Assembly: GCA_022803075.1 (NCBI GenBank) | Contig: JAFFTF010000004.1 | Location: forward strand, 259,419 to 323,418 | DNA from: Micrococcales bacterium 31B | GTDB taxonomy: Bacteria; Actinomycetota; Actinomycetes; Actinomycetales; Dermabacteraceae | Direction of reading: 5' to 3' | Length of the DNA: 64,000 nt | Shown here: in pieces, positions 1-64,000 of the stretch | How positions within the stretch are numbered: position 1 is the first letter of the stretch | How the letters are laid out: each line of letters begins with the position of its first letter | Made by a program: the position numbers and the translations under genes | The notes under the pieces: model-generated | Told to the model about the DNA's origin: nothing | Seen by the model: only the letters and a program-made list of their open reading frames with translations | The model's database searches: none

Positions 1-109
1 CCCTGGCGCCCGCGCTAGCGAGCAGGTCGGCGAGAACTCCGCCGATGCCTCCCGCCGCACCCGTAATAACAGCGACCTTGCCGCTAAAGTCCCAGGTAAT
101 TCCACTCAT
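1..109 (-). CDS. Short-chain dehydrogenase/reductase, N-terminal part only
   Basis: Only the first 36 codons lie in the window; the gene runs off its left edge. The protein begins at ATG (107-109) after the ribosome site AGGAGCAACTC. A single beta strand leads into TGAAGGIGG, the TGxxxGxG dinucleotide-binding motif of classical SDR enzymes. It lies 32 bp downstream of the E2 gene on the same strand, so it is probably the third gene of the 2-oxoacid dehydrogenase operon; an acetoin or diacetyl reductase would fit that context, but the substrate cannot be read from this fragment. Confidence 0.8.
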   Translation of the reverse strand, partial: MSGITWDFSGKVAVITGAAGGIGGVLADLLASAGAR

Positions 110-141
110 GAGTTGCTCCTTTGCTGATTGGGTGCCGCGCG

Positions 142-1317
142 TCAGACCAGGAGCCTGAGCGGATGATTGATGAGGTCGACGAAGGTTCGCAGCCAGTCGG
201 CACCCACCGCCCCGTCTACTGCCCGGTGGTCCCACGACACGGTGACGCTCATCATGGGTCGAACGCGGGGCTGGCCGTCGACGGCGACCACGCGATCCGA
301 GATCGCACCGACCGCGAGGATCCCGCTCTGGGGCGGATTCAGGATCGCGCTGAACTCCTCCACCCCATACATGCCGAGGTTGGACACGGCAAAGCTGCCA
401 CCCGAGAGTTCGTCGTGGCGCAGCGTGCCTGCGCGCGCTCGCTTGGCGAGGTCGGCTATGGTCGAACTGATCTGCGACAGGGTGAGCGTGTTGGCGTCGC
501 GCACCACGGGCGTGAGCAGGCCGTCTTCTGTGGCCACCGCAATGGCGATGTTGGCCGAGTCGAATGCCAGCACGTGATCGCCGCCCCAGATGAGGTTCGC
601 GCGCGGCACCTCGACGAGTGCCCGCGCGATCGCGAGCACCACGAAGTCATTCACCGAAACTTTGGTGGGGCGAACGGCGTTGACGTCGCTGCGCAGGGCC
701 AGCAGGGCACTCACGTCGCACTGCGCCGTGAGGTAGAAATGGGGCACCGTCGACTTGCTCTCAGTGAGTCGGCGAGCAATGGCACGGCGCATACTAGACA
801 GTTCGAGCCTCCGTCCCGCTGCGGGAGCGACCGGGGTTTGAGGCGTGTCTGCGACGAGCGCTTCGAGGTCGCGTCGCACGATGCGTCCGCCGGGCCCGGT
901 GCCCCGGATCCCTGCAAGGTCGAGACCGCGCTCTCGAGCGAGCCGACGCACGAGCGGAGACGCAAATAGGCGTGCCGGGGCAGCTGGCGCGACCACGGGG
1001 GCGTCCCCGCTGGCTAGGGTCGGTGCCAGGGCCGGGGTATCGGACGCGCGCGGGGCAGGGTTGGCCTCGCTCGTGCCGTCGCCGCCGTCGAGTTCGAGCA
1101 GCGGCGCGCCGACGACGAGTGGTTGGTTCGCGTCTACGAGGAATCGCGTCACGACACCCGCCGCGTCTGCCGCGATCTCCACGGTCGCCTTCTCGGTTTC
1201 GACTTCGGCAATGGGCGTGCCCACGTCAACCGCGGCACCCTCGGCGATGAGCCAGGAGTTGACTGTGGCCTCGACCATGCCAGTGAGCACCTCGGGCATG
1301 CGCATGATGGCACCCAT
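142..1317 (-). CDS. Dihydrolipoamide acyltransferase (E2) of a 2-oxoacid dehydrogenase complex
   Basis: E2 core of a 2-oxoacid dehydrogenase complex, 391 aa. One N-terminal lipoyl domain (about 5-78) has EVETEKATVEI, with Lys43 the predicted lipoylated residue. A peripheral-subunit-binding domain (about 115-150) has ASPLVRRLARERGLDL and GTGPGGRIVRRDL. The C-terminal catalytic domain ends with SVTVSWDHRAVDGA, which contains the HxxxDG active site. The start codon overlaps the E1 stop by one base (TAATG), so translation is probably coupled. No E3 gene is visible. Acetoin dehydrogenase (AcoC-like) or branched-chain E2 are both possible; the partial SDR downstream slightly favours the acetoin reading. 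Confidence 0.9.
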   Translation of the reverse strand: MGAIMRMPEVLTGMVEATVNSWLIAEGAAVDVGTPIAEVETEKATVEIAADAAGVVTRFLVDANQPLVVGAPLLELDGGDGTSEANPAPRASDTPALAPTLASGDAPVVAPAAPARLFASPLVRRLARERGLDLAGIRGTGPGGRIVRRDLEALVADTPQTPVAPAAGRRLELSSMRRAIARRLTESKSTVPHFYLTAQCDVSALLALRSDVNAVRPTKVSVNDFVVLAIARALVEVPRANLIWGGDHVLAFDSANIAIAVATEDGLLTPVVRDANTLTLSQISSTIADLAKRARAGTLRHDELSGGSFAVSNLGMYGVEEFSAILNPPQSGILAVGAISDRVVAVDGQPRVRPMMSVTVSWDHRAVDGAVGADWLRTFVDLINHPLRLLV

Positions 1318-3503
1318 TAATTGCCTCCCATCGCGCGACGAATTTCTTCGAAAGCTGCCGCGACCTCTTCGGTGCGGGCGATTGCGGCGCGTTCAAGCAC
1401 CTTGGAGATACTCGGCGACGCCTCTTGACCGGTGACTCGCGCGACGGGTTGGTCGAGCCAGTCGAAGAAGCGGCGCTGGATCTCGTCGGCCAGCCACGTG
1501 CCGTACGACGTGCCCACGGCGCCCTGCTCGACGATGACGGCAACGTTGGTCTTGCGGATGCTCGCGCCGATGGTCTCCCAGTCGACCGAGGCCCGGTCGA
1601 GCCAGCGCAGGTCGATGAGGTCGGCGTCGAGCCCTGTGAGATCGAGGGCCTCTTCGCAGTGCTGGACCATCGAGAGGTAGGAGATGACCGTTGCCTCGCT
1701 GCCAGTGCGGCGCACGGCTGCGGTGGCAAGCGGGATGATGTAGTCGAGGTTGCCCGCGGGAACGCTATCGCGCCGCTGGTAGAGGTCTACGTGTTCGATG
1801 ACCAACACCGGGTCTTGCAGGGCGAGTGCCGCATTGACGAGCCCGATGTAATCGGCAGCGCAGGAGGGGGCCACGATACGCCAGCCGGGGCTCGTGGCCA
1901 TGATTCCCGCGGGGTCCATCAGGTGCTGCGAGCCGTATCCGGACCCCATGGCGACCTTCGTGCGCATGACGAGAGGAACGGGGTTTTCTCCGCCAAACAT
2001 GTGGCGCGCCTTGCCGATTTGATTGAACAGTTGATCGGCGGCGACCCAGAGAAAGTCGGGGTACATGAACTCAACGACAGGGACGAAGCGGCGGTCGAGT
2101 GCGATACCGCCGCCCAGGCCCGCAAAGGCGTTCTCGCTGATCGGGGTGCCGAGCACGCGACCCGGAAATCGTTCCGCGAGGCCGCGCGTGGCGCCATTGG
2201 TGCCGCCCTTGAGATGATGGACGTCTTCGCCCAAGACGACGATGCGGTCGTCGAGTTCCATACGGCGGTCCATCACATTGGCGACCACATCGACAAAGCG
2301 TGACTGCGTGGTCTCACCGTGGTAGGTGGAGGGTTCGAGCGTGGGGAGGCCGACGAGTTCGCTCGCGTCGCCTCGAACACCCACGTTGACGAATGCCGTA
2401 TCGGGCCACAGTTGGGGGCGAATGCGCTGCTTGCCCTGATGCTCGGGGTCGGCCTCCAGGAGTCGAGCGACGATGCTGTCGAGCGCGGCGCGCGCCTGGT
2501 CTCGCACCGAAGCGACGCCCGCGGCGTCGATTAGGCCACATGCGATCATTTCGCGAGCGACGCGGTCTAGCGGGTCCCTCTCTCGCCACGCAGCTTCTTC
2601 GGCCTTGTCGCGGTAGCCGAACGCGCTGCCCGCGAAGGGGCCGTTTTGGTGGAAGAAGCGGTACGTTTCGGCCTCGATGATGACGGGCCCCCGGCCCTCG
2701 CGGGCATGGAGCAGAGCCTCCTGCATCGCCAGGTGGACGGCCAGGGGGTCCATGCCATCGACGCGCCACGCGGGAATGCCGAAGCCCTGCCCTCGGCCGG
2801 AGAGTCGAGGTTCGGCTGTGACCTCGTCGACGTGGGTCGATACCGCGTAGAGATTGTTTTCAATGAAGAAGATCAACGGCAGACGCCACGCGGCCGCGAG
2901 GTTCATGGTCTCGAGGACGGAGCCGATGTTGGTGGCGCCGTCGCCAAAATACGTGACCGTGACGTCAGTGGTTTGCGCATGGCGCTGCGACCACGCGTTT
3001 CCGGCGGCGAGGGGGACGCCGCCGCCAACGATGGCGTTGGTGCCTAGCGCGCCCGCCTCGAACCACTGCAGGTGCATGGAGCCGCCGCGGCCGTGGCAAT
3101 AGCCCGGAGCGAGGCCGAGGATCTCGGCGAGTGTGCGGTAGAGAACGCAGTCGGTCGCCTCGTCGACAAGTTGGCTCAAGTCACCGAAATCGGGGCGCAC
3201 ATACCCAAGTGCCTTGGCGAGAAACTGATGGTGACCGCGGTGCGACCCGTTGATGGCGTCAGTGGAGCGCAGCCCGAGGATCGAACCGACGGCGCCACCT
3301 TCTTGGCCGATGCTGGAGTGTGCGGGGCCATGTACGAGGCCTTCGCCGGCGAGTTCGAGGACCACCTCTTCGAACGTACGGATGAGTTGCAGTTGGCCGA
3401 GAAAGTTGCGCAGCAGGGTGGGGTCGGCCTGGGCCCAGTCGGCAGAGGTTGCACTGAGAGTTGCCCACGGCGTTGTCGGCTGAAGAGTCTTGTGATCAGG
3501 CAT
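1317..3503 (-). CDS. Fused alpha/beta E1 component of a thiamine-dependent 2-oxoacid dehydrogenase
   Basis: A 728-residue fusion of the E1 alpha and beta chains that are usually separate. The alpha half (about 1-370) carries the thiamine diphosphate motif starting GDGATNIGS at residues 187-195 and continuing to an IENN. The beta half (about 390-728) begins RFVDVVANVMDRRMELD and contains VVLGEDVHHLKGGTNGAT and GTPISENAFAGLGGG, typical of transketolase pyrimidine-binding domains. It decarboxylates a 2-oxo acid and passes the acyl group to the lipoyl arm of the adjacent E2. It is the first gene of the operon, with a good promoter upstream at 3573-3601. No clear Shine-Dalgarno sequence precedes the ATG. 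Confidence 0.88.
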   Translation of the reverse strand: MPDHKTLQPTTPWATLSATSADWAQADPTLLRNFLGQLQLIRTFEEVVLELAGEGLVHGPAHSSIGQEGGAVGSILGLRSTDAINGSHRGHHQFLAKALGYVRPDFGDLSQLVDEATDCVLYRTLAEILGLAPGYCHGRGGSMHLQWFEAGALGTNAIVGGGVPLAAGNAWSQRHAQTTDVTVTYFGDGATNIGSVLETMNLAAAWRLPLIFFIENNLYAVSTHVDEVTAEPRLSGRGQGFGIPAWRVDGMDPLAVHLAMQEALLHAREGRGPVIIEAETYRFFHQNGPFAGSAFGYRDKAEEAAWRERDPLDRVAREMIACGLIDAAGVASVRDQARAALDSIVARLLEADPEHQGKQRIRPQLWPDTAFVNVGVRGDASELVGLPTLEPSTYHGETTQSRFVDVVANVMDRRMELDDRIVVLGEDVHHLKGGTNGATRGLAERFPGRVLGTPISENAFAGLGGGIALDRRFVPVVEFMYPDFLWVAADQLFNQIGKARHMFGGENPVPLVMRTKVAMGSGYGSQHLMDPAGIMATSPGWRIVAPSCAADYIGLVNAALALQDPVLVIEHVDLYQRRDSVPAGNLDYIIPLATAAVRRTGSEATVISYLSMVQHCEEALDLTGLDADLIDLRWLDRASVDWETIGASIRKTNVAVIVEQGAVGTSYGTWLADEIQRRFFDWLDQPVARVTGQEASPSISKVLERAAIARTEEVAAAFEEIRRAMGGN

Positions 3504-3563
3504 GAATCCGTATTCGCGTCATCATTACGCAGGCGACGTGTGTGCCCGCGCTGGGGAGGAATA

Positions 3564-3638
3564 ATTGGATCCAATATAGGCATACAATGCACCCAATTCA
3601 ACCCTTCTTCTCGCAAAAGTGATGTAATCGGATCCAAT
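3564..3638 (-). promoter_or_regulatory. Promoter with two palindromic operators for the E1-E2-SDR operon
   Basis: Reading leftward, TTGAAT (3601-3596), a 17-bp spacer and TATATT (3578-3573) form a near-consensus promoter. A perfect 12-bp palindrome ATTGGATCCAAT (3564-3575) overlaps the -10 box and probable start site. A second copy with one mismatch, ATCGGATCCAAT (3627-3638), lies upstream of the -35 box, 63 bp away, or about six helical turns. This is repressor-type architecture with possible looping. No regulator gene is adjacent, so the protein that binds it is unknown. Confidence 0.7.
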
Positions 3639-4210
3639 CAGCCCAGCGAGGCCTGGCTGGCGCGAGGGGCGACTGTCGCGCTGGTGGGTTCGTTGAGCTC
3701 TGAGTCCCGCTGATTCGCCGCCCTGAATCAACCCTGTCTGGGCGCTCGGCAGTCAACCGCCCCAAGCCCCGCGTATTTATTAGTCATTTGCGTGAATTAA
3801 AGGTTGACCAGCGCAGCAGGTACTCCGCGTTTTTGATTCGATGTGCTGGTAATGAGCTGGGGTTATTGAGTGGGAGCCCCGCCAAAACATGCGATTAATG
3901 CAGACGAACTCTGCTGTCAGCCTGGCACTATGCGACCGTATCCCGGTTCATCCGCTCGTGGCGCGCCGCTGCTACACCTGCGATTATTACGATAATCAGT
4001 GGCTCTGCGCGATTTTTTGTCTGCGTTCGCACGGTACTTTATGAGGCAGCACTGGCAACAAATGAATTGTTCGCCATTCGTTATGAGGAATGTCGTCAAT
4101 CGTGTTGCGAGCCACCTGGATATGTGTGATCTTTCAACTACAGGGCAAGCGCTTCCACACCAGAATCGCAACCCTCGCCCCGCCCCACTCCACCTCGCAT
4201 TGGCACCGTC
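3639..4210. other. Gene-free, relatively A+T-rich spacer
   Basis: About 570 bp between the divergent E1 operon and the M3-like gene. Base composition is visibly lower in G+C than the flanks. I see no credible coding frame with a ribosome site. Only the distal part (about 4140-4210) is needed to express the rightward gene, and I could not identify a convincing promoter there. Confidence 0.5.
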
Positions 4211-6415
4211 ATGTACAACACGCAGTTCACGTCTGTTGCGCCCCGCGCGCCGCACGACTGCCTGCGCGTGCCTGGGCTCCCGCCGAGCAATCCCTTCTCT
4301 GAGTTGCGCACTGCCGACTACGGCCTCGAAGACTTCGACCGCATCACACCCCAACACATTCTGGAGGCGGCAGAGGCGGCCGTCGCGCACTACCGCGCAA
4401 CCCTCGCCCTCGTCATCGCAGACCCCAGCCCGCCCACGTTCGACAACACCATCAAGCCCCTCGAACTCGCGCAGGGTGCCGTCAATCGAGTACATAACGT
4501 CATCGCGGTGCTGAACATGGTGCACAACTTCGAGGGGTCCGCCGACGTGGCCGCGCGCGTGCGCACCCTCGTGGCGGACTGCCGCACCGACATGCAGGCC
4601 TCGCAGGGGCTGGTGGAGCGCATTCAACGGCTGCACGCGGGCGTCCTCAAGGGCTACGACGGCGGAGATGCGGCCGCCTTCGAATGGCTCACCGACGAGC
4701 AGCGCCACCTCATTGACCTCATGTTTCAACGCCAACTGGCCATCGGTGTGCACCTCGGGCCGGGGCACCGCGCTCGCCTTCACGACATCACCGAAGAGCT
4801 CGAACACCTGCGCCACCAATTCACCGAGAACTTCGAGGCCGCGAGCGACTCCGCCTCGTTCTGGGTGAGCGGCCGGACCGAGCTCGCGGGCATGCCCGAA
4901 TCGCGGCTCGTCGCGATGCGCGCGGCGGCGCGCGACCGCGACCCAGCGCGATTCGACCGCGAACGCGGCGGCTACCTCATGGAGGTGCGCGGCACGCATC
5001 GCATCAAAGACCTCGAACACCTCCACAACCGTGACCTGCGCCGGCGCGTCTACGAGCGCGGGCAAGACCGCGCCGCCGACACCAATCTGCCGCTCGCCAT
5101 CCGCATCTCAACACTGCGAGCCGAGGCCGCGCGACTGCTCGGATACGCGACCCACGTGCACCGCAAGACGCACCTCGAAGCGTCGGGCACCCCCGAGGTC
5201 GTCACTAACCTCCTGCACGAACTGACCGAGCCCGTCATGCGACAAGCCGAAGCCGAGCTCGAGGTGCTGCGTGACCGCGCGCGCCGAGACGGTATCGACA
5301 ACCTCGAACCCTGGGACATCGCCTACTATCTCGAGGCGGTGCGCAACGAGCAGTTTCACCTCGACCACGACGACCTCATGAACTACCTCGAACTGCGCAA
5401 TGTGGTCGAATACGGCCTGTTCCACGCCGCGAAACAGCTGTACGGGCTCACGTTCCGCCGTCGCATGGACCTCTTCGCGTACCACCACGACGCCCAGGTC
5501 TACGAGGTGTTCGACGGCCCGCCGGGACCCCGCAACAGCGGTATCGGGCTGCTCATCAACGACCTGTACGCGCGCGACGATTCGACCAATAACACCTGGA
5601 CCCACGCGTTCACCACCGACGTGGGGCTGCTGCGCACCCAGCCCATCGTGGTGCTCTCTAGCTGCCTCGACCCACCCACTTACGGCGTGCCGTCGCTGCT
5701 GACGCTCGCCGAGGTCATCGACCTGTTCCGCAGCTTTGGGCACATGCTGCACCTGCTCCTGGGGCGCAGCCACTACCCCGACACCAGCGCGCTCGAACTG
5801 CCGTTCGACTATCTGTTCTACCCCATGCAGGTCAACGGCATGTGGGCCACGAGCCCCGACGTGATGCGCAACTACGCAATTCATGTCGATACCGGCGAAC
5901 TCATCCCGCGCGAACTGATTGACCGCATCGCACGCAGCGCGTCGTGGGGCATGGGCCTCGCCACGGCGGTTACGCTCGCCGCTACCGTGGTCGACCTCGC
6001 GTGGCACTCCCTCGAAGCCGACGCAGAAGGCGCCACTCCCCACGCGCCCCGCACGCCCGCCGAGGCGCGCGCCTTCGAACGCGACGCTCTGCTGCGGGCG
6101 GGCATAGACCTGCCGGGCATCACCGATTACCCCATCACGCAGGTGTTCGCGCATGCCTTCGCGTACGCCGATTCCGGGTACTATGCCTACCTGTTCTCTG
6201 ACTGCCTGGAGGCCGAGACGGTGACGTGGTTTACCGCGAGTGGGGGGCTGACCAGAGAGAACGGCGAAGCCTTTAAGCGATCGATTCTCGAACCGGCGGC
6301 CACCCGGGCCCCGCTCACCGCGTTTCGCCGCTTTGCGGGTGCGGGCGTCGCCGCGGCCGGCTTTTTGCGACGTTACGGCTTCGGGTTGCCCGTGCCGCTT
6401 ACCCTGGAACCATGA
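4211..6415 (+). CDS. M3-family peptidase homologue lacking the zinc site (pseudo-peptidase)
   Basis: A 734-aa, full-length relative of Dcp/oligopeptidase A metallopeptidases and of the active paralogue at 15455-17569. In active M3 enzymes the metal site is HExxH plus a Glu about 25 residues on. Here HEFGH is replaced by RSFGH (Arg507, Ser508, His511), and the third ligand, in DFIEFPSQ of the paralogue, is Phe536 in DYLFYPMQ. The catalytic-region THIF has become TQVF. The frame is intact and the fold-specific segments (for example FDNTIKPLEL and NAFTTDVG-like regions) persist, so this looks like a maintained non-catalytic protein rather than a decaying gene. It overlaps the next gene by 4 bp (ATGA). 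The start is the first ATG; its ribosome site is weak. Confidence 0.85.
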   Translation: MYNTQFTSVAPRAPHDCLRVPGLPPSNPFSELRTADYGLEDFDRITPQHILEAAEAAVAHYRATLALVIADPSPPTFDNTIKPLELAQGAVNRVHNVIAVLNMVHNFEGSADVAARVRTLVADCRTDMQASQGLVERIQRLHAGVLKGYDGGDAAAFEWLTDEQRHLIDLMFQRQLAIGVHLGPGHRARLHDITEELEHLRHQFTENFEAASDSASFWVSGRTELAGMPESRLVAMRAAARDRDPARFDRERGGYLMEVRGTHRIKDLEHLHNRDLRRRVYERGQDRAADTNLPLAIRISTLRAEAARLLGYATHVHRKTHLEASGTPEVVTNLLHELTEPVMRQAEAELEVLRDRARRDGIDNLEPWDIAYYLEAVRNEQFHLDHDDLMNYLELRNVVEYGLFHAAKQLYGLTFRRRMDLFAYHHDAQVYEVFDGPPGPRNSGIGLLINDLYARDDSTNNTWTHAFTTDVGLLRTQPIVVLSSCLDPPTYGVPSLLTLAEVIDLFRSFGHMLHLLLGRSHYPDTSALELPFDYLFYPMQVNGMWATSPDVMRNYAIHVDTGELIPRELIDRIARSASWGMGLATAVTLAATVVDLAWHSLEADAEGATPHAPRTPAEARAFERDALLRAGIDLPGITDYPITQVFAHAFAYADSGYYAYLFSDCLEAETVTWFTASGGLTRENGEAFKRSILEPAATRAPLTAFRRFAGAGVAAAGFLRRYGFGLPVPLTLEP

Positions 6416-7542
6416 CGTGGATCCGCGAACGCAGCATCACCGTGCCCGCCCCCCGCGACGACGTGTGGGGGGTCATTTCTAACCTCGCCGCGTGGCCCGC
6501 ACTGCTCGGCGAGTTCAACAACCTGGTGCCCAGCGAGGGCCAATTGCGCGCCGGCGGCGCGGGTACCTTCACCATCGCCGGCCTCAAGGCCGCCGCCCAC
6601 CTGATCGCGCCCGGCACCTTCTATATTCGACACTTCGCCCCCGGCCAGGGGGTCGAACTGGTGCTGCAGGCGCCCCGCGCCCAGTTCGTCGTGGGTTTCG
6701 CACTCGACGATGCGCCCCTGGACGCCCCCGTGGCCGGGTCGGCTGCCCCGCTTTCGGGCCCAGCCACCGTCCTCACGCAGACCCTGCACATCGAAGGCGT
6801 CACCGAGCGCGTGGTGCGGCCGGTCGCCGAACGCCTCGACGCCCGCCTCGATGTCTTGGGCGCGCGCATTCTCGGCCAACTCGGCGGGGTGGCCGAGTCT
6901 CGCGGCCTCAAAGTCGTGATCGCGGGTGAATCCGGCGATGTCGCCACTCGCCTCGCCGCCCGTGCCGCCCTCCGCGGGCACCGGCCCGTACTGCTGCTCA
7001 GCGAATCTCGCCCCGACCTGCCCTTCGCGCAGGCCTACTGGAACGGCACCGACCTGGGTGGCTGGGTCAATGAGGTGCGCGAACAGCCGGGCCGCACCGT
7101 GCTCGTGAACCTCACTGCGGACGCCCCCGCCCACCTTGACGGTGCCGCCCCGGGGGTTGCGGCCGAGGGCTACGCCGCGCGCGGCACGCATTCGCTGATC
7201 ATGGCCACGCGGCAGTGTCACGAGCCCCTGCGCGGCTGGGTGCAACTCGAGTACCGCGGGGCGCATGCCGAGGTCCCCGCTGAAACTCATGCACCCGAAA
7301 CCCCGGCCGACGAGCGGCCCAACACGCTGGAACGGTACGTGTTGCGCGCACCAGTGGCCCCGGCGTCCGCCCTCAACCCGCTCGCGGTGGTTGCGGCGGC
7401 GGGGGCCGAGACGCAGATTGGCAGGGGTAAGCTTGGACGCCGCCTGCGCCGGTTGGCAGAGCTGGGCCGCACCCAGATTGACCCGTCCGCGGTGGAGTTG
7501 TGGGTCGCCGACGTGCTGGAACGGCTCGACGCCTGGCGCTAA
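6412..7542 (+). CDS. SRPBCC-domain protein fused to a degenerate TIGR01777-like epimerase domain
   Basis: 376 aa. Residues 1 to about 160 form an SRPBCC/polyketide-cyclase-like ligand-binding domain: ERSITVPAPRDDVWGVISN, then GTFTIAGLKAAA, and a C-terminal helix. From about 165 a Rossmann-like segment begins VVIAGESGDVATRLA and is followed by YWNGTDLGGW and RTVLVNLTADAP, the order seen in TIGR01777 NAD-dependent epimerases, which in actinobacteria can carry an N-terminal SRPBCC domain. The nucleotide loop lacks the third glycine of GxxGxxG, so dinucleotide binding is doubtful. It is co-translated with the zinc-less M3 homologue (4-bp overlap). Substrate and function are unknown. Confidence 0.6.
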   Translation: MTWIRERSITVPAPRDDVWGVISNLAAWPALLGEFNNLVPSEGQLRAGGAGTFTIAGLKAAAHLIAPGTFYIRHFAPGQGVELVLQAPRAQFVVGFALDDAPLDAPVAGSAAPLSGPATVLTQTLHIEGVTERVVRPVAERLDARLDVLGARILGQLGGVAESRGLKVVIAGESGDVATRLAARAALRGHRPVLLLSESRPDLPFAQAYWNGTDLGGWVNEVREQPGRTVLVNLTADAPAHLDGAAPGVAAEGYAARGTHSLIMATRQCHEPLRGWVQLEYRGAHAEVPAETHAPETPADERPNTLERYVLRAPVAPASALNPLAVVAAAGAETQIGRGKLGRRLRRLAELGRTQIDPSAVELWVADVLERLDAWR

Positions 7543-7556
7543 TTACTGGCGCTACG

Positions 7557-8060
7557 TCACTGGCAGAACTTCGAGATCAGGTCGTCGGAGACCTGCTTGG
7601 CCTGGTCGGCCGAGACCTCCTGGCCGGTGATCTCCTGCACGGCGGTGGTGATCGAGCCGACCGTGTCAACGTTCGACTGCTTGGCCGCACACGCCTGCGC
7701 CCCCAGCTGGGTCAACTGGTCTGACGTGAGGTTGGCGAGTTCGGGTACCGAGGCGGCGAGCTTTTGGGCCTCCGCGCTAATCTGCTCGGTGGAGAGCCCT
7801 GCGACGGCCGACTTCACGTTAGCGAGCTGTTCGTCGAGGGCGGCGCTGGCCGCGTCTTTGGCGCTGTCGGTCGCGCTCGCGACGGCGCTGCTCGCGGCGT
7901 CTTTCGCGCTGTCAGTGGCGCTCGCGGCGGCACTGCTGGCCGCAGCTTTGGCGCTGTCGGTGGCTGACGTGGCGGCGTCCTGAGCGGCGCTGCACGCCGT
8001 GATTCCGAGGGCGAGGGTAGCCGCGAGGCCAAGCAGGGCGAAGTTCTTACGCATCATCAT
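7557..8060 (-). CDS. Ala-rich repeat lipoprotein
   Basis: 167 aa (or 165 from the third ATG of a run of three). The signal peptide MMMRKNFALLGLAATLALGITAC ends in a lipobox with Cys23, so the protein is predicted to be lipidated and exported. Residues 25-75 are Ala/Ser/Asp/Lys repeats of about 15 aa (SAKDAASSAVASATD type), LEA-like and probably helical. A small C-terminal domain follows with two Cys (QACAAK and the final FCQ). Convergent with the preceding gene. No recognised family; the repeats vary in purity, suggesting copy-number change. Confidence 0.75.
   Translation of the reverse strand: MMMRKNFALLGLAATLALGITACSAAQDAATSATDSAKAAASSAAASATDSAKDAASSAVASATDSAKDAASAALDEQLANVKSAVAGLSTEQISAEAQKLAASVPELANLTSDQLTQLGAQACAAKQSNVDTVGSITTAVQEITGQEVSADQAKQVSDDLISKFCQ
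7852..7975. repeat. 45-bp tandem repeats inside the lipoprotein gene
   Basis: Two adjacent 45-bp units (7852-7896, 7897-7941) and a partial third encode the 15-residue Ala-rich repeats of the lipoprotein. Units are imperfect but in frame, so expansion or loss would change protein length without a frameshift. Confidence 0.65.
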
Positions 8061-8170
8061 GAATCGATCGTAGCCGCGCGCGAAGCCCGCGCGGCGCCGC
8101 AAAAGGGCCACGCGGGCGTCCTCTACCGAATCTCTACGTGATGCCGGCATCACGGCACAGGCGTGGAGGC

Positions 8171-9595
8171 CTACGCGTCGATGATTGAGATGCGGGCGAC
8201 GCGGCCGGTGCGGTCGAGGCCGAGTCGCAGGTGCTCTTGGCGGGCCATCGCGACGGTGCAAGCGAATACCGCGATCATGACTGCGAGGCCGCAGCCGAAC
8301 ATGGTCCAGCGTTCGCCGAAGTGTTCGGCGGCCCAGCCGACCAGGGGGCCGCCGAGCGACTGCCCGCCAAGCAGCACCAGCACGTACAGGCTCATGACGC
8401 GGCCGCGCAGTTCGGGCTTCGACGTGGTTTGCACGAGGGTGTTCGCGCCGGTGAGGAACTTGAGAAAGCACAGGCCGTAGACGATCAGCAACGCGCCGAA
8501 TAGGTAGACGCTGCCGCTCAGCGACGCGACGGCGAGGGCGAGGCCGAGGCCGAAAAGGGGTATCACGAGCTTGCGCAGCCGCGGCATGCCCTTCGAGCGC
8601 GCGGAGAGCACGGCGCCGATCAGGGCGCCGATCGCGACGAGCGAGTTGAACAGCGAGTATCCGCTCACGCCGGTCTGGTAGATCTTGTCGGCGAACCCGG
8701 CGAGCAGCACCGCCATTGAGGCGCCGAGGATCGCCAGCACTGCCACCAGCACGATCGACCACGCGATCTCGCTGGTCTGCTTGACGTAGTCGAGACCGCT
8801 GCGCAGTTGGCCGCGGGCGCGGGGCTGCGCCTGGGGTCGCGTGAGTTCGCTCGTGCGCATCATCAGCAGCATGATGACCACGAACGCGCAGGCCGCGGCC
8901 TGGGTGGCGAAGGCGTAGGGGTAGCCGAGGCTGTGGATCAGGATGCCCGCGACGGCTGGGCCCGCGAGCGCGCCCATTTGGAACACGCTCGAGTTCAGGC
9001 TGATGGCGTTGCGGATCAGGGCGGGGCCGACCATCTCGCTCACGAACGCCTGGCGCGCCGGGTTGTCGACCACGGTGATGAAGCCGCCGAGCACGGCCGC
9101 GAGGTAAATGTGCCAGGGCTGAATCGCGTCGACGAACAGCAGCGCGCCGAGCCACAAGCTGAGCAGGGTGGCCGCAGTCTGGGTGCAAACGAGGAGGGTG
9201 CGCTTGGAGAAGCGGTCGGCGAGCACGCCACCGTAGAGGCCGAAAAACAGCACGGGAGCGAATTGCAGGGCAACCGTGATGCCCACGGCGGTGACGCTGC
9301 CGGTGAGTTCGAGAATCAGCCAATCTTGAGCGATGCGTTGCACCCACAGGGCGATGTTGGCGAACACCTGGCTGATGACGAAGATGCGGTAGTTGCGCAC
9401 CTTGAGCGCCGCGAAGAGGGCGGGGGTGGACGCGCGCGTGCCCGGGCTGGCCTTGCGCGGCCCGCGGGGCTGGGGGCGCGTGAGGGAACTGGGGTGGTTG
9501 CGTTCGCCGCGCGGGGTGCTGGTGCGCTGGGCGAGGTCGAGGTCGTCGTCGAGGGGAAGGATCGGGATTTCGGTGGTGTTTATGGGGGGTGCCAT
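8171..9595 (-). CDS. MFS transporter, EntS/MFS_3-type exporter
   Basis: 474 aa. A hydrophilic, probably disordered N-terminus of about 60 residues precedes twelve hydrophobic segments. The first loop GGVLADRFSKRTLL matches the MFS motif GxLaDRxGrR and AALKVRNYRIFVISQVFAN is typical of the MFS_3 (EntS-like) group of siderophore or drug exporters. Substrate cannot be read from sequence. The long N-terminal extension may be an overcall, with an internal start nearer the first membrane segment. Transcribed leftward toward the lipoprotein; 110 bp separate the two, so they may or may not share a transcript. Confidence 0.85.
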   Translation of the reverse strand: MAPPINTTEIPILPLDDDLDLAQRTSTPRGERNHPSSLTRPQPRGPRKASPGTRASTPALFAALKVRNYRIFVISQVFANIALWVQRIAQDWLILELTGSVTAVGITVALQFAPVLFFGLYGGVLADRFSKRTLLVCTQTAATLLSLWLGALLFVDAIQPWHIYLAAVLGGFITVVDNPARQAFVSEMVGPALIRNAISLNSSVFQMGALAGPAVAGILIHSLGYPYAFATQAAACAFVVIMLLMMRTSELTRPQAQPRARGQLRSGLDYVKQTSEIAWSIVLVAVLAILGASMAVLLAGFADKIYQTGVSGYSLFNSLVAIGALIGAVLSARSKGMPRLRKLVIPLFGLGLALAVASLSGSVYLFGALLIVYGLCFLKFLTGANTLVQTTSKPELRGRVMSLYVLVLLGGQSLGGPLVGWAAEHFGERWTMFGCGLAVMIAVFACTVAMARQEHLRLGLDRTGRVARISIIDA

Positions 9596-9776
9596 GGTGA
9601 GGTGTGGTCCGTAGTAAGAGGCGAGTGTCTGCGTTGTGGGATGGCGTGTGAAACGTTTTGCACTTCTACGTTAGGCGCTGCCGATAAATAGTGCATCTCA
9701 ATAAGGGCTATAACACTTATTCGAAAACGCAATGGCTCGGTAGGTGCGGCGCTGCGCGAGCCCGCGTGGGCGCTCT

Positions 9777-10277
9777 TCATGCGTCGCCGGGGTGGGGTGC
9801 GGGGCTCTCCCCGCCATCACGAACGACCCGATAACGCAGGCAAACGACACCGCCGGGGCCCGCGTCGACCGAGATGAGATCGAGTTTCAGGGGCTCGGCC
9901 GCAGGGTGGAGCGTGGGCCCGTCCATGATCGAGGGGGTGCCGAGACCGCCGACGAGGCCGGGCAGTATGGCGACGTCGACCTCGTCCACGAGGCCCTCCT
10001 TCAGCAGGGATGCATTCAGGGTGCCACCCGAGTCCGCCACGACCGTGGTCACGTCCAGAGTGGTCGCTAGCCTGGCGAGGCCCTCCCGCAGATCCACTCG
10101 CGCCTCGACTGCCACCAGGTAGGCAATGCCGCAGTCGCGGAGAAACTGCAGGTAGTTAAGCGGCGTATGCTCGCACACCAGCACGAGTAATGCCATGTTC
10201 TCGTCACCCGTGAAGGTCCAGCGCACCCGGCCGCGGCTATCGGCCACGACGAACCACCGGGGCGTCCTGCAAGGCAC
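9777..10277 (-). pseudogene. RibD-C/dihydrofolate-reductase-like protein, N-terminally truncated
   Basis: 166 aa from a GTG. It matches the middle and C-terminal part of RibD_C/DHFR-like NADPH reductases: RWFVVADSRGRVRW, then VTTVVADSGGTLNASLLKEG and LVDEVDVAILPGLVGG. The first 60 or so residues of the family, including the SxDGR substrate strand, are missing. In the same frame a TGA lies five codons upstream of the GTG, and only about 54 bp remain before the methyltransferase gene. A different frame offers an ATG at about 10293 reading MTARFRALQDAPVV, so a frameshift is possible. I treat it as a truncated remnant. Confidence 0.65.
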
Positions 10278-10331
10278 GAAATCGCGCCGTCATCGGGGGG
10301 TCGAAGTTTTCAGTTGCCAGGTGCCGCCCGG

Positions 10332-11087
10332 CTACCGCCCCATGCGGCGTCCGACCACCAGCGTGGTCACGTACGGAACCTCCACCACCTGCCCCGGCGC
10401 GAACCCGAGGTGCAGGTGCAGGTACCAGTCGAGGTTAGCGAGCACGCGCTCGCGGGCGGTGCCGTCGGCCGCGAGGTAGAACGAGCGAGTCTGCGCCAGC
10501 GCGATCAGGTCTGCGGGAGTAAGCCGCTGAACCCACGCGAAGTCGCGATGCAGCACCCACTCAAACGGCGCGGTCAGCGGGGGCCGGTCGCCGCGTCGAA
10601 AGATGTCGCCCGAGCGCGAGATGCGCGTGTAGCGCTTCACCCAGGCCACCTCGGTGTCGAGCTGGTTCCACACCACGGCGACGTGCCCCGAGGCGGTGAG
10701 TACGCGGTCGAGTTCGGCGCACGCTCGCGGCACGTCCACCCAGTGCCAGGTCTGGGCGAAGGTGGCGAGATGCACGCTCGCATCGGCCAGCCCGGTCGAC
10801 TCGGCGCTGCCCGGGCGCACCTCGAACTGGGGGTGCAGGCGCTCGAACTCGGCCCGCATGGCCTCGCTCGGTTCGATGGCGACGGCACCCGCGGGCAGGT
10901 CTGCCGTGAACTTGCCCGTGCCCGCCCCGATGTCCACCACGCTCTCGCCGAGATACGGGGCGAGCGCCGCGAACACCTCGGGCGGGTAGCCCGGACGCAC
11001 GTCGTGGTAGTTGGCCTGGTCCGCCCGGTAGGCGGCGGCCTGGGCGCGGCGGCGTTGCGGAGTGGCCTTGGGGGCGCGGCTCGTCAT
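10332..11087 (-). CDS. Class I SAM-dependent methyltransferase
   Basis: 251 aa. Motif I is VVDIGAGTGKFTADL, followed by a short acidic strand AIEPSEAM and then TFAQTWHWVDVPRACAELDR and GHVAVVWNQLD, as in Methyltransf_11 proteins related to yeast Crg1/trans-aconitate methyltransferases. The start chosen is the ATG at 11087 (MTSRAPKATPQRRR); an upstream in-frame extension reads as unlikely protein. Target molecule unknown. Confidence 0.85.
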   Translation of the reverse strand: MTSRAPKATPQRRRAQAAAYRADQANYHDVRPGYPPEVFAALAPYLGESVVDIGAGTGKFTADLPAGAVAIEPSEAMRAEFERLHPQFEVRPGSAESTGLADASVHLATFAQTWHWVDVPRACAELDRVLTASGHVAVVWNQLDTEVAWVKRYTRISRSGDIFRRGDRPPLTAPFEWVLHRDFAWVQRLTPADLIALAQTRSFYLAADGTARERVLANLDWYLHLHLGFAPGQVVEVPYVTTLVVGRRMGR

Positions 11088-11187
11088 TTCACAATTATCG
11101 GCGACAGCCACGAGCTCGCCCTCACCAGTAGATCGAGTAGTGTGGACCGAAGGAGTCACCCCACCCCGGCATAGATGACGGGAGCCG

Positions 11188-11868
11188 CTAAGTCGCGCGC
11201 GTGCGTGCAGTAAACGTCGCAATCCCGATCAACAGCACCGGCAACGAACTGGTGTAGTGCGTGGTCTCCCAGCCGTTGAGCCCTCCAGCGAACGGGGAGT
11301 ACGTCGCAAGTGCGCGCTCGCCGGTTGTCCACGCCGCGGCAAGGAAGAATGCAATGCCCACGCCCGCTGACATGTGCGTACTGGTGAAACCCGCCGCGCA
11401 CAGAATGACGCCCAGGCACAGTGCAATATTGCTTGCCGCTGAGGCGGCAGCAACGAACGGAACTGTAAATGTAAAAGAGTCGTTCAATAACACTTGTTGC
11501 GGCCCCAGAAGGACCAACGAAGAAGGCAAGGCAGCGAGAACAAGGTATGCAATCAGCGGAATGCTAACGGTGAGAGCCACTCCGATGACCACGCAAAGTG
11601 CGCGGCGCACCCGCAGGTCGCGGCATGAAGTGCGGTCGATGTGCGCCATGCGGCCTGACACGGCAAAAGGTATCAAGCATGCCATAGCGATGCCTAAGAG
11701 CTCCCAGGTGGGAGCCACACGAGCCTCAACTTGACCGAAAAACGGAATGGGAAGATAGCGACTCCAGGCCAGTACGGTAACGATGAGTGCGGCACACCAC
11801 GTGACCGCGAACCATCGCCAGGGTCGGCCAGAGAAAAAATAACGCCAATCGCTGAGGGGCTGAGTCAT
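11188..11868 (-). CDS. Polytopic membrane protein of the ABC cassette
   Basis: 226 aa with about six hydrophobic segments (for example WFAVTWCAALIVTVLAW and LCLGVILCAAGF). No recognised family motif. Its ATG overlaps the stop of the upstream membrane gene by one base (TGATG), and that gene in turn overlaps the ATPase by four, so all three are probably co-translated. Most likely a permease subunit or immunity-type protein of the ABC transporter. Lower G+C than the flanking methyltransferase and LysR genes. Confidence 0.7.
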   Translation of the reverse strand: MTQPLSDWRYFFSGRPWRWFAVTWCAALIVTVLAWSRYLPIPFFGQVEARVAPTWELLGIAMACLIPFAVSGRMAHIDRTSCRDLRVRRALCVVIGVALTVSIPLIAYLVLAALPSSLVLLGPQQVLLNDSFTFTVPFVAAASAASNIALCLGVILCAAGFTSTHMSAGVGIAFFLAAAWTTGERALATYSPFAGGLNGWETTHYTSSLPVLLIGIATFTARTRAT

Positions 11869-13217
11869 CACGAAAGGTCCGCGAGAGTGAGTTCGCATCT
11901 TTTGGCCGACGAGACATGTTGCTTAAGCCACCTAGCAAACTCCGCATCATTCATTGTGCGTAATGAGACCATGCCTGCGTTCAAGCGTTCAGTGGTGGCG
12001 TCGTCGATGACGAACGATGCGCTGCGAGCATCGGCGGATCGACCTGATTCTGTCAGAGCCCGCGCTAGAACCACTTCAGACACCGTGCGAGACATCTCGT
12101 ATGCGATATTGAGGTCGGGCGGAAGACCTTCGTTCCCCAGATAATAGGGCATTGCCAGTTTTTCGCAGGCGTGTATTCCGACTGCGTAGTCGGCGACATC
12201 GCGGGCAACAGACCGCATGGTCTCTTCTTGTGAATTCACGCCACTTAGACTGAATTGAGGCGCGCCCTGCGCAGTCACGGCCGGGCCGTTCAAGACGCCC
12301 GACACGGTGCCTGACGGCAAAATCCTCAGTACTTCTTGTGCGGCCTCAACGACGGTGGGGAGGGCGGTTCGCTGAGCAGGGTGCAGGCACACTGAGACAT
12401 GCTCAGTGTGAGACGCGGGCACATCGCTGCAGATGGCTGGCGGAAGCGCCTGCGCACGGACCACCGGCGGGCCAACGGCTACCAAAACAATGGCGAGGGC
12501 CAACGGTGCTAGCAGCCATGTGAAGTTCAAAGACCACAGACGCTTGCCACGTGCGCGGGCGCTGGCAATTGCAAGCAACCCAGCAGAGCAAAGTATGCAG
12601 AGCGACCATCTCAACGCTTGAACGGTCAACGGCGACTCATTACCAACGACGGGCGCCACAGACGCCCAGGTCGGCAGAGCAATTGCGAACGCATCTTGGT
12701 GAGAAATGCTTGAAGTGATGGCGATGCCTTGAATCACATATGCCGTGATAGGCGCCGCAAATACTGCAATGACACGCCGAGTGAGGATGCCCCAGGTAAC
12801 GCCGAAAGCCACCCAACTCGCGAGAGTCAAGAGGTTTGTAACGAGCATGGCCCCGTCCATGGTGGCCCAGGTTGCTCCACGTGCCGTGCGTATCAAAAGC
12901 GGAGTCGAGCCCAAGATATATCCCGTCGCGGCAAGAATCGAGGCGACGGCAAATACCTTGACAGTCGCGTGGCTGCTTCGCGGCGACATGGGTGACCACA
13001 GGACGGAGTCGCGTGAAAACACCCCAGCCAACATGGCGCTCATCAGTACTACCGGTATGGAAAGCGGAAACAAGTTCTCTCGTAGCCGAGCGTCCGTCGT
13101 AGACCAGGTCGGTGGCAGCCATTGGGTCAATGAAGGCACGCTCAGCAAGAATGAACAAGCGGCCACGAAAGCAACGCAGGCGAGGGCGGGCAAAGGTCGT
13201 AGCGGACGCAAGTTCAT
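11868..13217 (-). CDS. Membrane protein with extracytoplasmic C-terminal domain, ABC permease-like
   Basis: 449 aa. Six or seven hydrophobic segments occupy residues 10 to about 255 (LACVAFVAACSFLLSVP first, LAPLALAIVLVAVGPPVV last). The remaining 190 residues are hydrophilic and start AQALPPAICSDVP, with two Cys near VSVCLHPAQRT, so probably outside the membrane. This is the layout of actinobacterial ABC-associated permeases of unknown substrate. Overlaps the ATP-binding protein gene by 4 bp (ATGA at 13214-13217). Confidence 0.7.
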   Translation of the reverse strand: MNLRPLRPLPALACVAFVAACSFLLSVPSLTQWLPPTWSTTDARLRENLFPLSIPVVLMSAMLAGVFSRDSVLWSPMSPRSSHATVKVFAVASILAATGYILGSTPLLIRTARGATWATMDGAMLVTNLLTLASWVAFGVTWGILTRRVIAVFAAPITAYVIQGIAITSSISHQDAFAIALPTWASVAPVVGNESPLTVQALRWSLCILCSAGLLAIASARARGKRLWSLNFTWLLAPLALAIVLVAVGPPVVRAQALPPAICSDVPASHTEHVSVCLHPAQRTALPTVVEAAQEVLRILPSGTVSGVLNGPAVTAQGAPQFSLSGVNSQEETMRSVARDVADYAVGIHACEKLAMPYYLGNEGLPPDLNIAYEMSRTVSEVVLARALTESGRSADARSASFVIDDATTERLNAGMVSLRTMNDAEFARWLKQHVSSAKRCELTLADLS

Positions 13218-13966
13218 GAGGTACTGGCCTGCATGAGGCTGGCGTATCCGGCTTCAAGGGCAGAAAGGCCAGGGTGAACATGAGGGGCGAGCGCTTCGAG
13301 TGACGATACCGATTCGTCAAACACGAATTTCCCGTTACGGAGTACTAAGACTCGTTGTGCGATGCGTTCGATGTCGTCCACGATATGGGTGGACAGAATG
13401 ACGCACGTGGTTGCTGCGATCGTTGCGAGATTCGCACGTAGTTCGACGCGTTGGAGGGGGTCCAGGCCCACGGTGGGTTCATCTAGAATCAACAACTTTG
13501 GCTGATGCGCTATCGCGCAGGCGATTCCGAGGCGTTGGCGCATTCCGCCAGAAAGAGTTCGCGCCTTGCTGGAGGCGTGACTGCCGAGGTCGACTGTCTC
13601 GAGCGCGCGTTGCGCCGCCGCCTTGCAGTCCCTGGCATCTACTCCATTGGCCCATGCGGCATACTCGACGTTCGCGCTGCAGGATGAAAACCCCATCAGA
13701 TTATATTTTTGCGGCAAGTACCCGAGATGAGCTCTAGCGACCTTACGGCCATCTGGGGATGACATACTGTGCCCCATTATCTTGATGGAGCCTGAGGCGG
13801 GTTCGCGCAGCGTAGTAAGAAGGCTGAAAAGCGTTGTTTTACCAGCGCCATTCGGGCCCAAGATGCCATTGATTCCGGCGCTGACTCCGAATGAAATGTC
13901 ATTGAGAACGGCCCTTTTTCGATACGAAAATTGAACATTCTTGCATTCCACAATGTGATCTACCAT
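13214..13966 (-). CDS. ABC transporter ATP-binding protein
   Basis: 250 aa with all nucleotide-binding elements in order: Walker A GPNGAGKTT (about 38-46), Q-loop YLPQKYN, signature LSGGMRQRLG, Walker B LLILDEPTVGLD and switch LSTHIVDDIE. It belongs to the drug/peptide-exporter style of ABC2 ATPases. It begins 25 bp after the stop of the small secreted protein, with AAAGGGGG upstream. It should energise export by the two membrane proteins that follow. Confidence 0.92.
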   Translation of the reverse strand: MVDHIVECKNVQFSYRKRAVLNDISFGVSAGINGILGPNGAGKTTLFSLLTTLREPASGSIKIMGHSMSSPDGRKVARAHLGYLPQKYNLMGFSSCSANVEYAAWANGVDARDCKAAAQRALETVDLGSHASSKARTLSGGMRQRLGIACAIAHQPKLLILDEPTVGLDPLQRVELRANLATIAATTCVILSTHIVDDIERIAQRVLVLRNGKFVFDESVSSLEALAPHVHPGLSALEAGYASLMQASTS

Positions 13967-13991
13967 CGCTGCGCGAACCCCCTTTCTTGAC

Positions 13992-14375
13992 TTACTTCAC
14001 GACCCGTCCGGACTGGACCAGTGAGTTGTTGGACGAGTACACCTCAGTGTAATAGGCGTGGCCAGTGGTGGCACCGCCTGACGTGCCGGTCAAGGTGAAG
14101 GTCTGTCCGGTCTTGCTGACGGTAGCCAAAACGGAGTCGGGTAGCCACTCGACATCGCGCTTCACCAGCAATGTTGCCGTGGCGGAGTTGAGGCAGCCGG
14201 TGCGTCCGCCCGATGACGTGATGGTGGAGCCTGAAAAGGTCGGGGTGTTGGCGTAGAGCCTGCACGTGTTCTGCGAAGCCGCATGGGCCGCAGTGGGTGC
14301 GACTGCCACAGCCAGGTTGCCGCATGCGAAAAATGCAAGCGATGCGATTGCCGAGACTTTGCTGAGTTTAGACAT
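13992..14375 (-). CDS. Small secreted beta-rich protein, candidate bacteriocin or toxin
   Basis: 127 aa. A clear Sec signal peptide ends at APTAAHA, leaving a mature protein of about 95 residues beginning ASQNTCRLYANTP. It has two Cys (NTCRL and RTGCLN), probably disulfide-bonded, and is rich in Ser/Thr/Gly and beta-prone segments (SATATLLVKRD, FTLTGTSGG, YYTEVYSS). It ends SGRVVK. Strong ribosome site AGGAAGAGGAAG before ATG 14375. It heads an operon with an ABC ATPase and two membrane proteins, the layout of bacteriocin export/immunity loci; similar small secreted proteins occur in Streptomyces, as far as I recall. Function is inferred from context only. Confidence 0.75.
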   Translation of the reverse strand: MSKLSKVSAIASLAFFACGNLAVAVAPTAAHAASQNTCRLYANTPTFSGSTITSSGGRTGCLNSATATLLVKRDVEWLPDSVLATVSKTGQTFTLTGTSGGATTGHAYYTEVYSSNNSLVQSGRVVK

Positions 14376-14438
14376 GATCTTCCTCTTCCTTGAGCGAATG
14401 GAGCGCCCGGGCAAGACCAGCCTAACTAATGCCCTCGC

Positions 14439-14451
14439 GGGGGGGGGGGGG
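14439..14451. repeat. Homopolymer of 13 G (C on the coding strand) upstream of the secreted-protein operon
   Basis: An uninterrupted run of 13 G lies 64-76 bp upstream of the secreted protein's start codon. Tracts of this length slip readily during replication. The position is compatible with the promoter or 5' leader, although I could not place convincing -35/-10 boxes around it. A TTGACC lies upstream at 14475-14470 on the minus strand. Confidence 0.85.
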
Positions 14452-14573
14452 AGATTTGCACATAGTGGTCAAGAAAATTGCCCTCGTCGCGGGCTTTGGC
14501 AAAAAATATTACAAAGGCTGGCCTTGTGCTGAGCGAATTCCTTAACACAAGGCGGCGTCGACCCCCCCGCCGC

Positions 14574-15455
14574 TCACCCCTTCGGCGTCAGGTGCACGTT
14601 CATGATGGCCCGCGACAGCGCCTCGATCGGCTCGGCCGGCCCCAACGGGTTCGCCACCAGGGCGATGTCGACATCCGGCAGTTCAGGCAAACCATGGCGC
14701 TGCAACGGCAGCAGGTCGCCCGGCACCCGCGACAGCGCCAGCACGCACACCCCGAGCCCCGCCCGAGCGGCGGCCAGCACACCGTTGATCTCGCGCGTAT
14801 TGCACGCGATGCGCCAACGTAACTCCGCCGACTCCAACGCCTCGAGCGCGACCTTGCGCGAATACGAGGGCGCGGGATACACCACGAGAGGCACCGGCTG
14901 GTCGAGGTCAAGCACGAAGTTCGGCAAACCCACCCACGCGAGTCGGTCGCGACGCACGGGCGCGCCCACGTGCGCGTCCGGCTCTTGATTAATGAACACC
15001 AAATCGAGGTGCCCCGCCTCCAGGCGCCGCCGCAAAATACCCGACTGCGTCACCGTGAGTTCGAGATTGATCTGCGGGTAGAGCTGGCGAAAGTCGCGCA
15101 GAATGCGCGGCAGTTCGGAGATTGCGAGTTCGTCGGCGGCGCCGAAGCGCAAGCGGCCGCGCATCGCCGAGCCGGTAAAGTACGCCACCGCCTCGTCGTG
15201 CGCCGCGAGGATGGACCGCGCGAAACCCGCCATCGCCTCACCGTTGTCGGTGAGCGCCACCCGCCGCGTATCGCGCACGATCAGCGCGCGGCCCGCCACG
15301 TCTTCGAGCCGCTGCACGTGCTGACTGACCGTCGGCTGCGAGAGCCCCAACTGCTTCGCGGCGGCCGTGAAACTGAGCCGCTCAGAAACCGTGAGGAACG
15401 TGCGCAGCAGCGCCGGGTCGAAGACGCGATCACCCGGCGGCGACGAATACACCAC
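14574..15455 (-). CDS. LysR-family transcriptional regulator
   Basis: 293 aa from GTG. N-terminal winged helix: LLRTFLTVSERLSFTAAAKQLGLSQPTVSQHVQRLE, written here as consecutive parts FLTVSERLSFTAAAKQ and LGLSQPTVSQHVQRLE, is classic LysR HTH. The C-terminal effector domain begins LRFGAADELAISELP. The start overlaps the M3 peptidase stop by one base (TAGTG), so this regulator is co-translated with the peptidase, which is unusual because LysR genes are normally divergent from their targets. The effector is unknown. Confidence 0.92.
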   Translation of the reverse strand: MVYSSPPGDRVFDPALLRTFLTVSERLSFTAAAKQLGLSQPTVSQHVQRLEDVAGRALIVRDTRRVALTDNGEAMAGFARSILAAHDEAVAYFTGSAMRGRLRFGAADELAISELPRILRDFRQLYPQINLELTVTQSGILRRRLEAGHLDLVFINQEPDAHVGAPVRRDRLAWVGLPNFVLDLDQPVPLVVYPAPSYSRKVALEALESAELRWRIACNTREINGVLAAARAGLGVCVLALSRVPGDLLPLQRHGLPELPDVDIALVANPLGPAEPIEALSRAIMNVHLTPKG

Positions 15456-17569
15456 TACGCCACCAAGAATCCGTTGCGTTCAAGCAGCGGTTCGACCGCC
15501 ACGTCGCGGCCCCTGAACTCGCGATACGCGTCGAGGGGGTCGCGGGTCGCGGCAATGCCGAGAATCAACGCGCGATAGCGATCGCCATTCTCGCGGGTGA
15601 GCCCGCCGTTGCTCTTGTACCAGGCCACGGTGTCGGCGTCGAAGGTCTCCGACCACAGGTACGTGTAGTAGCCGCCCGAGTAGCCTCCCGCGAAAATGTG
15701 CGTATACGAGGCCGACATGCGCCGCTCGCTGAGGTGCGGGAACGGGATTCCCGCCGCGAGCACCAAGTCGCGCTCAAACGCGACGGCCTCGGCGGGCGTG
15801 GTGGGGGCGCCGGACGCGCTGCCGCCCGTCCGCGGCAGCGAATGCCACCCAATGTCGACCGCGTTGTTTGTCAGCTGGTGGCAAGTGGCGAGCCCCAGAC
15901 CCCACAGCCGCGACGCCTCAATGGCGTCTACGGTGGCCTGCGGCAATATCTCGCCCGTCTCAACGTGCAGCGCATAGTTTTCGAGCACCTCGGGCCACAG
16001 GGCCCACATCTCGTTGACTTGGCTGGGGAACTCGATAAAATCCCACGGCACCTCGAACGCGCACGTCTTGCGATAGGTGCTGCGCGCGAGCAGCCCGTGC
16101 AGGGCGTGGCCAAATTCGTGAAAGAGCGTGCGCACGTCTTGCAGCGTCAGCAGGCACGGGTCGTCACCCGTGGGTTTGACGTAATTGCAGTTATTGATCA
16201 CGACGGGGCGCATGGCGAGAGAGGAGTTGGCGAACCGGAACGCGTTCATCCATGCGCCCGGACGTTTCGTGTCGCGCGAGAAGAAGTCGGCCACGAATAG
16301 GGCCATGCCCTCATTCGGGGTGCCGGGTGAGCCGTCGAAAACCTCCCACACCTTCACGTCTGGCAGGTAACCGTGCAGTTCGGGGCGCGGTACGAAGGTG
16401 AGGCCGTAGAGCTTTTCGGCGGCGAAGAAAATGCCCCGCTCGACCACGTTGGTCAGCTCGAAGTACTGCCGCAGCGCGGCAAAGTCGAGGTTGAACCGCT
16501 CGGCCTTGAGACGCTCGGTGTAGAAACTGATGTCCCAGGCCTCCACCTGCTCGATGCCGTCGCGGGCGGCGGCCTCGCGAATCGCCGCGAGTTCGACCTC
16601 GGCGGTCGCGACCGCCGGTGGAGTCAGCGCCTGTAGCACCGCGGCCACCGCCGCGGGCGTCTTCGCGGTGCGCACCGACGTGAACAGGGCGTGATACGAC
16701 TCGTGCCCCAGCAGCTTGGCCATCTCGGCCCGCAGCGCGGCCTCGCGGCAGGCGATCTCAAGGTTCGGTTCGACGCAGCGGCTATTCGCCGCGAGGTACA
16801 CCCGCTCGCGCATCGCGCGATTCGTCAGCTCGCGCACCTCGGGCAGGTTGGAGAGGCCGCGAATCTCGAGCAGGTACCCGCCCTCGCGCGCGAACCGCTC
16901 TGGGTCGCTCGCCTCGGCGGCGGCCCGGGCCGCGCCGATGCGACTCTCGCTGAGCCCGTCGAGATCGGCCACGTCGCTCACCCAGAAGTCGGCCGCCTTG
17001 CTCGCGTCTACGAGGTTCGCCGAATAGGTGACGCCGAGAGACGAGAGTTCAGACGCGATCTCTTGCAGCCGCGCGCGCTCGGCGGGCCCGAGGCCCGCTC
17101 CACTGCTGCGCAGGTCATCGCGGTACATCTCGGCCACGCGCCGCTGCTCGCCGTCGAGCGCCGGGCTCTCGAGAATCGCCTCGACTCGCTGCAGCAACTC
17201 GGGCGATAGGCTGAGCTCGGTGTGGATCGCCGCCATCTTCGGCTCATATTCGACCGTCACCTCGCGCACCTCGGGCGTCTGGTGCGACGAATCCACGATG
17301 TTCAGCACGCCACTCACCCGCGCGAACGCGGCGCCGTCGATCTCGAGCGGCAGCAACGTGTTGTCGAACGTTGGCGCGTCGGGGCTGGCAATAACGGACG
17401 CGAGGGTGGCGCGTAAACGGGCCATCGCGGCGTCCAGGGCTGGCCCGTAATGTTCGGGACGAATCGCCTCGAAATTCTCGAGCGCGTAGGGGAGGGGGCT
17501 GAGGCTGCGGAAGGGGTTGTCGGCGGGGAGTTCAGGCAGGTCGAAAGGGCTGGCGGCGGGGGAGGTCAT
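15455..17569 (-). CDS. M3-family oligopeptidase / peptidyl-dipeptidase, active form
   Basis: 704 aa, full length for Dcp/OpdA-type M3 metallopeptidases. The zinc site is intact: LFHEFGHALHGLL supplies HExxH, and DFIEFPSQ 25 residues on supplies the third ligand Glu. SYTHIFAGGY and GGYYTYLWS near the C-terminus carry the substrate-stabilising His and Tyr residues. It cleaves short peptides in the cytoplasm. It starts 6 bp after the GyrI-like gene and ends overlapping the LysR gene. A non-catalytic paralogue lies at 4211-6415. Confidence 0.93.
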   Translation of the reverse strand: MTSPAASPFDLPELPADNPFRSLSPLPYALENFEAIRPEHYGPALDAAMARLRATLASVIASPDAPTFDNTLLPLEIDGAAFARVSGVLNIVDSSHQTPEVREVTVEYEPKMAAIHTELSLSPELLQRVEAILESPALDGEQRRVAEMYRDDLRSSGAGLGPAERARLQEIASELSSLGVTYSANLVDASKAADFWVSDVADLDGLSESRIGAARAAAEASDPERFAREGGYLLEIRGLSNLPEVRELTNRAMRERVYLAANSRCVEPNLEIACREAALRAEMAKLLGHESYHALFTSVRTAKTPAAVAAVLQALTPPAVATAEVELAAIREAAARDGIEQVEAWDISFYTERLKAERFNLDFAALRQYFELTNVVERGIFFAAEKLYGLTFVPRPELHGYLPDVKVWEVFDGSPGTPNEGMALFVADFFSRDTKRPGAWMNAFRFANSSLAMRPVVINNCNYVKPTGDDPCLLTLQDVRTLFHEFGHALHGLLARSTYRKTCAFEVPWDFIEFPSQVNEMWALWPEVLENYALHVETGEILPQATVDAIEASRLWGLGLATCHQLTNNAVDIGWHSLPRTGGSASGAPTTPAEAVAFERDLVLAAGIPFPHLSERRMSASYTHIFAGGYSGGYYTYLWSETFDADTVAWYKSNGGLTRENGDRYRALILGIAATRDPLDAYREFRGRDVAVEPLLERNGFLVA

Positions 17570-17575
17570 GAAGGG

Positions 17576-18037
17576 TTAGTGCCTAACGAAGGGTACGGCG
17601 ACCTCGCACACGAGGTCATGGTCGGAGGCCGAATTGAGGTCGGCCAGATAAATTTCGCGCGGGGACCCCGCGACACGAAAGTTCTTCGCCTCGACCCACG
17701 CGAACACGTCGTCGTAGGCGGCGAGAATCTCTGCCACCTGGGCCTTCGAGACCTTGAGGCAGGCCATTTCGCATTCGTCTTCGACGAGCACGTGGTCTTC
17801 GGGTTCGCCCTCGGGCAGGGGGATGGGCAGGCTGTTAATGACGTGACCGTCGACGGTCTTGGTGACGGGCTCGGGGTAGAACACGGTGGCGGGGCCGGTT
17901 GCGCCGCCGAGGGTGCCCGCCTTGCGCTGCAGGCGCTTGCTGGAGCGGTGCAGAAAGTCGGGGAGATCGTCGGCGCCGAGGAGGCGCGTCTCGATGAGAT
18001 AGGCAGTCTTGGGTTGTTGACGGGTTTCGACGCTCAT
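17576..18037 (-). CDS. GyrI-like / AraC effector-binding domain protein
   Basis: 153 aa from ATG 18037, preceded by AGGGAGCG. The domain pattern of GyrI-like small-molecule-binding proteins is visible: an N-terminal strand KTAYLIETRLLGADDLPDF, a central PATVFYPEPV, LPEGEPEDHVLVEDECEMAC and a final REIYLADLN. Such proteins bind hydrophobic cations or regulate in the manner of SbmC. First gene of the GyrI-M3-LysR operon, so it may be the sensor for the LysR circuit. Confidence 0.7.
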   Translation of the reverse strand: MSVETRQQPKTAYLIETRLLGADDLPDFLHRSSKRLQRKAGTLGGATGPATVFYPEPVTKTVDGHVINSLPIPLPEGEPEDHVLVEDECEMACLKVSKAQVAEILAAYDDVFAWVEAKNFRVAGSPREIYLADLNSASDHDLVCEVAVPFVRH

Positions 18038-18185
18038 AATGACGCTCCCTGCAAGGATCCCTCGATAGGCATGCATCCAGGGTAGTTGCTGGTGGTCGCG
18101 GCCGAAATGACTGCGGGCAAATCTTGACCCAACGGGTACCTTCTCGCGAAAGTACCCGTCGGGTCAGGTGGTCTGGGGGCGGGGG

Positions 18186-19691
18186 TTAGAGCTCGTGATG
18201 CATCTGCACGTGCTTGGTTCTCGTGAAATCGGTGAGGGCGTAGGCCGAGAGGTCGCGGCCGTAGCCGGAGCCCTTGAAGCCGCCCCAGGGCATTTCGTTC
18301 GCGATCACGAGGTGGGCGTTCACCCAGACCGTGCCGAAGTCGAGGCGTCGCGGCAACTCGAGGGCGTGCGCGCTGTCGCGGGTCCACACCGAGGCGGCCA
18401 GGCCATATTTCACAGCGTTCGCGCGGTCGATCGCCTCGTCAACGGTTTCGAACGTCTCGATGGTGACGACGGGGCCGAAGATTTCTTCGAGGGCGGCCTC
18501 CGAGTCTGCCGCGACGTCAGCGAGCACCGTGGGCGCCACGAAATAGCCGGGGCCGTCGAGCGGGCCGCCGCCGACCACCGCGGTGGCGCCGTCGGCGAGG
18601 GCGCGGTCGATGAAGGCGGTGACGCGCTCGAAGTGAGCCTTCGAGACGAGGGGGCCGAGCTCGACCTCGGCCCCGGCCCACGGCTCGCCCACCACAAAGG
18701 TGCTGACCTGGGCGGCCAGGGCCTCAGTGAAGCGCTCGGCCACCTCGCGATGCACGAGTACGCGCGTGCCCGCACCGCACTCCTGACCCGCGTTCCAGTA
18801 CCCCGCATTGCGGATCGCCTCGGCCGCGCGGTCGAGGTCGGCATCGGGGAGAATCACCACGGGCGCCTTGCCGCCGAGCTCGAGGTGTACGCGCTTGAGG
18901 GTCTCGCCCGCGCTCGTGGCGACGGCCCGGCCGCTATTGACGCTGCCCGTCAGCGCCACCATGTCGATGTCGGGGTGCGTCGAGAGGCGCCCGCCCACCT
19001 CGGGGCCGAGGCCCAACACGACGTTGAGCACGCCCGCGGGCAACAGGTCGCCCATCACCTCGACGAGCGCCAGCAGCGAGAGCGGGGTCTGCTCGGACGG
19101 CTTGATCACCACGGTGTTGCCGGCTCCGAGAATGGGCGCGAGCTTCCACGCTGCCATGAGCAGTGGGTAGTTCCATGGCACGACGGCGCCCACGACGCCG
19201 ACGGGTTCGCGCAGAATTATTGACGTGTGGCCTGCGGCGTAGTCGCCGGAGCCGACCTCGGTGAAGACCCGCGTGGCCCCCGCGGCGAAGCGAAACACGT
19301 CGACCGCGCTCGCGATGTCGTCTTCGGTGACGGCGGGGGGTTTGCCCGTGTTGACGGCCTCCAGGCGCCGCAGGCGGTCGGCGTTGGCCGCGATGCGGTC
19401 AGCGATCGCGAGCAGTATGTCGGCGCGTTCGCGTGGCGTCGTGCGGCGCCAGGTTGTGAGGGCGTCGCGCGCCGCGCCGACGGCGCGATCAACGTCGGCC
19501 GCCTCTCCGTTGGGTACCTCGGCGAGGGGCTTGCCCGTGGCGGGATTCTCGACGGTCGTCATGCTGGTCGGCGCCGTGGAGATGTCGAACGAGCCGTTGA
19601 TGTAGTGCGCGAGGGGCGGAAGTTCGCTGGGGCCGAAGAACGCGCTGGCGTCGCCGCGAACGATGGTGCTAGTGGGGGTGGTGACGGTCAT
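18186..19691 (-). CDS. NAD(P)-dependent aldehyde dehydrogenase
   Basis: 501 aa from ATG 19691 (AGGGAGCC upstream). All ALDH landmarks are present: PWNYPLLMAAWKLAPILGAG (cofactor and Asn), VIKPSEQTPLS, LTGSVNSGRAV, HLELGGKAPVVI (catalytic Glu) and GQECGAGTR with the nucleophilic Cys. EIFGPVV follows near residue 400. It is closest in style to aminobutyraldehyde/betaine aldehyde dehydrogenases, but 2-oxoglutarate semialdehyde is an alternative given the DapA-family gene nearby. Its promoter carries the same palindrome as the FAD oxidoreductase operon. Confidence 0.92.
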   Translation of the reverse strand: MTVTTPTSTIVRGDASAFFGPSELPPLAHYINGSFDISTAPTSMTTVENPATGKPLAEVPNGEAADVDRAVGAARDALTTWRRTTPRERADILLAIADRIAANADRLRRLEAVNTGKPPAVTEDDIASAVDVFRFAAGATRVFTEVGSGDYAAGHTSIILREPVGVVGAVVPWNYPLLMAAWKLAPILGAGNTVVIKPSEQTPLSLLALVEVMGDLLPAGVLNVVLGLGPEVGGRLSTHPDIDMVALTGSVNSGRAVATSAGETLKRVHLELGGKAPVVILPDADLDRAAEAIRNAGYWNAGQECGAGTRVLVHREVAERFTEALAAQVSTFVVGEPWAGAEVELGPLVSKAHFERVTAFIDRALADGATAVVGGGPLDGPGYFVAPTVLADVAADSEAALEEIFGPVVTIETFETVDEAIDRANAVKYGLAASVWTRDSAHALELPRRLDFGTVWVNAHLVIANEMPWGGFKGSGYGRDLSAYALTDFTRTKHVQMHHEL

Positions 19692-19751
19692 GATGTGGCT
19701 CCCTGGTGCCGCTGCGGTGCGGCGTATGGTGGACTCTTCGTTGAGTGTTAT

Positions 19752-19769
19752 TTGTGATAACAGATCATA
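19752..19769 (-). promoter_or_regulatory. Operator-like palindrome at the aldehyde dehydrogenase promoter
   Basis: TTGTGATAACAG (19752-19763) differs at one base from TTGTGATCACAG at 20741-20752. On the minus strand a TATGAT -10-like hexamer (19769-19764) abuts it, placing the operator over the likely start site. The GntR-family protein encoded between the two promoters is the obvious candidate ligand. Confidence 0.6.
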
Positions 19770-19818
19770 CACATGGGGTGGCGGGTGCGGAAGGGGGTGG
19801 GCGCGGTGAAGGCCCGGC

Positions 19819-19881
19819 GCGCGGGTGGCCCGTTCCAGCGCGGGCCGGACGCGCGGGTGGCCCGTTCCAGCGCGGGCCCGG
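19819..19881. repeat. Two-copy 32-bp tandem repeat in the intergenic region
   Basis: A G+C-rich unit beginning GCGCGGGTGGCCCGTTCCAG starts at 19819 and again at 19851. It lies just upstream of the GntR gene, between it and the operator of the divergent aldehyde dehydrogenase gene. No function is evident. Confidence 0.8.
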
Positions 19882-19920
19882 CGCGCGCCCGGTGCGCGGG
19901 GGACTCCGTAGAATGGCGCC

Positions 19921-20610
19921 ATGACGTTGCCAAAGCTCGCGCCCAGTGCCCGCATGGGAGATCAGGTTTTTGACGCCCTCCATGCCGCCATCGTCACCGG
20001 TGAGCTTGCGGCGGGCGACCGCCTGCGCATTCGCGACCTGGCCACGAGCCTGGGCACGAGCGTCATGCCCGTGCGCGAGGCCATCACTCGACTGCAAGAG
20101 GTGGGTCTGGCCGAGGCCGTGCCCTACAAGGGTGCCTTCGTGAAGGGCTTTACGCACCGCGAACTGCTCGAACTGTATTCGGTGCGGCGCATCCTCGAAG
20201 TGGAGGCCACCTTGCGGGGGGTTGAGGGCAGCGAGAAGAGCACCGTCGCCGCCCTGCGCGAGGCATTCGCCGTAATGGAAGAAGCCCTGCGCGCACAGGA
20301 CGCCGCCGCCTATATCGAGGCGGACGAGGCATTTCTCAGCATTCTTTACTCGGCCGCCGAGAACCAGGTACTGCTGGATACCATTCGCAGCCTGTGGCAT
20401 CGCTGCCGCTCGTACAAGGTCATGGGCGCGCGCAGCGAAATTGAGCGGGGCAACATCAAGCCGCTGCTGACCTGTCAGCGCGACCTCCTGGCCGCCGTGA
20501 AGAATGGTGACGTGGGCGGGGCGAGTGAGGTTACCGAGAAGTCTCTCGACGCTGCCACCGCAAGAATACGCGAGGCGATGGACGCGGCGTCCGGCCCGTC
20601 GGCCCCGTAG
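19921..20610 (+). CDS. GntR-family regulator, FCD subfamily
   Basis: 229 aa. The winged helix (about 12-75) reads QVFDALHAAIVTGELAAGDR then LATSLGTSVMPVREAITRLQ. The C-terminal FCD ligand domain has YSVRRILEVEATL and DEAFLSILYSAAEN. It sits between the divergent aldehyde dehydrogenase and the FAD oxidoreductase operon, and a TTGTGAT(C/A)ACAG palindrome occurs at both promoters, so it is the probable local repressor, relieved by an amino-acid-derived ligand. Confidence 0.9.
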   Translation: MTLPKLAPSARMGDQVFDALHAAIVTGELAAGDRLRIRDLATSLGTSVMPVREAITRLQEVGLAEAVPYKGAFVKGFTHRELLELYSVRRILEVEATLRGVEGSEKSTVAALREAFAVMEEALRAQDAAAYIEADEAFLSILYSAAENQVLLDTIRSLWHRCRSYKVMGARSEIERGNIKPLLTCQRDLLAAVKNGDVGGASEVTEKSLDAATARIREAMDAASGPSAP

Positions 20611-20731
20611 TTTTCGCGAGGGTCGGGCCAGCGCCCACCGGGCCCCGGCCCTAAGCGCCCACCGGGCGCGGCCTGTGAACTGCGGCGATGCGCTGCGCCC
20701 CAAAAATGTGGGAGTTCTCCACGAAAAACCA

Positions 20732-20774
20732 TTGCGTGATTTGTGATCACAGATTATTGTCGTTGTGATCACGG
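20732..20774 (+). promoter_or_regulatory. Promoter with paired operators for the FAD oxidoreductase operon
   Basis: TTGCGT (20732-20737), a 17-bp spacer and TATTGT (20755-20760) form a plausible promoter. One perfect palindrome, TTGTGATCACAG (20741-20752), sits between the two boxes and a second, TTGTGATCACGG (20763-20774), covers the probable start, 22 bp or two helical turns away. This is typical of direct repression by a dimeric GntR protein. Confidence 0.65.
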
Positions 20775-20872
20775 CAATGCGGTGCGGGTCACAGAAGACT
20801 CGCCGCACCAACGCCACCCTCACGCACCAGCCGCCGCGCACCGCAGCGCCCGGCCACAGCAAAGGAGCGCAC

Positions 20873-22267
20873 ATGAAAGACGTCATCATCGTCGGAGCCG
20901 GCCTGGCAGGCCTCTCCGCAGGCTGGCGCCTGCGGCACTTCGACACGCTCGTGCTCGAGGCCGACACTCGAGTCGGCGGGCGCATCCGCTCCGAACGACG
21001 CGGCAACTACTGGCTCAACTGGGGCGGGCACATCTTCGCGGGCGACGGCTCGTCCACCGACGCACTGCTGCGCGAAGTCGGAGTCAGCGCCGTCGCCGTG
21101 CCCGGCACCCTGCAGGCCATGAGCATGAACGGCAAACTGCTCAAGAGCGGCCCCATCGCCACCTACCCCCTGCGCATCCCTATGTCGCTCGACGCGCGAC
21201 TGGCGACTCTCAAAGCCGGCCTCAAGGTGGTGCCCGCCGTGCTGAAATACACGGGAGTCGTGCGCAGCCGCAAGGGCGAATCCGGCGCCGCGCGTCAGCA
21301 ACGCATCTACGACTTCATGAATGCGCAGTCTTTTCACGATTTCATCGGTGACCTGCCCGAAGACGCCGCCGCCCTGTTCAAGACCACCGTCACGCGCTCG
21401 GCGGGCGACATGGACCAAATTTCGGCGGGCGCCGGCGCCGGCTACTTCAGCCTCGTGCTCGGCATCGGCCAGGGCCTGAGCCGCGGCATCGTGGGCGGCC
21501 CGTCCACCCTCACCGAAGCCCTCGCCGCGAGCCTCGGCGAAAGCGTGCAGCTCGGGGCGACCGTGCACGAGGTCGTGCAAAAACCCGACTCGGTGATCGT
21601 GCGTTACCGCCAGCACGGGGTCGACCACGAGGTCGAGGCCCGCACCGCGATTCTCGCCACCACGGCCGACGTCACGCGCCGCATCGCCGTCACGGTGCCC
21701 GACGATCTGCGCGCCGCGCTCGGCACCGTCAAGTACGGCCCGCACGTGAGCTCGGCGTTCCTCACCAACGAAACGGGACCGCGCCCTTGGGACGACATCT
21801 ACGCCATCGCCGCCCCCAAGCGCTCCTTCGCGATCGCGCTCAACCACGCCAGCATCGTGCGCGGCACCGAAACCGTGCGCCAGCCCGGCGGCAGTTTCAT
21901 GGCCTTCTCACCCGCGAGCCTCGGCCAAGCGCTCCTTAACAAGAGCGACGACGAGGTCACGTCAACTCACCTGCGCGACCTCGACCAGGTGCTCGGCCAC
22001 GACTTCGCGAGCACCGTCGTCGAGGCGAAGGCCGAACGCTGGGAGGTCGCGTCGCCGTATTGCTTCCCCGGGCGTGCCGCCGTGCAACCCACCCTCATGC
22101 GCGGCGCCAGCCGCGTCTTTCTCGCGGGCGATTACCTCGGCACCCTCTACACCGAAAGCTCGGTGACCACCGGATTCTCCGCGGCCCAAAACGTCACGAG
22201 CATCATCGCGACCGACCGGCAGTCGCGCCGCATTGTCGCGGTGCCCTCGCAGCGAGAAACCGCCTAA
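20873..22267 (+). CDS. FAD-dependent oxidoreductase, amine-oxidase/protoporphyrinogen-oxidase type
   Basis: 464 aa from ATG 20873 after AAAGGAGCGC. The N-terminal FAD fold is clear: VIIVGAGLAGLSAGWRLR, LVLEADTRVGGRIRS (GG-R motif) and NWGGHIFAG. The C-terminus has VFLAGDYLGTLYTESSVTTG, the second FAD contact. A central block includes VGGPSTLTEALAASLG. It probably oxidises an amine or amino acid. It is first in an operon with a DapA-family lyase and an AGCS amino-acid symporter. It is not of the DadA type usually seen in hydroxyproline pathways. Confidence 0.85.
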   Translation: MKDVIIVGAGLAGLSAGWRLRHFDTLVLEADTRVGGRIRSERRGNYWLNWGGHIFAGDGSSTDALLREVGVSAVAVPGTLQAMSMNGKLLKSGPIATYPLRIPMSLDARLATLKAGLKVVPAVLKYTGVVRSRKGESGAARQQRIYDFMNAQSFHDFIGDLPEDAAALFKTTVTRSAGDMDQISAGAGAGYFSLVLGIGQGLSRGIVGGPSTLTEALAASLGESVQLGATVHEVVQKPDSVIVRYRQHGVDHEVEARTAILATTADVTRRIAVTVPDDLRAALGTVKYGPHVSSAFLTNETGPRPWDDIYAIAAPKRSFAIALNHASIVRGTETVRQPGGSFMAFSPASLGQALLNKSDDEVTSTHLRDLDQVLGHDFASTVVEAKAERWEVASPYCFPGRAAVQPTLMRGASRVFLAGDYLGTLYTESSVTTGFSAAQNVTSIIATDRQSRRIVAVPSQRETA

Positions 22268-22279
22268 CCACCTCTATTA

Positions 22280-22317
22280 CCGGACGCTTCGGGCCAACGT
22301 TGGCCCCGCGCGTCCGG
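22280..22317. terminator. Nested hairpin between the FAD oxidoreductase and DapA-like genes
   Basis: An outer stem CCGGACGC (22280-22287) / GCGTCCGG (22310-22317) encloses a perfect 16-bp palindrome GGGCCAACGTTGGCCC (22291-22306). There is no U-tract directly after it. It could stop or attenuate transcription between the first gene and the lyase/symporter pair. Confidence 0.6.
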
Positions 22318-22420
22318 CACCCCCTCGGCCCGTTTTACAACACGTTTACAACCACGGGTGGCTTTCGTGCACCCAAAAACAGTTCGCGCCACCCCGCGCG
22401 CGCCCAATAAGGAGAAATTA

Positions 22421-23359
22421 ATGACCAGCAATCTCAGCGGTGTGCTCACCGCGCTCACGACGCCCTTCGACGCAAGTGGCGCCCTCGATGTCGACGCGCT
22501 CAAGCGTGTCGTTGATCGTTCGATCGCGGGAGGCGTCGACGGTGTCGTCGCCGCCGGTTCGACCGGCGAGGTCGGCGCCCTGTCGTCGGAGGAACGACTC
22601 ACCCTCATCGAGACCGTCATTAAGCACACCGCGGGCCGCGTGCCCGTGATCGCGCACACCGGGGCGACCTCGACGGCCGAGGCCATTCGCCTCTCGCGCG
22701 CCGCTCAGGATCTCGGCGCCGACGTGCTCATGCTGGTCACGCCGTACTACGAACCACTCTCGGTCGACGAAACGGTCGCGTACATCAAGGAGGTCGCTGC
22801 GGCCGTTGACCTGCCGATCATGCTTTACAACATTCCCGCCGTGACGGGCGTGAACCTCGACCCCGCGACGGTGCGCGCGCTCGCCACCGAGGTGGAGAAC
22901 ATTCGCTACATCAAGGATTCGAGCGCGAACTGGGAGCAGGCCCTGCAGCTGATTCATCATCATTCCGATGTGATCGGCACCTTCATCGGCTGGGATGCCT
23001 ACCTCTACTCGGCGCTCGTGGAGGGTGCCGCGGGAGTCATGGCGGGCACCGCCAACGTGGTGCCCGGAGAGATCGTTGCGGTGGCGCGCGCCATTCGCGA
23101 AGGTGACCTCTCCGGGGCGCTCGCGCAGTGGAAGACTGTGTACCCCGCCATCGACGCGATGCTGAGCGTGCCCTTTATCTCGGCGGTCAAGGCCGGCCTC
23201 GATATTCTCGGCGAGCCCGTCGGTGTGCCCCGCGCGCCCACGGCACCGCTCGACGCCGCGGCCATCGAGTCGCTGCGCGGCGCTCTCGGGCGGCTGACGC
23301 CCGTGACGGCGGGGCAGCCCGAAAAGCCGCTTGCCGCGTCGACAGTGGGAGGGAACTAG
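22421..23359 (+). CDS. Dihydrodipicolinate synthase-family lyase/dehydratase
   Basis: 312 aa from ATG 22421 after AAGGAGAAATTA. A Schiff-base TIM barrel: AAGSTGEVGALSSEER (pyruvate loop), LYNIPAVTG (catalytic Tyr) and IRYIKDSSAN with the Schiff-base Lys. The family includes DapA, N-acetylneuraminate lyase, KDG aldolase and the hydroxyproline-pathway deaminase. Its place between an FAD oxidoreductase and an amino-acid symporter, with an aldehyde dehydrogenase in the same regulon, argues for a catabolic member rather than lysine synthesis. The exact substrate is not readable. Confidence 0.88.
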   Translation: MTSNLSGVLTALTTPFDASGALDVDALKRVVDRSIAGGVDGVVAAGSTGEVGALSSEERLTLIETVIKHTAGRVPVIAHTGATSTAEAIRLSRAAQDLGADVLMLVTPYYEPLSVDETVAYIKEVAAAVDLPIMLYNIPAVTGVNLDPATVRALATEVENIRYIKDSSANWEQALQLIHHHSDVIGTFIGWDAYLYSALVEGAAGVMAGTANVVPGEIVAVARAIREGDLSGALAQWKTVYPAIDAMLSVPFISAVKAGLDILGEPVGVPRAPTAPLDAAAIESLRGALGRLTPVTAGQPEKPLAASTVGGN

Positions 23360-23362
23360 ATC

Positions 23363-24835
23363 ATGGACGAGATGCTTTCGAAGTTCAGCGACGCGATCTG
23401 GACGCCCATGGCGTACCTCGTCATCGGCATGGGCGTCGTGTTTTCGGTGCTGCTCAAGGGAGTGCAGTTTCGCAGTTTTCCCGACATGATCAAGCAGCTT
23501 AAAGAGGAAAACTCGGGGGAAAACGGCGGCATTTCGTCGTTCCAGGCCCTCGCGCTGGCTCTCGGCAGTCGAGTGGGCGTCGGCAGCATCGCGGGCGTCG
23601 CGACCGCGATTGGGGGCGGCGGCCCGGGTGCTCTGCTATGGATGGCCGTCACCGGGTTGGTCGGCTGCACGGTCGGTTATGCGGAGGCGACGCTCTCGCA
23701 GGTGTTCAAGCGCCAGGTCAAAGATGCCGACCGCATCAAGGCTAATGAAGACATTGGCGGCATGCCGTACTACATCAAGTACGGCCTGAAAATGCCGGTG
23801 ATTGGCGCGATCGTGGCCGTGCTGGGTCTCGTCGGGTACGGTTTCGTGTTTTCGGGCATTCAAGCGAACACCATCGCGGCGAGCGCGAAACTCGCGTTCG
23901 ACCTGCCCGCGTGGGTCCCCGCGGCGGTCGTGACGGTGCTGGTCGCGGCGATCATTCTGGGCGGCACCACGCGCATCGTGAAGGTCACGCAGTTTCTCGT
24001 GCCGGTGCTGGCCATCAGCTATCTGGTGTTGGCGCTGTGCGTGATCATCGCAAATCTTTCACGCGTGCCCGATGCGCTCAGCCTGATCGTGCGCTCGGCG
24101 TTCGGCCTCGAACCCATGCTGAGCGGCATGGCGGGTGCGGCCATCGCGTGGGGCGTGCGCCGTGCGGTGTTCGCTTCGGCGAACGGACTCGGCGAGGCCA
24201 CGTTCGCGGCTGCGGCCGCGCGCACCTCGCACCCCGGTAAGCAGGGCCTCGTGCAGACGTTCAGCATTTACATCGACGTGCTGCTGATCTGTATGGCTAC
24301 GGGCCTCATGATGGTGGTGTCGGGCAAGTACAACGTGACGGATGCGTCCGGCAACATGCTGATTGAGAACCTGCCCGGCCTGAACCCGGGAGCCAACTGG
24401 GTGCAGGAGTCGATCGACACGCTCGCCCACGGCTGGGGCGCCGGGTTCGTTGCCGTGGCGGTGCTGATGTTCGGCTTGACCTGTATCTTGCTGTACTACT
24501 ACGTGGCAAACTCGAACCTCTTGTACCTGCTCGACGGCCGCGAGGGTCGCGGCTGGAAGCGCGTGCTGAACCTCGGCACCATCGCGATCGTGCTCGTCGG
24601 CTCGCTCGTCAACGCCAAACTGATGTGGGCGCTCGGCGACATCGGCCTCGGCCTGATCGCGTGGGTGAATCTGATCTGCCTCGTGTTCCTGTTCCCCATG
24701 GTCTACCGCATCTGTCGCGACTACGACCGTCAGAAAAAGGCAGGCCTCGACCCGACCTTCGACCCGCAGGCGCTCGGAATTACGGGTGCGGACTTCTGGG
24801 AGAAGGCGCCCGACAAGGAGGCGGTCTCGCGGTAG
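23363..24835 (+). CDS. Alanine/glycine:cation symporter (AGCS family)
   Basis: 490 aa, about eleven membrane segments. The N-terminal block GVGSIAGVATAIGGGGPGAL and AVTGLVGCTVGYAEATL, plus FASANGLGEATFAAAAARTS, are diagnostic of AGCS sodium-coupled symporters (AgcS/AlsT). It starts 3 bp after the lyase gene, so it is co-transcribed, and presumably imports the amino acid that the regulon degrades. The C-terminus ends with a short charged tail. Confidence 0.9.
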   Translation: MDEMLSKFSDAIWTPMAYLVIGMGVVFSVLLKGVQFRSFPDMIKQLKEENSGENGGISSFQALALALGSRVGVGSIAGVATAIGGGGPGALLWMAVTGLVGCTVGYAEATLSQVFKRQVKDADRIKANEDIGGMPYYIKYGLKMPVIGAIVAVLGLVGYGFVFSGIQANTIAASAKLAFDLPAWVPAAVVTVLVAAIILGGTTRIVKVTQFLVPVLAISYLVLALCVIIANLSRVPDALSLIVRSAFGLEPMLSGMAGAAIAWGVRRAVFASANGLGEATFAAAAARTSHPGKQGLVQTFSIYIDVLLICMATGLMMVVSGKYNVTDASGNMLIENLPGLNPGANWVQESIDTLAHGWGAGFVAVAVLMFGLTCILLYYYVANSNLLYLLDGREGRGWKRVLNLGTIAIVLVGSLVNAKLMWALGDIGLGLIAWVNLICLVFLFPMVYRICRDYDRQKKAGLDPTFDPQALGITGADFWEKAPDKEAVSR

Positions 24836-24851
24836 GTGTTCACAGTGGAGC

Positions 24852-24890
24852 GCGCGGCGCGCCGACCGAAGGGGGGTCGGCGCGCCGCGC
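24852..24890. terminator. Perfect 16-bp stem hairpin after the AGCS symporter gene
   Basis: A perfect inverted repeat (24852-24867 with 24875-24890) around a 7-base loop, in the gap between symporter and isomerase genes. It is all G+C and lacks a U-tract. It ends 16 bp before the isomerase start codon, so it could attenuate read-through into that gene or occlude its ribosome site. Confidence 0.75.
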
Positions 24891-24906
24891 CGCATAGGAT
24901 GCCAGC

Positions 24907-25689
24907 ATGCTGACTCTCGCCGCGAATGCCGAAATGCTCTACCTGGACCTGCCGTTCGCGGAGCGCGTGTGTCGCATCGCCGCCGCGGGCATGCAGGTCG
25001 AGATGTGGGGATTCGCCGGTAAAGACCCGGCCGCGCTGCGGGCCACGGGCGCCGAGTTCTCGATTATCAGCGGGTTCGAGCGCGGCAACTTCTTCGAGTC
25101 GGGTGACGCGCAGGCGTTTCTCGATTCGTGCGCCGACGGGCTGCGTTTCGCCGCCGAGATCGACGTGCCGCGACTGTGCGTGCATGGCTCGCCGCTGCAC
25201 GCTGACGGTTCTCCCGTTGCCGACCCGCTTGCAGCGACGGGTCGCCGCTGGATTCGCGCCTACGACACCCTGGGTCGCCTCGCGGACCTCGGCGAGCGGG
25301 CGGGCCGCGTCTTTGTGCTGGAGAACTTCAACCTGCGCGTGGATCACCCGGGCACTCCCTTCGCGGGCATCGAGCACACGCTCACGCTGGTCGAGGCCGT
25401 CGACTCGCCCCACCTGCGGCTGAACCTCGACCTGTACCACGCGGGTATCGACGAGGGCTCGCTGCATGGAGTGATCGAGCGCTGCCTGCCGTTCATCGGC
25501 GAGGTGCAGATCGCGGACTACCCCGGCCGCTGCGAGCCCGGCACCGGTGAGGTGCGCTGGGAGTCCATCGCCGCGCGCATGCGTGAGGTCGGGTATGCCG
25601 GGGTGGTCGGCTTTGAGGGGTACGCTTCGCGTGGCGGGGTCGAAGGGTCGGACGCCGCGCTGGCCGCGTTTGCCGGCGCGTTCCGGTAG
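24907..25689 (+). CDS. Hydroxypyruvate isomerase-like TIM-barrel protein
   Basis: 260 aa of the AP_endonuc_2/sugar-phosphate isomerase fold. Typical landmarks are VEMWGFAGKD, VFVLENFNLRVDHPG (metal Glu strand), LRLNLDLYHAGIDEG, GEVQIADYPGRCEPGTGEV and a C-terminal VVGFEGYASRG, as in Hyi/OtnI. The reaction would be hydroxypyruvate to tartronate semialdehyde or a related ketose isomerisation. It follows the AGCS symporter with a strong hairpin in between. An internal 106-bp segment (25235-25340) is duplicated at 27718-27823, on the far side of the AbiE pair. Confidence 0.82.
   Translation: MLTLAANAEMLYLDLPFAERVCRIAAAGMQVEMWGFAGKDPAALRATGAEFSIISGFERGNFFESGDAQAFLDSCADGLRFAAEIDVPRLCVHGSPLHADGSPVADPLAATGRRWIRAYDTLGRLADLGERAGRVFVLENFNLRVDHPGTPFAGIEHTLTLVEAVDSPHLRLNLDLYHAGIDEGSLHGVIERCLPFIGEVQIADYPGRCEPGTGEVRWESIAARMREVGYAGVVGFEGYASRGGVEGSDAALAAFAGAFR
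25235..25340. repeat. Long direct repeat, copy 1 (inside the isomerase gene)
   Basis: This 106-bp segment of the hydroxypyruvate-isomerase-like gene recurs at 27718-27823 in the same orientation, with two mismatches (the copies differ at the 11th and 20th bases). The two copies are offset by 2483 bp and bracket the AbiE gene pair. Confidence 0.95.
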
Positions 25690-25696
25690 CGCGTGG

Positions 25697-26638
25697 CTAT
25701 GACCTTGGTGGGGTCCATGCGTGACTATTCGGGTCCCACCTTCCGTGGCGAATTTCGCCGGAGAGTATCGGGCTGAGGCAACCACCAGCATGCTTGAGAG
25801 CCGCATCTAGGCTGTGAAACTCAGGTGGATAGTCTTCAAAGTCTCTTGCCGCCTTGGGAAATGCGGCACTCCATTGGTCTCCGGGAGAGGTCAACGCCTG
25901 TGGAAGTTTTATGCGCCTGCGACGCTGCTCGTGCCGCAAGAGTTCTGCGAGCGACTCAGCAGAAAAGCCTAAAGAGGCAACTATGTGCACGATGTCGGCA
26001 AGGTCTCTGTAGCGAGTCGACGGCTTGCCGCCATGATGCCTTTCGTACATGGCGCACACTTTGTCAACTAGGTGATTTGCGATAGGTACTACAGGTACTC
26101 CGGGAAGCTCCTGCAGCGAGGGGTGCTCGATTATTGGACTCGGGACAATGAATTCGACAGGGCCGGTCACGTGGCGTCGTTGAGAGACATCAATGGTGAA
26201 GGGCTCGAATTCCTTGTTGGCGATGAGGGCTCGGGCATATACGCGGGCCGACTGAGTGCCGTAGCCATACCGATCTGCGTTCGCACGGGTGTCGATACGG
26301 GTGAGTTCGAAGTCGAAGCCGTCATCCATGTCGCGGGCCACCAGCCCGCGAAGCTCTTTGAGAATTGAGCTGGCGTCAATCCAATCACCTTCTCGAGATA
26401 GGTCAACGTCGCGAGTAAAGCGGCCGCTGATGGATCGTAAGACTAGGGCATTCCCTCCGAGCACGAGCCACGAGGTCGACCGCTCGTAAAAGATGCGGCG
26501 ATACAAGAGTGCAAACACGTACTGCTTGCGAATCATTGAGGGGTTAACGCCCTTGACCTTCGCGAGGGCATTGATCTGATCCAGGAGCGATTGGCGCGTT
26601 GCTTGACTGGTTCGTTGGGGTTGGTGTGCTTGGTTCAA
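25697..26638 (-). CDS. AbiEii/AbiGii-family nucleotidyltransferase toxin
   Basis: 313 aa. The nucleotidyltransferase signature is visible early: WLVLGGNALVLR followed by GRFTRDVDLS (GG...DxD), and VPVVPIANHLVDKVCAMYER and STRYRDLADIVHIV are typical AbiEii segments. In characterised AbiE systems this protein is the type IV toxin that blocks growth by modifying tRNA with nucleotides, using GTP or CTP depending on the homologue. Overlaps its antitoxin gene by 4 bp. G+C is visibly lower than that of the isomerase gene next door. Confidence 0.9.
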   Translation of the reverse strand: MNQAHQPQRTSQATRQSLLDQINALAKVKGVNPSMIRKQYVFALLYRRIFYERSTSWLVLGGNALVLRSISGRFTRDVDLSREGDWIDASSILKELRGLVARDMDDGFDFELTRIDTRANADRYGYGTQSARVYARALIANKEFEPFTIDVSQRRHVTGPVEFIVPSPIIEHPSLQELPGVPVVPIANHLVDKVCAMYERHHGGKPSTRYRDLADIVHIVASLGFSAESLAELLRHEQRRRRIKLPQALTSPGDQWSAAFPKAARDFEDYPPEFHSLDAALKHAGGCLSPILSGEIRHGRWDPNSHAWTPPRS

Positions 26639-27615
26639 TTTATTGGCTCATTCACATGGGGGCTTGTCCGTGCCATCGACGACACGTCCCTGAAAAACTC
26701 CATGTGCTTTGTCTGAAAGCCCACGGGCACCTTGGGAAGTGCTGCCGCAAGCTCGTGAGCCCAGGTAGTCGAGGTTCCTTTCCACACGTAATTCTCAACC
26801 CTTATGCCAGGGAGGTGTTGAACACCCAGGGCATCTTGCACCGCGCTGCGCACGGTGCGTTCAATGAAGGACTTCAGTGCTGATTGGTCAAGAGAGGCCG
26901 TGAACGCCGCCAAGACTCGATTCTGGATAGCTTCAAGTGACCGTGCCAACGCCTCCGAGCCCAGCAGGTTAGCAGCAACCGTGGGCAGGCCCGCGCTCTC
27001 GAGGCAAGCATCCACGAGTTCAGTGCCATTGGTGTGGCCGTAATGATGCGCCACGTCGTCGAGTCGGTCAGCAAGCGTTTCGGGGTGCACTTCTGGTTTG
27101 CCGAGGGCGTCCCGCACCACGTCGGCTAGGTGATCAAAGTCGGTGGCATTTTCGGCGAGGTCCGCCACCGTTCGTGTGACTGAAGTCAAGGGCAGTCCGT
27201 CCACGTATTCGACGTCTTCAGCGGCGAGCGACGCCTTGTAAAACCGCAGGTCGGAGTGAGTTGTTTGCCGACGTCGAGACATCGTGAAGTCACACGCGCC
27301 GGCCACCAGATCACCCAGGCCATGCACGGAGGCCGCTGACATATGGGAGACGACAACGTGTGTGCGCTGACGGTCTTCGGCAAGTAGCCGCGGCTCGGTG
27401 GAGAGCCACGCTGCGTAGAGGCCATGGTGCGGGCCTTCCGTGGTGGATGGCAACGAATAGACCCCACGCCTAACAATGTTGACCATGCCCTTTTCGCGGA
27501 GTCTGCCGAGCGCCACCCGTGATACTCCGTAGCGTTCAGCTTGACCCGTGGTCACCAGGCCCCACTGGCTTGAGCCCAGTTCTTCGAGCGTCTTAAGTGC
27601 TTGAGCTGTATTCAC
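26635..27615 (-). CDS. AbiEi-family antitoxin / transcriptional repressor
   Basis: 326 aa from GTG 27615, preceded by AAAGGAG. The N-terminal winged helix (GLVTTGQAERYGVSRVALGR, then LREKGMVNIVRRGVYSL) is the AbiEi_4-like DNA-binding region. The middle contains VVSHMSAASVHGLGDLV and GLPLTSVTRTVADLAE, characteristic of the AbiEi/DUF559-like group. It neutralises AbiEii and represses its own operon. A perfect inverted repeat lies just upstream (27640-27658). The stop overlaps the toxin start by 4 bp. Confidence 0.9.
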   Translation of the reverse strand: MNTAQALKTLEELGSSQWGLVTTGQAERYGVSRVALGRLREKGMVNIVRRGVYSLPSTTEGPHHGLYAAWLSTEPRLLAEDRQRTHVVVSHMSAASVHGLGDLVAGACDFTMSRRRQTTHSDLRFYKASLAAEDVEYVDGLPLTSVTRTVADLAENATDFDHLADVVRDALGKPEVHPETLADRLDDVAHHYGHTNGTELVDACLESAGLPTVAANLLGSEALARSLEAIQNRVLAAFTASLDQSALKSFIERTVRSAVQDALGVQHLPGIRVENYVWKGTSTTWAHELAAALPKVPVGFQTKHMEFFRDVSSMARTSPHVNEPIN

Positions 27616-27639
27616 GGGGCTCCTTTCGATGCAAAGTTT

Positions 27640-27658
27640 GTAACACTCAGAGTGTTAC
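27640..27658 (-). promoter_or_regulatory. Inverted repeat, probable AbiEi operator
   Basis: GTAACACTCAGAGTGTTAC is a perfect palindrome with 9-bp arms around one base, 25 bp upstream of the AbiEi start. AbiEi proteins are known to autoregulate through inverted repeats in this position. A related sequence matching 15 of 19 bases is found at 38481-38499. Confidence 0.7.
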
Positions 27659-27717
27659 TTTATCAGCACCTAGCAGAGCCTGCTGGCCGAGAACGCATCA
27701 TTCGGTGGTCGGCGCCG

Positions 27718-27823
27718 CGACGGGTCGGCGCTGGATCCGCGCCTACGACACCCTGGGTCGCCTCGCGGACCTCGGCGAGCGGGCGGGCCGCGTCTTTGTG
27801 CTGGAGAACTTCAACCTGCGCGT
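27718..27823. repeat. Long direct repeat, copy 2 (fragment of the isomerase gene)
   Basis: A duplicate of 25235-25340. It encodes an internal isomerase fragment without start or C-terminus and stops matching exactly at 27823. With copy 1 it brackets the AbiE cassette, so it marks the recombination or integration event that brought AbiE in. Confidence 0.95.
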
Positions 27824-27856
27824 AGCTGGGTTCGTCGGTCTGGTCTGGTGTGGGGG

Positions 27857-28906
27857 TTAGTAGTCTTCGTCGACGAGGAGTGCGGTGTAGGCGCGTACCT
27901 CCATGTCGACTCCTTGGCCTGCGCGGGTGAGGGTGCCAGTGACGGGTTGCAAGGGGCCAAGGTTGACCCGGTACTCGGCGGAGTAGGTGATGGTCTGACT
28001 GATGCGGTAGGTGCCCTTATGGCGGTACACGTTCCAAATCGCGCCCGGTACTTTATGGGGTGGATTGCGGGTGATCTTGCCCGCGTACTTCACTCCGGGG
28101 CCGCTGCTGGTGGCGTGGGTGCCGTTACCGAAATCGAAGGCCCACTGCACGGGCGTTGCCCGCACCTGCACGATCTGACCCAGCATCATGATGGTGTGCG
28201 TTTCGGTGGCATTCGACGTCTAATACGCTTGCGGACGGTTAACCACCGCGGAGGGCTTCGAATCCTCGGTGGGAACGCACGAGCAGTAGGTTTCACGATG
28301 GTTCAGCGACAGCCGCGCGAAGTCACTTTGGGTGAATGTCACCGTCACCACGACCGGGAGGGCGGGCTGGCCAGTGCCGGGGGCCGCGGGGGCCGTGGGG
28401 TTGATGCAGTAATCCCCCACAGGAGTCGGAGCGTCCACCACCTGGTTCGGGCCCGCACCGGAGCGTAATTCGGTGCGCGTAACGGGGATACCCCCGGGCG
28501 TGCCCTCGCACGGATTACGCCCCACCCCACCCCACGCGGCAGGCACCTGAATACCCGCCACCGCACGCCGCAACGGCATGGGCGGGGGCGGCGAATCATC
28601 CACTTTGCCAGAACCACCGCCGCTCGCTTCGGAGGGCGTGGCAGTCGCCGATTCTCCCTTGGGCGCGAGGCCCGATTTATATTCTTTTGCGGGTGTCACG
28701 ACTTCCGTCGTGGTGACGCTGCTCCAGGTCGTAAGATCTACGGTACTGCCTGATGATGCAGCGGACACGTCTGGATTGGGCGTAGCCTCCCAGTGCTGAT
28801 TCGAGAACATCTCGGTCGGCGCGTGAAGTGAGCCACCCGCAGGCGTGGTGGTTACGCTGAGTAGAATTGTGGTTGCGGCGAATGCTCCAGCGATGACTGT
28901 TTTCAT
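27857..28906 (-). pseudogene. Secreted PKD-domain-like protein interrupted by an in-frame TAG
   Basis: One 350-codon frame runs from ATG 28906 to 27857, with a single amber codon at 28222-28220. Upstream: signal peptide MKTVIAGAFAATTILLSV, a Pro/Ser/Thr-rich region, then ALPVVVTVTFTQSDFARL. Downstream in the same frame: QIVQVRATPVQWAFDFGNGT and YRHKGTYRISQTITYS, a PKD-like beta domain. In related actinobacterial proteins the two halves are continuous, so the TAG probably replaced a Tyr, Gln or Trp codon. The start overlaps the preceding lipoprotein stop (ATGA). Either a pseudogene or a read-through product. Confidence 0.8.
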
Positions 28907-29730
28907 TCTGCAGGTCCTGCCGCCTGGACAACAAACTGTCCCTTTTCGGCCCATGCGACAGCGATTCGCCAATTGCCGTCCAAATTCTTCGTTTGGACTC
29001 GTACAGATTGCTTCGGCAGATAAATCGAGATTGGATTGTACGTCACTCGCCCCTCAAGGATATAGCCGTATTCTTGCTTCTCCACAATCCTCAGTTGCTG
29101 GACAGAAATCTATTGAGTAAGCGCAAAACCACCATTTGTGTAGGTCGATTGAATTTGCTGACGGATTCGATTGCAGTTATCGCAATCTTGGGTGGTGGCG
29201 ACATCGACCACGTTTGCGTCGCCCGTATTCACGTAGTAGTTCAGTGCGTGAAAGTAGTAGTTCGTAACCAGCACTGCTCCCGCTTCGGTTTGCGTGAACC
29301 CGTCAGCGTCCATGCCGGGCGGCGTGAGCCCGGTGGCTTTGGCGGGGAACGTGGCGGGGTCGCGGTACTCCATGGTGTAGCCGAGCTGCTTGGCGCTCTC
29401 GAACAGCTTGAGATCATCGGCGGTCTCTGCGGGCGGGGTCCACGTCGAACCCGGTTCGGGCTCGACCACGGAAATGGTCCGCGCCGGTTCGGTAGTCGCG
29501 CTGGCGTCTCCGCTCGTGACCGCGCCACCCGACGCACCGGACGCCGAGCCGCTCACGATCCCACCCTCACCGATGGCCGTGGTCGGCATCTGCAGGGGAG
29601 TCTCCACCGGCCCCGAACCCGCATAGCCACCCTCCCGCACCAGCGGCTCAGGCTGCGAACACCCCGCCAGCACGGCAACGACACCCACAACAGCGGCGGC
29701 GCGCCAAGACAGCCGATTCGAACGTTGCAT
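28903..29730 (-). pseudogene. DUF6318-like lipoprotein interrupted by an in-frame TAG
   Basis: A 276-codon frame from ATG 29730 to 28903 with one amber codon at 29112-29110. N-terminus: signal peptide with lipobox VVAVLAGC (Cys24), then a Gly/Ser-rich linker. The core LVTNYYFHALNYYVNTGDAN and DCDNCNRIRQQIQSTYTNGG resembles DUF6318 lipoproteins of Micrococcales. After the TAG the frame continues ISVQQLRIVEKQEYGYILEG to a normal end that overlaps the next gene by 4 bp. Translation could otherwise stop at residue 206. The organised overlap argues that the full frame was functional until recently. Confidence 0.8.
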
Positions 29731-29804
29731 CAGGGCCCCTCAAGATTGGTGAAACAGTCGGTAGACCCACCCACGGCATACATTCGCAGCAGCGCCCGGG
29801 GCAT
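29730..29804 (-). other. Possible 3' remnant of an upstream secreted-protein gene
   Basis: A short frame reading MPRALLRMYAVGGSTDCFTN and then LEGP ends in a TGA that overlaps the lipoprotein ATG by one base (TGATG), the junction expected within an operon. No convincing coding frame extends upstream, so this may be the surviving end of a lost first gene. The region to 29910 otherwise holds only G+C-rich spacer with CACCGGGGCGTCCG-type motifs. Confidence 0.3.
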
Positions 29805-29910
29805 AGCCAGGAATGTGTGGAAAAACCGACGACTCGGCACACGGGCGTTCGGGTGCGCGGAGTTGGGGCCACCGGGGCTGCGGCGAACACGGGCCACCGG
29901 GGCGTCCGAA

Positions 29911-31269
29911 CTATTTCGAGGCCAAAGCGTCAATCTGCGCGATGCTCATACCCTTCGTTTCGCGCGCCGTGAAGGCCGAGACCGCCGCCGCGACCATGCA
30001 GGCTGTGATGAATAGCGCCACGGCCAGCCAGCCGCCGCGGCCCTCGCCCGCGATCGCGGCCGCGATCGCGGGCGTAAAACCGACGAAGACCAGGCCGATC
30101 TGGGTGCTCATGGCGTATCCCGTGTAGCGCACCTGGGTGGGGAACATCTCGGTGTACATCGGTGCCTGCACCATGTTTCCGCCCGTGGCGATCAACATGA
30201 GCACCAGCATCATGATGAAAATGGTCGTGTAATTCGCCGCCTCGACCGCCGCAAACAGACCAAAGAAACTCGCCGCGATGCCGAGCACCGACACGATAAA
30301 AACTGGGCGGCGGCCGATGCGGTCCGAGAGCATTGCCCACAGGGGCGCGACGGGGATAGAAATGAGACCCACAATGCTCACGATCGACAGCAACTTTGTG
30401 GCGTCGAGGTCGAAGTTGGCGACGCCGTAACTCACGGTAAATACACTCATCATGGAGCCCGAGACGGCAAACAATGAGCACACAATCACGCGGATCATGT
30501 TGGGCCAGTTGTGCGCGACAACCTCAACGATCGGGGTGCGCGTCCGCACCGGGCCATCCGCTGAAGGTGCATGCTCGTGCACCTTAGCGAATGCCTGCGC
30601 CTCGCGCACCTGGCGGCGAATGTACAGCGTGACAAGAGTGAGCGGGCCCGCCACCAAGAAGGGAATGCGCCAACCCCAGCTTTGCAGGTCGGCCTCTGGC
30701 AGCGACGTCAACGGAATGAACGCCGCAGAACCCAGCGACGTGCCCACCGCGACGCCCACCATGGTCCACCCTGTGAAGAGACCGCGCTTTGCATCGGGCG
30801 CGTGCTCCGCGGTGAGCGCGTTCGCGCCGGCCTGCTCGCCACCCGCCGAGAGCCCCTGTGCGAGACGCAGCACCACGAGGATCACGCCCGCAGCGGGCCC
30901 GATCTGCGCCGCCGTGGGCAGCAGCCCCACGATGAACGTTGCGCCCCCCATCAGCACGAGCGTATAAACGAGGGTGCGGCTGCGTCCGATTTTGTCGCCC
31001 AAGGTGCCAAACAGCACTGCTCCCAGGGGGCGCGCGACGTACGCGACGCCGAACGTCGCGAGCGAGGCCATGACGGCTCCCTGGGCGCCGAGCGCGGCGA
31101 AGAAGACGCTCTTGAAAATAAGCGCCGACGCCGTTGCAAAGATGACGAAGTCGAAGTATTCGACGGTCGAGCCGAGGAACGCCGAGAGCGCGGCCTTGCG
31201 GGCCATTCGCGTCGAACCGGGCGCAATCGCGGGCTCGACGTCGGCGTGGAGGCGGTCAGAAGTAGTCAC
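29911..31269 (-). CDS. MHS-family (metabolite:H+ symporter) MFS transporter
   Basis: 452 aa from GTG 31269, preceded by GGAG. Twelve membrane segments. AALSAFLGSTVEYFDFVIFA at the first helix, GTLGDKIGRSRTLV in loop 2-3 and VLRLAQGLSAGGEQAGANAL in helix 5 are characteristic of the ProP/ShiA/KgtP metabolite:H+ symporters. Substrates in the family include betaine, shikimate, oxoglutarate and aromatic acids. The gene lies downstream of the alpha/beta hydrolase gene (42-bp gap, same strand), so the two may share a transcript and a substrate. Confidence 0.9.
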   Translation of the reverse strand: MTTSDRLHADVEPAIAPGSTRMARKAALSAFLGSTVEYFDFVIFATASALIFKSVFFAALGAQGAVMASLATFGVAYVARPLGAVLFGTLGDKIGRSRTLVYTLVLMGGATFIVGLLPTAAQIGPAAGVILVVLRLAQGLSAGGEQAGANALTAEHAPDAKRGLFTGWTMVGVAVGTSLGSAAFIPLTSLPEADLQSWGWRIPFLVAGPLTLVTLYIRRQVREAQAFAKVHEHAPSADGPVRTRTPIVEVVAHNWPNMIRVIVCSLFAVSGSMMSVFTVSYGVANFDLDATKLLSIVSIVGLISIPVAPLWAMLSDRIGRRPVFIVSVLGIAASFFGLFAAVEAANYTTIFIMMLVLMLIATGGNMVQAPMYTEMFPTQVRYTGYAMSTQIGLVFVGFTPAIAAAIAGEGRGGWLAVALFITACMVAAAVSAFTARETKGMSIAQIDALASK

Positions 31270-31311
31270 AGGTAACTCCAGGGGTTGAGGGCGCGGCTTT
31301 GCGCATGAGGT

Positions 31312-32790
31312 TTATACGAGGTGTAGTGACAAGGGCTGAGGTGTGACTGCGAGGGCGGGCGCGCCCTCAGCCACACGAGACCACAGTTCTTGCGCCACGG
31401 CGTCGAGCAGAGCGCGGCCAAGCGGCTCGAGGTAGCCTCGCGACTCAAGGTTGTCGTCGACGACCCGATAGGCGGCCTCGAAGTGCGCGAAGGTGGGGAA
31501 CTCGCGCATCACCTCGTCGCGTGGCCTGAGCTCGAGGCCCCCGCAAACGGCATTCTCGGGGAGTGCGGGTACCCACCGCACGAGTGCGTGCTCGGCAAGC
31601 CCCAGGCGGATACCTCCGGTGAGCAGTCCCGTCGCGGCCCGCGCAAACTCGTGGGGCCGCCCGGGCACCTGGCCGAAATACAGGCTCGGCGCCGCGGGTT
31701 CGCCATCGCGGGACCAGTTCACGAGCGCGACCATCGCTGCGGTGACGATGGGTTCCAGCGGCAGCGTATTGAGCTGGTCGAGAGCGTTTTGCGTGAGTAC
31801 GCGCGGCAGGCGACCTGCCGCTTCGATGTGCTCGTTGCGCGGAATGACGCGCGAGCGCGCGTCGGAGTGCGGGGCCGCCGCCACGTGCCAGTGGCGGCGC
31901 AGCGGGCCGTCGCCATCGCAGTAGTCTGCCGCCGTGAACCCAAACATGCTCGTGAAAAGCGTCGTGTCGGCCTCGCTCGTCACAACCAAGTGCGGCACGT
32001 CGAGGTCGCGTAAGGTCACGTGTCGAGGCAGCAACTGCTGGCACGGCCCCGCCTCGCCCTGGTTGAGTTCACGCACGAACACCCCGGCCACGCCGGAAAG
32101 AAAGCCGTCGAAGCAGCGGGTGCCCGCGGGCGTCCGCAAGATGTCGTGAAAATGGTGGGCGAAGGTGTTGACGTAGAGGCCCGATTGGGATTGACCGATC
32201 AGGTAGACGTCCCGCGGGCGGGGTTCGTCGCTGCCACCGCGCAACCAGGCGGCGACCTGCGCGAGAATCTCCCAGGCGAGGCCTTCGTGGCCGCCCTTAA
32301 GCACCTGAAACGGGTTCCAGCCGGGTACCGCGCGCAAGTCGGGGAGGTCGCCGCCCCAGGTCAGGGTCGCGTAGCGCTGCGCGTCGTAGGTGCGCAAGGC
32401 GGCGGCGTTGATGGGCTTGCTCGTAACGCCCACGTACGTGTCGCCGCGCGCGATGATCAGGTTGTGTGCGCGCCGCCAGTCGTCTTCGATGTCGTAGCCC
32501 TGCGACGCATTCAGCACCGAAACCCAAGCGCTGCGATCCGGTCGCGGCGCGGCGGGGGTGCGCACGATAATGCGCGTCACGTAATCGTGGGCGGCGCTGG
32601 GCAGCACGCCGCCCGGCGTCTCCTCGAAGAGCCGCGCCCGGCCAGCCACGAGGTACTCGCGTTCGACGTACCCAGCAGCCGCGAGATCGATCGGCTCGCG
32701 CGCGCAGGCGTTCGCCGAGAATGGGGGCCTCACGCCGTCGGGCAGGAGCCGCGCGGTGGCTTGGGGAACAGTGAACGTCGTGGTGGTCAC
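31312..32790 (-). CDS. Alpha/beta hydrolase-domain protein
   Basis: 492 aa from GTG 32790. The nucleophile elbow is VYLIGQSQSGLYVN (GxSxS/G). Later blocks are LDVPHLVVTSEADTTLF (candidate acid) and VIPRNEHIEAAGRLP (candidate catalytic His). Length and pattern fit the large Abhydrolase_10-type family of uncharacterised actinobacterial and proteobacterial hydrolases. It is probably cytoplasmic, as no signal peptide is seen. It lies between a LuxR regulator and an MHS transporter, which suggests an inducible ester or lactone catabolic unit. Confidence 0.75.
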   Translation of the reverse strand: MTTTTFTVPQATARLLPDGVRPPFSANACAREPIDLAAAGYVEREYLVAGRARLFEETPGGVLPSAAHDYVTRIIVRTPAAPRPDRSAWVSVLNASQGYDIEDDWRRAHNLIIARGDTYVGVTSKPINAAALRTYDAQRYATLTWGGDLPDLRAVPGWNPFQVLKGGHEGLAWEILAQVAAWLRGGSDEPRPRDVYLIGQSQSGLYVNTFAHHFHDILRTPAGTRCFDGFLSGVAGVFVRELNQGEAGPCQQLLPRHVTLRDLDVPHLVVTSEADTTLFTSMFGFTAADYCDGDGPLRRHWHVAAAPHSDARSRVIPRNEHIEAAGRLPRVLTQNALDQLNTLPLEPIVTAAMVALVNWSRDGEPAAPSLYFGQVPGRPHEFARAATGLLTGGIRLGLAEHALVRWVPALPENAVCGGLELRPRDEVMREFPTFAHFEAAYRVVDDNLESRGYLEPLGRALLDAVAQELWSRVAEGAPALAVTPQPLSLHLV

Positions 32791-32910
32791 GGTGGCTCTC
32801 TCGCTGGGGGAGCGGCCCCGGTTGCGGCCGCGTCGCTCGATGCCACCACCCTAAGGAGCCCCGCCGCCCTGCTCCCATCGCGCATGTGCAGTATTTTCGG
32901 CGCCCCAGAC

Positions 32911-32938
32911 CTAGCTCACGGACTAGCTCATGAGCTAG
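32911..32938. promoter_or_regulatory. Perfect 16-bp palindrome with an extra half-site upstream of the hydrolase gene
   Basis: CTAGCTCATGAGCTAG (32923-32938) is perfectly symmetric. A further direct half-site CTAGCTCA occurs at 32911-32918, 12 bp earlier. The palindrome overlaps the stop codon of the LuxR gene and lies about 130 bp upstream of the hydrolase start, a position suited to a regulator-binding site or a small hairpin. Confidence 0.6.
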
Positions 32939-33798
32939 GTGAGCGGCGCGACCCCCGCCGCGCGCGCCTTGGCCAAGAGCTCTGCCGAACTGTGGGCGTC
33001 AAACGCGGTGAGCAGGTGACGTCTGTGGGTGCGCACCGTATGCACCGACAGCGTGAGGTCTTCGGCAATCTGAGCATTTGACTTTCCCGCGAAGAGGCTC
33101 CACAAGATGTCGCGCTGACGCCCCGTGAGGTGAGGGGACGCGGGGCCCGTAGGTAGGTCGCCTGCGGCGGGCGCGGGTGAGGTTGCGGTAGTGGGTATTT
33201 CGGCGCGCTCGAAGCAGTCGACAACGTGGGTCTTACCGTGCTCATCAAAGACCGTGGCTCGCGTGATGTTGCGCAGCGCGCACGCGGCGGCCCGAGCGAG
33301 CACCCGACAGAGTTCGACGTGATGGGCGCGAAAACCACCCTCGCTTGATCCCAGCAGCAGGCTCCCGATGATCTGATCTCCCCGCGTCAGGGGAGAAAAG
33401 AGCAGGTGGCGGCTGCGGTCACCCACGATCGCGGACACCCCGTCGGCGCGATCGGTATGCGGGCCGGTGAGCGCGTTCACGCAGGCTTGTTTCTCGTCGC
33501 GGTCACGCAGCCACAGGGGCTGCGGCGCGTGAACATATGGCTGCAGGGGCTCCCATGCCAGCGGAACCAGCAGGGTGGAGGCGAAGTGCGGAAACCCGAG
33601 CACTCCCAGGGTGGCGAACTGGCGCGCGGCGGGCAGCGCCACCTGCAGCGAGACAATGGGGGCTGAGCTTGCCTGCGCTAATTCGCCCACGAGGCGTCGG
33701 CATACGTCTCTCGCGTCGTGCTGCTCAAGGCAGTCACCCACAGCCAGCAGCAGGCGGTGGCTGAGTTCGAGGGAGGCGGGGGTGATGAGTGTGCTCAC
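32935..33798 (-). CDS. LuxR-family regulator with GAF-like sensor domain
   Basis: 287 aa from GTG 33798, chosen because AAGGA lies just upstream; an extension to GTG 33834 is possible. Residues 1-200 resemble a GAF-like sensor (for example LLFSPLTRGDQIIGSLLLGS). The C-terminal HTH (about 225-287) is a clear LuxR domain: LTGRQRDILWSLFAGKSNAQ, then IAEDLTLSVHTVRTHRRHLL. Divergent from sulP and upstream of the hydrolase-MHS pair on the same strand, so it probably controls that pair. Confidence 0.85.
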   Translation of the reverse strand: MSTLITPASLELSHRLLLAVGDCLEQHDARDVCRRLVGELAQASSAPIVSLQVALPAARQFATLGVLGFPHFASTLLVPLAWEPLQPYVHAPQPLWLRDRDEKQACVNALTGPHTDRADGVSAIVGDRSRHLLFSPLTRGDQIIGSLLLGSSEGGFRAHHVELCRVLARAAACALRNITRATVFDEHGKTHVVDCFERAEIPTTATSPAPAAGDLPTGPASPHLTGRQRDILWSLFAGKSNAQIAEDLTLSVHTVRTHRRHLLTAFDAHSSAELLAKARAAGVAPLT

Positions 33799-33941
33799 GG
33801 CGTCCTTACGGCAAGCGGGTTGGTTCGCGATCACGCGTGCACATCGATCTTACGACGTGTTGGCTGCCTCACCCCCACCACCACGAACCCCTACCGCCCG
33901 GTAGGCTTGGCTCGCCCCCAACGCCACACCAAAGGCCCGCC

Positions 33942-35534
33942 ATGCCCCAAACCCTCAGCCCCGAACAGCGCCAGTCCGTGTGGCGCGCCCTGCGGTCGCC
34001 CCGCCTGCTGAAAACCGAAGTGCTCGCGGGCCTCGTGGTGGGCCTCGCGCTGATTCCCGAGGCCATCGCGTTCTCGCTGATCGTGGGCGTCGACCCCAAG
34101 GTGGGCCTGTTCGCCTCATTCATCATGGCCTGCTCGATTGCGTTTCTGGGCGGTCGCCCCGCCATGATCTCGGCTTCGACGGCCGCGACGGCACTCGTGA
34201 TCGCCCCCGTCATGGCAACGCACGGCCTCGATTACTTGATTGCCACCGTCATGCTGGCGGGCGTGTTTCAGGTGGCGCTCGGCCTCGTCGGCGTTGCGCG
34301 TCTGCTGCGGTTCATCCCCCGCTCGGTGATGATCGGCTTCGTGAACGCGCTCGCGATTCTCGTGTTCGTGGCGCAGATTCCCGACCTCCTGGGCGTGCCT
34401 TGGCTGGTCTACCCGCTGGTGGCGCTGGGCCTGCTGATCACGTACGGGCTGCCGCGGCTCACGACGGCCGTGCCGTCCCCGCTCGTCGCAATCGTGGTGG
34501 TCACGGCCATTGCATTGATCTTCAAGGTGCAGGTGCCGAACGTGGGCGACAAGGGCGAGCTGCCCGATTCGCTGCCCGCGTTCTTCGTGCCGCAGATCGA
34601 GTGGAGCGTCGACACGTTCGCCTATATCGCACCGTTTGCCCTGGGCATGGCGGTCGTAGGCCTGCTCGAATCGCTCATGACGGCCAAACTGGTCGACGAC
34701 ATCAGCGACACCCGCTCCAGCAAGAAGCGCGAATCGGTGGCGCAGGGCTGCGGCAACATTTTCAGCGGATTCTTCGGCGCCATGGGCGGGTGCGCCGTGA
34801 TCGGCCAGACCATGATCAACGTGAAGGGCGGCGGCGCGCGCACGCGACTCTCCACCTTCATGGCGGGCATTTTCGTGCTGCTGTTCTCGGTGGTGCTCGG
34901 CGGGGTGGTCGCGCAGATCCCCATGGCCGCGCTGGTGGCGGTCATGATTTACATTTCGCTCGGCACGTTCAACTGGCATTCGATCCTGCCGCGCACGCTG
35001 CGCATCATGCCGAAGAGCGAGACCTTCGTGATGGTCGCGAGCGTCGCGGGCACTGTGGCGACGCACAACCTCGCGGTGGGCGTCGTCGTGGGCGTGGTCT
35101 GCGCCGCCGTGCTATTCGCGCAGCGCGTCTCGCACCTCGTGCGGGTCGAGCGGGTCGTGAGCGGGCCGGCCGTGAGCGGGCCGGCCGTGAGCGGGTCGGG
35201 CGTGAGCGGGCCGGGCACTATCGGGTCGGACGCTCCGGCGGCCGGGCTGGCAGACTCGGCCCCCGCTACCGGGGTCGCGACGTACACGGTCACGGGCGAG
35301 CTGTTCTTCGCCTCGTCGAACGATCTCTACATGCAGTTTCTCTACCACGACGACCCGTCGCGCATCGTGATCGACGTGTCGGCTTCGCACCTGTGGGACG
35401 CCTCGACCATCGCGGCCCTCGACTCGATCAAGGACAAGTACGAGCGCTACGGAAAGTCCGTTGAGGTGGTGGGCCTAAACGAGGCGAGCGCGAAGATGCA
35501 GGCTCGGCTCGGCGGCAAGCTGGGCGGAGCCTAG
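33942..35534 (+). CDS. SulP-family anion permease with STAS domain
   Basis: 530 aa from ATG 33942. Membrane region (about 20-410): TEVLAGLVVGLALIPEAIAF, GLFASFIMACSIAFLGGRPA and STFMAGIFVLLFSVVLGGVV match SulP transporters, which carry sulfate, bicarbonate or other anions. The C-terminal STAS domain (about 450-530) begins TYTVTGELFFASSNDLYMQF and has VIDVSASHLWDAS. Between them a low-complexity linker is built from four 15-bp repeats (VSGPA). Divergent from the LuxR gene. Confidence 0.9.
   Translation: MPQTLSPEQRQSVWRALRSPRLLKTEVLAGLVVGLALIPEAIAFSLIVGVDPKVGLFASFIMACSIAFLGGRPAMISASTAATALVIAPVMATHGLDYLIATVMLAGVFQVALGLVGVARLLRFIPRSVMIGFVNALAILVFVAQIPDLLGVPWLVYPLVALGLLITYGLPRLTTAVPSPLVAIVVVTAIALIFKVQVPNVGDKGELPDSLPAFFVPQIEWSVDTFAYIAPFALGMAVVGLLESLMTAKLVDDISDTRSSKKRESVAQGCGNIFSGFFGAMGGCAVIGQTMINVKGGGARTRLSTFMAGIFVLLFSVVLGGVVAQIPMAALVAVMIYISLGTFNWHSILPRTLRIMPKSETFVMVASVAGTVATHNLAVGVVVGVVCAAVLFAQRVSHLVRVERVVSGPAVSGPAVSGSGVSGPGTIGSDAPAAGLADSAPATGVATYTVTGELFFASSNDLYMQFLYHDDPSRIVIDVSASHLWDASTIAALDSIKDKYERYGKSVEVVGLNEASAKMQARLGGKLGGA
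35157..35216. repeat. Four 15-bp in-frame tandem repeats in the SulP linker
   Basis: Units GTGAGCGGGCCGGCC at 35157, 35172, 35187 and 35202 (the last two with one to two changes) encode VSGPA-type pentapeptides between the membrane region and the STAS domain. Copy-number change would alter linker length in frame. Confidence 0.9.
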
Positions 35535-35562
35535 GGGCCCGCCCATCGCCCCGGGTGAGAAT

Positions 35563-35577
35563 TTAGGTCACCCTAAT
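35563..35577 (+). promoter_or_regulatory. DtxR/IdeR-box-like half site before the iron-binding lipoprotein
   Basis: TTAGGTCACCCTAAT matches the left half of the actinobacterial iron box TTAGGTNAGNCTNACCTAA but not its right half. It lies 26 bp upstream of the substrate-binding protein start, where an iron-dependent repressor would act. A much better box is present at 63196-63214 before another iron gene. Confidence 0.45.
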
Positions 35578-35602
35578 TCGCGCAAACTTTACCCTTAGAC
35601 TC

Positions 35603-36667
35603 ATGTCATCTTTGAGTCGCCGATCCGCCCTGGCCGCCCTCGCCCTCTCCGCCGTCACGGGCCTCGCCGCGTGCGCAGAGACCGCACCCGCAGAGTCGGC
35701 GACTAACAACAGCGCAGACGCCACCCCAGCCACCCCTGCGCCGGGCGCGACGGGCCAGGCCAGCCCCGCGGCGTCCGGCCAATACCGCACCCCGCGCGAT
35801 ATGCCGGAGGGCAAGGGCAGCGGCCAGGCCGACGGCGTGTTCCCCCGCGATGTCGTGCACTTCGCGGGCACCACGACCGTGCCAAGCGCGCCGCAGCGCG
35901 TGGTGGTGATCAACACGGGCCAGGCCGACGGCCTGCTGCTGCTCGGGCTCGCCCCCGTCGGTTCGACGAGTGCCGAGGGCGCCCAGATCGTGCCGCAATA
36001 CCTGCTCGATGCCTACGCGGCCGAGCACCCGGGGCTTGCCGCGACCCCCGACGTGGGGCTGCGCAGCGAACCGAAGCTCGAGGCCATCGCGGCCCTAAAG
36101 CCCGATCTCATCATGATGAACACGAGCGGCGACGGGGCCACCGACCTCTACGACACGTTCTCCCGCATCGCCCCCACCATCGCGGCCCAGGGCACGGGGC
36201 TCTACTGGAAGCAAGATTTTCAACTCATGGCCGACGCCCTCGGCAAGCTCGAGCAGGCCCAGGCGTGGCTTACCGAGTACCACGCGGACGCGGCGGGTCT
36301 CGGTACCAGCCTGACCACCCCGGCGTCCGTCTCGTTTGTGCGCAAGAATGCCGACCGGCTGCGGGTGTTCGGGGTGCCCTCGTTCGCGGGCTCCGTCGCC
36401 GAAGACGCGGGGCTGCAGCGCCCCGCCAGCCAGCAGTTCGACAAGACGTCGCAAGACATCAGCCCCGAGTCGCTCGACCTCGCCGACGCCGACTACATCT
36501 TTTATGGCGTGCAGGGAGAGCCGAGCGAGATCACCGGCATGCCCCTGTGGGGTTCGCTCCAGGGCACCAAGGTGCAGGTTGATGACGACGCGTTCTACCT
36601 CAATACCGGGCCCACGGCCGCGCGCGTGGTGCTCGCCCAACTGCGCGAGACGCTGGGCACGGCTTAG
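35603..36667 (+). CDS. Iron-siderophore ABC transporter substrate-binding lipoprotein
   Basis: 354 aa. The signal peptide ends in lipobox VTGLAAC (Cys24), followed by an Ala/Pro/Thr-rich linker to about residue 75. The periplasmic-binding fold of FepB/FecB proteins follows: VPSAPQRVVVINTGQADGLL, LGLAPVGSTS, SEPKLEAIAALKPDLIMMNT and VSFVRKNADRLRVFG. It captures a ferric siderophore outside the membrane for an ABC importer not encoded here. A partial iron box precedes the gene. Its 3' end runs into an 18-bp tandem repeat. Confidence 0.9.
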   Translation: MSSLSRRSALAALALSAVTGLAACAETAPAESATNNSADATPATPAPGATGQASPAASGQYRTPRDMPEGKGSGQADGVFPRDVVHFAGTTTVPSAPQRVVVINTGQADGLLLLGLAPVGSTSAEGAQIVPQYLLDAYAAEHPGLAATPDVGLRSEPKLEAIAALKPDLIMMNTSGDGATDLYDTFSRIAPTIAAQGTGLYWKQDFQLMADALGKLEQAQAWLTEYHADAAGLGTSLTTPASVSFVRKNADRLRVFGVPSFAGSVAEDAGLQRPASQQFDKTSQDISPESLDLADADYIFYGVQGEPSEITGMPLWGSLQGTKVQVDDDAFYLNTGPTAARVVLAQLRETLGTA

Positions 36668-36721
36668 TTACTGGGCACGGCGTAGTTACTGGGCACGGCT
36701 TAGTTACTGGGCGGGGCGTAG
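36653..36721. repeat. 18-bp tandem repeat spanning the stop codon
   Basis: CTGGGCACGGCTTAGTTA is repeated at 36653, 36671 and 36689, with a partial fourth unit at 36707. Because 18 is a multiple of three, every unit carries a TAG in the frame of the upstream lipoprotein gene, so the stop codon has been amplified with the repeat. Confidence 0.95.
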
Positions 36722-36728
36722 CCGCCGG

Positions 36729-38192
36729 TCAGGCCGACTGGTCGGCCTCGCGGCGCTTTTCTTCGGCCACGATGGCCGCCCACGCGGGCGCTCCCTGCGC
36801 GATCTGTCGCCGATAGATCGCGTACACGAGCGCCACGAGCGCGAACACGCCGATGCTGAACGTGATGTTGTTGCGCTGCGAAGGGTCGATCACCATCGCC
36901 ACGAGGATCGCCACGATCGAGAGCGCGCACACGATCGAGAGGCCGGGGAACAACCACATCTTCACCTGCAACACCTCGGGCTGGGTGCGTTGAAACTCGA
37001 ACCGCTTCTTGATGTGTGAGCACACGATCAGCAGGTAGACGTACAGCACCACGGCGCCGCAGGTGGCGAGCAAGAAGTTAAACACCGTGTCGGCGGCGAT
37101 GAACGCGGTGGCACCCACGCACGCAAAGCCGACCATACAACTGATCAGAGTGGCGCGAATGGGCACGCCGCGATGGTTCAGCACCGTCAACTGGCGCGGG
37201 GCCTCGCCTCGCCGCGCCGCGCTGTAGATCATGCGCGAGGCCGTGAACACGCCCGAGTTGAGGCACGAGAGCACGGCCACCAAAACGACGATGTTCATGA
37301 TGTCGGCCGTGTGGGGGATGCCCAGTTTCGACATCACGGCAACGTAGGGGGACTGACCGACCGCCGGGTCGTTGTACGGCAGAATCGTCACGACCACGAA
37401 CATCGACCCCACGAAAAACAGCAGCACCCTGATCGCGGTCGAGTTCGCCGCTCGCACGACGCCGCGCACCTTCTCGCGCGATTCGGCGGCCGCGAGCGTC
37501 GAAATCTCGGCGCCCATCATCGAGAACACGGCCGTCACGATGGCGACCACGACGGCGCCGAACCCGAGCGGAAAGAACCCGCCGTGCGCGGTGAGGTTAG
37601 AGAAGTCCATCGACTTGTTCGGCCAGGCACCGAAGATGTACAGCAGGCCCAGCACGATGAACGCGATGATGGTGAACACTTTGACCGCCGCGAACCAGTA
37701 CTCGAACTCGCCGTAGAACCCTACCGAGATGACGTTGGTAATGGTGAGGGCGCCCAGGAGGATCACGCCGGTCAGCCAGATAGGAGCGTTCGGCCACCAA
37801 AATTGCACGGCACGCGCTCCGGCGACGGCCTCAAAACCGACCACGATTACCCAGAAGTACCAGTACATGATCGAGGCGGTGAAGCCGTGAAACGGGCCGA
37901 GCGCGTCGCGAATGTAGTCGGCGAACGAGCCGAGGCCCGGGTTCGCGACGGCCATCTCGGCGATCATGCGCATGACGCAGACGATCAGGAGGCCCGTGAC
38001 GGCAAACGTGATCATGACGGCGGGGCCGGTCGAGTTGATGATGGTGCCCGAGCCCATGAAGAGGCCCGCGCCGATCACGCCGCCGATGGCGATCATCGAC
38101 AGGTGGCGTTGTTTGAGGGTGCGTTCGAGACCCGGGGACGCTCCGGTGGCTGAGGGGGCTGCGTCGGGTGCCGTGCTCGGGGTGGTGGCCAT
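36729..38192 (-). CDS. Amino-acid permease, APC superfamily (AAT type)
   Basis: 487 aa with twelve membrane segments. The first, MIAIGGVIGAGLFMGSG, is the substrate-binding helix of the AAT family (GabP, AnsP, CycA relatives). SFADYIRDALGPFHGFTA and FSMMGAEISTLAAAESREKV are further family landmarks. It imports an amino acid or GABA by proton symport; specificity is not readable. The N-terminal 25 residues are Ala/Ser/Pro-rich and disordered. Confidence 0.9.
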   Translation of the reverse strand: MATTPSTAPDAAPSATGASPGLERTLKQRHLSMIAIGGVIGAGLFMGSGTIINSTGPAVMITFAVTGLLIVCVMRMIAEMAVANPGLGSFADYIRDALGPFHGFTASIMYWYFWVIVVGFEAVAGARAVQFWWPNAPIWLTGVILLGALTITNVISVGFYGEFEYWFAAVKVFTIIAFIVLGLLYIFGAWPNKSMDFSNLTAHGGFFPLGFGAVVVAIVTAVFSMMGAEISTLAAAESREKVRGVVRAANSTAIRVLLFFVGSMFVVVTILPYNDPAVGQSPYVAVMSKLGIPHTADIMNIVVLVAVLSCLNSGVFTASRMIYSAARRGEAPRQLTVLNHRGVPIRATLISCMVGFACVGATAFIAADTVFNFLLATCGAVVLYVYLLIVCSHIKKRFEFQRTQPEVLQVKMWLFPGLSIVCALSIVAILVAMVIDPSQRNNITFSIGVFALVALVYAIYRRQIAQGAPAWAAIVAEEKRREADQSA

Positions 38193-38623
38193 GATTGCCT
38201 TCGCTGGTGCGCGGGTGGGGCGATGTTGGAGCGGTGCCGGGGTGACCCTACCGCAGGGCGACGCGAGTTCCGATGCAATTCAATAAAAGTGACCCACCGA
38301 AGACCGGTTTACCTGCGAATATTACTTATGAAGGGGGCCTACAGACGGCTCGCGAGGGACCGGCCCGCCGCGCTTCCGGTATGTATGTGATTCACAAATG
38401 CGTGGCTCTAGCCCGTGGCGAATCGACTCTTGAGTGGTGCTAGGGGCTGGGCGGGTGTCCAATTCGCGCCGAAGAGTTTTGTAGCGCTCAGAGTGTCAGT
38501 TGGGGTGTTTTGGAAATAGTGGTCGGCTGCTGCAAAAGTTCACCAAATAATTCAATTTTCATCCAGGAAGCATGTACAGTGGGCACCACGTATCAAAGAT
38601 GTTACTAATCAAGGGGTTGGCTC
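38193..38623. other. A+T-richer spacer upstream of the secreted toxin-like gene
   Basis: About 430 bp of visibly lower G+C content with no convincing gene. It contains GTAGCGCTCAGAGTGTCAG (38481-38499), which matches the palindromic AbiEi operator at 27640-27658 in 15 of 19 positions, and must carry the promoter of the gene starting at 38624 (ribosome site AAGGGGTTGG). Confidence 0.5.
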
Positions 38624-39751
38624 ATGAATTTTCGTTCTCGCATCTCTCGGGCTGTCGCTGCTGCGATGGCTCTATGCCTATTGACCACAGGTTTCACTAC
38701 AAATGTGCCCGACTCGTCGGGCTCGCAGGAGGCGGTGCGGGCTGTTGATCTTGCGGAACTCCGCGCAACGGGTGCCTCTCCGAATCCAGGGGTGCCTGCG
38801 AGTGCGATAAGCGCACACGAAGTTCAGTTCGGCGACGATGGAGACCAGCAGGCAGTGCTCACTCTCGATTCTGGCGCTGACGCAGTGATCGTGGAATCCC
38901 ATGCTGCAGAATCATTTGGTATGGAGTTGCCGTCTGACACCAAGAATCCTTCGTTGACGGTGGCACCTGGAGGAGCTGCACTGCTTGAGAACGAGACTTT
39001 TGATGTGGCGGTCACGGCGCACGATTCGGGTGCCATCCAGGCCCGAGTTCTGATTGAGTCCTCCCAAAGCCCGCGGCAATATCCGTTCACTCTTGATCTT
39101 GCGGCTGGGGTTCAGCCGGTTTTGGCTGCTGATGGTGGTGTCGACTTCATGCAAGTTCATGAAGGTGATGCAACGCCTGTTCTCGTGGCTCGCCTCGAGG
39201 CGCCGTGGGCGGTTGATGCAGCGGGTGCCCCTGTGCAAACTCACTACGAAATTCGTGGTGATCAAGTTATTCAGCATGTGCAGCACGGTCCGCAGAATGC
39301 GTACCCCGTTGTGGCGGACCCATTCTGGATTCCGGCAATAATTGTCGGAATTCGAGTCGCAACGATTGTAATTAAGGTCGGAAGCAAAACTGTAAAGTAC
39401 ACAAAAGCACCGGCGTCGCGCGTGGTAAACGCGCTTGGCTCCTTTCGCCAACTCACATTCAAGGCGGGTGCGCACACGTTTCGCCTCGACAAGTCGGCCA
39501 TGACGCACGTCTTGAAGCGACACCATCCGCAGTATTGGGACGGCAGCACCAAGGCTACCCAGACCTTCTTCAATCCCAGCATGTCAGTGGCTGGACTGCG
39601 AGATACAATTCATGTTGCGCTCAAGCAAGGTGCGACTCGGCTGAAGGCTGCTGGCACCAACAAGCGGGTTGAATGGACTGGCACTGCCAACGGAGTCAAC
39701 TACAAAATTGTGGTAGACAAAGGACGAGTCGTGCAGTTCTACCCTCGATAG
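38624..39751 (+). CDS. Secreted protein with toxin-like C-terminal domain
   Basis: 375 aa. Signal peptide (MNFRSRISRAVAAAMALCLL), a beta-rich middle region (about 60-235) and a hydrophobic IPAIIVGIRVATIVIKVG at about 240. The final 95 residues form a compact basic domain: FRLDKSAMTHVLKRHHPQYW, QTFFNPSMSV, then VEWTGTANGVNYKIVVDKGR and VVQFYPR. The conserved-looking HVLKRHHP and terminal GRVVQFYP resemble C-terminal RNase-like modules of polymorphic toxins, from pattern memory only. G+C is clearly lower than that of all neighbours. A partner gene starts 8 bp downstream. Confidence 0.7.
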   Translation: MNFRSRISRAVAAAMALCLLTTGFTTNVPDSSGSQEAVRAVDLAELRATGASPNPGVPASAISAHEVQFGDDGDQQAVLTLDSGADAVIVESHAAESFGMELPSDTKNPSLTVAPGGAALLENETFDVAVTAHDSGAIQARVLIESSQSPRQYPFTLDLAAGVQPVLAADGGVDFMQVHEGDATPVLVARLEAPWAVDAAGAPVQTHYEIRGDQVIQHVQHGPQNAYPVVADPFWIPAIIVGIRVATIVIKVGSKTVKYTKAPASRVVNALGSFRQLTFKAGAHTFRLDKSAMTHVLKRHHPQYWDGSTKATQTFFNPSMSVAGLRDTIHVALKQGATRLKAAGTNKRVEWTGTANGVNYKIVVDKGRVVQFYPR

Positions 39752-39759
39752 GAGTTGCC

Positions 39760-40293
39760 ATGACCCCCGCACCCCTCGTCGCCACTACCTATCTGCTGGC
39801 GACCGAGACCGTCACCGACCTCGACGACTTCGCCGCCCACCACGAGAAGTACCTCGTTGACATCGCGGTCGAGCCCGCCCGCGCCGTCGACATTTGGCGC
39901 GAGCGCCAACGCCGCGGCCAGGTGCCCAGCGACGGCTTCGTGTCGCTGCGCTATCACGGCGTCGAGCTGTTCGGCCCCCGCCTGTGGGACGAGACCTTGG
40001 GCATCTGGTGGAGCCTCGTCGACCTCTGTGACGCGTTTCGTGCCCACGGCCGGGCCTCCACCTTGTTCCCCGATCAGCCCCTCGAACTCACCCTTCGCGT
40101 GACGCGCGGCTCCACGCTCTTCGGAGTCGCGGGCACGCTCCACCGCGTCGAGTCGGGCGAGTTCGTGCCGGGGCTGCTGCGCGCCGCCCGCGACTACTTC
40201 GCGTGGGTGCACGAGGTCGTCGGCGACGACCAGTCCGACGCGTTGCGGCGCATCGACGCGCTGCTCACCCGCGGGGAGCCCGCCGGGGCCTAG
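39760..40293 (+). CDS. Uncharacterised protein downstream of the toxin-like gene, possible immunity protein
   Basis: 177 aa from ATG 39760, with GGAG six bases upstream and only 8 bp after the toxin-like gene's stop, so the two are surely co-transcribed. Acidic and cytoplasmic, without signal or membrane segment. FVSLRYHGVELFGPRLWDET and LGIWWSLVDLC are its most distinctive segments, and a C-terminal helix pair follows. Position, size and charge suit an immunity protein, but its G+C matches the chromosomal background rather than the toxin gene, which weakens that reading. Confidence 0.6.
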   Translation: MTPAPLVATTYLLATETVTDLDDFAAHHEKYLVDIAVEPARAVDIWRERQRRGQVPSDGFVSLRYHGVELFGPRLWDETLGIWWSLVDLCDAFRAHGRASTLFPDQPLELTLRVTRGSTLFGVAGTLHRVESGEFVPGLLRAARDYFAWVHEVVGDDQSDALRRIDALLTRGEPAGA

Positions 40294-40319
40294 GCTGGGG
40301 GCAGCCAACCCAGGGAACC

Positions 40320-41183
40320 ATGCTCCCCACCGACCACGACCTCGCCTCCGCCTGCGCGCGCGCCTTCGGGGCTGCGCCGTGGGTCGGGGCTCGGACGCTC
40401 CCGGGGCCCGCGGGCACCCTCCACCTCGGCCTCGCCGTGGCCGGGTGTGGCGCCGCGGGCGGGGCCGAGGGGCCGGGTGGCGCTGACGCGCATTCGAGCG
40501 TCGAGTTCGTGGACCTCGACAGTGTGCACTCTGTCGCTGGTGGCGCGGAGCTTGGCCTGGCCTCGCGCAGCTGGACCCGGAGCGGCCTGACCCGGAGCGG
40601 CCTGACCCGGAGCGGCCTGACCCGGAGCGGCCTGATGCCGCGCGACGCCGCCGCGACCGAGCCGGGTGCCGCCGCCGTGCTGTGCGTGACGGCACCCGCC
40701 GCCGCCGACCCGGCCCCGCTGCTCGCCGTGTTATCGCGGGAGGAGGCCGCGCGGGCGTCCGGATTCGTTCACGACGCCGACCGGGCCGCCTACGTGACGG
40801 TCCACGCGCTGCTGCGCTTCCTGCTCGCCGGGCGCCTCGGCCGTGCCCCCGCTGAGATCGCTTTTGGCCGCCTGACCTGCGCCTGCAGCTCACGCACCCA
40901 CAGCAAACCCTGCCTCGCGCCCGCGCCCGCCCGCGAGACCGACCTGACCCTGCACTTCACGCTCAGCCGCGCGCGCGGGGCCGTGGCCGTCGCCCTCGGG
41001 GCGCGCCCCTGCGGGGTGGACCTTGAACCCGAGATGACCCCGGCGGCGCTCGCGGCCGTGCGTGGCCTGGTGCCCGCGAGCGAACGCCAGCACTACTCCG
41101 ACCCGAGCGCCGCGACCGCTGCGTGGGTGCGCAAAGAGGCGCTCGGCAAGCTGGCCGGCACCGGAATCGTGGAGTCCCCATAA
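40320..41183 (+). CDS. 4'-phosphopantetheinyl transferase (Sfp-type), C-terminally short
   Basis: 287 aa from ATG 40320. The catalytic core is recognisable: REEAARASGFVHDADRAAYV, FTLSRARGAVAVALG, GVDLEPE (the Mg-binding GxDxE) and AAWVRKEALGKLAGTGI (WxxKEAxxK). Such enzymes attach the pantetheine arm to carrier proteins. The N-terminal third is low-complexity with four SGLTR repeats, and the sequence stops eleven residues after KEA, losing the usual C-terminal strands. Activity is uncertain. The next gene, an MFS transporter, is decayed. Confidence 0.7.
   Translation: MLPTDHDLASACARAFGAAPWVGARTLPGPAGTLHLGLAVAGCGAAGGAEGPGGADAHSSVEFVDLDSVHSVAGGAELGLASRSWTRSGLTRSGLTRSGLTRSGLMPRDAAATEPGAAAVLCVTAPAAADPAPLLAVLSREEAARASGFVHDADRAAYVTVHALLRFLLAGRLGRAPAEIAFGRLTCACSSRTHSKPCLAPAPARETDLTLHFTLSRARGAVAVALGARPCGVDLEPEMTPAALAAVRGLVPASERQHYSDPSAATAAWVRKEALGKLAGTGIVESP
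40575..40634. repeat. Four 15-bp tandem repeats in the phosphopantetheinyl transferase gene
   Basis: ACCCGGAGCGGCCTG is repeated exactly four times, encoding TRSGL pentapeptides. It is in frame and pure, implying recent expansion. Confidence 0.95.
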
Positions 41184-42403
41184 AAACCCGCACGCCCGGC
41201 GTTGCCCTGCTCGCCGCGCTCGCCCTCGACAACTTTGGCTCCGGCCTGTTCGTGCCGTAACTGCTGTTGTATGTGCAGTCGAGCGGCGGCTGGGACCTCG
41301 CCTCGGCGAGCCGCCTGCTCGGCGTCGGCACCGTCGTCGCGCTGCTCGTGCCAGCGCTCATCTCGCGGCTATCGCTGCGCCTCGCGCCGCGCACCTTCGT
41401 GCTCACGGCGCAGCTGACGCTCGCGGCGTCGAGCGCGTTGTTCCTGCTCACGGGCTCGACGGTGGCGTTCGTGGCGGGGGCCGTGCTGTGGTCATGCGGC
41501 ATGCAGGCGTTCTACGCCTCCGTGTTTGCGCTGATCGCTGATTACCCCGTCGGCGAGGGAGGCGACGTCTCTTTCGCGCGCGCGAGCATGGCCCGCGATG
41601 GGGCCTTCGCGGTGGCCACCGCCCTGGCGGCTTTCATTCTTGAACGTCTCGGCAGCGAGGTGCTCATGGCCTTTCTCGTGGCGAACCTCGTCTCGTGCCT
41701 GCTCGCCGCGGTCATCATTGCGCTGGGGGTGCCCGGGGGGCGGGCCACCCTGGCGTCCGAGACCGGAGCCCAGCCCGCGACCGTCTCGGTGCTGCGCACG
41801 CCCGGTTTTCTCGCCCTGATTCTCGTCGCGGTTGCGCTCAACCTGCCCGTTGACCTGCACCTCATGGCCACCCCGGTATTCGTCACGGGGCATTCCGCGG
41901 CGCCTACGTGGGTGGCGGGAGTCAGCATCGCCGTGCTGTCGGTGACCACGAGCGTGGGTGCGACCATCGCGGTGCGCGTGACGGCGAGGCTCTCGCGGCG
42001 CGCCAACCTGCTGCTCGCGACAGGGTTGTTTCTACTGTGGGCGTCGCTCATGGCGCTCGCGGGGTGTTGGGCGCGCTGGCCAGCACGATCGCGATTCTCG
42101 CTGCGGTGCTCGCCCTGGGCGCGGGAGCCATGGTCTGCGTGCCGCGACTGTTTTCGGCGACCCAGGCGCTCGCGCCCGAGGGGCGGGCCGGACGCTTCAT
42201 GGCCGCGTTGCAATATTCGTTTACGTTGGCGCAGGTGGCGGCGCCGCTGGTGGCGGGCGCGCTGGTGGCGGGCGCGCTGGTGGCGGGCGCGCTGGTGTGG
42301 GGAGCGTGGGGGCCCTGGGCCGTGGTCGCCGTGGGGCTCGCGGAGGCTATCGTTGCCCGAAGCTCAGTTGAGAACCCGACTGCACGCTCTCGCGCCGCGC
42401 TGC
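41180..42403 (+). pseudogene. MFS transporter pseudogene
   Basis: Three lesions are visible. The expected start, directly after GGAGTCCCC, is ATA (41180) instead of ATG. An in-frame TAA at 41258-41260 interrupts LDNFGSGLFVP-stop-LLLYVQSSG. A one-base loss in a G run near 42060-42064 shifts ASLMALAG into the frame of VLGALASTIAILAAVLALGA. Reading through these gives a typical twelve-helix MFS protein. If the start was once ATG, it overlapped the stop of the preceding gene as ATGA. The end coordinate is approximate. Substrate unknown; association with a carrier-protein transferase hints at a metabolite exporter. Confidence 0.8.
42250..42294. repeat. Three 15-bp tandem repeats in the MFS pseudogene
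   Basis: GTGGCGGGCGCGCTG occurs three times in succession (42250, 42265, 42280), encoding VAGAL within a predicted membrane helix. Confidence 0.95.
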
Positions 42404-43442
42404 GAGTGGGTGATGCCGGTGAGGGGGTTGTGGGTGTCCTAGTGGTGGGGCGGCCGAGGTTCGCGTTCGTCAGGCCGAGCAATGAACCACCGTGGGTTGA
42501 AAACGTGGCGACGCGCTCTCATTTCGTCAGGGTTTCCACCGCCGAGACGACGATCCCCGATGTGGCAGCTGACCACTCATACTCTGGCGGCCTTAATAAC
42601 GCGGCGACAGTCCGATGCGAACTTGCAGAATCGAGCAAATTTGGGTGGGAACAGCTCCGGCAAGCAGCAACCGCAAGGCCAGCAGCTGCTGCTCGACGCG
42701 CAGGGTGGGTCATCTCGACCTTTACCGACCTGGCGTAACGCCCGGGGTTTGACGAGTTTGCCGCGTTCGCGAGGGATCGGGCGACTCGGCCTTCGAGGCT
42801 GGCACCCGAGCGTACACCCCAGCGGGTGATCAATCATGACTGGAGCCTCTACCTCAATCGCGAACTGGAGCCGGACCTTTGATAACACGACGGGCATTGC
42901 GGTGGCCTGAAGTGGATCTCGCCGAATCCAGGTGCGTGAAGTCTTAGAGAGCCGTGCTGGGCAAAAAGTGACAGGCTAGCCTCCGAAGTTTGCGCATGGT
43001 TCACGGCGTGAGTATTAGCTTGCAGATCATCCAGACCTATCTCGTGTGCGCCGCCCTTGGTGTCGACCCGGGCGTATTCGTCGAACTCCTGCGGGAGTTG
43101 TTGACGGTCGCCATGACTTTGAACTACTTAGCCTCTGTTGAAAAGCAATTGCCGCATGTGCGTCCAGATGCCGATGCATGGCCAGCCAACCGTCCGCGGC
43201 GCAGTAAGAAGTAGAGCGGGGACGGCAAGAGGGGCCGCAATGGGGGTAAGAAGAGCCGCAAGGGTGGCAAGAAGTGCCGGAAGAGGGGCAAGCAGTGTCA
43301 GTGAAGCCATGGACTTGTAGACGACTAACCGTGTACGCGTGGTCGAATCTCGTTTGCCATGCGCAACGTTTGCGGCAGTCGAACCGAACCGCCACACACA
43401 AAGCGCGGCCCCCTCGCGCCGGCCCCGCGCTACCCTGGCAGC
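42404..43442. other. Degenerate region with gene fragments only
   Basis: About 1 kb without a convincing complete gene. Fragments can be read: RDRATRPSRLAPERTPQ with LYLNRELEPDL (about 42760-42885), in a frame shifted by one base in a G run; and a frame from about 42990 reading VSISLQIIQTYLVCAALGVD with VFVELLREL, reminiscent of an XRE-type HTH, that meets a TAG at 43212-43214 and continues as a Lys/Arg/Gly-rich tail (GGKKSRKGGKKCRKRGKQ). I regard the stretch as a graveyard of small accessory genes. Confidence 0.5.
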
Positions 43443-44585
43443 ATGACTCCCTTCCTGCCGCTCAGCGACGTGCGACAGCGAACGAGCGAAAAGTGGACCG
43501 TGTTCGGCCCCGACGTGCTGCCCCTGTTCGTCGCCGAGATGGACGTTCCCCTCGCGCCGCCGATCCGCGACGCGCTCGCCGCGATGGTTGCCCGGGGCGA
43601 CACGGGATACGCAAACCCTGAGGACCGCGCCGCCGCCGAGGCGTTCGCCCAGTTCGCTGCCGTGCGCTGGGCCTGGCACGTCGACCCCCACGCGGTCGCC
43701 TACACGACCGATGTCAGCGTCGTGATCGTCGAGTCGTTGCGGCGCCTGGTCGAACCCGGCGCGGGCGTGGTTATCACCCCACCCGTCTACCAACCGTTCC
43801 CCGACATGATTACCGAGGCGGGCGCGCGTCCGGTACCCGTTCCGCTAGTAGACGATGGCGACGCCTATGCCCTGGACCTGCCGGGCATCGACGCGGCGCT
43901 CGCGGCGGGGGCGCGGGCGGTGCTGCTGTGCAACCCGCACAATCCGGTGGGGCTCGTGCATTCGCGCGAGAGCCTGGCCGCGCTCTCCGAGATCGTGGAG
44001 CGTCACGGGGCGAGCGTCGTGAGCGATGAGATTCATGCGCCGCTCACGCACCCGGGCGTCGGGTTCACTCCCTATCTCGACGTCAGCGACGCGGCCCGGG
44101 CCCACGCGATCGCCGCGCACTCGGGCAGCAAGGCGTTCAATCTCGCGGGCCTCAAGGCGGCGCTGTTCGTCACGGCGTCGCCGCGCATGCGGGCGCTCGT
44201 GGCGGCACTGCCCGAGGAGGTCGGCTTTCGCACGGGGCTCTTCGGCCTCACCGCCACGCGCATCGGCTTCGCCGAATGCGGCGACTGGCTCGACGAGGTG
44301 CGTCGCGCCATCGTGGCGAATCGTGAGTTGCTGCGCCACGAGTTATCAGAGCACCTGCCGGGGGCGCGCCTGCGCGACTCGGACGCCACCTACCTGGCCT
44401 GGCTCGACCTCACGGCCTTGGGCTGGGGCAACGACCCCGCCGCACATGCCCTCGACCGGGCGCAGGTGGCGCTCAGCCGGGGACCAGCCTTCGGCGCGGG
44501 CGGCACTGGTTATGCGCGTATGAACGTAGCGTGCGCTCCCGAGGTGATCACCGAGGCGGTAGCCCGTCTCGCGCGGGCGCGGTAA
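43443..44585 (+). CDS. MalY/PatB-type PLP aminotransferase / cystathionine beta-lyase
   Basis: 380 aa from ATG 43443. Fold-type I PLP enzyme of the MalY/PatB group: KWTVFGPDVLPLFVAEMDVP at the start, VVITPPVYQPFPDMI, VLLCNPHNPVGLVHS, VVSDEIHAPLTHPG (Asp and the DEIH signature) and AHSGSKAFNLAGLKAA, whose Lys binds PLP. It cleaves C-S bonds of cystathionine or cysteine conjugates and can affect regulation in enteric homologues. Stand-alone gene; cytoplasmic. Confidence 0.9.
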   Translation: MTPFLPLSDVRQRTSEKWTVFGPDVLPLFVAEMDVPLAPPIRDALAAMVARGDTGYANPEDRAAAEAFAQFAAVRWAWHVDPHAVAYTTDVSVVIVESLRRLVEPGAGVVITPPVYQPFPDMITEAGARPVPVPLVDDGDAYALDLPGIDAALAAGARAVLLCNPHNPVGLVHSRESLAALSEIVERHGASVVSDEIHAPLTHPGVGFTPYLDVSDAARAHAIAAHSGSKAFNLAGLKAALFVTASPRMRALVAALPEEVGFRTGLFGLTATRIGFAECGDWLDEVRRAIVANRELLRHELSEHLPGARLRDSDATYLAWLDLTALGWGNDPAAHALDRAQVALSRGPAFGAGGTGYARMNVACAPEVITEAVARLARAR

Positions 44586-44636
44586 CGCCCGCGGCGCGCG
44601 AGGCGTCGCTGACCCGCAGCACGGCCCCGCACACCC

Positions 44637-45029
44637 CTACTCGAGCGGCGCGTACAGGTCGATCGAGTTGCCGTCGGGGTCGAGCAGCGTCGCATAGCGC
44701 TGGCCCCAAAACGCATCGAAGGGCGCCACATGGCCCGTGTAACCGGCCGAGGTCATGCAGTCATAGAGAGCGTCGACCGCGGCGGGCGAACTACGTTGAA
44801 ATGCGAGCGCGATCTTGTGGCCGCCCGTGCCCGGCGTGAACTCCGGGTCGAAGCTGCGGATGGTCTCGATCGTGTCCCAGGCGAGGGCCGTGCCGTCGCC
44901 GAGTTTCGCGTCGACGTGGGGCTGATTTTCGGCGCCCTTCGCGATGTCGACGCCGAGGGCGCGATAGAACGCGAGCGAGGCCGCAAGGTCGCTCGTCACA
45001 ATGCCGATGAATCCTAAGGTGAGTGTCAT
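44637..45029 (-). CDS. VOC-family (glyoxalase/bleomycin-resistance fold) protein
   Basis: 130 aa from ATG 45029. A paired beta-alpha-beta fold: FIGIVTSDLAASLAFYRALG, then KIALAFQRSSPAAVDALYD and WGQRYATLLDPDGNSIDLYA. The metal-ligand positions normally occupied by His/Glu are partly replaced, so the reaction is unknown. Convergent with the aminotransferase gene. Confidence 0.85.
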   Translation of the reverse strand: MTLTLGFIGIVTSDLAASLAFYRALGVDIAKGAENQPHVDAKLGDGTALAWDTIETIRSFDPEFTPGTGGHKIALAFQRSSPAAVDALYDCMTSAGYTGHVAPFDAFWGQRYATLLDPDGNSIDLYAPLE

Positions 45030-45176
45030 GGGGTCACTGTAGCGGGGTGGTCCCAGGTTTTTGAGCCGACCCCTCCAGGCCAGCACCAGAGACAACCAGG
45101 CCAGTCCCAGAGACGACCAGGCCAGCCACCCGGCCACCCGGCCCACACCCCCAAGCCCCGCCACCGGAGCGTCCGG

Positions 45177-45590
45177 CTACCCGCCCAGCAGCCGACTCTT
45201 CAACTCGCGCACACGTGCGTGGATGTCGTCGCGCACCAGCACCATGCGCTCGCGGCCCTCGATGCCGCGCTGCGACGGCTCGTCGGTCTCCCAGACCTCA
45301 ACCGTGACCCCGTCGAGCGCGGGAACCACGGCCTCGGAGCCGAGCACCACGACGTGCCCGGCCTGGCGCATGTCGGCCTCGGTGAGCAGGCGCGGCGTTT
45401 CGCCCGCGATGTCGACGCCGAGGTCGGCAAGCACCTCCGCCGAGAGGCCGTTGACCGCGCTGCCGGGCTTTGTGCCGGCCGAGGTGACGGTCACGGCGTC
45501 GCCCGCTTCGAGCTTCATGAGCCCGGCGGCCATTTGCGATTTACCGCCGTTTTTTTGGCAGACGAAGAGGACGGCGGGGCGAGTGGTCAT
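45177..45590 (-). CDS. arsC: Arsenate reductase, LMW-phosphatase type (mycothiol-dependent)
   Basis: 137 aa. VLFVCQKNGGKSQMAAGLMK is the CxxNxxxS active-site loop of actinobacterial ArsC1/ArsC2 enzymes, which form an arseno-mycothiol adduct and release arsenite. TSAGTKPGSAVN and VWETDEPSQRGIEG fit the same fold. Its start overlaps the arsR stop by 4 bp, and the efflux gene is divergent, giving a compact ars locus. Confidence 0.88.
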   Translation of the reverse strand: MTTRPAVLFVCQKNGGKSQMAAGLMKLEAGDAVTVTSAGTKPGSAVNGLSAEVLADLGVDIAGETPRLLTEADMRQAGHVVVLGSEAVVPALDGVTVEVWETDEPSQRGIEGRERMVLVRDDIHARVRELKSRLLGG

Positions 45591-45922
45591 GCGTGAATCT
45601 TTCCGGTGAGGGGAGCGGTGAGGGTTTCGAGGGCGCCCGGAACGAGCGAGTAGTAGGCCCAGACGCCGCGCTTTTCGCGAGCGAGCAGGCCCGCCTCGAC
45701 CAGCACCTTGAGGTGGTGTGACACGGTGGGTTGCCCGAGGTTCAGCGGTGCGGTGAGGTCGCAGACGCAGGCTTCGCCGCCATCAAGCGCCGCGATCATC
45801 GCGAAGAGTCGCACGCGGTTGGGGTCTGCGAGGGCCTTGAAGACCCGGGCGATGTCGTCGGCGGCGGCACCCAGGGGCGCCCCCGGGGCGGCGGGGGTGC
45901 AGCATTCGGGGGTGCTGGCCAT
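45587..45922 (-). CDS. arsR: ArsR-type arsenic-responsive repressor
   Basis: 111 aa. Winged helix with LADPNRVRLFAMIAALDGGE, ACVCDLTAPLNLGQPTVSHH and LLAREKRGVWAYYSL. CVCDL is the As(III)-sensing motif of ArsR/SmtB proteins, and an additional ECC occurs at the N-terminus. It represses the divergent ars genes until arsenite binds. GTCGATATTTCGAC lies in the 93-bp region between arsR and the pump gene. Confidence 0.92.
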   Translation of the reverse strand: MASTPECCTPAAPGAPLGAAADDIARVFKALADPNRVRLFAMIAALDGGEACVCDLTAPLNLGQPTVSHHLKVLVEAGLLAREKRGVWAYYSLVPGALETLTAPLTGKIHA

Positions 45923-45959
45923 GGTGTCTCCTCATGCGGGCGGCGTCACATTGATGGTT

Positions 45960-45973
45960 GTCGATATTTCGAC
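45960..45973. promoter_or_regulatory. Probable ArsR operator
   Basis: GTCGATATTTCGAC has perfect 5-bp arms around four bases and lies between the divergent arsR and arsenite pump genes. Related half-sites (ATTGA and TCGAT) flank it. Confidence 0.6.
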
Positions 45974-46015
45974 GACTGTCAAGACATTGACGAACATCGA
46001 TCTAAGGATACTCGC

Positions 46016-47071
46016 ATGGCCCTCGACACCAGGCCCGTCTCCGCCCGGCTCTCGACCCTCGACCGGTACCTCCCGGTGTGGATCCTCGCCGCGATGCTGC
46101 TTGGCATCGGCCTAGGCCGTCTCGTGCCCGGCCTCAACCACGCACTCGAAAGCGTGCAGGTCGCGGGCGTCTCGCTCCCCATCGCGCTCGGCCTGCTGAT
46201 CATGATGTACCCGGTGCTCGCCAAGGTGCGCTACCACGAAACCGGGCGCGTGCTGGGCGACCGGCGACTGCTCATCGCGTCGATCCTCATCAACTGGGTG
46301 ATCGCCCCCGCCATCATGTTCGCCCTCGCCTGGGCACTGCTCTCCGACCTGCCCGAATATCGCACCGGCCTCATCATCGTCGGCCTCGCCCGCTGCATCG
46401 CCATGGTGCTGATCTGGAACGACCTCGCCTGCGGAGACCGCGAGGCCGCCGCCGTACTGGTCGCCCTCAACTCGGTGTTTCAGGTCGTGGCGTTCGGCGC
46501 GCTCGGCTGGTTCTACCTGCAGGTCTTGCCCGCCTGGCTGGGCCTGCCCACCACGAGCGCCGAGTTCTCCGCCGCCTCGATCACCCTGTCGGTGCTGGTG
46601 TTTCTCGGCATCCCGCTCGCCGCCGGGTACCTCACCCGCGCGCTCGGCGAACGCGCTCGCGGCCGCGACTGGTACTAAAATATCCTGCTGCCGCGACTCG
46701 GCCCGTGGGCGCTCTACGGCCTGCTCTTCACCATCGTGATTCTCTTCGCCCTCCAGGGCGACACCATCACGCGCCAACCCCTCGACGTTGCGCGCATCGC
46801 ACTGCCCCTGCTCGCGTACTTTGCGGTGGTCTTTGCCCTCGGCATGCTGCTCGGTCGCGGCCTTGGGCTCGGCTACGTCCGCACCACGACCCTCGCCTTC
46901 ACGGGAGCCGGCAACAACTTCGAGCTCGCCATCGCGGTCGCCATCGCGACCTTCGGCGTCACGAGCGGGCAGGCCCTCGCGGGTGTGGTGGGGCCCCTGA
47001 TCGAGGTGCCGGTGCTGGTCGCCCTCGTGTACGCGGTCCTCTGTGCGCGGCGGTTCTTTACGCGGGCCTGA
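46016..47071 (+). pseudogene. acr3: Acr3-type arsenite efflux permease with an in-frame TAA
   Basis: A 351-codon frame from ATG 46016 (AAGGATACTCGC upstream), interrupted once by TAA at 46676-46678, codon 221. The first part has ARCIAMVLIWNDLACGD with the conserved Cys; after the stop the frame continues NILLPRLGPWALYGLLF and TGAGNNFELAIAVAIA with the conserved Glu. The stop falls between membrane helices 6 and 7, after DWY, where Acr3 proteins usually have WYE or WYQ. The cell would lack the pump unless the stop is read through, while arsC and arsR remain intact. Confidence 0.88.
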
Positions 47072-47230
47072 ACCCCGGACGCCCGAGTGCCAGGGTTGGC
47101 CGGGCACGTGCCGCCGGCGCGTCCGAAATTGGCCCCTAGCCACGCTGAGTTCTGGCCAATCGCTGCAGGTCGATGCCTATCGTGAATATCCTGGGGAGGG
47201 CAGGAAGCCCTCGTGAACCCAGGAGCACCG

Positions 47231-48757
47231 ATGACCGTCTTGCACCCCGTACGCACTTACCGCAGCGACGAGCCCCTGCCGCGCGAGGAGCAACTCGCCT
47301 GGAAGATCGCCCAGGTGGCCGTAGACCCCGTCGAGGTGGACGCCGAGGTGACCGACATGATCATCAACCGCGTGATCGACAACGCCTCGGTGGCCGCGGC
47401 GTCGCTCACGCGCGGCCCCGTCGTCTCGGCGCGGGCGCAGGCGCTCGATCACCCCGTGAGCCGCAACGGCCAGGGTGCGACGGTGTTCGGGTGCGCCCTG
47501 GCGACGCTCTCGAGCCCCGAATGGGCTGCCTGGGCCAATGGAGTCGCGGTGCGCGAGCTCGACTTTCACGACACGTTTCTTGCCGCCGAGTACTCGCACC
47601 CGGGCGACAACATTCCGCCGATTCTCGCGGTTGCGCAGCACGCGGGCTGCGACGGCAGGGCACTCGTGCGCGGCATCGCGACGGGCTACGAGATTCAGAT
47701 GGACCTCGTGCGGGCCATCAGCCTGCACAAACACAAGATCGACCACGTGGCCCACCTCGGCCCCTCGGCCGCCGCGGGCATCGGCACCATGCTGGGTCTG
47801 GACGCCGAGGTGATTTTTCAGGCCGTCAGCCAGGGTTTGCACACCACCACGGCCACGCGGCAGAGCCGCAAGGGCGAGATCTCCACGTGGAAGGCGCACG
47901 CCCCTGCGTTCGCGGGCAAGATGGCGGTCGAGGCGGTAGATCGCGCGATGCGCGGGCAGACCTCGCCGTCGCCCATTTACGAGGGCGAAGACGGCGTGAT
48001 CGCGTGGCTGCTCGACGGCCCCGAGGGCCGCTACGAAGTGCCGCTGCCCGCGCCCGGCGAGGCCAAGCGGGCGATTCTCGATTCGTACACGAAGGAGCAT
48101 TCGGCCGAGTACCAGGCGCAGGCGTGGATCGACCTCGCGCGTCGGCTCGGCACCGAACGCCCCGAACTGCGCGACCCGCAAAACATTGAGGCGATCGTGC
48201 TGCACACGTCGCATCACACACACGTGGTGATCGGTTCGGGCTCGGGCGACCCGCAAAAGTACGACCCCACTGCGTCTCGCGAGACCCTAGACCATTCGAT
48301 TCCCTATATCTTCACCGTGGCGCTGCAGGACGGCGGCTGGCATCACGTCGAGTCGTACGCGCCCGCCCGGGCCGCGCGCCCCGACACGGTCGAGCTGTGG
48401 AACAAGGTCACGACAGCCCTCGACGACGAGTGGACGCGCCGCTACCACTCGGAGGACCCCGACGAGAAGGCCTTCGGCGGCCGGGTCGAAATCACCCTCG
48501 TGGGCGGCGAGAGCGTCACCGCCGAGATTGCCGTCGCCGACGCGCACCCGCTCGGCGCGAGGCCGTTCGCGCGGGAGAACTACGTGAGCAAGTTCCGCAC
48601 CCTCGCCGAGGGCGTGCTCGAACCCGCCGAGATCGAGCGGTTTCTCGACCTTGCGCAGCGACTGCCCGAACTGACCGCGGCCGAGGTTGCCGAGCTGTCG
48701 ATCATCGCCGCGCCGGGCGTGCTCGAATCCGTCACGAATCCGCGGGGGCTGTTCTAA
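47231..48757 (+). CDS. prpD: 2-methylcitrate dehydratase (MmgE/PrpD family)
   Basis: 508 aa from ATG 47231 (AGGAGCACCG upstream). MmgE/PrpD fold: [60 protein letters not shown] and [20 protein letters not shown]. Dehydrates 2-methylcitrate to 2-methyl-cis-aconitate in propionate catabolism. First gene of a prpD-prpB-prpC cluster; its stop overlaps the prpB start by one base. Confidence 0.93.
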
Positions 48758-49656
48758 TGCTGCACGCCCCCACGCCCGCACACGAGAAACGCCGGCTGTT
48801 CCGCGAACGCCTCGCGAGCGGCGAGTTGATGCGGTTTCCCGGTGCGTTTAACCCGCTCTCGGCGCAGCTCATCGAACGCAAGGGCTTCGAGGGGGTCTAC
48901 ATCTCGGGGGCCGTGCTCTCGGCCGACCTGGGCCTACCCGACATCGGCCTCACGACGCTGACCGAGGTGGCGCAGCGGGCCGGGCAGATCGCCCGCATGA
49001 CCGAGCTACCCGCCATCGTTGACGCCGATACGGGCTTCGGCGAGCCCATGAATCTCGCGCGCACCATACAGATTCTTGAAGACGCAGGCTTGGCCGGCAC
49101 CCACATCGAAGACCAGGTCAACCCCAAGCGATGCGGCCACCTCGATGGCAAAGAGGTGGTGGACGAGGCCACCGCAGTCAAGCGCATTCGCGCCGCCGTG
49201 CAGGCACGCCGCGACCCGAACTTCCTCATCATGGCCCGCACCGATATTCGCGCGGTCGAGGGTCTGGACGCCGCGATTGCCCGGTCCCAGCGTCTCGTAG
49301 AGGCCGGTGCCGACGCGATCTTCCCCGAGGCGATGCGCTCGGTCGAGGAGTTCAGGGCCGTCGCCGACGCGCTCGAGGTGCCCGTGCTCGCGAACATGAC
49401 GGAGTTCGGAAAAAGCGACCTGTTCTCGGTCGACCAACTGCGGGAGGCCGGCGTCCGGATGATTATCTGGCCGGTATCGCTGCTGCGCATGGCGATGGGC
49501 GCGGCGGAGCGGGCCCTCGACACGCTCACCGCGGAGGGTCACCTCACGAGCCAACTGGGCGCGATGCAGCACCGCGCCGACCTCTACGACCTCATTGACT
49601 ACGAGGGGTATAACGCCTTCGATTCGGGCGTCTTTAATTTCGACATCGAAAAGTAG
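48757..49656 (+). CDS. prpB: 2-methylisocitrate lyase
   Basis: 299 aa. PEP-mutase/isocitrate lyase superfamily: GVYISGAVLSADLGLPDIGL, IVDADTGFGEP (metal Asp), HIEDQVNPKRCGHLDGKE (the K(R)CGH catalytic loop) and LIMARTDIRAVEG. Splits 2-methylisocitrate into pyruvate and succinate. Translationally coupled to prpD (TAATG). Confidence 0.95.
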   Translation: MLHAPTPAHEKRRLFRERLASGELMRFPGAFNPLSAQLIERKGFEGVYISGAVLSADLGLPDIGLTTLTEVAQRAGQIARMTELPAIVDADTGFGEPMNLARTIQILEDAGLAGTHIEDQVNPKRCGHLDGKEVVDEATAVKRIRAAVQARRDPNFLIMARTDIRAVEGLDAAIARSQRLVEAGADAIFPEAMRSVEEFRAVADALEVPVLANMTEFGKSDLFSVDQLREAGVRMIIWPVSLLRMAMGAAERALDTLTAEGHLTSQLGAMQHRADLYDLIDYEGYNAFDSGVFNFDIEK

Positions 49657-49689
49657 CGTCTGCAGGGCGCGAACGGCAAAGGAGCCAGC

Positions 49690-50874
49690 ATGAGTGAAGA
49701 CATAAAGAAGGGGCTCGACGGGGTTGTCGTCGACTACACCGCGGTCTCGAAGGTCAACCCCCTGACGAACAGCCTGCTATATCGCGGGTATCCGGTGCAG
49801 GAACTCGCGGGCACGCAGCCGTTCGAGGCGGTCGCGTACCTGCTGTGGAACGGCGAACTGCCCAACGAGGCTGAGTTGGCGGAGTTTCGCGCCACCGAGC
49901 GCCAGCATCGTGCGCTCGCCCCCGAGGTGAAGCAGGTCATCGACCTGATGCCGACCGGTGCGCACCCCATGGACGAGGTGCGCACCGCGGTGAGCGCGAT
50001 CGGCGCTAAAGACTTCGCCGACGGCGGCAGCGTGCTCGACGCGACGGGCACCCCCGCGCAAAACCTCGAACGCAGTGCGCGACTGTTTGCCGCTTTGCCC
50101 GCCATCGTGGCTTACGGTCAGCGGCGCAGGCGCGGCGAAGACCTGATCGAGCCCCGCGACGACCTGGACTACGCCGCGAATTTCTTGTGGATGACGTTCG
50201 GCGAGGAGGCCGACCCGGTGGTGGTTGATGCTTTCAATCGCTCGATGATTCTCTACGCGGAGCATTCGTTTAACGCCTCGACGTTCACCGCTCGGGTGGT
50301 CACGTCGACGTTGAGTGACCTGTACTCGGCGGTCACCGCCGCCATCGGGGCGCTCAAGGGGCCCCTGCATGGCGGCGCTAACGAGGCCGTGCTGCATGTG
50401 TTCCACGAGATCGGCAGCCCCGACCAGGTTTCGGCGTGGCTCGACACCGCGCTCGCGGAGAAGCGCAAGATCATGGGCTTCGGGCACCGCGTCTATAAGC
50501 GGGGCGACTCGCGCGTGCCGACCATGCAGGCGGCGCTCGAAACGCTCGCGGAGCACTACGACCGGCCCGAGGTGCTCGACCTGTATCGCACCCTTGAAGC
50601 CGAGTTCGTGGGCCGCAAGGGCATCTACCCCAATCTCGATTACCCCTCGGGCCCCGCCTACGACCTGATGGGGTTCGACGTACTGACGTTTACGCCGCTC
50701 TTCGTGGCGGCGCGCATTACCGGATGGACCGCGCACATTCTCGAACAGGCGGCCGCCAACGCCCTCATTCGCCCGCTCGCGGCCTACAACGGGCCCGACG
50801 AGCGCCACATCGACGGGTACGTGGCGAACGCCGCGGAGCTTGCCGCCGCGGACCGCGCCGAGGAGGCCGTCTAG
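49690..50874 (+). CDS. prpC: 2-methylcitrate synthase / citrate synthase
   Basis: 394 aa from ATG 49690 (AAAGGAGCCAGC). Citrate-synthase signature GFGHRVYKRGDSRVP, plus KGPLHGGANEAVLHV with the first catalytic His region and YPNLDYPSGPAYDLMG. Condenses propionyl-CoA with oxaloacetate, given its place after prpD and prpB. Its 3' end overlaps the convergent regulator gene by 4 bp. Confidence 0.92.
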   Translation: MSEDIKKGLDGVVVDYTAVSKVNPLTNSLLYRGYPVQELAGTQPFEAVAYLLWNGELPNEAELAEFRATERQHRALAPEVKQVIDLMPTGAHPMDEVRTAVSAIGAKDFADGGSVLDATGTPAQNLERSARLFAALPAIVAYGQRRRRGEDLIEPRDDLDYAANFLWMTFGEEADPVVVDAFNRSMILYAEHSFNASTFTARVVTSTLSDLYSAVTAAIGALKGPLHGGANEAVLHVFHEIGSPDQVSAWLDTALAEKRKIMGFGHRVYKRGDSRVPTMQAALETLAEHYDRPEVLDLYRTLEAEFVGRKGIYPNLDYPSGPAYDLMGFDVLTFTPLFVAARITGWTAHILEQAAANALIRPLAAYNGPDERHIDGYVANAAELAAADRAEEAV

Positions 50875-51614
50875 TTCGGCTCGCTGACGAGGAGGTGCTC
50901 GCGCAGGTAGGTGAGGTGTTCGGTGATCGCGGCGGTGCCCGCGGCGGGGTCGCGATTTTCGATGGCCCGCACAATCGCGACGTGCTGGCCGAACGTCGTG
51001 CGCCCCACCTCGGGGTTGATGTCGACGTAGGTGGCGGGCTCGGTTTCGCTGTGCAGGGCGTGCACGAGCGAGGCGAGGATGCGATTGCCGGACATGCGGG
51101 CGATGGCGGTGTGAAACTGTGCGTCGAGCGTGCGGATCATGGGGTCGTCGACGGAGCGGGTGCGCTGCCCCTCGAGAATCTGCTTGAGCTCTGCGATGTC
51201 GGCGTCGGTGCGGTTCTCGCAGGCCAGTACCACGCTCGGTACCTCGAGGTGCTGGCGCACCATGGCCACCTCGGCGAAGCTGACGCTGCCGAGCTCGAGT
51301 AGGTTATGCATGGACTCCTGCATCACCTGGCCGAGCGCGTTGTGATCTACGGCCTGCACGAAACTGCCCCCGCCCGCGCCGGGCACCTTGTGAATCAGCC
51401 CCTGCGATTCGAGCGCAGAAAGGGCCTCGCGGATCGTGGGGCGGCTGACGCCGAATTGCCGGGCGAGCTCAGTTTCGGGGGGTAGTTTCTCGCCGGCGCG
51501 CACGTCGCCGTCCAAAATGGCGGCGCGGAGGGACTCTTCGACCTGCTGGCGGGGCCGCAAGATCTTCTGGCCGATCGTCTTGTTTGCGGCCGCGCCGGTG
51601 CGGGCAAGTGCCAC
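50871..51614 (-). CDS. GntR-family regulator, FadR/FCD type, of the methylcitrate cluster
   Basis: 247 aa from GTG 51614 with AGGAG upstream. HTH: ELARQFGVSRPTIREALSAL. The FCD domain has the metal-ligand pattern LDAQFHTAIARMSGN, FGQHVAIVRA and ITEHLTYLREHLL. Convergent with prpC, overlapping it by 4 bp. Likely senses a methylcitrate-cycle intermediate or propionyl-CoA derivative. Other actinobacteria use different PrpR families, so the assignment rests on context. Confidence 0.88.
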   Translation of the reverse strand: MALARTGAAANKTIGQKILRPRQQVEESLRAAILDGDVRAGEKLPPETELARQFGVSRPTIREALSALESQGLIHKVPGAGGGSFVQAVDHNALGQVMQESMHNLLELGSVSFAEVAMVRQHLEVPSVVLACENRTDADIAELKQILEGQRTRSVDDPMIRTLDAQFHTAIARMSGNRILASLVHALHSETEPATYVDINPEVGRTTFGQHVAIVRAIENRDPAAGTAAITEHLTYLREHLLVSEPN

Positions 51615-51970
51615 GGGAGCTCCTCTCGCTCGATGATTCGACTATACCCGTCTCGGTCAGACTTTTGCGTGCCGGGTGCGGAGCCTAGCAGGCCGTAAGG
51701 ATGAGCGCGGGCGGTAACGCCGCTCGCCGGGCAGCCTCGCGGCATATGAAGAATCGCCGCGGAATGGCGCAGTCTAGGGGTGAATGGGCAGGTCGATGTC
51801 ATGTAAGTTTCGAAGCTTCCAAGGGGTGTCTGATCCGAATTTTGCCCTGAGGGGGTTATGAAGGCCAGTAGACTCGCCGTATCGCGGGGCCCGCGCCGAC
51901 ACGAGGCGTAACCGTCACCGCCTCGTGAGTCACGGCTCGCGCCCACGGCGCGACACTAGGGGAGGTCGTC
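51615..51970. other. Spacer between the regulator and the secreted repeat protein
   Basis: About 355 bp with no credible gene. It must hold the divergent promoters of the GntR gene and the secreted protein (ribosome site GGGGAGGTCGTC at its right end). I could not single out an operator. Confidence 0.5.
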
Positions 51971-52774
51971 ATGCAAAGAGAAATCACCAGCCGCCACCAG
52001 GGCCGAAAACTAGGGCGCCGCGCGTCCGTAGCCCTTGTGGCCCTCGGGGCGTCCGTGGGGGCTGCCAGCCCGGCCCTCGGGGCGTCCGAAACGAATGCGC
52101 AGCAGCAGGCCGTCACCTACGTGAAGTACGCGTTCAGCGAGCGCGTCTTTAGCGTCACCACGAACGCCACCGGGGCGCAGAGCAGCCAATGGCTGACGGC
52201 TCAGGAGTGGGCGGCGGCGGGGCGACCGACGCCGAAAGTCGTCGCGAACGTGCCGGGCGAAGTGGTGTACCGCAACGCCACCTCACCGGACGTCTACGTG
52301 AACCTCGGCGGCGGTGCGGGTCTGAAGCTCACCCTGTCGCAGTGGGTGTCGATGGGCTCGCCCAAGCCGCTCGAACTTGGGTACTCGTACTTTCGGGCTC
52401 CGGGCGGAACCACCGTGTTTCGGCAGTTCAGCGACTCAGATTACGCCGTGCCCGTCTCGTTTGAGCAGTGGCTGCGCGACGACGCCCCGACCCCGAGGGT
52501 CGATGCCGCGGCCGTCTCTGCGGTGCTCGTGCGCGACGCGAAGGGCGATATTTACCGGCCCGCCACGCGCTACCAGCCCCTCGCGGGGGAGTGCCGCTCG
52601 TGGCATCACGTGACGTGGGAGGAGTGGGTGGCCATGGGTGCTCCCGCCGCGGGCAGCGCCAAGCCCGCCGACGCGCCCGGCTGCACGCCCATGCCGGATG
52701 GGTCGAGCGCACAGCCGGGCACCGACGCGTCGTCGATGTGGTGCACGCGCGTGCGCTGCTACACGAACGAGTAG
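51971..52774 (+). CDS. Secreted protein with four WxxMGxPxP-type repeats
   Basis: 267 aa. Signal peptide ending SPALGASE. The mature part carries four spaced copies of a Trp-Gly-Pro motif: TAQEWAAAGRPTPKV, TLSQWVSMGSPKPLEL, SFEQWLRDDAPTPRV and TWEEWVAMGAPAAG, each about 40-50 residues apart and each followed by a strand with a Tyr/Arg. This implies four small beta-strand modules. Two Cys occur near the C-terminus (WCTRVRCYTNE). No family recognised; probably a cell-surface binding protein. Its last bases begin the direct repeat that flanks the next toxin-antitoxin module. Confidence 0.7.
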   Translation: MQREITSRHQGRKLGRRASVALVALGASVGAASPALGASETNAQQQAVTYVKYAFSERVFSVTTNATGAQSSQWLTAQEWAAAGRPTPKVVANVPGEVVYRNATSPDVYVNLGGGAGLKLTLSQWVSMGSPKPLELGYSYFRAPGGTTVFRQFSDSDYAVPVSFEQWLRDDAPTPRVDAAAVSAVLVRDAKGDIYRPATRYQPLAGECRSWHHVTWEEWVAMGAPAAGSAKPADAPGCTPMPDGSSAQPGTDASSMWCTRVRCYTNE

Positions 52775-52781
52775 GGGGCGG
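52765..52781. repeat. Direct repeat, left copy flanking the HTH/PIN module
   Basis: GAACGAGTAGGGGGCGG spans the last codons and stop of the secreted repeat protein gene. It recurs exactly at 53980-53996 immediately after the PIN gene, and the match continues as ACGC if one G is skipped in the right copy. Confidence 0.9.
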
Positions 52782-52828
52782 ACGCGCGGGGGGCCGGGCT
52801 GGCAGCCCCCGCCCGCCGCTCCGCCCCC
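52774..52828 (+). terminator. Large G+C-rich hairpin after the secreted protein gene
   Basis: GGGGGCGGA (52774-52782) pairs with TCCGCCCCC (52820-52828), with further pairing inside. It starts at the last base of the stop codon. It includes GCCGGGCTGGCAG, a 13-mer also found in the hairpin at 57070-57104 and in the SulP linker. Confidence 0.7.
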
Positions 52829-52888
52829 CGTGTTACCGGTTGCACTTGCAAGTGTAACTGGTTACTCTGGCATCAGGAGGTGGGGGAC

Positions 52889-53320
52889 ATGCCGACGTTT
52901 TTCAGTCAGCCCACAGAACAGTTTTTGACGCCCGAGGCGCAGGCCGAGGCCCGCGAACTCGCGAAGAAACTCGTCGTCGCGCACGGTGTGGACATTGTTT
53001 CAGACGAAGGTGTCACGCGAATCGGCGCTGACCTGATGAGTGCTCTGACGCGCCTCGTGGGATCGTTGGCAGAAGGGCGTGCAGTCACCATCGGTGCCGC
53101 GCCCGCCGAGATTACAACAACGACAGCGGCGCAGTTACTCGGTGTTTCGAGGCCAACCGTCATGAAAATGATTGAAGGCGGCGTTTTATCCTCGCGCAAA
53201 GTCGGTGCTCATAATCGCCTCACGACAAGTGAAGTCATTGCCTTGCGCCTTGAGCGCCTGGCGGCCCGACGCGCGGAGATGGAGTCGCTGCGCGAATTTG
53301 AAGACGCTTTGGGGCTGTAG
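52889..53320 (+). CDS. HTH antitoxin of a PIN-domain toxin-antitoxin pair
   Basis: 143 aa from ATG 52889 with AGGAGG just upstream. The central helix-turn-helix is of the excisionase/MerR type: EITTTTAAQLLGVSRPTVMK, then GGVLSSRKVGAHNRLTTSEV. The N-terminal 60 residues are helical. Such proteins are the usual DNA-binding antitoxins paired with the actinobacterial PIN-domain family that follows. Lower G+C than its surroundings. Confidence 0.85.
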   Translation: MPTFFSQPTEQFLTPEAQAEARELAKKLVVAHGVDIVSDEGVTRIGADLMSALTRLVGSLAEGRAVTIGAAPAEITTTTAAQLLGVSRPTVMKMIEGGVLSSRKVGAHNRLTTSEVIALRLERLAARRAEMESLREFEDALGL

Positions 53321-53346
53321 CCCGCTATTTGTATTACTCAAATGAT

Positions 53347-53970
53347 GTGAAAGCAAATGCCCGCGCTGTTGTAGATGCAAATGTGTTTTATTCGAGAGTC
53401 TTGCGGGATTGACTCGGTCTATTGAGTACTTCGCAGGTGGGTGAATTGTTCACGGTGTGTTGGACTGAAGACATTCTGGCGGAGACGATTTACAGCATTC
53501 GGCGCAGTTATCCGCATCTTGAGGGCGGCGCCCTGAGCGCTTTGCGCGAGAGAGTTGAATCAGCATTCGCTGATGGGCGCATTCGAGATTACAGGCCTGA
53601 TCCTGGGTTTTCTAGAACAGACATCAATGATGCACACGTTCATGCTGCTGCGATAGCGTGTGATGCGAGTTATGTTGTGACAAATGATCGGAAAGGTCTC
53701 GTTCCTGCTGATGGTCAGAACTTGCCCTACGAGATCTACACGGCCGATGAATTTCTAGTTCTAGTCGATGGTTCGGCGCCTGAAATCGTGTTCGAAGTGG
53801 CGATGAATCAATTTCGTTATTTTATGCAGAGAAACCAGCACGCTAATCTCCCGCTGGCACTTCGAAGGGCGGGTGCACCTGAATTCGCGCGAAGGGTAGC
53901 GAAACATCTACGCGCAGCCATGGACAGTGGTCAGTTGGTCGAACGTGCTGCGGACTTGTCCAACTCGTAG
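53347..53970 (+). pseudogene. PIN-domain toxin (VapC-like) with an in-frame TGA
   Basis: A 208-codon frame from GTG 53347 with one TGA at 53410-53412. Before it: ARAVVDANVFYSRVLRD, the first PIN strand with its Asp. After it: LGLLSTSQVGELFTVCWTED, then DINDAHVHAAAIACDASYVV and TNDRKG, with the remaining acidic residues. The lost codon is almost certainly Trp (RDWLGLL in this family; TGG to TGA). Translation could restart at TTG/ATG further in, but without the first catalytic Asp. Either a disarmed toxin or TGA read-through. Confidence 0.85.
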
Positions 53971-53979
53971 TTGCGGGCT

Positions 53980-53996
53980 GAACGAGTAGGGGGCGG
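53980..53996. repeat. Direct repeat, right copy flanking the HTH/PIN module
   Basis: Exact 17-bp copy of 52765-52781, 1215 bp to the right. Together they bracket the HTH/PIN pair. Confidence 0.9.
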
Positions 53997-54073
53997 GACG
54001 CCCCGCGCAGTTAGTGAATCTTCAGGCGTGACCCGGTACCCTTTCGCGAAGCAGTCGCCAACGAAAGGCAATC

Positions 54074-55507
54074 ATGCGCACCGAAACGCAGTCGTGGTGG
54101 AGATCGAAGTCGCTGCGGGCCCGGATCCTCACCACTACGGCTGGTGCCACCGCGCTGGCGCTCGTCGCGATGGTGCTGGCCTACGTGGTCCTAACCCATG
54201 CGGCGCTGACGTCGTCGTCGACCACAGCCGCCGAGACGCAGGTGCGGCAGGTCGCGGGAATTCTCGAAGAAAGCGACGAGTCGCCAGCGGGCGCCCTCAA
54301 TGACATACCCACGCGGGGCTCGATACTGCAGATTCTCGATGCGTCTGGTGCCGTCGTGGCGAGTAATGACGCGGCAGCTCGAGCCCCCCTCACCGAGTTG
54401 CGACCCGGTGTGGGGGAGGTGCAGAGCGACCGCACCGAGACGACACCGAACGGGTTGGGTGAACCCTACGCCGTCGCCGCGATGGGGTTCCATCACGCCA
54501 AGAGCAATGCAAACTTCGTCGCGGTGCTGGCCACGCCGCTGCAGGGCGAGCTCGCATTGCTGCAAGGCGCCACGATCATTTTGTCGAGCATCGGAGCCGT
54601 GCTCCTCGTCGGCCTGGTTTTTCTCGTGGCGCGGGTGCTCAGATCCGCGTTCGGCAGTATGGAGCAGGTACGCGCGTCCGTCGCCGAGATCAGTGCCACC
54701 GATCTCTCAGTGCGCGTGCCAGTATCGCCCGCTGGAGACGAAGTCTCTCGCCTCGCCGACACCATGAACGGAATGCTGGACAGGTTACAGAGGGCCGACG
54801 TCACGCAGCGGTCGTTCGTAAGCAACGCGTCGCACGAGTTGCGCAGCCCCATCACGGCACTCCGCGCGATGCTGGAGGTTGCACCCGAGGGCCTAAGTGC
54901 CGCCGCAACCCGCACGGCGCTAGGAGAAACGCAACGCCTTGAACTCCTCGTGTATGACCTGCTCACCCTCGCCAAGGCCGACGATCGGGGGCTCACGGCG
55001 AATCCGCAGCGGGTCGATGCCGAAGACCTCATCTGGGACGAAGTGTTCTACCTGCAAACCATCACCGACCACCAGGTCAGCGGCGACGTGGGCCCCGGTT
55101 GCGTGCTCTTTGCAGACACCGAGCACGTGCGCCACATGCTTCGCAACCTCGCCGACAACGCGGCGCGTCACGCCGTCAGCACCGTGCGCTTCGAAGCGCG
55201 CCGGGGCGGCGAGCACTGCATCGTCACCGTCGACAACGACGGCGCCCCCGTCCCCGAAGACTTGCGCGACCACATATTTGAGCGGTTCGTGCGCCTCGAC
55301 GAGTCGCGCCAGCGCGACAGCGGCGGCAGCGGCCTCGGCCTCGCCATCGTGAAGGCCCTCGCCGAGGTCAACGGGGGGCGCATTAGGGCCGATGTCGCCC
55401 CGGACGGCTGGTGCCGGTTTGAATTGGCCATACCGGTCACCGGGGCGTCCGGGGCCGCCGGGGCCACCGGGGCGTCCAATATTGCGGACGCTCCGGTGGC
55501 CGACTAG
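54074..55507 (+). CDS. Sensor histidine kinase (system 1)
   Basis: 477 aa. Two membrane helices (about 18-40 and 170-192) enclose an extracytoplasmic sensor of about 130 residues. HAMP follows, then the H-box FVSNASHELRSPITALRAML (phosphorylated His in SHELRSP), the N-box LRNLADNAARHA and the G-box SGGSGLGLAIVKALAE. The C-terminus has a Gly/Ala tail. Its partner regulator is convergent, 10 bp downstream. Closely similar in layout to the kinase at 59613-61007. Confidence 0.93.
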   Translation: MRTETQSWWRSKSLRARILTTTAGATALALVAMVLAYVVLTHAALTSSSTTAAETQVRQVAGILEESDESPAGALNDIPTRGSILQILDASGAVVASNDAAARAPLTELRPGVGEVQSDRTETTPNGLGEPYAVAAMGFHHAKSNANFVAVLATPLQGELALLQGATIILSSIGAVLLVGLVFLVARVLRSAFGSMEQVRASVAEISATDLSVRVPVSPAGDEVSRLADTMNGMLDRLQRADVTQRSFVSNASHELRSPITALRAMLEVAPEGLSAAATRTALGETQRLELLVYDLLTLAKADDRGLTANPQRVDAEDLIWDEVFYLQTITDHQVSGDVGPGCVLFADTEHVRHMLRNLADNAARHAVSTVRFEARRGGEHCIVTVDNDGAPVPEDLRDHIFERFVRLDESRQRDSGGSGLGLAIVKALAEVNGGRIRADVAPDGWCRFELAIPVTGASGAAGATGASNIADAPVAD

Positions 55508-55517
55508 CCGGTCGGCC

Positions 55518-56207
55518 TCAGGTCGCCGCGCCCGGGCCCGCGGCGGTGATGCGGTAGCCGTGGCCGCGCACGGTGAGCAGCGTGGTACAGCCGAAAGGGG
55601 TGTCGATCTTCTTGCGGATCTGGCCGACGTACACCTCGACGATGTTTTCGCTGCCCTCATACGACGGGTCCCACACGTGGTCGAGGATGCTCATCTTCGA
55701 GACCACCTCGTCGGCATGACGCATGAGATGGTGCACGATGCCGTACTCGCGGGTGGTCAGGGCGATCAGCGTGCCATTGCGACGGACCTCGCAGGTGGTG
55801 GGGTCGAGGCTGAGATCGCCCACCTCAAGCACGACGGGTCGTTTGGGTTTGCCGCGTCGCACGAGCGCGCGAAGCCGCGCCACGAGCACCATGAAGCTAA
55901 ACGGCTTGTTGAGATAGTCGTCGGCGCCGAGGTCGAAGGCGTCGGTCTGGTCGTATTCGCCGTCTTTTGCCGTGAGCATGAGTACGGGGGTCCAGATCTT
56001 GCGGCGGCGAATCGCCTTCAAGATGTCGTAGCCGTTGCGGCCCGGAAGCATGATGTCGAGCACGATCACGTCCCAATCGTCCTCCAGGGCGCGCCATTCG
56101 CCGAGGATGCCGTCATGCTCGACCTCGACCACGAAACCCTCTTTGGTCAGGCCTTCTTTGAGGGGTAGGGCAATGTTCGGGTGATCTTCAACGAGCAGCA
56201 CGCGCAT
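55518..56207 (-). CDS. OmpR-family response regulator (system 1)
   Basis: 229 aa from ATG 56207. The receiver has DVIVLDIMLPGRNGYDI (phospho-Asp), MLTAKDGEYDQTDAFDLG (Thr/Ala switch) and DDYLNKPFS (Lys). The winged-helix DNA-binding domain ends with ENIVEVYVGQIRKKID and TLLTVRGHGYRI. Convergent with its presumed kinase and divergent from the PepSY gene, whose promoter holds an 11-bp-spaced direct repeat suited to OmpR-type binding. Confidence 0.93.
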   Translation of the reverse strand: MRVLLVEDHPNIALPLKEGLTKEGFVVEVEHDGILGEWRALEDDWDVIVLDIMLPGRNGYDILKAIRRRKIWTPVLMLTAKDGEYDQTDAFDLGADDYLNKPFSFMVLVARLRALVRRGKPKRPVVLEVGDLSLDPTTCEVRRNGTLIALTTREYGIVHHLMRHADEVVSKMSILDHVWDPSYEGSENIVEVYVGQIRKKIDTPFGCTTLLTVRGHGYRITAAGPGAAT

Positions 56208-56290
56208 GACGGGGCCTTTCACGGGAGCGCGACCATTCGCGCCTCAACTACATGATGAACGGGGGCACACGCCGGGGGGTTCCGGGTCGA

Positions 56291-56307
56291 CTTCAGCAGG
56301 TCTTCAG
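56291..56307 (+). promoter_or_regulatory. Direct repeat, probable response-regulator site before the PepSY gene
   Basis: CTTCAG at 56291-56296 and 56302-56307 has the 11-bp spacing favoured by OmpR/PhoP-type regulators. CTTCAGGCG also occurs upstream of kinase 1 (54020-54028). Located about 85 bp before the PepSY start. Confidence 0.5.
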
Positions 56308-56391
56308 GCGGGGTTCTGCACGATGGAATTGCGGTCAGGAGATCCCGGCCCGAACCCGAGACGATCGGGTTGAGCATTTCAAGGAGACATC

Positions 56392-57027
56392 ATGTCGGCT
56401 CTCAAGAAGAACAAGAAAGCCCTCCTCGGCGCGAGCATCGCCGGGTTGGTACTGCTGGGCGGGGTCGCGGGCACCGCGAGCATTGCCCAGGCCTACACCG
56501 CCAACCACTCGAGCGTCAGCACGACCCATCAGGCTACGCTCGCGCAGACGGACAAGGCTGATACTCCGGATACTCCCGAGCCCGGCGACACTCCGGACGT
56601 CGCGGATTCTGCCGAGCAGCACGTCACGGGCAGCCTCAAGGCACCCTCCGAAAATGGCGAGCAAAACGACGCGGCGGAGCAGGCCGCCCTGCAAAAGATC
56701 GCTACCATCACCTCGGCTCAGGCGGAGTCCGCCGCGAAGGCTGCGGTGCCCGGAACCGTTTCGGAGACCAAACTCGGCGAGGAAGACGGCTGGGTGGTGT
56801 ACACCGTGAGCGTCACCGACGGGAAGGGCGCCGCTACTGACGTGATGGTTGATGCGGGCAGCGGGAAGGTGCTGGGCCACGAGGCCGGAGACACCGAAAC
56901 CAACGACGACCACGGCGGCGCCCCCGACTCGGCAGACAACGGTGGGGCTGGAGATCAAGCCCAGGGTAACGATGCGCCCGAGCCGGGCGATACCCCGGAT
57001 GTCGCGGGGGCGCAGAGCGGCCAGTAA
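56392..57027 (+). CDS. Secreted PepSY-domain protein
   Basis: 211 aa from ATG 56392 (AAGGAGACATC). Signal-anchor segment KALLGASIAGLVLLGGVAG, an acidic Thr/Asp/Pro linker with PEPGDTPDVA, then a PepSY domain (about 105-165): AALQKIATITSAQAESAAKA and DGWVVYTVSVTDGKG with DVMVDAGSGKVLG. The PEPGDTPDVA decapeptide recurs at the C-terminus. PepSY proteins linked to two-component systems often act as envelope peptidase inhibitors or sensors. Divergent from response regulator 1. Confidence 0.82.
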   Translation: MSALKKNKKALLGASIAGLVLLGGVAGTASIAQAYTANHSSVSTTHQATLAQTDKADTPDTPEPGDTPDVADSAEQHVTGSLKAPSENGEQNDAAEQAALQKIATITSAQAESAAKAAVPGTVSETKLGEEDGWVVYTVSVTDGKGAATDVMVDAGSGKVLGHEAGDTETNDDHGGAPDSADNGGAGDQAQGNDAPEPGDTPDVAGAQSGQ

Positions 57028-57069
57028 TACACCGCATGAGTCATGTCTGTTCCTGTGCGATGAGGAACG

Positions 57070-57104
57070 CGGGGGCCGGGCTGGCAGTGCCAACCCGGCC
57101 CCCG
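57070..57104. terminator. Strong hairpin after the PepSY gene
   Basis: GGGGGCCGGG (57071-57080) pairs with CCCGGCCCCC (57094-57103), and inner TGGCA/TGCCA extends the stem, with one mismatch. No U-tract, as is common in high-G+C actinobacteria. Confidence 0.7.
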
Positions 57105-57198
57105 TGGCGTCCGGCCGCTTCAGTCGAGGTGTCTTCGTGTTTCAACGTAAGGGCGTGATTTACAGGGAACACGCCGGTGGCGACTACGATCTCGAGCG

Positions 57199-58032
57199 CT
57201 AGAGTGTGCGACTTGGGCACAAACTATCGACAGTGAACGGGCACGCGTCGAGATCGTAGGGGGTTCTCTCTGGGTGTGTAGTGAAGTACTGCTGAGTGGG
57301 TCCCCAGCTGCCGTCTAAGGCCCTGGCAATGGTGATGATGCTGACTTCGTCCGCGCCGACGGACTTGAGAGCCGCCGCAGTGCTTTGGGCGGAACCGCCT
57401 GAAACCCACGTATCTTCGAACAGCACCACGTGAGCACCGCTCACGTTATCGGTCGGGGTAACTCGTATTCTCTTGGGAGAGAATGATCGGTCCTTGCCCC
57501 CAACTGCCGCGGTAGGCACGAATTCGAGGTTGGGCGACAACGGCTTGATGAGGTCATGAAGTGCTGTGCGGGGAGGCACCTTTGAGGAGGGTACGAAGGC
57601 GACGCAACTTGGGCGTTTGCGACTAATCGCCGTGAGGCATTTGCCGTGCCGTCGTAGGGGTGCCCAAAGCATCGTGTATACCAGCTGGAATGGGCTTCCA
57701 TAGGTAAGGTCGCTGGGGCCCGCCTTGTAACGTGACAACGCGTGGTACATTTGCAGGCCGCTCCGGCCTTTGCCTTGTGCAGGTCCCTTGGGTTCACTCA
57801 TCCATGCATATGTGAAGAATGCGGCGCGATCTGCAAGGCTGCTCCCGGTGCTTTGTGCCGCAACGTGGTGAGCGTTGCACTGTACGCAACGAGGGTAGTT
57901 GTCCACGGGAAGCCTGCAAGTGCCGCAGAGTTCATACATCGGCACGTGCGCGGCCACGCAGCCTGTGTTGCTGGCCAAGGTGGCGATCGTTGCAAAAGCT
58001 GCAGCGTCGGTCCATGAGGCAGCCGCAGTCAT
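57199..58032 (-). CDS. ComF-like phosphoribosyltransferase, probable ShosT-type toxin
   Basis: 277 aa. A zinc-ribbon-like segment CGTCRLPVDNYPRCVQC (CxxC...CxxC) near residue 36 precedes a phosphoribosyltransferase domain whose PRPP loop reads VVLFEDTWVSGGSAQST. ComF proteins share this order. It overlaps the DprA-like gene by 4 bp (ATGA). A PRTase with a DprA partner is the composition of the ShosTA toxin-antitoxin defence system, the PRTase being the toxin. Lower G+C than the adjoining two-component genes. Confidence 0.75.
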   Translation of the reverse strand: MTAAASWTDAAAFATIATLASNTGCVAAHVPMYELCGTCRLPVDNYPRCVQCNAHHVAAQSTGSSLADRAAFFTYAWMSEPKGPAQGKGRSGLQMYHALSRYKAGPSDLTYGSPFQLVYTMLWAPLRRHGKCLTAISRKRPSCVAFVPSSKVPPRTALHDLIKPLSPNLEFVPTAAVGGKDRSFSPKRIRVTPTDNVSGAHVVLFEDTWVSGGSAQSTAAALKSVGADEVSIITIARALDGSWGPTQQYFTTHPERTPYDLDACPFTVDSLCPSRTL

Positions 58033-58937
58033 TGAAAGACTGCTTCGATGGATTCAGGGAGATGAGGGCCCGCCGAAGCGATTCGTTCAAGTAGAGCCAA
58101 CGCGTGCTCTTGGTCTGTGGCCACGCGAACTGCAGTGTTTGGATCGTCAGCTAGCGCCTTACCCCAACTCGTACGCTCATACACGCTCGGTGTGATGATC
58201 ACGGGCCGAGCGTGCTTGACCGCTTGCTTTACTTGGTGGCGGGTGCCGGAACTCTCCTCTGCGTAGATGACAACAGTCGCTCTGCCATATGCTGACATCA
58301 CTGCATTTCTCATGGGAAAGTGCCTGGCATTGGCGCCATCGTCTGGCCAGAACTGGGAAATTACGAGTCCGTCCATCTCAAGTCGGCGTTGCAATTCTTC
58401 GTTCTCCTGGGGAAAAGTCTTGTGTACGCCGGTGCCAATGACGGCGACGGTTCGAGCTTCCAAGTCCAACGCAGCGCGATGTGCGGCCGCGTCGATTCCT
58501 CGAGCGAGTCCGGAAACGACTGTCCAGCCACCTCGCTCAATAACAGCCCGAGAGAAATCACTTGCGAATCGTTGGACAGCGGCGTTGGCATTTCGAGACC
58601 CTACAATGCAAATGCCGCGGTCTCGGACGCCCTCCCCGAGGAGTTTCCCTCGTGCGAAGACAAAAAGAGGGTAGTCGTACACGTCGCGAAGTTGCGCGGG
58701 ATAGTCGGGATCCTGGAATGTCAGGAATCTGGTGCCGTCGGCCTCCCAAGCGGCAATTGCCTCTTCAGCTCGTGCAAGTTCCTCGTTAAGTCGACGGGGG
58801 TTGTCGAGCGTGTCGCTGAGTTGCTGGTGCCACCCTATTCCCAGGGTGAAGTCCTGGCGCACTTGAGCCGGCTTTTTGGCCACGGGTGGCCGCAACAACG
58901 CCACGAGAGATGCTCGGGAGAGTTGAAGGTCGTTCAA
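58029..58937 (-). CDS. DprA/Smf-like protein, probable ShosA-type antitoxin
   Basis: 302 aa from TTG 58937, chosen because GGAGG lies five bases upstream; TTG 58964 is the alternative. The Rossmann domain of DprA is clear: GICIVGSRNANAAVQRFASD, GWTVVSGLARGIDAAAHRAA, LEARTVAVIGTGVHKTFPQE and VIYAEESSGTRHQVKQA. The C-terminal winged helix of housekeeping DprA is absent. Co-translated with the PRTase gene, so a ShosA-like antitoxin rather than a transformation protein is the better reading. Confidence 0.78.
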   Translation of the reverse strand: MNDLQLSRASLVALLRPPVAKKPAQVRQDFTLGIGWHQQLSDTLDNPRRLNEELARAEEAIAAWEADGTRFLTFQDPDYPAQLRDVYDYPLFVFARGKLLGEGVRDRGICIVGSRNANAAVQRFASDFSRAVIERGGWTVVSGLARGIDAAAHRAALDLEARTVAVIGTGVHKTFPQENEELQRRLEMDGLVISQFWPDDGANARHFPMRNAVMSAYGRATVVIYAEESSGTRHQVKQAVKHARPVIITPSVYERTSWGKALADDPNTAVRVATDQEHALALLERIASAGPHLPESIEAVFQ

Positions 58938-59030
58938 TATTCCTCCGTCGTCATGCTTGGTCAAGCATATCGTACATATGTTCGAATTCGGGCCATTGGT
59001 GCAAGAACGGTCCGAAACCGACGCCGAAAC

Positions 59031-59504
59031 CTACGCCGCTACCGCCTTCTCGAGCGCCGCGAGGCCCTTCTCGAAGTCGCGGCCGACCATCTTGTCCATG
59101 CTGAACACCTTCGCGAACAGTCGCTTGAACAGCGTGTCGTTGACGCCGCTCATCGCCCACTCCACGAGCGTGCCGTCGCCCTGCGGCGTGAACGTAAACA
59201 CCGTGACGTTATTGGCCTGCATCGGCTTGGTGAAGCGCAGGTCAATCTCTATACGCCCGGGGGCGGCGTCGGCAGGGGCGGACGCCTCGGTGATACGCAT
59301 ACTGCCCGCGCCCGCCTTCTTGCCGGACCAGCCGTAGGTGGCGCCGACGCCGGCGTCGGGGCCGGAGTAGCTGCGCTGCAGATCGGCGTCGAGAGTCTCC
59401 CAGGGGGACCAGTCGACCCAGCGGTGAAAGTCGTTGACGCGTTCAAACAGGGTGCTCGCGCTCGCGGGAATCACGGCGCTGCGGCGGATTGTAAATGCAG
59501 ACAT
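59031..59504 (-). CDS. SRPBCC-family protein
   Basis: 157 aa. Polyketide-cyclase/SRPBCC fold with IRRSAVIPASASTLFERVND, HRWVDWSPWE and, in the C-terminal helix, FAKVFSMDKMVGRDFEKGL. Cytoplasmic small-ligand-binding protein; ligand unknown. Divergent from kinase 2 (108-bp gap). Confidence 0.85.
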   Translation of the reverse strand: MSAFTIRRSAVIPASASTLFERVNDFHRWVDWSPWETLDADLQRSYSGPDAGVGATYGWSGKKAGAGSMRITEASAPADAAPGRIEIDLRFTKPMQANNVTVFTFTPQGDGTLVEWAMSGVNDTLFKRLFAKVFSMDKMVGRDFEKGLAALEKAVAA

Positions 59505-59612
59505 TCCGCGATTGTAGGCCCTGCGGGGCCGAAGCAGCAGCCCCGGCCGGGTTTCTCATCAAGTTTGCGTCGGTAGCATGGAGAAAACATCCGTCGCCGC
59601 AAGGAGGTCAGC

Positions 59613-61007
59613 ATGGCACGCAGCCTGCGTACCTGGTGGCAGTCGAGGTCCCTGCGCACCCGCATCTTGGTTTCGACCGCGGCCGCTATGGTGCTGGTGC
59701 TGGCGGCGGTGATCGCAGCGTACGCGGTGCTCGTCAATCAATCGCTGTGGAGGTCCGCTGAATCTGCCGTGACCGACCAGGCCCACGAAGTGGCCCGGGT
59801 GATCGACGAAGACGATGACGACGTGGTCGAGGCGCTGGCCGAGGTGCCCACGCGAGGCTCCATGTTGCAGGTGCTCGATGGCGTCGGGGTCGTCGCCGCC
59901 AGCAATGATGTGGAGGCCCGCGTTCCCCTCACCACCCTGCGCCCCGCCGTCAACCAGGTGCTCACCGAGCAGTCCACGGCCATACCGGGCGAGGAGGGCG
60001 AACCCTACGCCATCGCCGCGAGGGGGTTTTATTCGCGGGTCGACGACGCGAACTTCACGCTCGTCGTCGCGACGCCGCTGCGGCGCGAGACCGATGTGTT
60101 TCAGGGCGCGATCGGTATTCTCGCGGCCATCAGCGTCGTGCTCGTGGGCGTACTGCTGCTGATAATGCGGCGCGTGCTGAACACCGCGCTAGGCAGCATG
60201 GAGAAGATTCGCGTGGCCGTCTCGGCGGTACGGTCGACGGACCTCTCGGTGCGGGTGCCGGTTCCCCCGGGAGACGACGAGGTCTCTCGCCTCGCGCTCA
60301 CCATGAATGACATGCTCGCGCGTCTGCATCGCGCCGACGACACGCAAAAGGCATTCATCAGCAACGCCTCACACGAACTGCGCAGCCCCATCACGGCCTT
60401 GCGGGCCATCCTCGAAACCGCGCGGGGGCAACTCACCTCCGAGCGGTCTCGCACGGCCCTCGGCGAAACCCGCCGCCTCGAACAGTTAGTGTTTGACCTG
60501 CTCACCTTGGCCAAGGCCGATGACCGGGGCCTCGTCGCGAAGCGCACGCCCCTGCATCTTGAAGATTTCGCGTGGGACGAGGTGTACCGGCTGCAGGCGC
60601 TGTCGCCGCACGAGGTCACGGGTGAGATAGACCCCGCCAAGATCCTGGCCGACAAGGTGCACCTGCAGAACATCCTGCGCAATCTTGCCGACAATGCCGC
60701 CCGCCATGCTCGTAGCGCCGTACGCATTGGGGTGCAGGTGCGCGATGCTGAGGTCAGAATCGTGTTCGACAACGACGGCGAGCCCGTGCCAGCCGCCATG
60801 CGCGAGGCCGTTTTCGAACGCTTCGTGCGCCTCGACGAATCGCGCCAGCGCGACGCGGGCGGCAGCGGGCTGGGCCTGGCCATCGTGAAGGCACTCGTGG
60901 AGGCCAATGCGGGTTCGGTGCGGACGCTCGAAACCCCGGAGGGCTGGTGCCGATTCGAAGTGCGGATGCCGGCCACCCTGGCGTCCCCCCAAAAAGCCCC
61001 CGCATAA
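59613..61007 (+). CDS. Sensor histidine kinase (system 2)
   Basis: 464 aa from ATG 59613 (GCAAGGAGGTCAGC). Two membrane helices around an extracytoplasmic sensor, HAMP, H-box FISNASHELRSPITALRAIL, N-box LRNLADNAARHA and G-box AGGSGLGLAIVKALVE. It opens RSLRTWWQSRSLRTRIL, resembling WWRSKSLRARIL of kinase 1, and shares sensor phrases such as VPTRGSMLQVLD versus IPTRGSILQILD, so the two are paralogues. Convergent with response regulator 2. Confidence 0.93.
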   Translation: MARSLRTWWQSRSLRTRILVSTAAAMVLVLAAVIAAYAVLVNQSLWRSAESAVTDQAHEVARVIDEDDDDVVEALAEVPTRGSMLQVLDGVGVVAASNDVEARVPLTTLRPAVNQVLTEQSTAIPGEEGEPYAIAARGFYSRVDDANFTLVVATPLRRETDVFQGAIGILAAISVVLVGVLLLIMRRVLNTALGSMEKIRVAVSAVRSTDLSVRVPVPPGDDEVSRLALTMNDMLARLHRADDTQKAFISNASHELRSPITALRAILETARGQLTSERSRTALGETRRLEQLVFDLLTLAKADDRGLVAKRTPLHLEDFAWDEVYRLQALSPHEVTGEIDPAKILADKVHLQNILRNLADNAARHARSAVRIGVQVRDAEVRIVFDNDGEPVPAAMREAVFERFVRLDESRQRDAGGSGLGLAIVKALVEANAGSVRTLETPEGWCRFEVRMPATLASPQKAPA

Positions 61008-61036
61008 CGCCAGCTCTAGCCGCAAACCCGACCGCC

Positions 61037-61726
61037 CTACAGTGCGCCCTGCTCGACCGGAGGCATGAGCCGATACCCGTGCCCGCGCACCGTCAGCAGC
61101 GACGAGCAACCGAATGGCGTGTCGATTTTCTTGCGCAGGTGACCGACGTACACCTCAACGATATTGTCGCTGCCCTCATAGTCGGGGTCCCACACGTGCT
61201 GCAATATGTCGGCCTTGGTGACGACCTCTTCGGCATGCCGCATGAAGTGGTGCAAGATTCCGTATTCGCGCGAGGTCAGCGTGATGGGCGCAGCGCCGCG
61301 GCGCACCTCGTGCGTGGTCGGGTCGAGCGTCAGGTCGCCCACCTGCAAAACGACGGGGCGCTCCGGCTTGCCGCGCCGCACGAGCGCACGCAACCGGGCC
61401 ACGAGCACAATGAAGCTGAACGGTTTCGGCAGGTAGTCGTCGGCGCCGAGGTCGAAGGCGTCGGCCTGATCGTACTCGCCGTCCTTCGCAGTGAGCATGA
61501 TGACGGGGGTCCAGATGTTGTGGCTGCGAATCGACTTCAAGATGTCGTACCCATTGAGCCGCGGCAGCATGATGTCGAGCACGATCACATCCCACGAATC
61601 CTGCAGCGCGATGGCCTCGCCGCGAAGCCCGTCGTCGGCCACCTCGACGACGAAGCCCTCATCGACGAGGGCTTCTTTCAGGGGGAGGGCGATGTTGGGT
61701 TCGTCCTCAACCAGCAGTACGCGCAT
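61037..61726 (-). CDS. OmpR-family response regulator (system 2)
   Basis: 229 aa from ATG 61726 (GGAGAAGC). Nearly collinear with regulator 1: DVIVLDIMLPRLNGYDI, MLTAKDGEYDQADAFDLG, DDYLPKPFS and a winged helix ending TVRGHGYRL. Convergent with kinase 2 (29-bp gap). The strong similarity to regulator 1 indicates duplication of the whole kinase/regulator unit and raises the possibility of cross-talk. Confidence 0.93.
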   Translation of the reverse strand: MRVLLVEDEPNIALPLKEALVDEGFVVEVADDGLRGEAIALQDSWDVIVLDIMLPRLNGYDILKSIRSHNIWTPVIMLTAKDGEYDQADAFDLGADDYLPKPFSFIVLVARLRALVRRGKPERPVVLQVGDLTLDPTTHEVRRGAAPITLTSREYGILHHFMRHAEEVVTKADILQHVWDPDYEGSDNIVEVYVGHLRKKIDTPFGCSSLLTVRGHGYRLMPPVEQGAL

Positions 61727-61836
61727 GCTTCTCCGTTCACCGCAAGGATTGCCGCTCCCATGGTGCCCCACAAACCTTGGAACCCGATGGATTCGGCCGA
61801 GTCTGGCGCGCGCGGCACACCTGTGCCGAAAGCACG

Positions 61837-61864
61837 AGTGGCCAGCGATAACTCGCTGGCCACT
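61837..61864 (-). terminator. Perfect 12-bp-stem terminator hairpin of the acyl-CoA dehydrogenase gene
   Basis: AGTGGCCAGCGA (61837-61848) and TCGCTGGCCACT (61853-61864) around a TAAC loop, 12 bp beyond the acyl-CoA dehydrogenase stop. A second small palindrome GGCACACCTGTGCC lies at 61814-61827. Confidence 0.8.
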
Positions 61865-61876
61865 GGTTGACTGCGC

Positions 61877-63076
61877 TTAGCCGAGGCGAAAAGCGGGGAT
61901 TCCCGTGAGGCGCTGGCCCAGCACGAGCGTGTGTACCTCGTCGGTGCCCTCATAGGTGCGCACCGATTCGAGGTTGTTGGCGTGGCGCAGCGGCGAGTAG
62001 TCGAGGGTGATGCCATTGCCGCCGAGCATGGCGCGGGCCTCGCGGCAAATCTCGATCGCCTCCCGCACATTGTTCAGCTTGCCCGTGCTGATCTGGTGGG
62101 GTTCGAGGCCACCGTTCTTGTCTTTCATGCGGCCGAGATGCAGGGCGAGCAGCACGCCCTTGTTGATCTCGACGGCCATATCGGCGAGCTTCTTCTGCGT
62201 CAGCTGATAGGCGGCGAGGGGCTGGCCGAACTGCAGGCGCTCGGCCGAGTAGGCGAGCACCGCTTCGAGAGAGTCGCGCGCCGCTCCCATCGCGCCCCAT
62301 ACGATGCCGTAGCGCGCCTCGTTGAGGCACTTGAACGGGCCGCTGAGGCCCTTCGCATTGGGCAGTCGCTGCGACTCGCTGACCTTCACGTCGACGAGGT
62401 CGATATCGCATTGAATCGACGCCCGCATCGACAGCTTCTGCTGAATCGGGGTCGCGGTGAAGCCGGGAGTATCGGTGGGCACGATGAACCCGCGCACGCC
62501 CTCGGCGGTCATGGCCCAAATGATCGCGAGGTCGGCGATGCTCGCGAGGCCGATCCAGCGCTTCGCACCGTTAATCACCCACGTGTCGCCTTCGCGCACG
62601 GCGGTGGTCTGCATCGAGCCCGGGTCGGAGCCCGCGGTGGGTTCGGTGAGGCCGAAGCAGCCGATGATCTCGCCCTTGGCCATGCCCGGCAGGTACTGGT
62701 TCTTCTGCTCCTCGCTGCCGTGCTTGTGAATCGCGCTCATGGCGAGCGAGCCCTGCACCGAGACGAAGGTGCGCAGGCCGGAGTCGCCGGCCTCGAGTTC
62801 CATCATGGCGATGCCGTAGTCGACGCTCGACCCGCCGGGGCACCCGTAGCCGCTCAGGTGCATGCCGAGAATGCCGAGGTCAGCGAAGCCCTTGATGACC
62901 TCGCGGGGAAACTCTGCGGCCTCGTACCACTCTGCGATGCGCGGCTTGATGCTGGTCTGCACGTACGCGCGCACGCGGTCGCGCAGCGCGAGCTCGTCGG
63001 GTGTGAAGAGCGCGTTGAGGTCGATCAGGTCGGTGATGTTGGGGTCGGTCACGGTGGCCTCCGCAGTGGGCGTCAT
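61877..63076 (-). CDS. Acyl-CoA dehydrogenase, glutaryl-CoA dehydrogenase type
   Basis: 399 aa. GCFGLTEPTAGSDPGSMQTT and WVINGAKRWIGLASIADLAI are the FAD and substrate motifs, and RTYEGTDEVHTLVLGQRLTG carries the catalytic Glu in the position used by glutaryl-CoA dehydrogenases (TYEGT). EARYGIVWGAMGAARD (an Arg-Tyr-Gly-Ile motif) also fits GcdH. It would oxidatively decarboxylate glutaryl-CoA in lysine/tryptophan breakdown. Stand-alone gene with its own terminator. Confidence 0.88.
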   Translation of the reverse strand: MTPTAEATVTDPNITDLIDLNALFTPDELALRDRVRAYVQTSIKPRIAEWYEAAEFPREVIKGFADLGILGMHLSGYGCPGGSSVDYGIAMMELEAGDSGLRTFVSVQGSLAMSAIHKHGSEEQKNQYLPGMAKGEIIGCFGLTEPTAGSDPGSMQTTAVREGDTWVINGAKRWIGLASIADLAIIWAMTAEGVRGFIVPTDTPGFTATPIQQKLSMRASIQCDIDLVDVKVSESQRLPNAKGLSGPFKCLNEARYGIVWGAMGAARDSLEAVLAYSAERLQFGQPLAAYQLTQKKLADMAVEINKGVLLALHLGRMKDKNGGLEPHQISTGKLNNVREAIEICREARAMLGGNGITLDYSPLRHANNLESVRTYEGTDEVHTLVLGQRLTGIPAFRLG

Positions 63077-63195
63077 TGTCGGTACTGTCGGTTTAATCTT
63101 TGCGGACGCTCGCGGGGCTGGGTGTGCTTTTTATGCAACGTTGGTTGGTCCCGAGTGCAAAGTGACCGTGGGCGCGTTCGCTCTCGCCCCGGCAT

Positions 63196-63214
63196 TTAGG
63201 TTAGGCTAACCTGT
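63196..63214 (+). promoter_or_regulatory. DtxR/IdeR iron box
   Basis: TTAGGTTAGGCTAACCTGT matches the actinobacterial iron-box consensus TTAGGTNAGNCTNACCTAA except at the last two bases. It is 47 bp upstream of the siderophore-interacting protein start, so that gene should be repressed by iron-loaded DtxR/IdeR. Confidence 0.85.
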
Positions 63215-63260
63215 GCCGTCGGCGGTGACCGGCTTTCCCTACCTGAACGCGAATACACTC

Positions 63261-64000
63261 ATGAGCTCCAACTACGCCCTCTTTGACACTCGGCTCGCGG
63301 CGCGGCGCTTTGTGAGCCCCTCGATGCTGCGCATCACGCTCGCGGGCGAGTCCCTTCGCGGAGTCGGCGCGACGGGCCTTGACCAGCGCGTCAAGGTGTT
63401 GCCGGGTCATGATGCCGTGGTGTGCGACCGGCTACTGGCGAGCGAGGAGGGCTGGTATCAGGCGTGGCTCGCCGAGCCCGACGAGTCGCGGCCGTGGATG
63501 CGCACCTACACGTTCTCGGGCATCCGACCCGACCGCGGGGAGGTCGACATCGACGTGGCGATGGAGCACGGCCACCCGCATGGCCCGGGTGCGGAGTTTG
63601 CTCTGCGGGCCGAGCTCGGCAGTCGCACTCTGCTCGTGGGCCCTGTGGCGGGCACCGAGGGCCACGAGACGGCGGGCGTCGCCTGGCTGCCCGACTATGC
63701 CGTGCTGGCTCACGTGCTGATCGTCGCCGATGAAACCGCGCTGCCCGCGGCGCGGGCGATCCTCGCGGACCTGCCGCCCGCGGTGCGGGGCACCGCCATC
63801 ATTGAGGTTCCCGAGCGCGGTGACGTGGCGGACCTACCGCGCCCCACCGGCGTTGACCTGGTGTGGTGCCCGCGCGACGAAGGCGGTGATGCGCTGCGGC
63901 ATTTGCCGTTCCCGGTCGATGCGAGCGAGAGCATCGAACTGAGTGACGACGTGCTGTGGGCCGAGGCCGAGCCGGGCGGCTGGCTGGGTTGGGTGGCGGG
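63261..64000 (+). CDS. Siderophore-interacting protein (FAD-binding ferric-siderophore reductase), partial
   Basis: 246 codons are present; the gene runs off the right edge. FAD-binding beta-barrel with RTYTFSGIRPDRGEVDIDVA (the RxYT FAD motif) and the second domain GVAWLPDYAVLAHVLIVADE TALPA, quoted in two parts, typical of the SIP/ViuB family. It reduces ferric siderophores in the cytoplasm to release iron. A near-perfect iron box precedes it. ATG 63261 is the only good start. The C-terminal substrate strand lies outside the window. Confidence 0.88.
   Translation, partial: MSSNYALFDTRLAARRFVSPSMLRITLAGESLRGVGATGLDQRVKVLPGHDAVVCDRLLASEEGWYQAWLAEPDESRPWMRTYTFSGIRPDRGEVDIDVAMEHGHPHGPGAEFALRAELGSRTLLVGPVAGTEGHETAGVAWLPDYAVLAHVLIVADETALPAARAILADLPPAVRGTAIIEVPERGDVADLPRPTGVDLVWCPRDEGGDALRHLPFPVDASESIELSDDVLWAEAEPGGWLGWVA

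Follow-up and report, generated by a model that had tools for sequence, protein, structure and literature searches.

An erased zinc site in a candidate pseudopeptidase of family M3 encoded together with a degenerate SRPBCC-SDR protein

MEROPS keeps non-peptidase homologues in many peptidase families, so that inactive members of M3 may already be listed there but unstudied. For active Dcp, passages of the K-26-DCP structure paper give HEXGH as the zinc motif (PMC5157764). Passages of a review describe pseudometallopeptidases such as the inactive alpha subunit of the M16 mitochondrial processing peptidase (MPP), FtsHi (M41), and CPXM2 and CPD-III (M14) (PMC11266112); the terms family M3, thimet and neurolysin are absent from the text of that review. 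Searches of open-licence PubMed Central, read by title and abstract start, turned up nothing on an inactive M3 protein. Several metallopeptidase families are known to include pseudopeptidases, and none in M3 was found in the passages of the review or in these searches.

The window, meaning the whole stretch of 64,000 nucleotides that was analysed, is part of contig C23 of a 3.93 Mb genome. An M3 gene of 734 open codons had been reported here by a first-pass annotation, and the frame was verified, with no stop in 734 codons. Its product, P0001, is a member of peptidase family M3 by homology and matched Peptidase_M3 (Pfam PF01432) at 233.5 bits (cut-off 27) over profile positions 4-456 of 457. 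Among solved structures, the closest are those of K-26-DCP, a peptidyl-dipeptidase from an actinomycete, and of E. coli Dcp.

3504-4210, no strand: divergent spacer between the 2-oxoacid dehydrogenase operon (minus) and P0001 (plus), from the sequence
4211-6415, plus strand: P0001, candidate M3 (Dcp-type) pseudopeptidase, 734 aa, with zinc and catalytic residues erased (frame, profiles, alignment)

Codon usage of P0001 was coding-like over the whole length, in every 240-base window tested. No clear ribosome-binding site was seen upstream of the ATG at 4211, and no RNA families were found between 3400 and 8300. The spacer holds two copies, at 3560-3645, of a palindrome-like element containing GGATCCAAT, operator-like in appearance, and one of the copies falls within a promoter predicted on the minus strand for the 2-oxoacid dehydrogenase operon. 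In that operon the E1 alpha and beta parts are apparently fused into one protein of 728 aa (1317-3503, minus), which is followed by the E2 gene at 142-1317.

The active site was read from an alignment of P0001, the intact paralogue, a third M3 copy of the same genome and 39 homologues. Contact residues were taken from passages of the K-26-DCP structure paper (PMC5157764), and their numbers were mapped by hand through the alignment to the solved relatives, with an offset of 12 that was consistent with HEFGH, Trp419/Met420, Tyr599 and Tyr606. Three segments were located by alignment with the 39 homologues.

5729-5743, plus strand: former HEXXH motif, now RSFGH, residues 507-511
5807-5818, plus strand: former zinc-Glu motif D-x-x-E, now DYLF, residues 533-536
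6152-6190, plus strand: C-terminal active-site loop, residues 648-660

His, Glu and His occupied positions 507, 508 and 511 in 39/39 aligned homologues. In P0001 the zinc ligand His507 (K-26-DCP His463) is replaced by Arg and the catalytic Glu508 (Glu464) by Ser, so that RSFGH departs from the HEXGH zinc motif. Position 536, equivalent to Glu492 of K-26-DCP, which we take to be the third zinc ligand, is Glu in 39/39 homologues and Phe in P0001. Both motif changes had been described in the first-pass annotation (HEFGH to RSFGH, DFIE to DYLF), and the alignment bears them out. The annotation had also counted a C-terminal catalytic His as lost, and this we correct: the His593 equivalent is present as His648, aligned with His in 39/39 homologues. 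At the C-terminal side of the cleft, where active enzymes have this His and two Tyr, P0001 also keeps the Tyr606 equivalent as Tyr660 and lacks that of Tyr599, the Gly-Gly-Tyr turn having gone with a one-residue deletion. Trp419 is retained (W463), as is His467 (H511). Other contact positions changed as well (K-26-DCP to P0001: Arg415 to Thr459, Gly416 to Asn460, Met420 to Thr464, Thr484 to Leu528, Val486 to Leu530, Arg488 to Phe532, Val491 to Leu535). These losses suggest that P0001 is catalytically inactive.

Three M3 genes were found in this genome, and the two beside P0001 differ sharply in their motifs.

15455-17569, minus strand: intact Dcp-type M3 paralogue, 704 aa, 44% identical to P0001 and its nearest relative (alignment, tree)
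14574-15455, minus strand: LysR-type regulator directly behind the intact paralogue, the frames meeting at 15455 (context only)
Contig C13, 113298-115292 (L048:8798-10792), minus strand: third M3 copy, erased (alignment; Pfam, 172.5 bits)

An active paralogue 9 kb away had been claimed earlier. An intact gene does stand at 15455-17569, with HEFGH, DFIE and THIFAGGY and with the zinc ligands, the Glu, the His and both Tyr all present; that it is active is a prediction from these residues. Its residues equivalent to Gly416, Thr484, Arg488 and Val491 of K-26-DCP are Pro, Phe, Trp and Ile, respectively. Between 11188 and 13966 on the minus strand lie an ABC transporter ATPase and two probable membrane proteins, possibly acquired; GC3 was about 0.6 in two measured genes there versus about 0.85 in most neighbours.

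The third copy, on contig C13, comprises 665 aa from the homologous start and is open, inside an 802-codon frame. AALGG replaces HEFGH and Ala replaces the zinc Glu, which leaves no zinc ligand, and the equivalents of His593, Tyr606 and His511 (P0001 numbering for the last) are also missing. By this alignment it is further erased than P0001. Genes for carbonic anhydrase, alanine dehydrogenase and fumarase were found near the C13 copy, and no adjoining SRPBCC gene was seen. It had no match outside its own genome at E 1e-58 or better among 396 genomes of the order.

In the tree, a 100/100 branch separated the three M3 copies from the 39 homologues, and they stayed together (100/100) after class members and outgroups were added. 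This larger tree held the three own copies, 21 of the 39 homologues, 7 of 14 class loci (L099-L112) and 3 plasmid records, with one outgroup row (L130) trimmed to 518 aa. Without the C13 copy, P0001 and the intact paralogue paired with 100/100 support, on branches of 2.15 and 0.60, respectively; P0001 is therefore a duplicate within this lineage. Horizontal gain of P0001 was considered and found unsupported, as P0001 has its nearest relative within this genome and is local in codon usage. The two erased copies grouped with 91/40 support in the larger tree, the AU test rejected neither alternative to this pairing (p 0.42 and 0.29), and their shared changes were not in excess (9/38 vs 2/6 and 3/10). 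Whether they go back to a single inactivation is undecided, and long-branch attraction is possible.

The pairing of P0001 with an intact nearest relative 9 kb away invites an analogy with the inactive alpha subunit of the M16 mitochondrial processing peptidase: P0001 might serve the intact Dcp paralogue as a subunit, regulatory or structural. Passages of the review (PMC11266112) describe pairs of an inactive and an active protein in M16. We consider this quite improbable here, because the two genes, about 9 kb apart on opposite strands with other genes between, are not co-transcribed.

Among 47 genomes of the family, matches reaching E 1e-20 or better were found in 13, the window genome included, and the 12 others had one each, at no more than 35% identity. 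Of 396 genomes of the order, 211 had a match at E 1e-60 or better, and full-length identity among the matches listed did not exceed 37%; mostly two candidates were scored per genome, which means that a weakly matching second copy at another locus may have escaped detection. In G077 a partial match at 42% was seen, and its sequence proved to be of the active type. Six P0001 peptides scanned over 84,980 species retrieved no relative, and a pattern of the dead motif over the same species gave 37 matches, with no M3 homologue among them by tblastn; both scans respond to exact words and could overlook orthologues that have diverged. Relatives in plasmid records were all below 60% identity, the best matches listed being at about 30-34%. 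No orthologue with the losses of P0001 was found in the 47 family or 396 order genomes, in which the genus is represented by one genome. Maintenance between species is accordingly not supported by these searches, in which no orthologue was found and the genus had one genome.

The cleft segments of P0001 still contain His511, His648, Tyr657, Tyr658, Tyr660, Trp463 and Asp533, on which a new enzymatic activity, independent of the zinc site, could have been built. Such an activity seems to us highly improbable, given that, for want of orthologues, no newly conserved motif can be recognised and that the equivalents of His511 and Tyr660 are gone in the other erased copy.

The gene that follows P0001 overlaps it by ATGA.

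6412-7542, plus strand: shrunken SRPBCC-SDR39u1 (TIGR01777-like) protein, 376 aa (ATGA overlap with P0001, alignment)

Translational coupling of the two genes, proposed in the first-pass annotation, is what this overlap predicts. No Pfam family exceeded its cut-off for the downstream protein, residues 6-56 weakly matched the SRPBCC-type PF10604, and TIGR01777 gave no match up to E 10; the TIGR01777 cut-off was passed by a separate gene on contig C31. A relative of the downstream gene was found in 13 other genomes of 248 of the order and in none of the 46 other family genomes, and the longest match was to an SRPBCC-SDR fusion (L115; 29% over residues 1-278). Motifs were counted in 12 relatives, after 2 of 14 rows had been dropped (L126, the SRPBCC part only; L127, the genome's own TIGR01777 gene). 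The Rossmann loop reads AGESGDVA and lacks the third Gly, whereas AGG-x-G-x-LG was present, with small variations, in 12/12 relatives, which agrees with the degenerate nucleotide loop noted at first pass. The AST-type motif and the QMTGVA-type and QWFSWIH-type blocks, present in 12/12 relatives with small variations, are absent, as are large stretches of the SDR half. With the active site of P0001 and the SDR motifs of its neighbour both gone, the pair in the window amounts to two erased enzymes. No conserved link between M3 and SRPBCC-SDR genes was seen: in 7/7 genomes with both places listed (of 13), the relative was not beside an M3 gene. On the minus strand at 7557-8060, flanked by the SRPBCC gene and an MFS transporter, is a gene for a small protein that resembles a lipoprotein and in which ATDSAKDAASSA-type segments recur.

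Constraint on P0001 was estimated by proxies. Invariance was defined as identity in at least 95% of the 39 homologues, which gave 119 columns, and a gap was counted as a loss (1/119 columns in P0001). The active-site segments were set at residues 455-545 and 638-670, with boundaries drawn after the alignment had been viewed, and held 49 of the columns, leaving 70 outside. P0001 lost 25/49 columns inside and 17/70 outside (odds ratio 3.25, p 0.0035), retaining 24/49 and 53/70; the intact paralogue lost 7/49 and 15/70, retaining 42/49 and 55/70, and the C13 copy lost 37/49 and 29/70. When the published K-26-DCP contacts were used as the inside set, the losses of P0001 were 9/13 versus 33/106 (p 0.012). 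With these contacts removed, the excess in the segments was weaker (16/36 vs 17/70, p 0.046), and among columns kept by the paralogue, also without published contacts, p was 0.085. The near-equal loss outside the cleft (17 vs 15 of 70), together with the excess inside, is the pattern expected of a kept inactive protein.

Scored with a profile built from the 39 homologues, P0001 reached 557 bits, the intact paralogue 741 and the C13 copy 301. Neutral decay was simulated (n = 200) by point mutation from the paralogue as ancestor, with two GC equilibria and four identity levels and with indels ignored; the highest scores were 455 bits at 70% identity and 169 bits at 44%. The score of P0001 lay above all of these simulations, which argues against simple decay. 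Substitutions between P0001 and the paralogue were also milder than the simulated ones (mean BLOSUM62 -0.34 vs -0.65 to -0.84). In 480 further simulations of stops, without indels, the frame was still open in 0/160 at an equilibrium GC of 0.65, 2/160 at 0.75 and 13/160 at 0.86. Chance is no explanation, given the coding-like codon usage throughout and a score far above simulated neutral decay. These proxies, within one genome, argue for constraint on the fold of P0001 outside the cleft, part of which could predate the inactivation.

The main alternative is that a Dcp duplicate without its active site is drifting towards a pseudogene and has been caught before any stop or frameshift. The failure to find an orthologue with the same substitutions (47 family genomes, 396 order genomes, exact-word scans) fits this account, as do the long branch of P0001 (2.15 vs 0.60 for the intact paralogue), a coupled neighbour that has likewise lost its motifs and the lack of a clear ribosome-binding site. 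It would have to accommodate a profile score and a mildness of substitution far outside the neutral simulations, the invariant residues kept outside the cleft (53/70 vs 55/70 in the intact paralogue), an open frame with normal codon usage, and two separate erased copies that are both open. On balance, we regard decay as unlikely.

The reading we favour, with reasonable though limited confidence, is that P0001 is a pseudopeptidase, specific to this lineage and maintained, whose cleft has been remodelled; it would be non-enzymatic and most likely a binding protein. The mark of a pseudopeptidase is seen in its lost catalytic residues, its intact relatives and, by proxies in one genome, constraint elsewhere. 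The earlier claim of a gene maintained though erased gains from the scaffold, the profile score and the second erased copy; the orthologues that should share its substitutions were sought and none was found, with one genome of the genus. A further erased M3 copy and a neighbour with an erased SDR half strengthen the finding, and the lack of orthologues in the genomes searched limits it.

In the favoured reading, a duplication in this lineage would have produced P0001 and the intact paralogue from a common ancestor, after which P0001 would have lost zinc binding and catalysis and been retained for its fold. Polar residues of the cleft that anchor peptide and zinc have mostly given way to hydrophobic ones (Thr484 to Leu, Arg488 to Phe, Glu492 to Phe; K-26-DCP numbering), and the scaffold would have stayed constrained as the cleft changed. 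The clam-shaped cleft would then hold a peptide or other hydrophobic ligand, or dock a partner, without cutting. Two copies with an erased cutting centre and the rest conserved, one of them in an operon with a second erased enzyme, probably point to a binding job. SRPBCC is a ligand-pocket fold, and the coupled relic, in which the SDR half is without its nucleotide loop and its core, probably shares in this non-enzymatic work. We infer that P0001 is expressed and has a ligand, and it may form a complex with the downstream protein or the intact paralogue. Predicted structure models were poor (mean pLDDT 34.0 and 43.7), and a fold search with one of them, which placed M3 structures first at a TM of about 0.27, was given no weight. 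More ambitiously, the M3 fold may have been turned here into a small non-catalytic binding family (RSFGH, AALGG) beside an intact Dcp, with P0001 and its operon partner, the SRPBCC-SDR39u1 protein, forming a ligand- or peptide-sensing complex without enzymatic activity; this remains doubtful, though conceivable. If P0001 is kept, it offers a natural test of the role of a clam-shaped oligopeptidase cleft without catalysis, with the intact paralogue in the same cell as a control, and the operon of two erased enzymes points to common non-enzymatic work.

Set beside known systems, the downstream protein aligned with SRPBCC-SDR39u1 (TIGR01777/YfcH-like) fusions of the same order over the SRPBCC part and the Rossmann start, and it has lost the AGG-x-G-x-LG loop and the AST-, QMTGVA- and QWFSWIH-type blocks that those fusions possess. 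P0001 showed full-length homology to Dcp (MEROPS M3), with 369.7 bits to K-26-DCP (PDB 5l43) and 296.9 bits to E. coli Dcp (PDB 1y79). On NCBIfam PRK10280, P0001 scored 343.6 and the intact paralogue 505.7 bits, both under the Dcp cut-off of 944. The equivalents of Trp419, His467, His593 and Tyr606 of Dcp are retained in P0001, which differs by His463 to Arg, Glu464 to Ser, Glu492 to Phe, Arg415 to Thr, Met420 to Thr, Thr484 to Leu, Arg488 to Phe and deletion of Tyr599. The pseudometallopeptidases in the passages of the review (PMC11266112) belong to families other than M3; like P0001, they have lost zinc or catalytic residues, have kept the fold and have intact relatives.

What the first reader, a model, noticed from the sequence alone, without database searches (positions are those of the whole stretch)
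11188..14451. Candidate undescribed secreted-peptide/ABC cassette
A 127-aa secreted, two-Cys, beta-rich protein is followed by an ABC ATPase and two tightly overlapping polytopic proteins. The organisation is that of a bacteriocin with an export or immunity transporter, but the mature peptide does not match lactococcin-972 or lantibiotic patterns that I know. The block has lower G+C than its flanks, suggesting acquisition.
Basis: inference. Interest (0 to 1): 0.65.

Follow-up and report, generated by a model that had tools for sequence, protein, structure and literature searches.

The report
Recurrent secreted peptide and ABC-transporter cassette
This is a small set of four genes, found scattered through one order of actinobacteria, that encodes a secreted beta-rich peptide next to its own three-part membrane transporter; it is most likely an undescribed antibacterial peptide with the pump that protects its maker, but killing has not been shown.

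Summary
Confirmed, and stronger than claimed. Four minus-strand genes (14375 to 11188) form a tight operon: a Sec-type secreted peptide (~95 aa mature, 2 Cys), an ABC ATPase, a 7-TM protein with an extracytoplasmic tail carrying four invariant cysteines, and a second membrane protein. Pfam and NCBIfam have no family for the peptide or either membrane protein. The arrangement recurs: the same peptide lies directly upstream of the same transporter in 11 genomes of four families of the order, and was found nowhere else in the genomes sampled with its profile. The transporter occurs without the peptide in about ten further loci; on the transporter tree, peptide presence changes at least six times, and the peptide looks broken in two loci. 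Repeated loss of peptide with transporter kept, a Sec leader that needs no dedicated exporter, and low G+C favour a bacteriocin with ABC self-immunity. It works like lactococcin 972 but is not a member: no PF09683 match, unrelated permease, different gene order. A 13-G tract, the only run of 12 or more G/C in the 3.93-Mb genome, sits 64-76 nt before the peptide start and hints at phase variation. Activity is inferred only.

The parts
13992..14375 (-). secreted peptide precursor, 127 aa; Sec-type signal peptide (14375-14280, residues 1-32), mature part ~95 aa with C38 and C61
   Evidence: translation; homologs in the same position in 10 other genomes; 8-strand model
13214..13966 (-). ABC ATPase, 250 aa, DrrA/BcrA-like
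   Evidence: PF00005 E 2e-32; NCBIfam DrrA, GldA and lantibiotic-protection profiles match below their cut-offs
11868..13217 (-). membrane subunit 1, 449 aa: seven hydrophobic helices and a C-terminal domain (254-449), predicted outside, with four invariant Cys (263, 277, 351, 441)
   Evidence: alignments; hydropathy and charge; no Pfam/NCBIfam family
11188..11898 (-). membrane subunit 2, 236 aa (or 226 aa from the ATG at 11868)
   Evidence: no family; a family profile finds relatives in nearly all related cassettes
14439..14451 (.). 13-nt G tract (C on the coding strand) 64-76 nt upstream of the peptide start; possible phase-variation tract
   Evidence: only G/C run of 10 or more in the window and of 12 or more in the 3.93-Mb assembly

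Best explanation
The cassette is a Sec-secreted bacteriocin-like peptide with its own ABC self-protection complex. The 127-aa precursor is exported by the general Sec pathway and cleaved after AHA, giving a ~95-aa beta-sandwich protein with a disulfide that acts outside the cell on related actinobacteria, perhaps on a wall precursor as lactococcin 972 does. The ATPase and the two membrane subunits form one transporter whose four-Cys outer domain captures the peptide, or the peptide-bound target, at the producer's surface and clears it. Shown here: gene content, order, recurrence, exclusive association of peptide with transporter, repeated absence or breakage of the peptide with the transporter kept. 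Inferred: secretion, fold, disulfides, killing, target and immunity.
For: Peptide found only with this transporter: 6 of 6 in 149 genomes of one family (of which 9 have the transporter; 6e-9 by hypergeometric test), 6 of 6 in 396 genomes of the order, no stray copy in 231 genomes across the phylum. Transporter without peptide in about ten loci, and peptide in different frames or truncated in L045 and L013. At least 6 changes of peptide presence on the tree, as expected if the weapon is lost and the shield kept. Sec-type leader, no modification or peptidase gene in the block or its near flanks. 2 or 4 Cys in every mature peptide, four invariant Cys in subunit 1. Same design as lactococcin 972 and propionicin T1, whose ABC genes are taken to give immunity (PMC4055356, PMC11796350, PMC5756557). 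Low G+C of the block.
Against: No activity evidence. The peptide shows no sequence relation to any known bacteriocin. The Ig-like sandwich is a common fold and the model is moderate (mean pLDDT 67.6). Peptide divergence tracks that of the membrane subunits only weakly (Spearman 0.39 and 0.22), although peptide and receptor might be expected to co-vary. A transporter that stands alone so often may have its own substrate.
Confidence: 0.5

Rival explanations
1. The three-gene transporter exports or flips a substrate of its own (an antibiotic, a lipid or a wall component), and the secreted Ig-like protein is an optional outer accessory: a surface adaptor, sensor or substrate chaperone that docks on the four-Cys domain.
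For: The transporter occurs without the peptide in about ten loci, and peptide presence is scattered over its tree. Fold neighbours include sensor and adhesive sandwiches such as the RsgI4 sensor domain and RbmA. The ATPase is closest to drug and lipid exporter profiles such as DrrA.
Against: Does not by itself explain why the peptide is lost so often, nor its strong divergence. One host (G069) has two cassettes, one with and one without the peptide, which fits weapon-and-shield turnover as well.
Confidence: 0.27
2. The ABC complex is the dedicated exporter of the peptide.
For: Operon position; some bacteriocin clusters use dedicated ABC exporters.
Against: Sec-type leader with an AxA site rather than a double-glycine leader; the 250-aa ATPase shows no C39 peptidase domain; the transporter persists without the peptide.
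Confidence: 0.08
3. The cassette is a resistance module: the peptide binds a foreign antimicrobial outside the cell and hands it to the transporter for removal, so the peptide is a decoy or binding protein and not a weapon.
For: Peptide always linked to the transporter but dispensable for it; patchy distribution and low G+C fit an accessory resistance trait.
Against: No lipid anchor on the peptide, so it would diffuse away; no linked two-component sensor in the window, only in L016.
Confidence: 0.13

Closest known systems
Lactococcin 972 family cassette (PF09683 peptide with ABC genes; lcn972-orf2-orf3, scbABC)
   Same: Sec-released beta-rich peptide followed directly by ABC genes taken to give immunity (PMC4055356, PMC11796350); patchy; loci known that keep the ABC genes and lack the working peptide
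   Different: No PF09683 match; order is peptide, ATPase, two membrane proteins instead of peptide, one large permease, ATPase; profile comparison shows no relation of peptide or permease; the ATPases resemble each other only as ABC ATPases do
Propionicin T1 (pctA with downstream ABC gene)
   Same: Actinobacterial peptide with a Sec-type leader and an adjacent ABC gene proposed for immunity (PMC5756557)
   Different: Mature peptide 65 aa; a single downstream ABC protein; sequences were not compared here
LanFEG-type lantibiotic immunity transporter
   Same: One BcrA/DrrA-like ATPase with two separate membrane proteins; the ATPase matches the lantibiotic-protection profile TIGR03740 below its cut-off
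   Different: Membrane subunits match no known family and subunit 1 has a four-Cys outer domain; no lanthipeptide genes in the immediate flanks

Membership tests
Lactococcin 972 family | peptide matches PF09683 | tested here: not met
   no match up to E 1 in 7 peptides of this family; no PF09683 hit in the window's genome, while 4 other genomes of the order have one; hhalign probability 0.2%
Lactococcin 972 family | Sec-type signal peptide | tested here: met
   N-terminal charge, hydrophobic core (residues 7-25) and AHA|AS site, read by eye and hydropathy, not by a trained predictor
Lactococcin 972 family | beta-sandwich fold of the mature peptide | tested here: inconclusive
   8-strand model, mean pLDDT 67.6; sandwich neighbours, lactococcin 972 itself not listed
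Lactococcin 972 family | one large permease plus LolD/MacB-like ATPase, in that order | tested here: not met
   compared with genuine PF09683 loci of the same order
Lactococcin 972 family | kills by binding lipid II | not testable with these tools
   needs the bench
Lantibiotic with LanFEG immunity | lanthionine-forming enzymes next to the peptide | tested here: not met
   nearest neighbours are MFS, RibD_C, methyltransferase, LysR, peptidase M3 and GyrI-like genes; only the near flanks were scanned
ABC-exported (double-glycine) bacteriocin | double-glycine leader and ABC protein with a C39 peptidase domain | tested here: not met
   Sec-type leader; ATPase of 250 aa with ABC_tran and related AAA hits only
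Propionicin T1 | sequence relation to PctA | not tested
   no PctA sequence was fetched
Known anti-phage defence systems (PADLOC) | match to a system-specific model | tested here: not met
   only generic ATPase matches on P0002; none for the other three

The most novel reading that the evidence does not exclude
A new class of actinobacterial antibacterial proteins: disulfide-bonded Ig-like peptides released by Sec, each paired with a dedicated three-part ABC complex whose four-Cys outer domain recognises it, spread between lineages as a cassette, repeatedly lost as a weapon but kept as a shield, and in this genome switched by slippage of a G tract.
Probability: 0.3. Interest if true: 0.7.

Novelty: new variant of a known kind. 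Interest (0 to 1): 0.52.

Why it matters
If true, it adds a recurrent weapon-and-shield system to actinobacteria, built from three protein families that Pfam and NCBIfam do not name, with the design of lactococcin 972 but different parts. It would let similar 'hypothetical protein plus ABC transporter' operons be read, and it makes directly testable whether Ig-like secreted proteins can act as bacteriocins.

Tried and rejected
Plasmids: no tblastn match of the peptide or of four subunit-1 queries in 72,556 records. Viral contigs: the alignments had no stretch conserved enough to search with. The AlphaFold model of subunit 1 was too poor to use (mean pLDDT 41), so no fold search was made with it. 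Sequence profiles against the PDB gave nothing credible. The weak Pfam hit of the peptide to the mycobacterial 19-kDa antigen (E 0.025, below cut-off) was rejected, as no other member shows it. Three weak peptide hits (G841, G855, G799; E 0.003-0.009) were not counted. An empty-site comparison failed: the flanking LysR gene has no close ortholog in 39 relatives. PADLOC gives only generic ATPase hits. No sigma-70 consensus promoter was found upstream of the peptide. Subunits 1 and 2 are not detectably related to each other. Lactococcin 972 is not in the fold-search lists; this excludes nothing.

Full report
Observation. All are on the minus strand and tightly packed: 25 nt between peptide and ATPase, an ATGA overlap between ATPase and subunit 1, and TGATG between subunits 1 and 2 if the internal start at 11868 is used. 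The block has G+C 0.580 against 0.658 in the rest of the window, about the lowest of any stretch of its length there.

What the parts are. The ATPase is an ABC ATPase of the DrrA/BcrA kind; its NCBIfam matches are all below their cut-offs. The peptide and both membrane subunits match no family in Pfam-A or NCBIfam above cut-off. Subunit 1 has seven hydrophobic helices, a positively charged loop before the last one, and a 196-aa C-terminal domain that this topology places outside the cell. Four Cys in that domain are invariant in all nine rows of one alignment and in all ten cassettes of a second. The mature peptides are 90-102 aa long with 2 or 4 Cys each.

Recurrence. Relatives of subunit 1 were found scattered through the same order, with a few in other groups of the phylum, next to a related ATPase and, nearly always, a relative of subunit 2. 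A profile made from the window peptide and one relative picked out peptides immediately upstream of the ATPase in further genomes. In 149 genomes of one family, six have the peptide and nine the transporter, and all six are among the nine (6e-9; this treats genomes as independent, which relatives are not). In 396 genomes of the order all six peptide hits are in cassettes. In 231 genomes across the phylum the only hit is the window's own. One scan of about 85,000 species genomes with a close-relative query gave two loci, both cassettes already seen: Nostocoides sp. Soil756 and an Actinomycetales metagenome-assembled genome.

Peptide loss. About ten loci hold the transporter with no recognisable peptide upstream. 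L042 (contig edge) and L040 (broken contig) cannot be judged. In L045 the signal peptide and the mature part lie in different frames, and in L013 only the C-terminal half is recognisable; sequencing error is not excluded. On a tree of ATPase plus subunit 1, presence of the peptide needs 9 changes, at least 6 of them forced by well-supported branches (L042 was counted as lacking it). Since every peptide found is homologous and in the same place, repeated loss from a four-gene ancestor is the simplest reading; repeated regain is possible. A similar state is known for pneumococcal strains that lack a working streptococcin B but keep the rest of the locus (PMC11796350). Host families are mixed on the tree, and the cassette is lower in G+C than its flanks in several hosts but not in all, which fits some horizontal movement.

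Structure. The model of the peptide, from a three-sequence alignment, has eight strands and mean pLDDT 67.6, with 80-85 over the best parts of the mature region. Foldseek and VIA-align place it among Ig/FnIII-like sandwiches (RbmA, RsgI4 sensor domain, GH2 domains; best Z 9.1). This is a common arrangement and says little about function.

Comparison with lactococcin 972. I fetched PF09683 loci from the same order. The best-preserved read peptide, one ~690-aa permease, LolD/MacB-like ATPase. Profile comparison finds no relation to the present peptide or to subunit 1. The design is alike (Sec-released beta-sandwich peptide plus putative ABC immunity; PMC4055356, PMC11796350) but the parts are not, so this is not a member. 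Propionicin T1 is a second analogue by design (PMC5756557).

A possible switch. A 13-nt G tract lies 64-76 nt upstream of the peptide start. It is the only run of 10 or more in the window and the only run of 12 or more G or C in the 3.93-Mb assembly. Tracts of this kind are known to slip, so the cassette may be phase variable in this genome. Other cassettes do not share it, apart from an 8-G run in L044; no length variation could be examined, and the promoter is unknown.

Verdict. The cassette is real, recurrent and unnamed in the family libraries searched. A bacteriocin with ABC self-immunity is the best explanation, at about one in two; a transporter with another substrate and an accessory protein is the main rival. 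Secretion, fold, activity and immunity all need the bench.

Noticed in passing
14439-14451: 13-nt G tract upstream of the peptide gene, the only G/C run of 12 or more in the 3.93-Mb assembly; possible phase-variation tract.
   Followed up: partly
14521-14553: Perfect 8-bp inverted repeat (gccttgtg / cacaaggc, 17-nt loop) between the LysR gene and the peptide gene; a regulator site or a weak terminator.
   Followed up: no
L065 and L014 (both from genome G069): One genome holds two cassettes of this family, one with and one without the peptide.
   Followed up: partly
L016 8440-10514 and 10591-11331: A LuxR-type response regulator and a histidine-kinase-like protein lie directly upstream of the peptide-less cassette, and a relative of subunit 2 lies beyond them on the other strand.
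   Followed up: no
L072, L075, L076: Lactococcin-972 family loci (PF09683) with their own ABC genes in other genomes of the order.
   Followed up: partly
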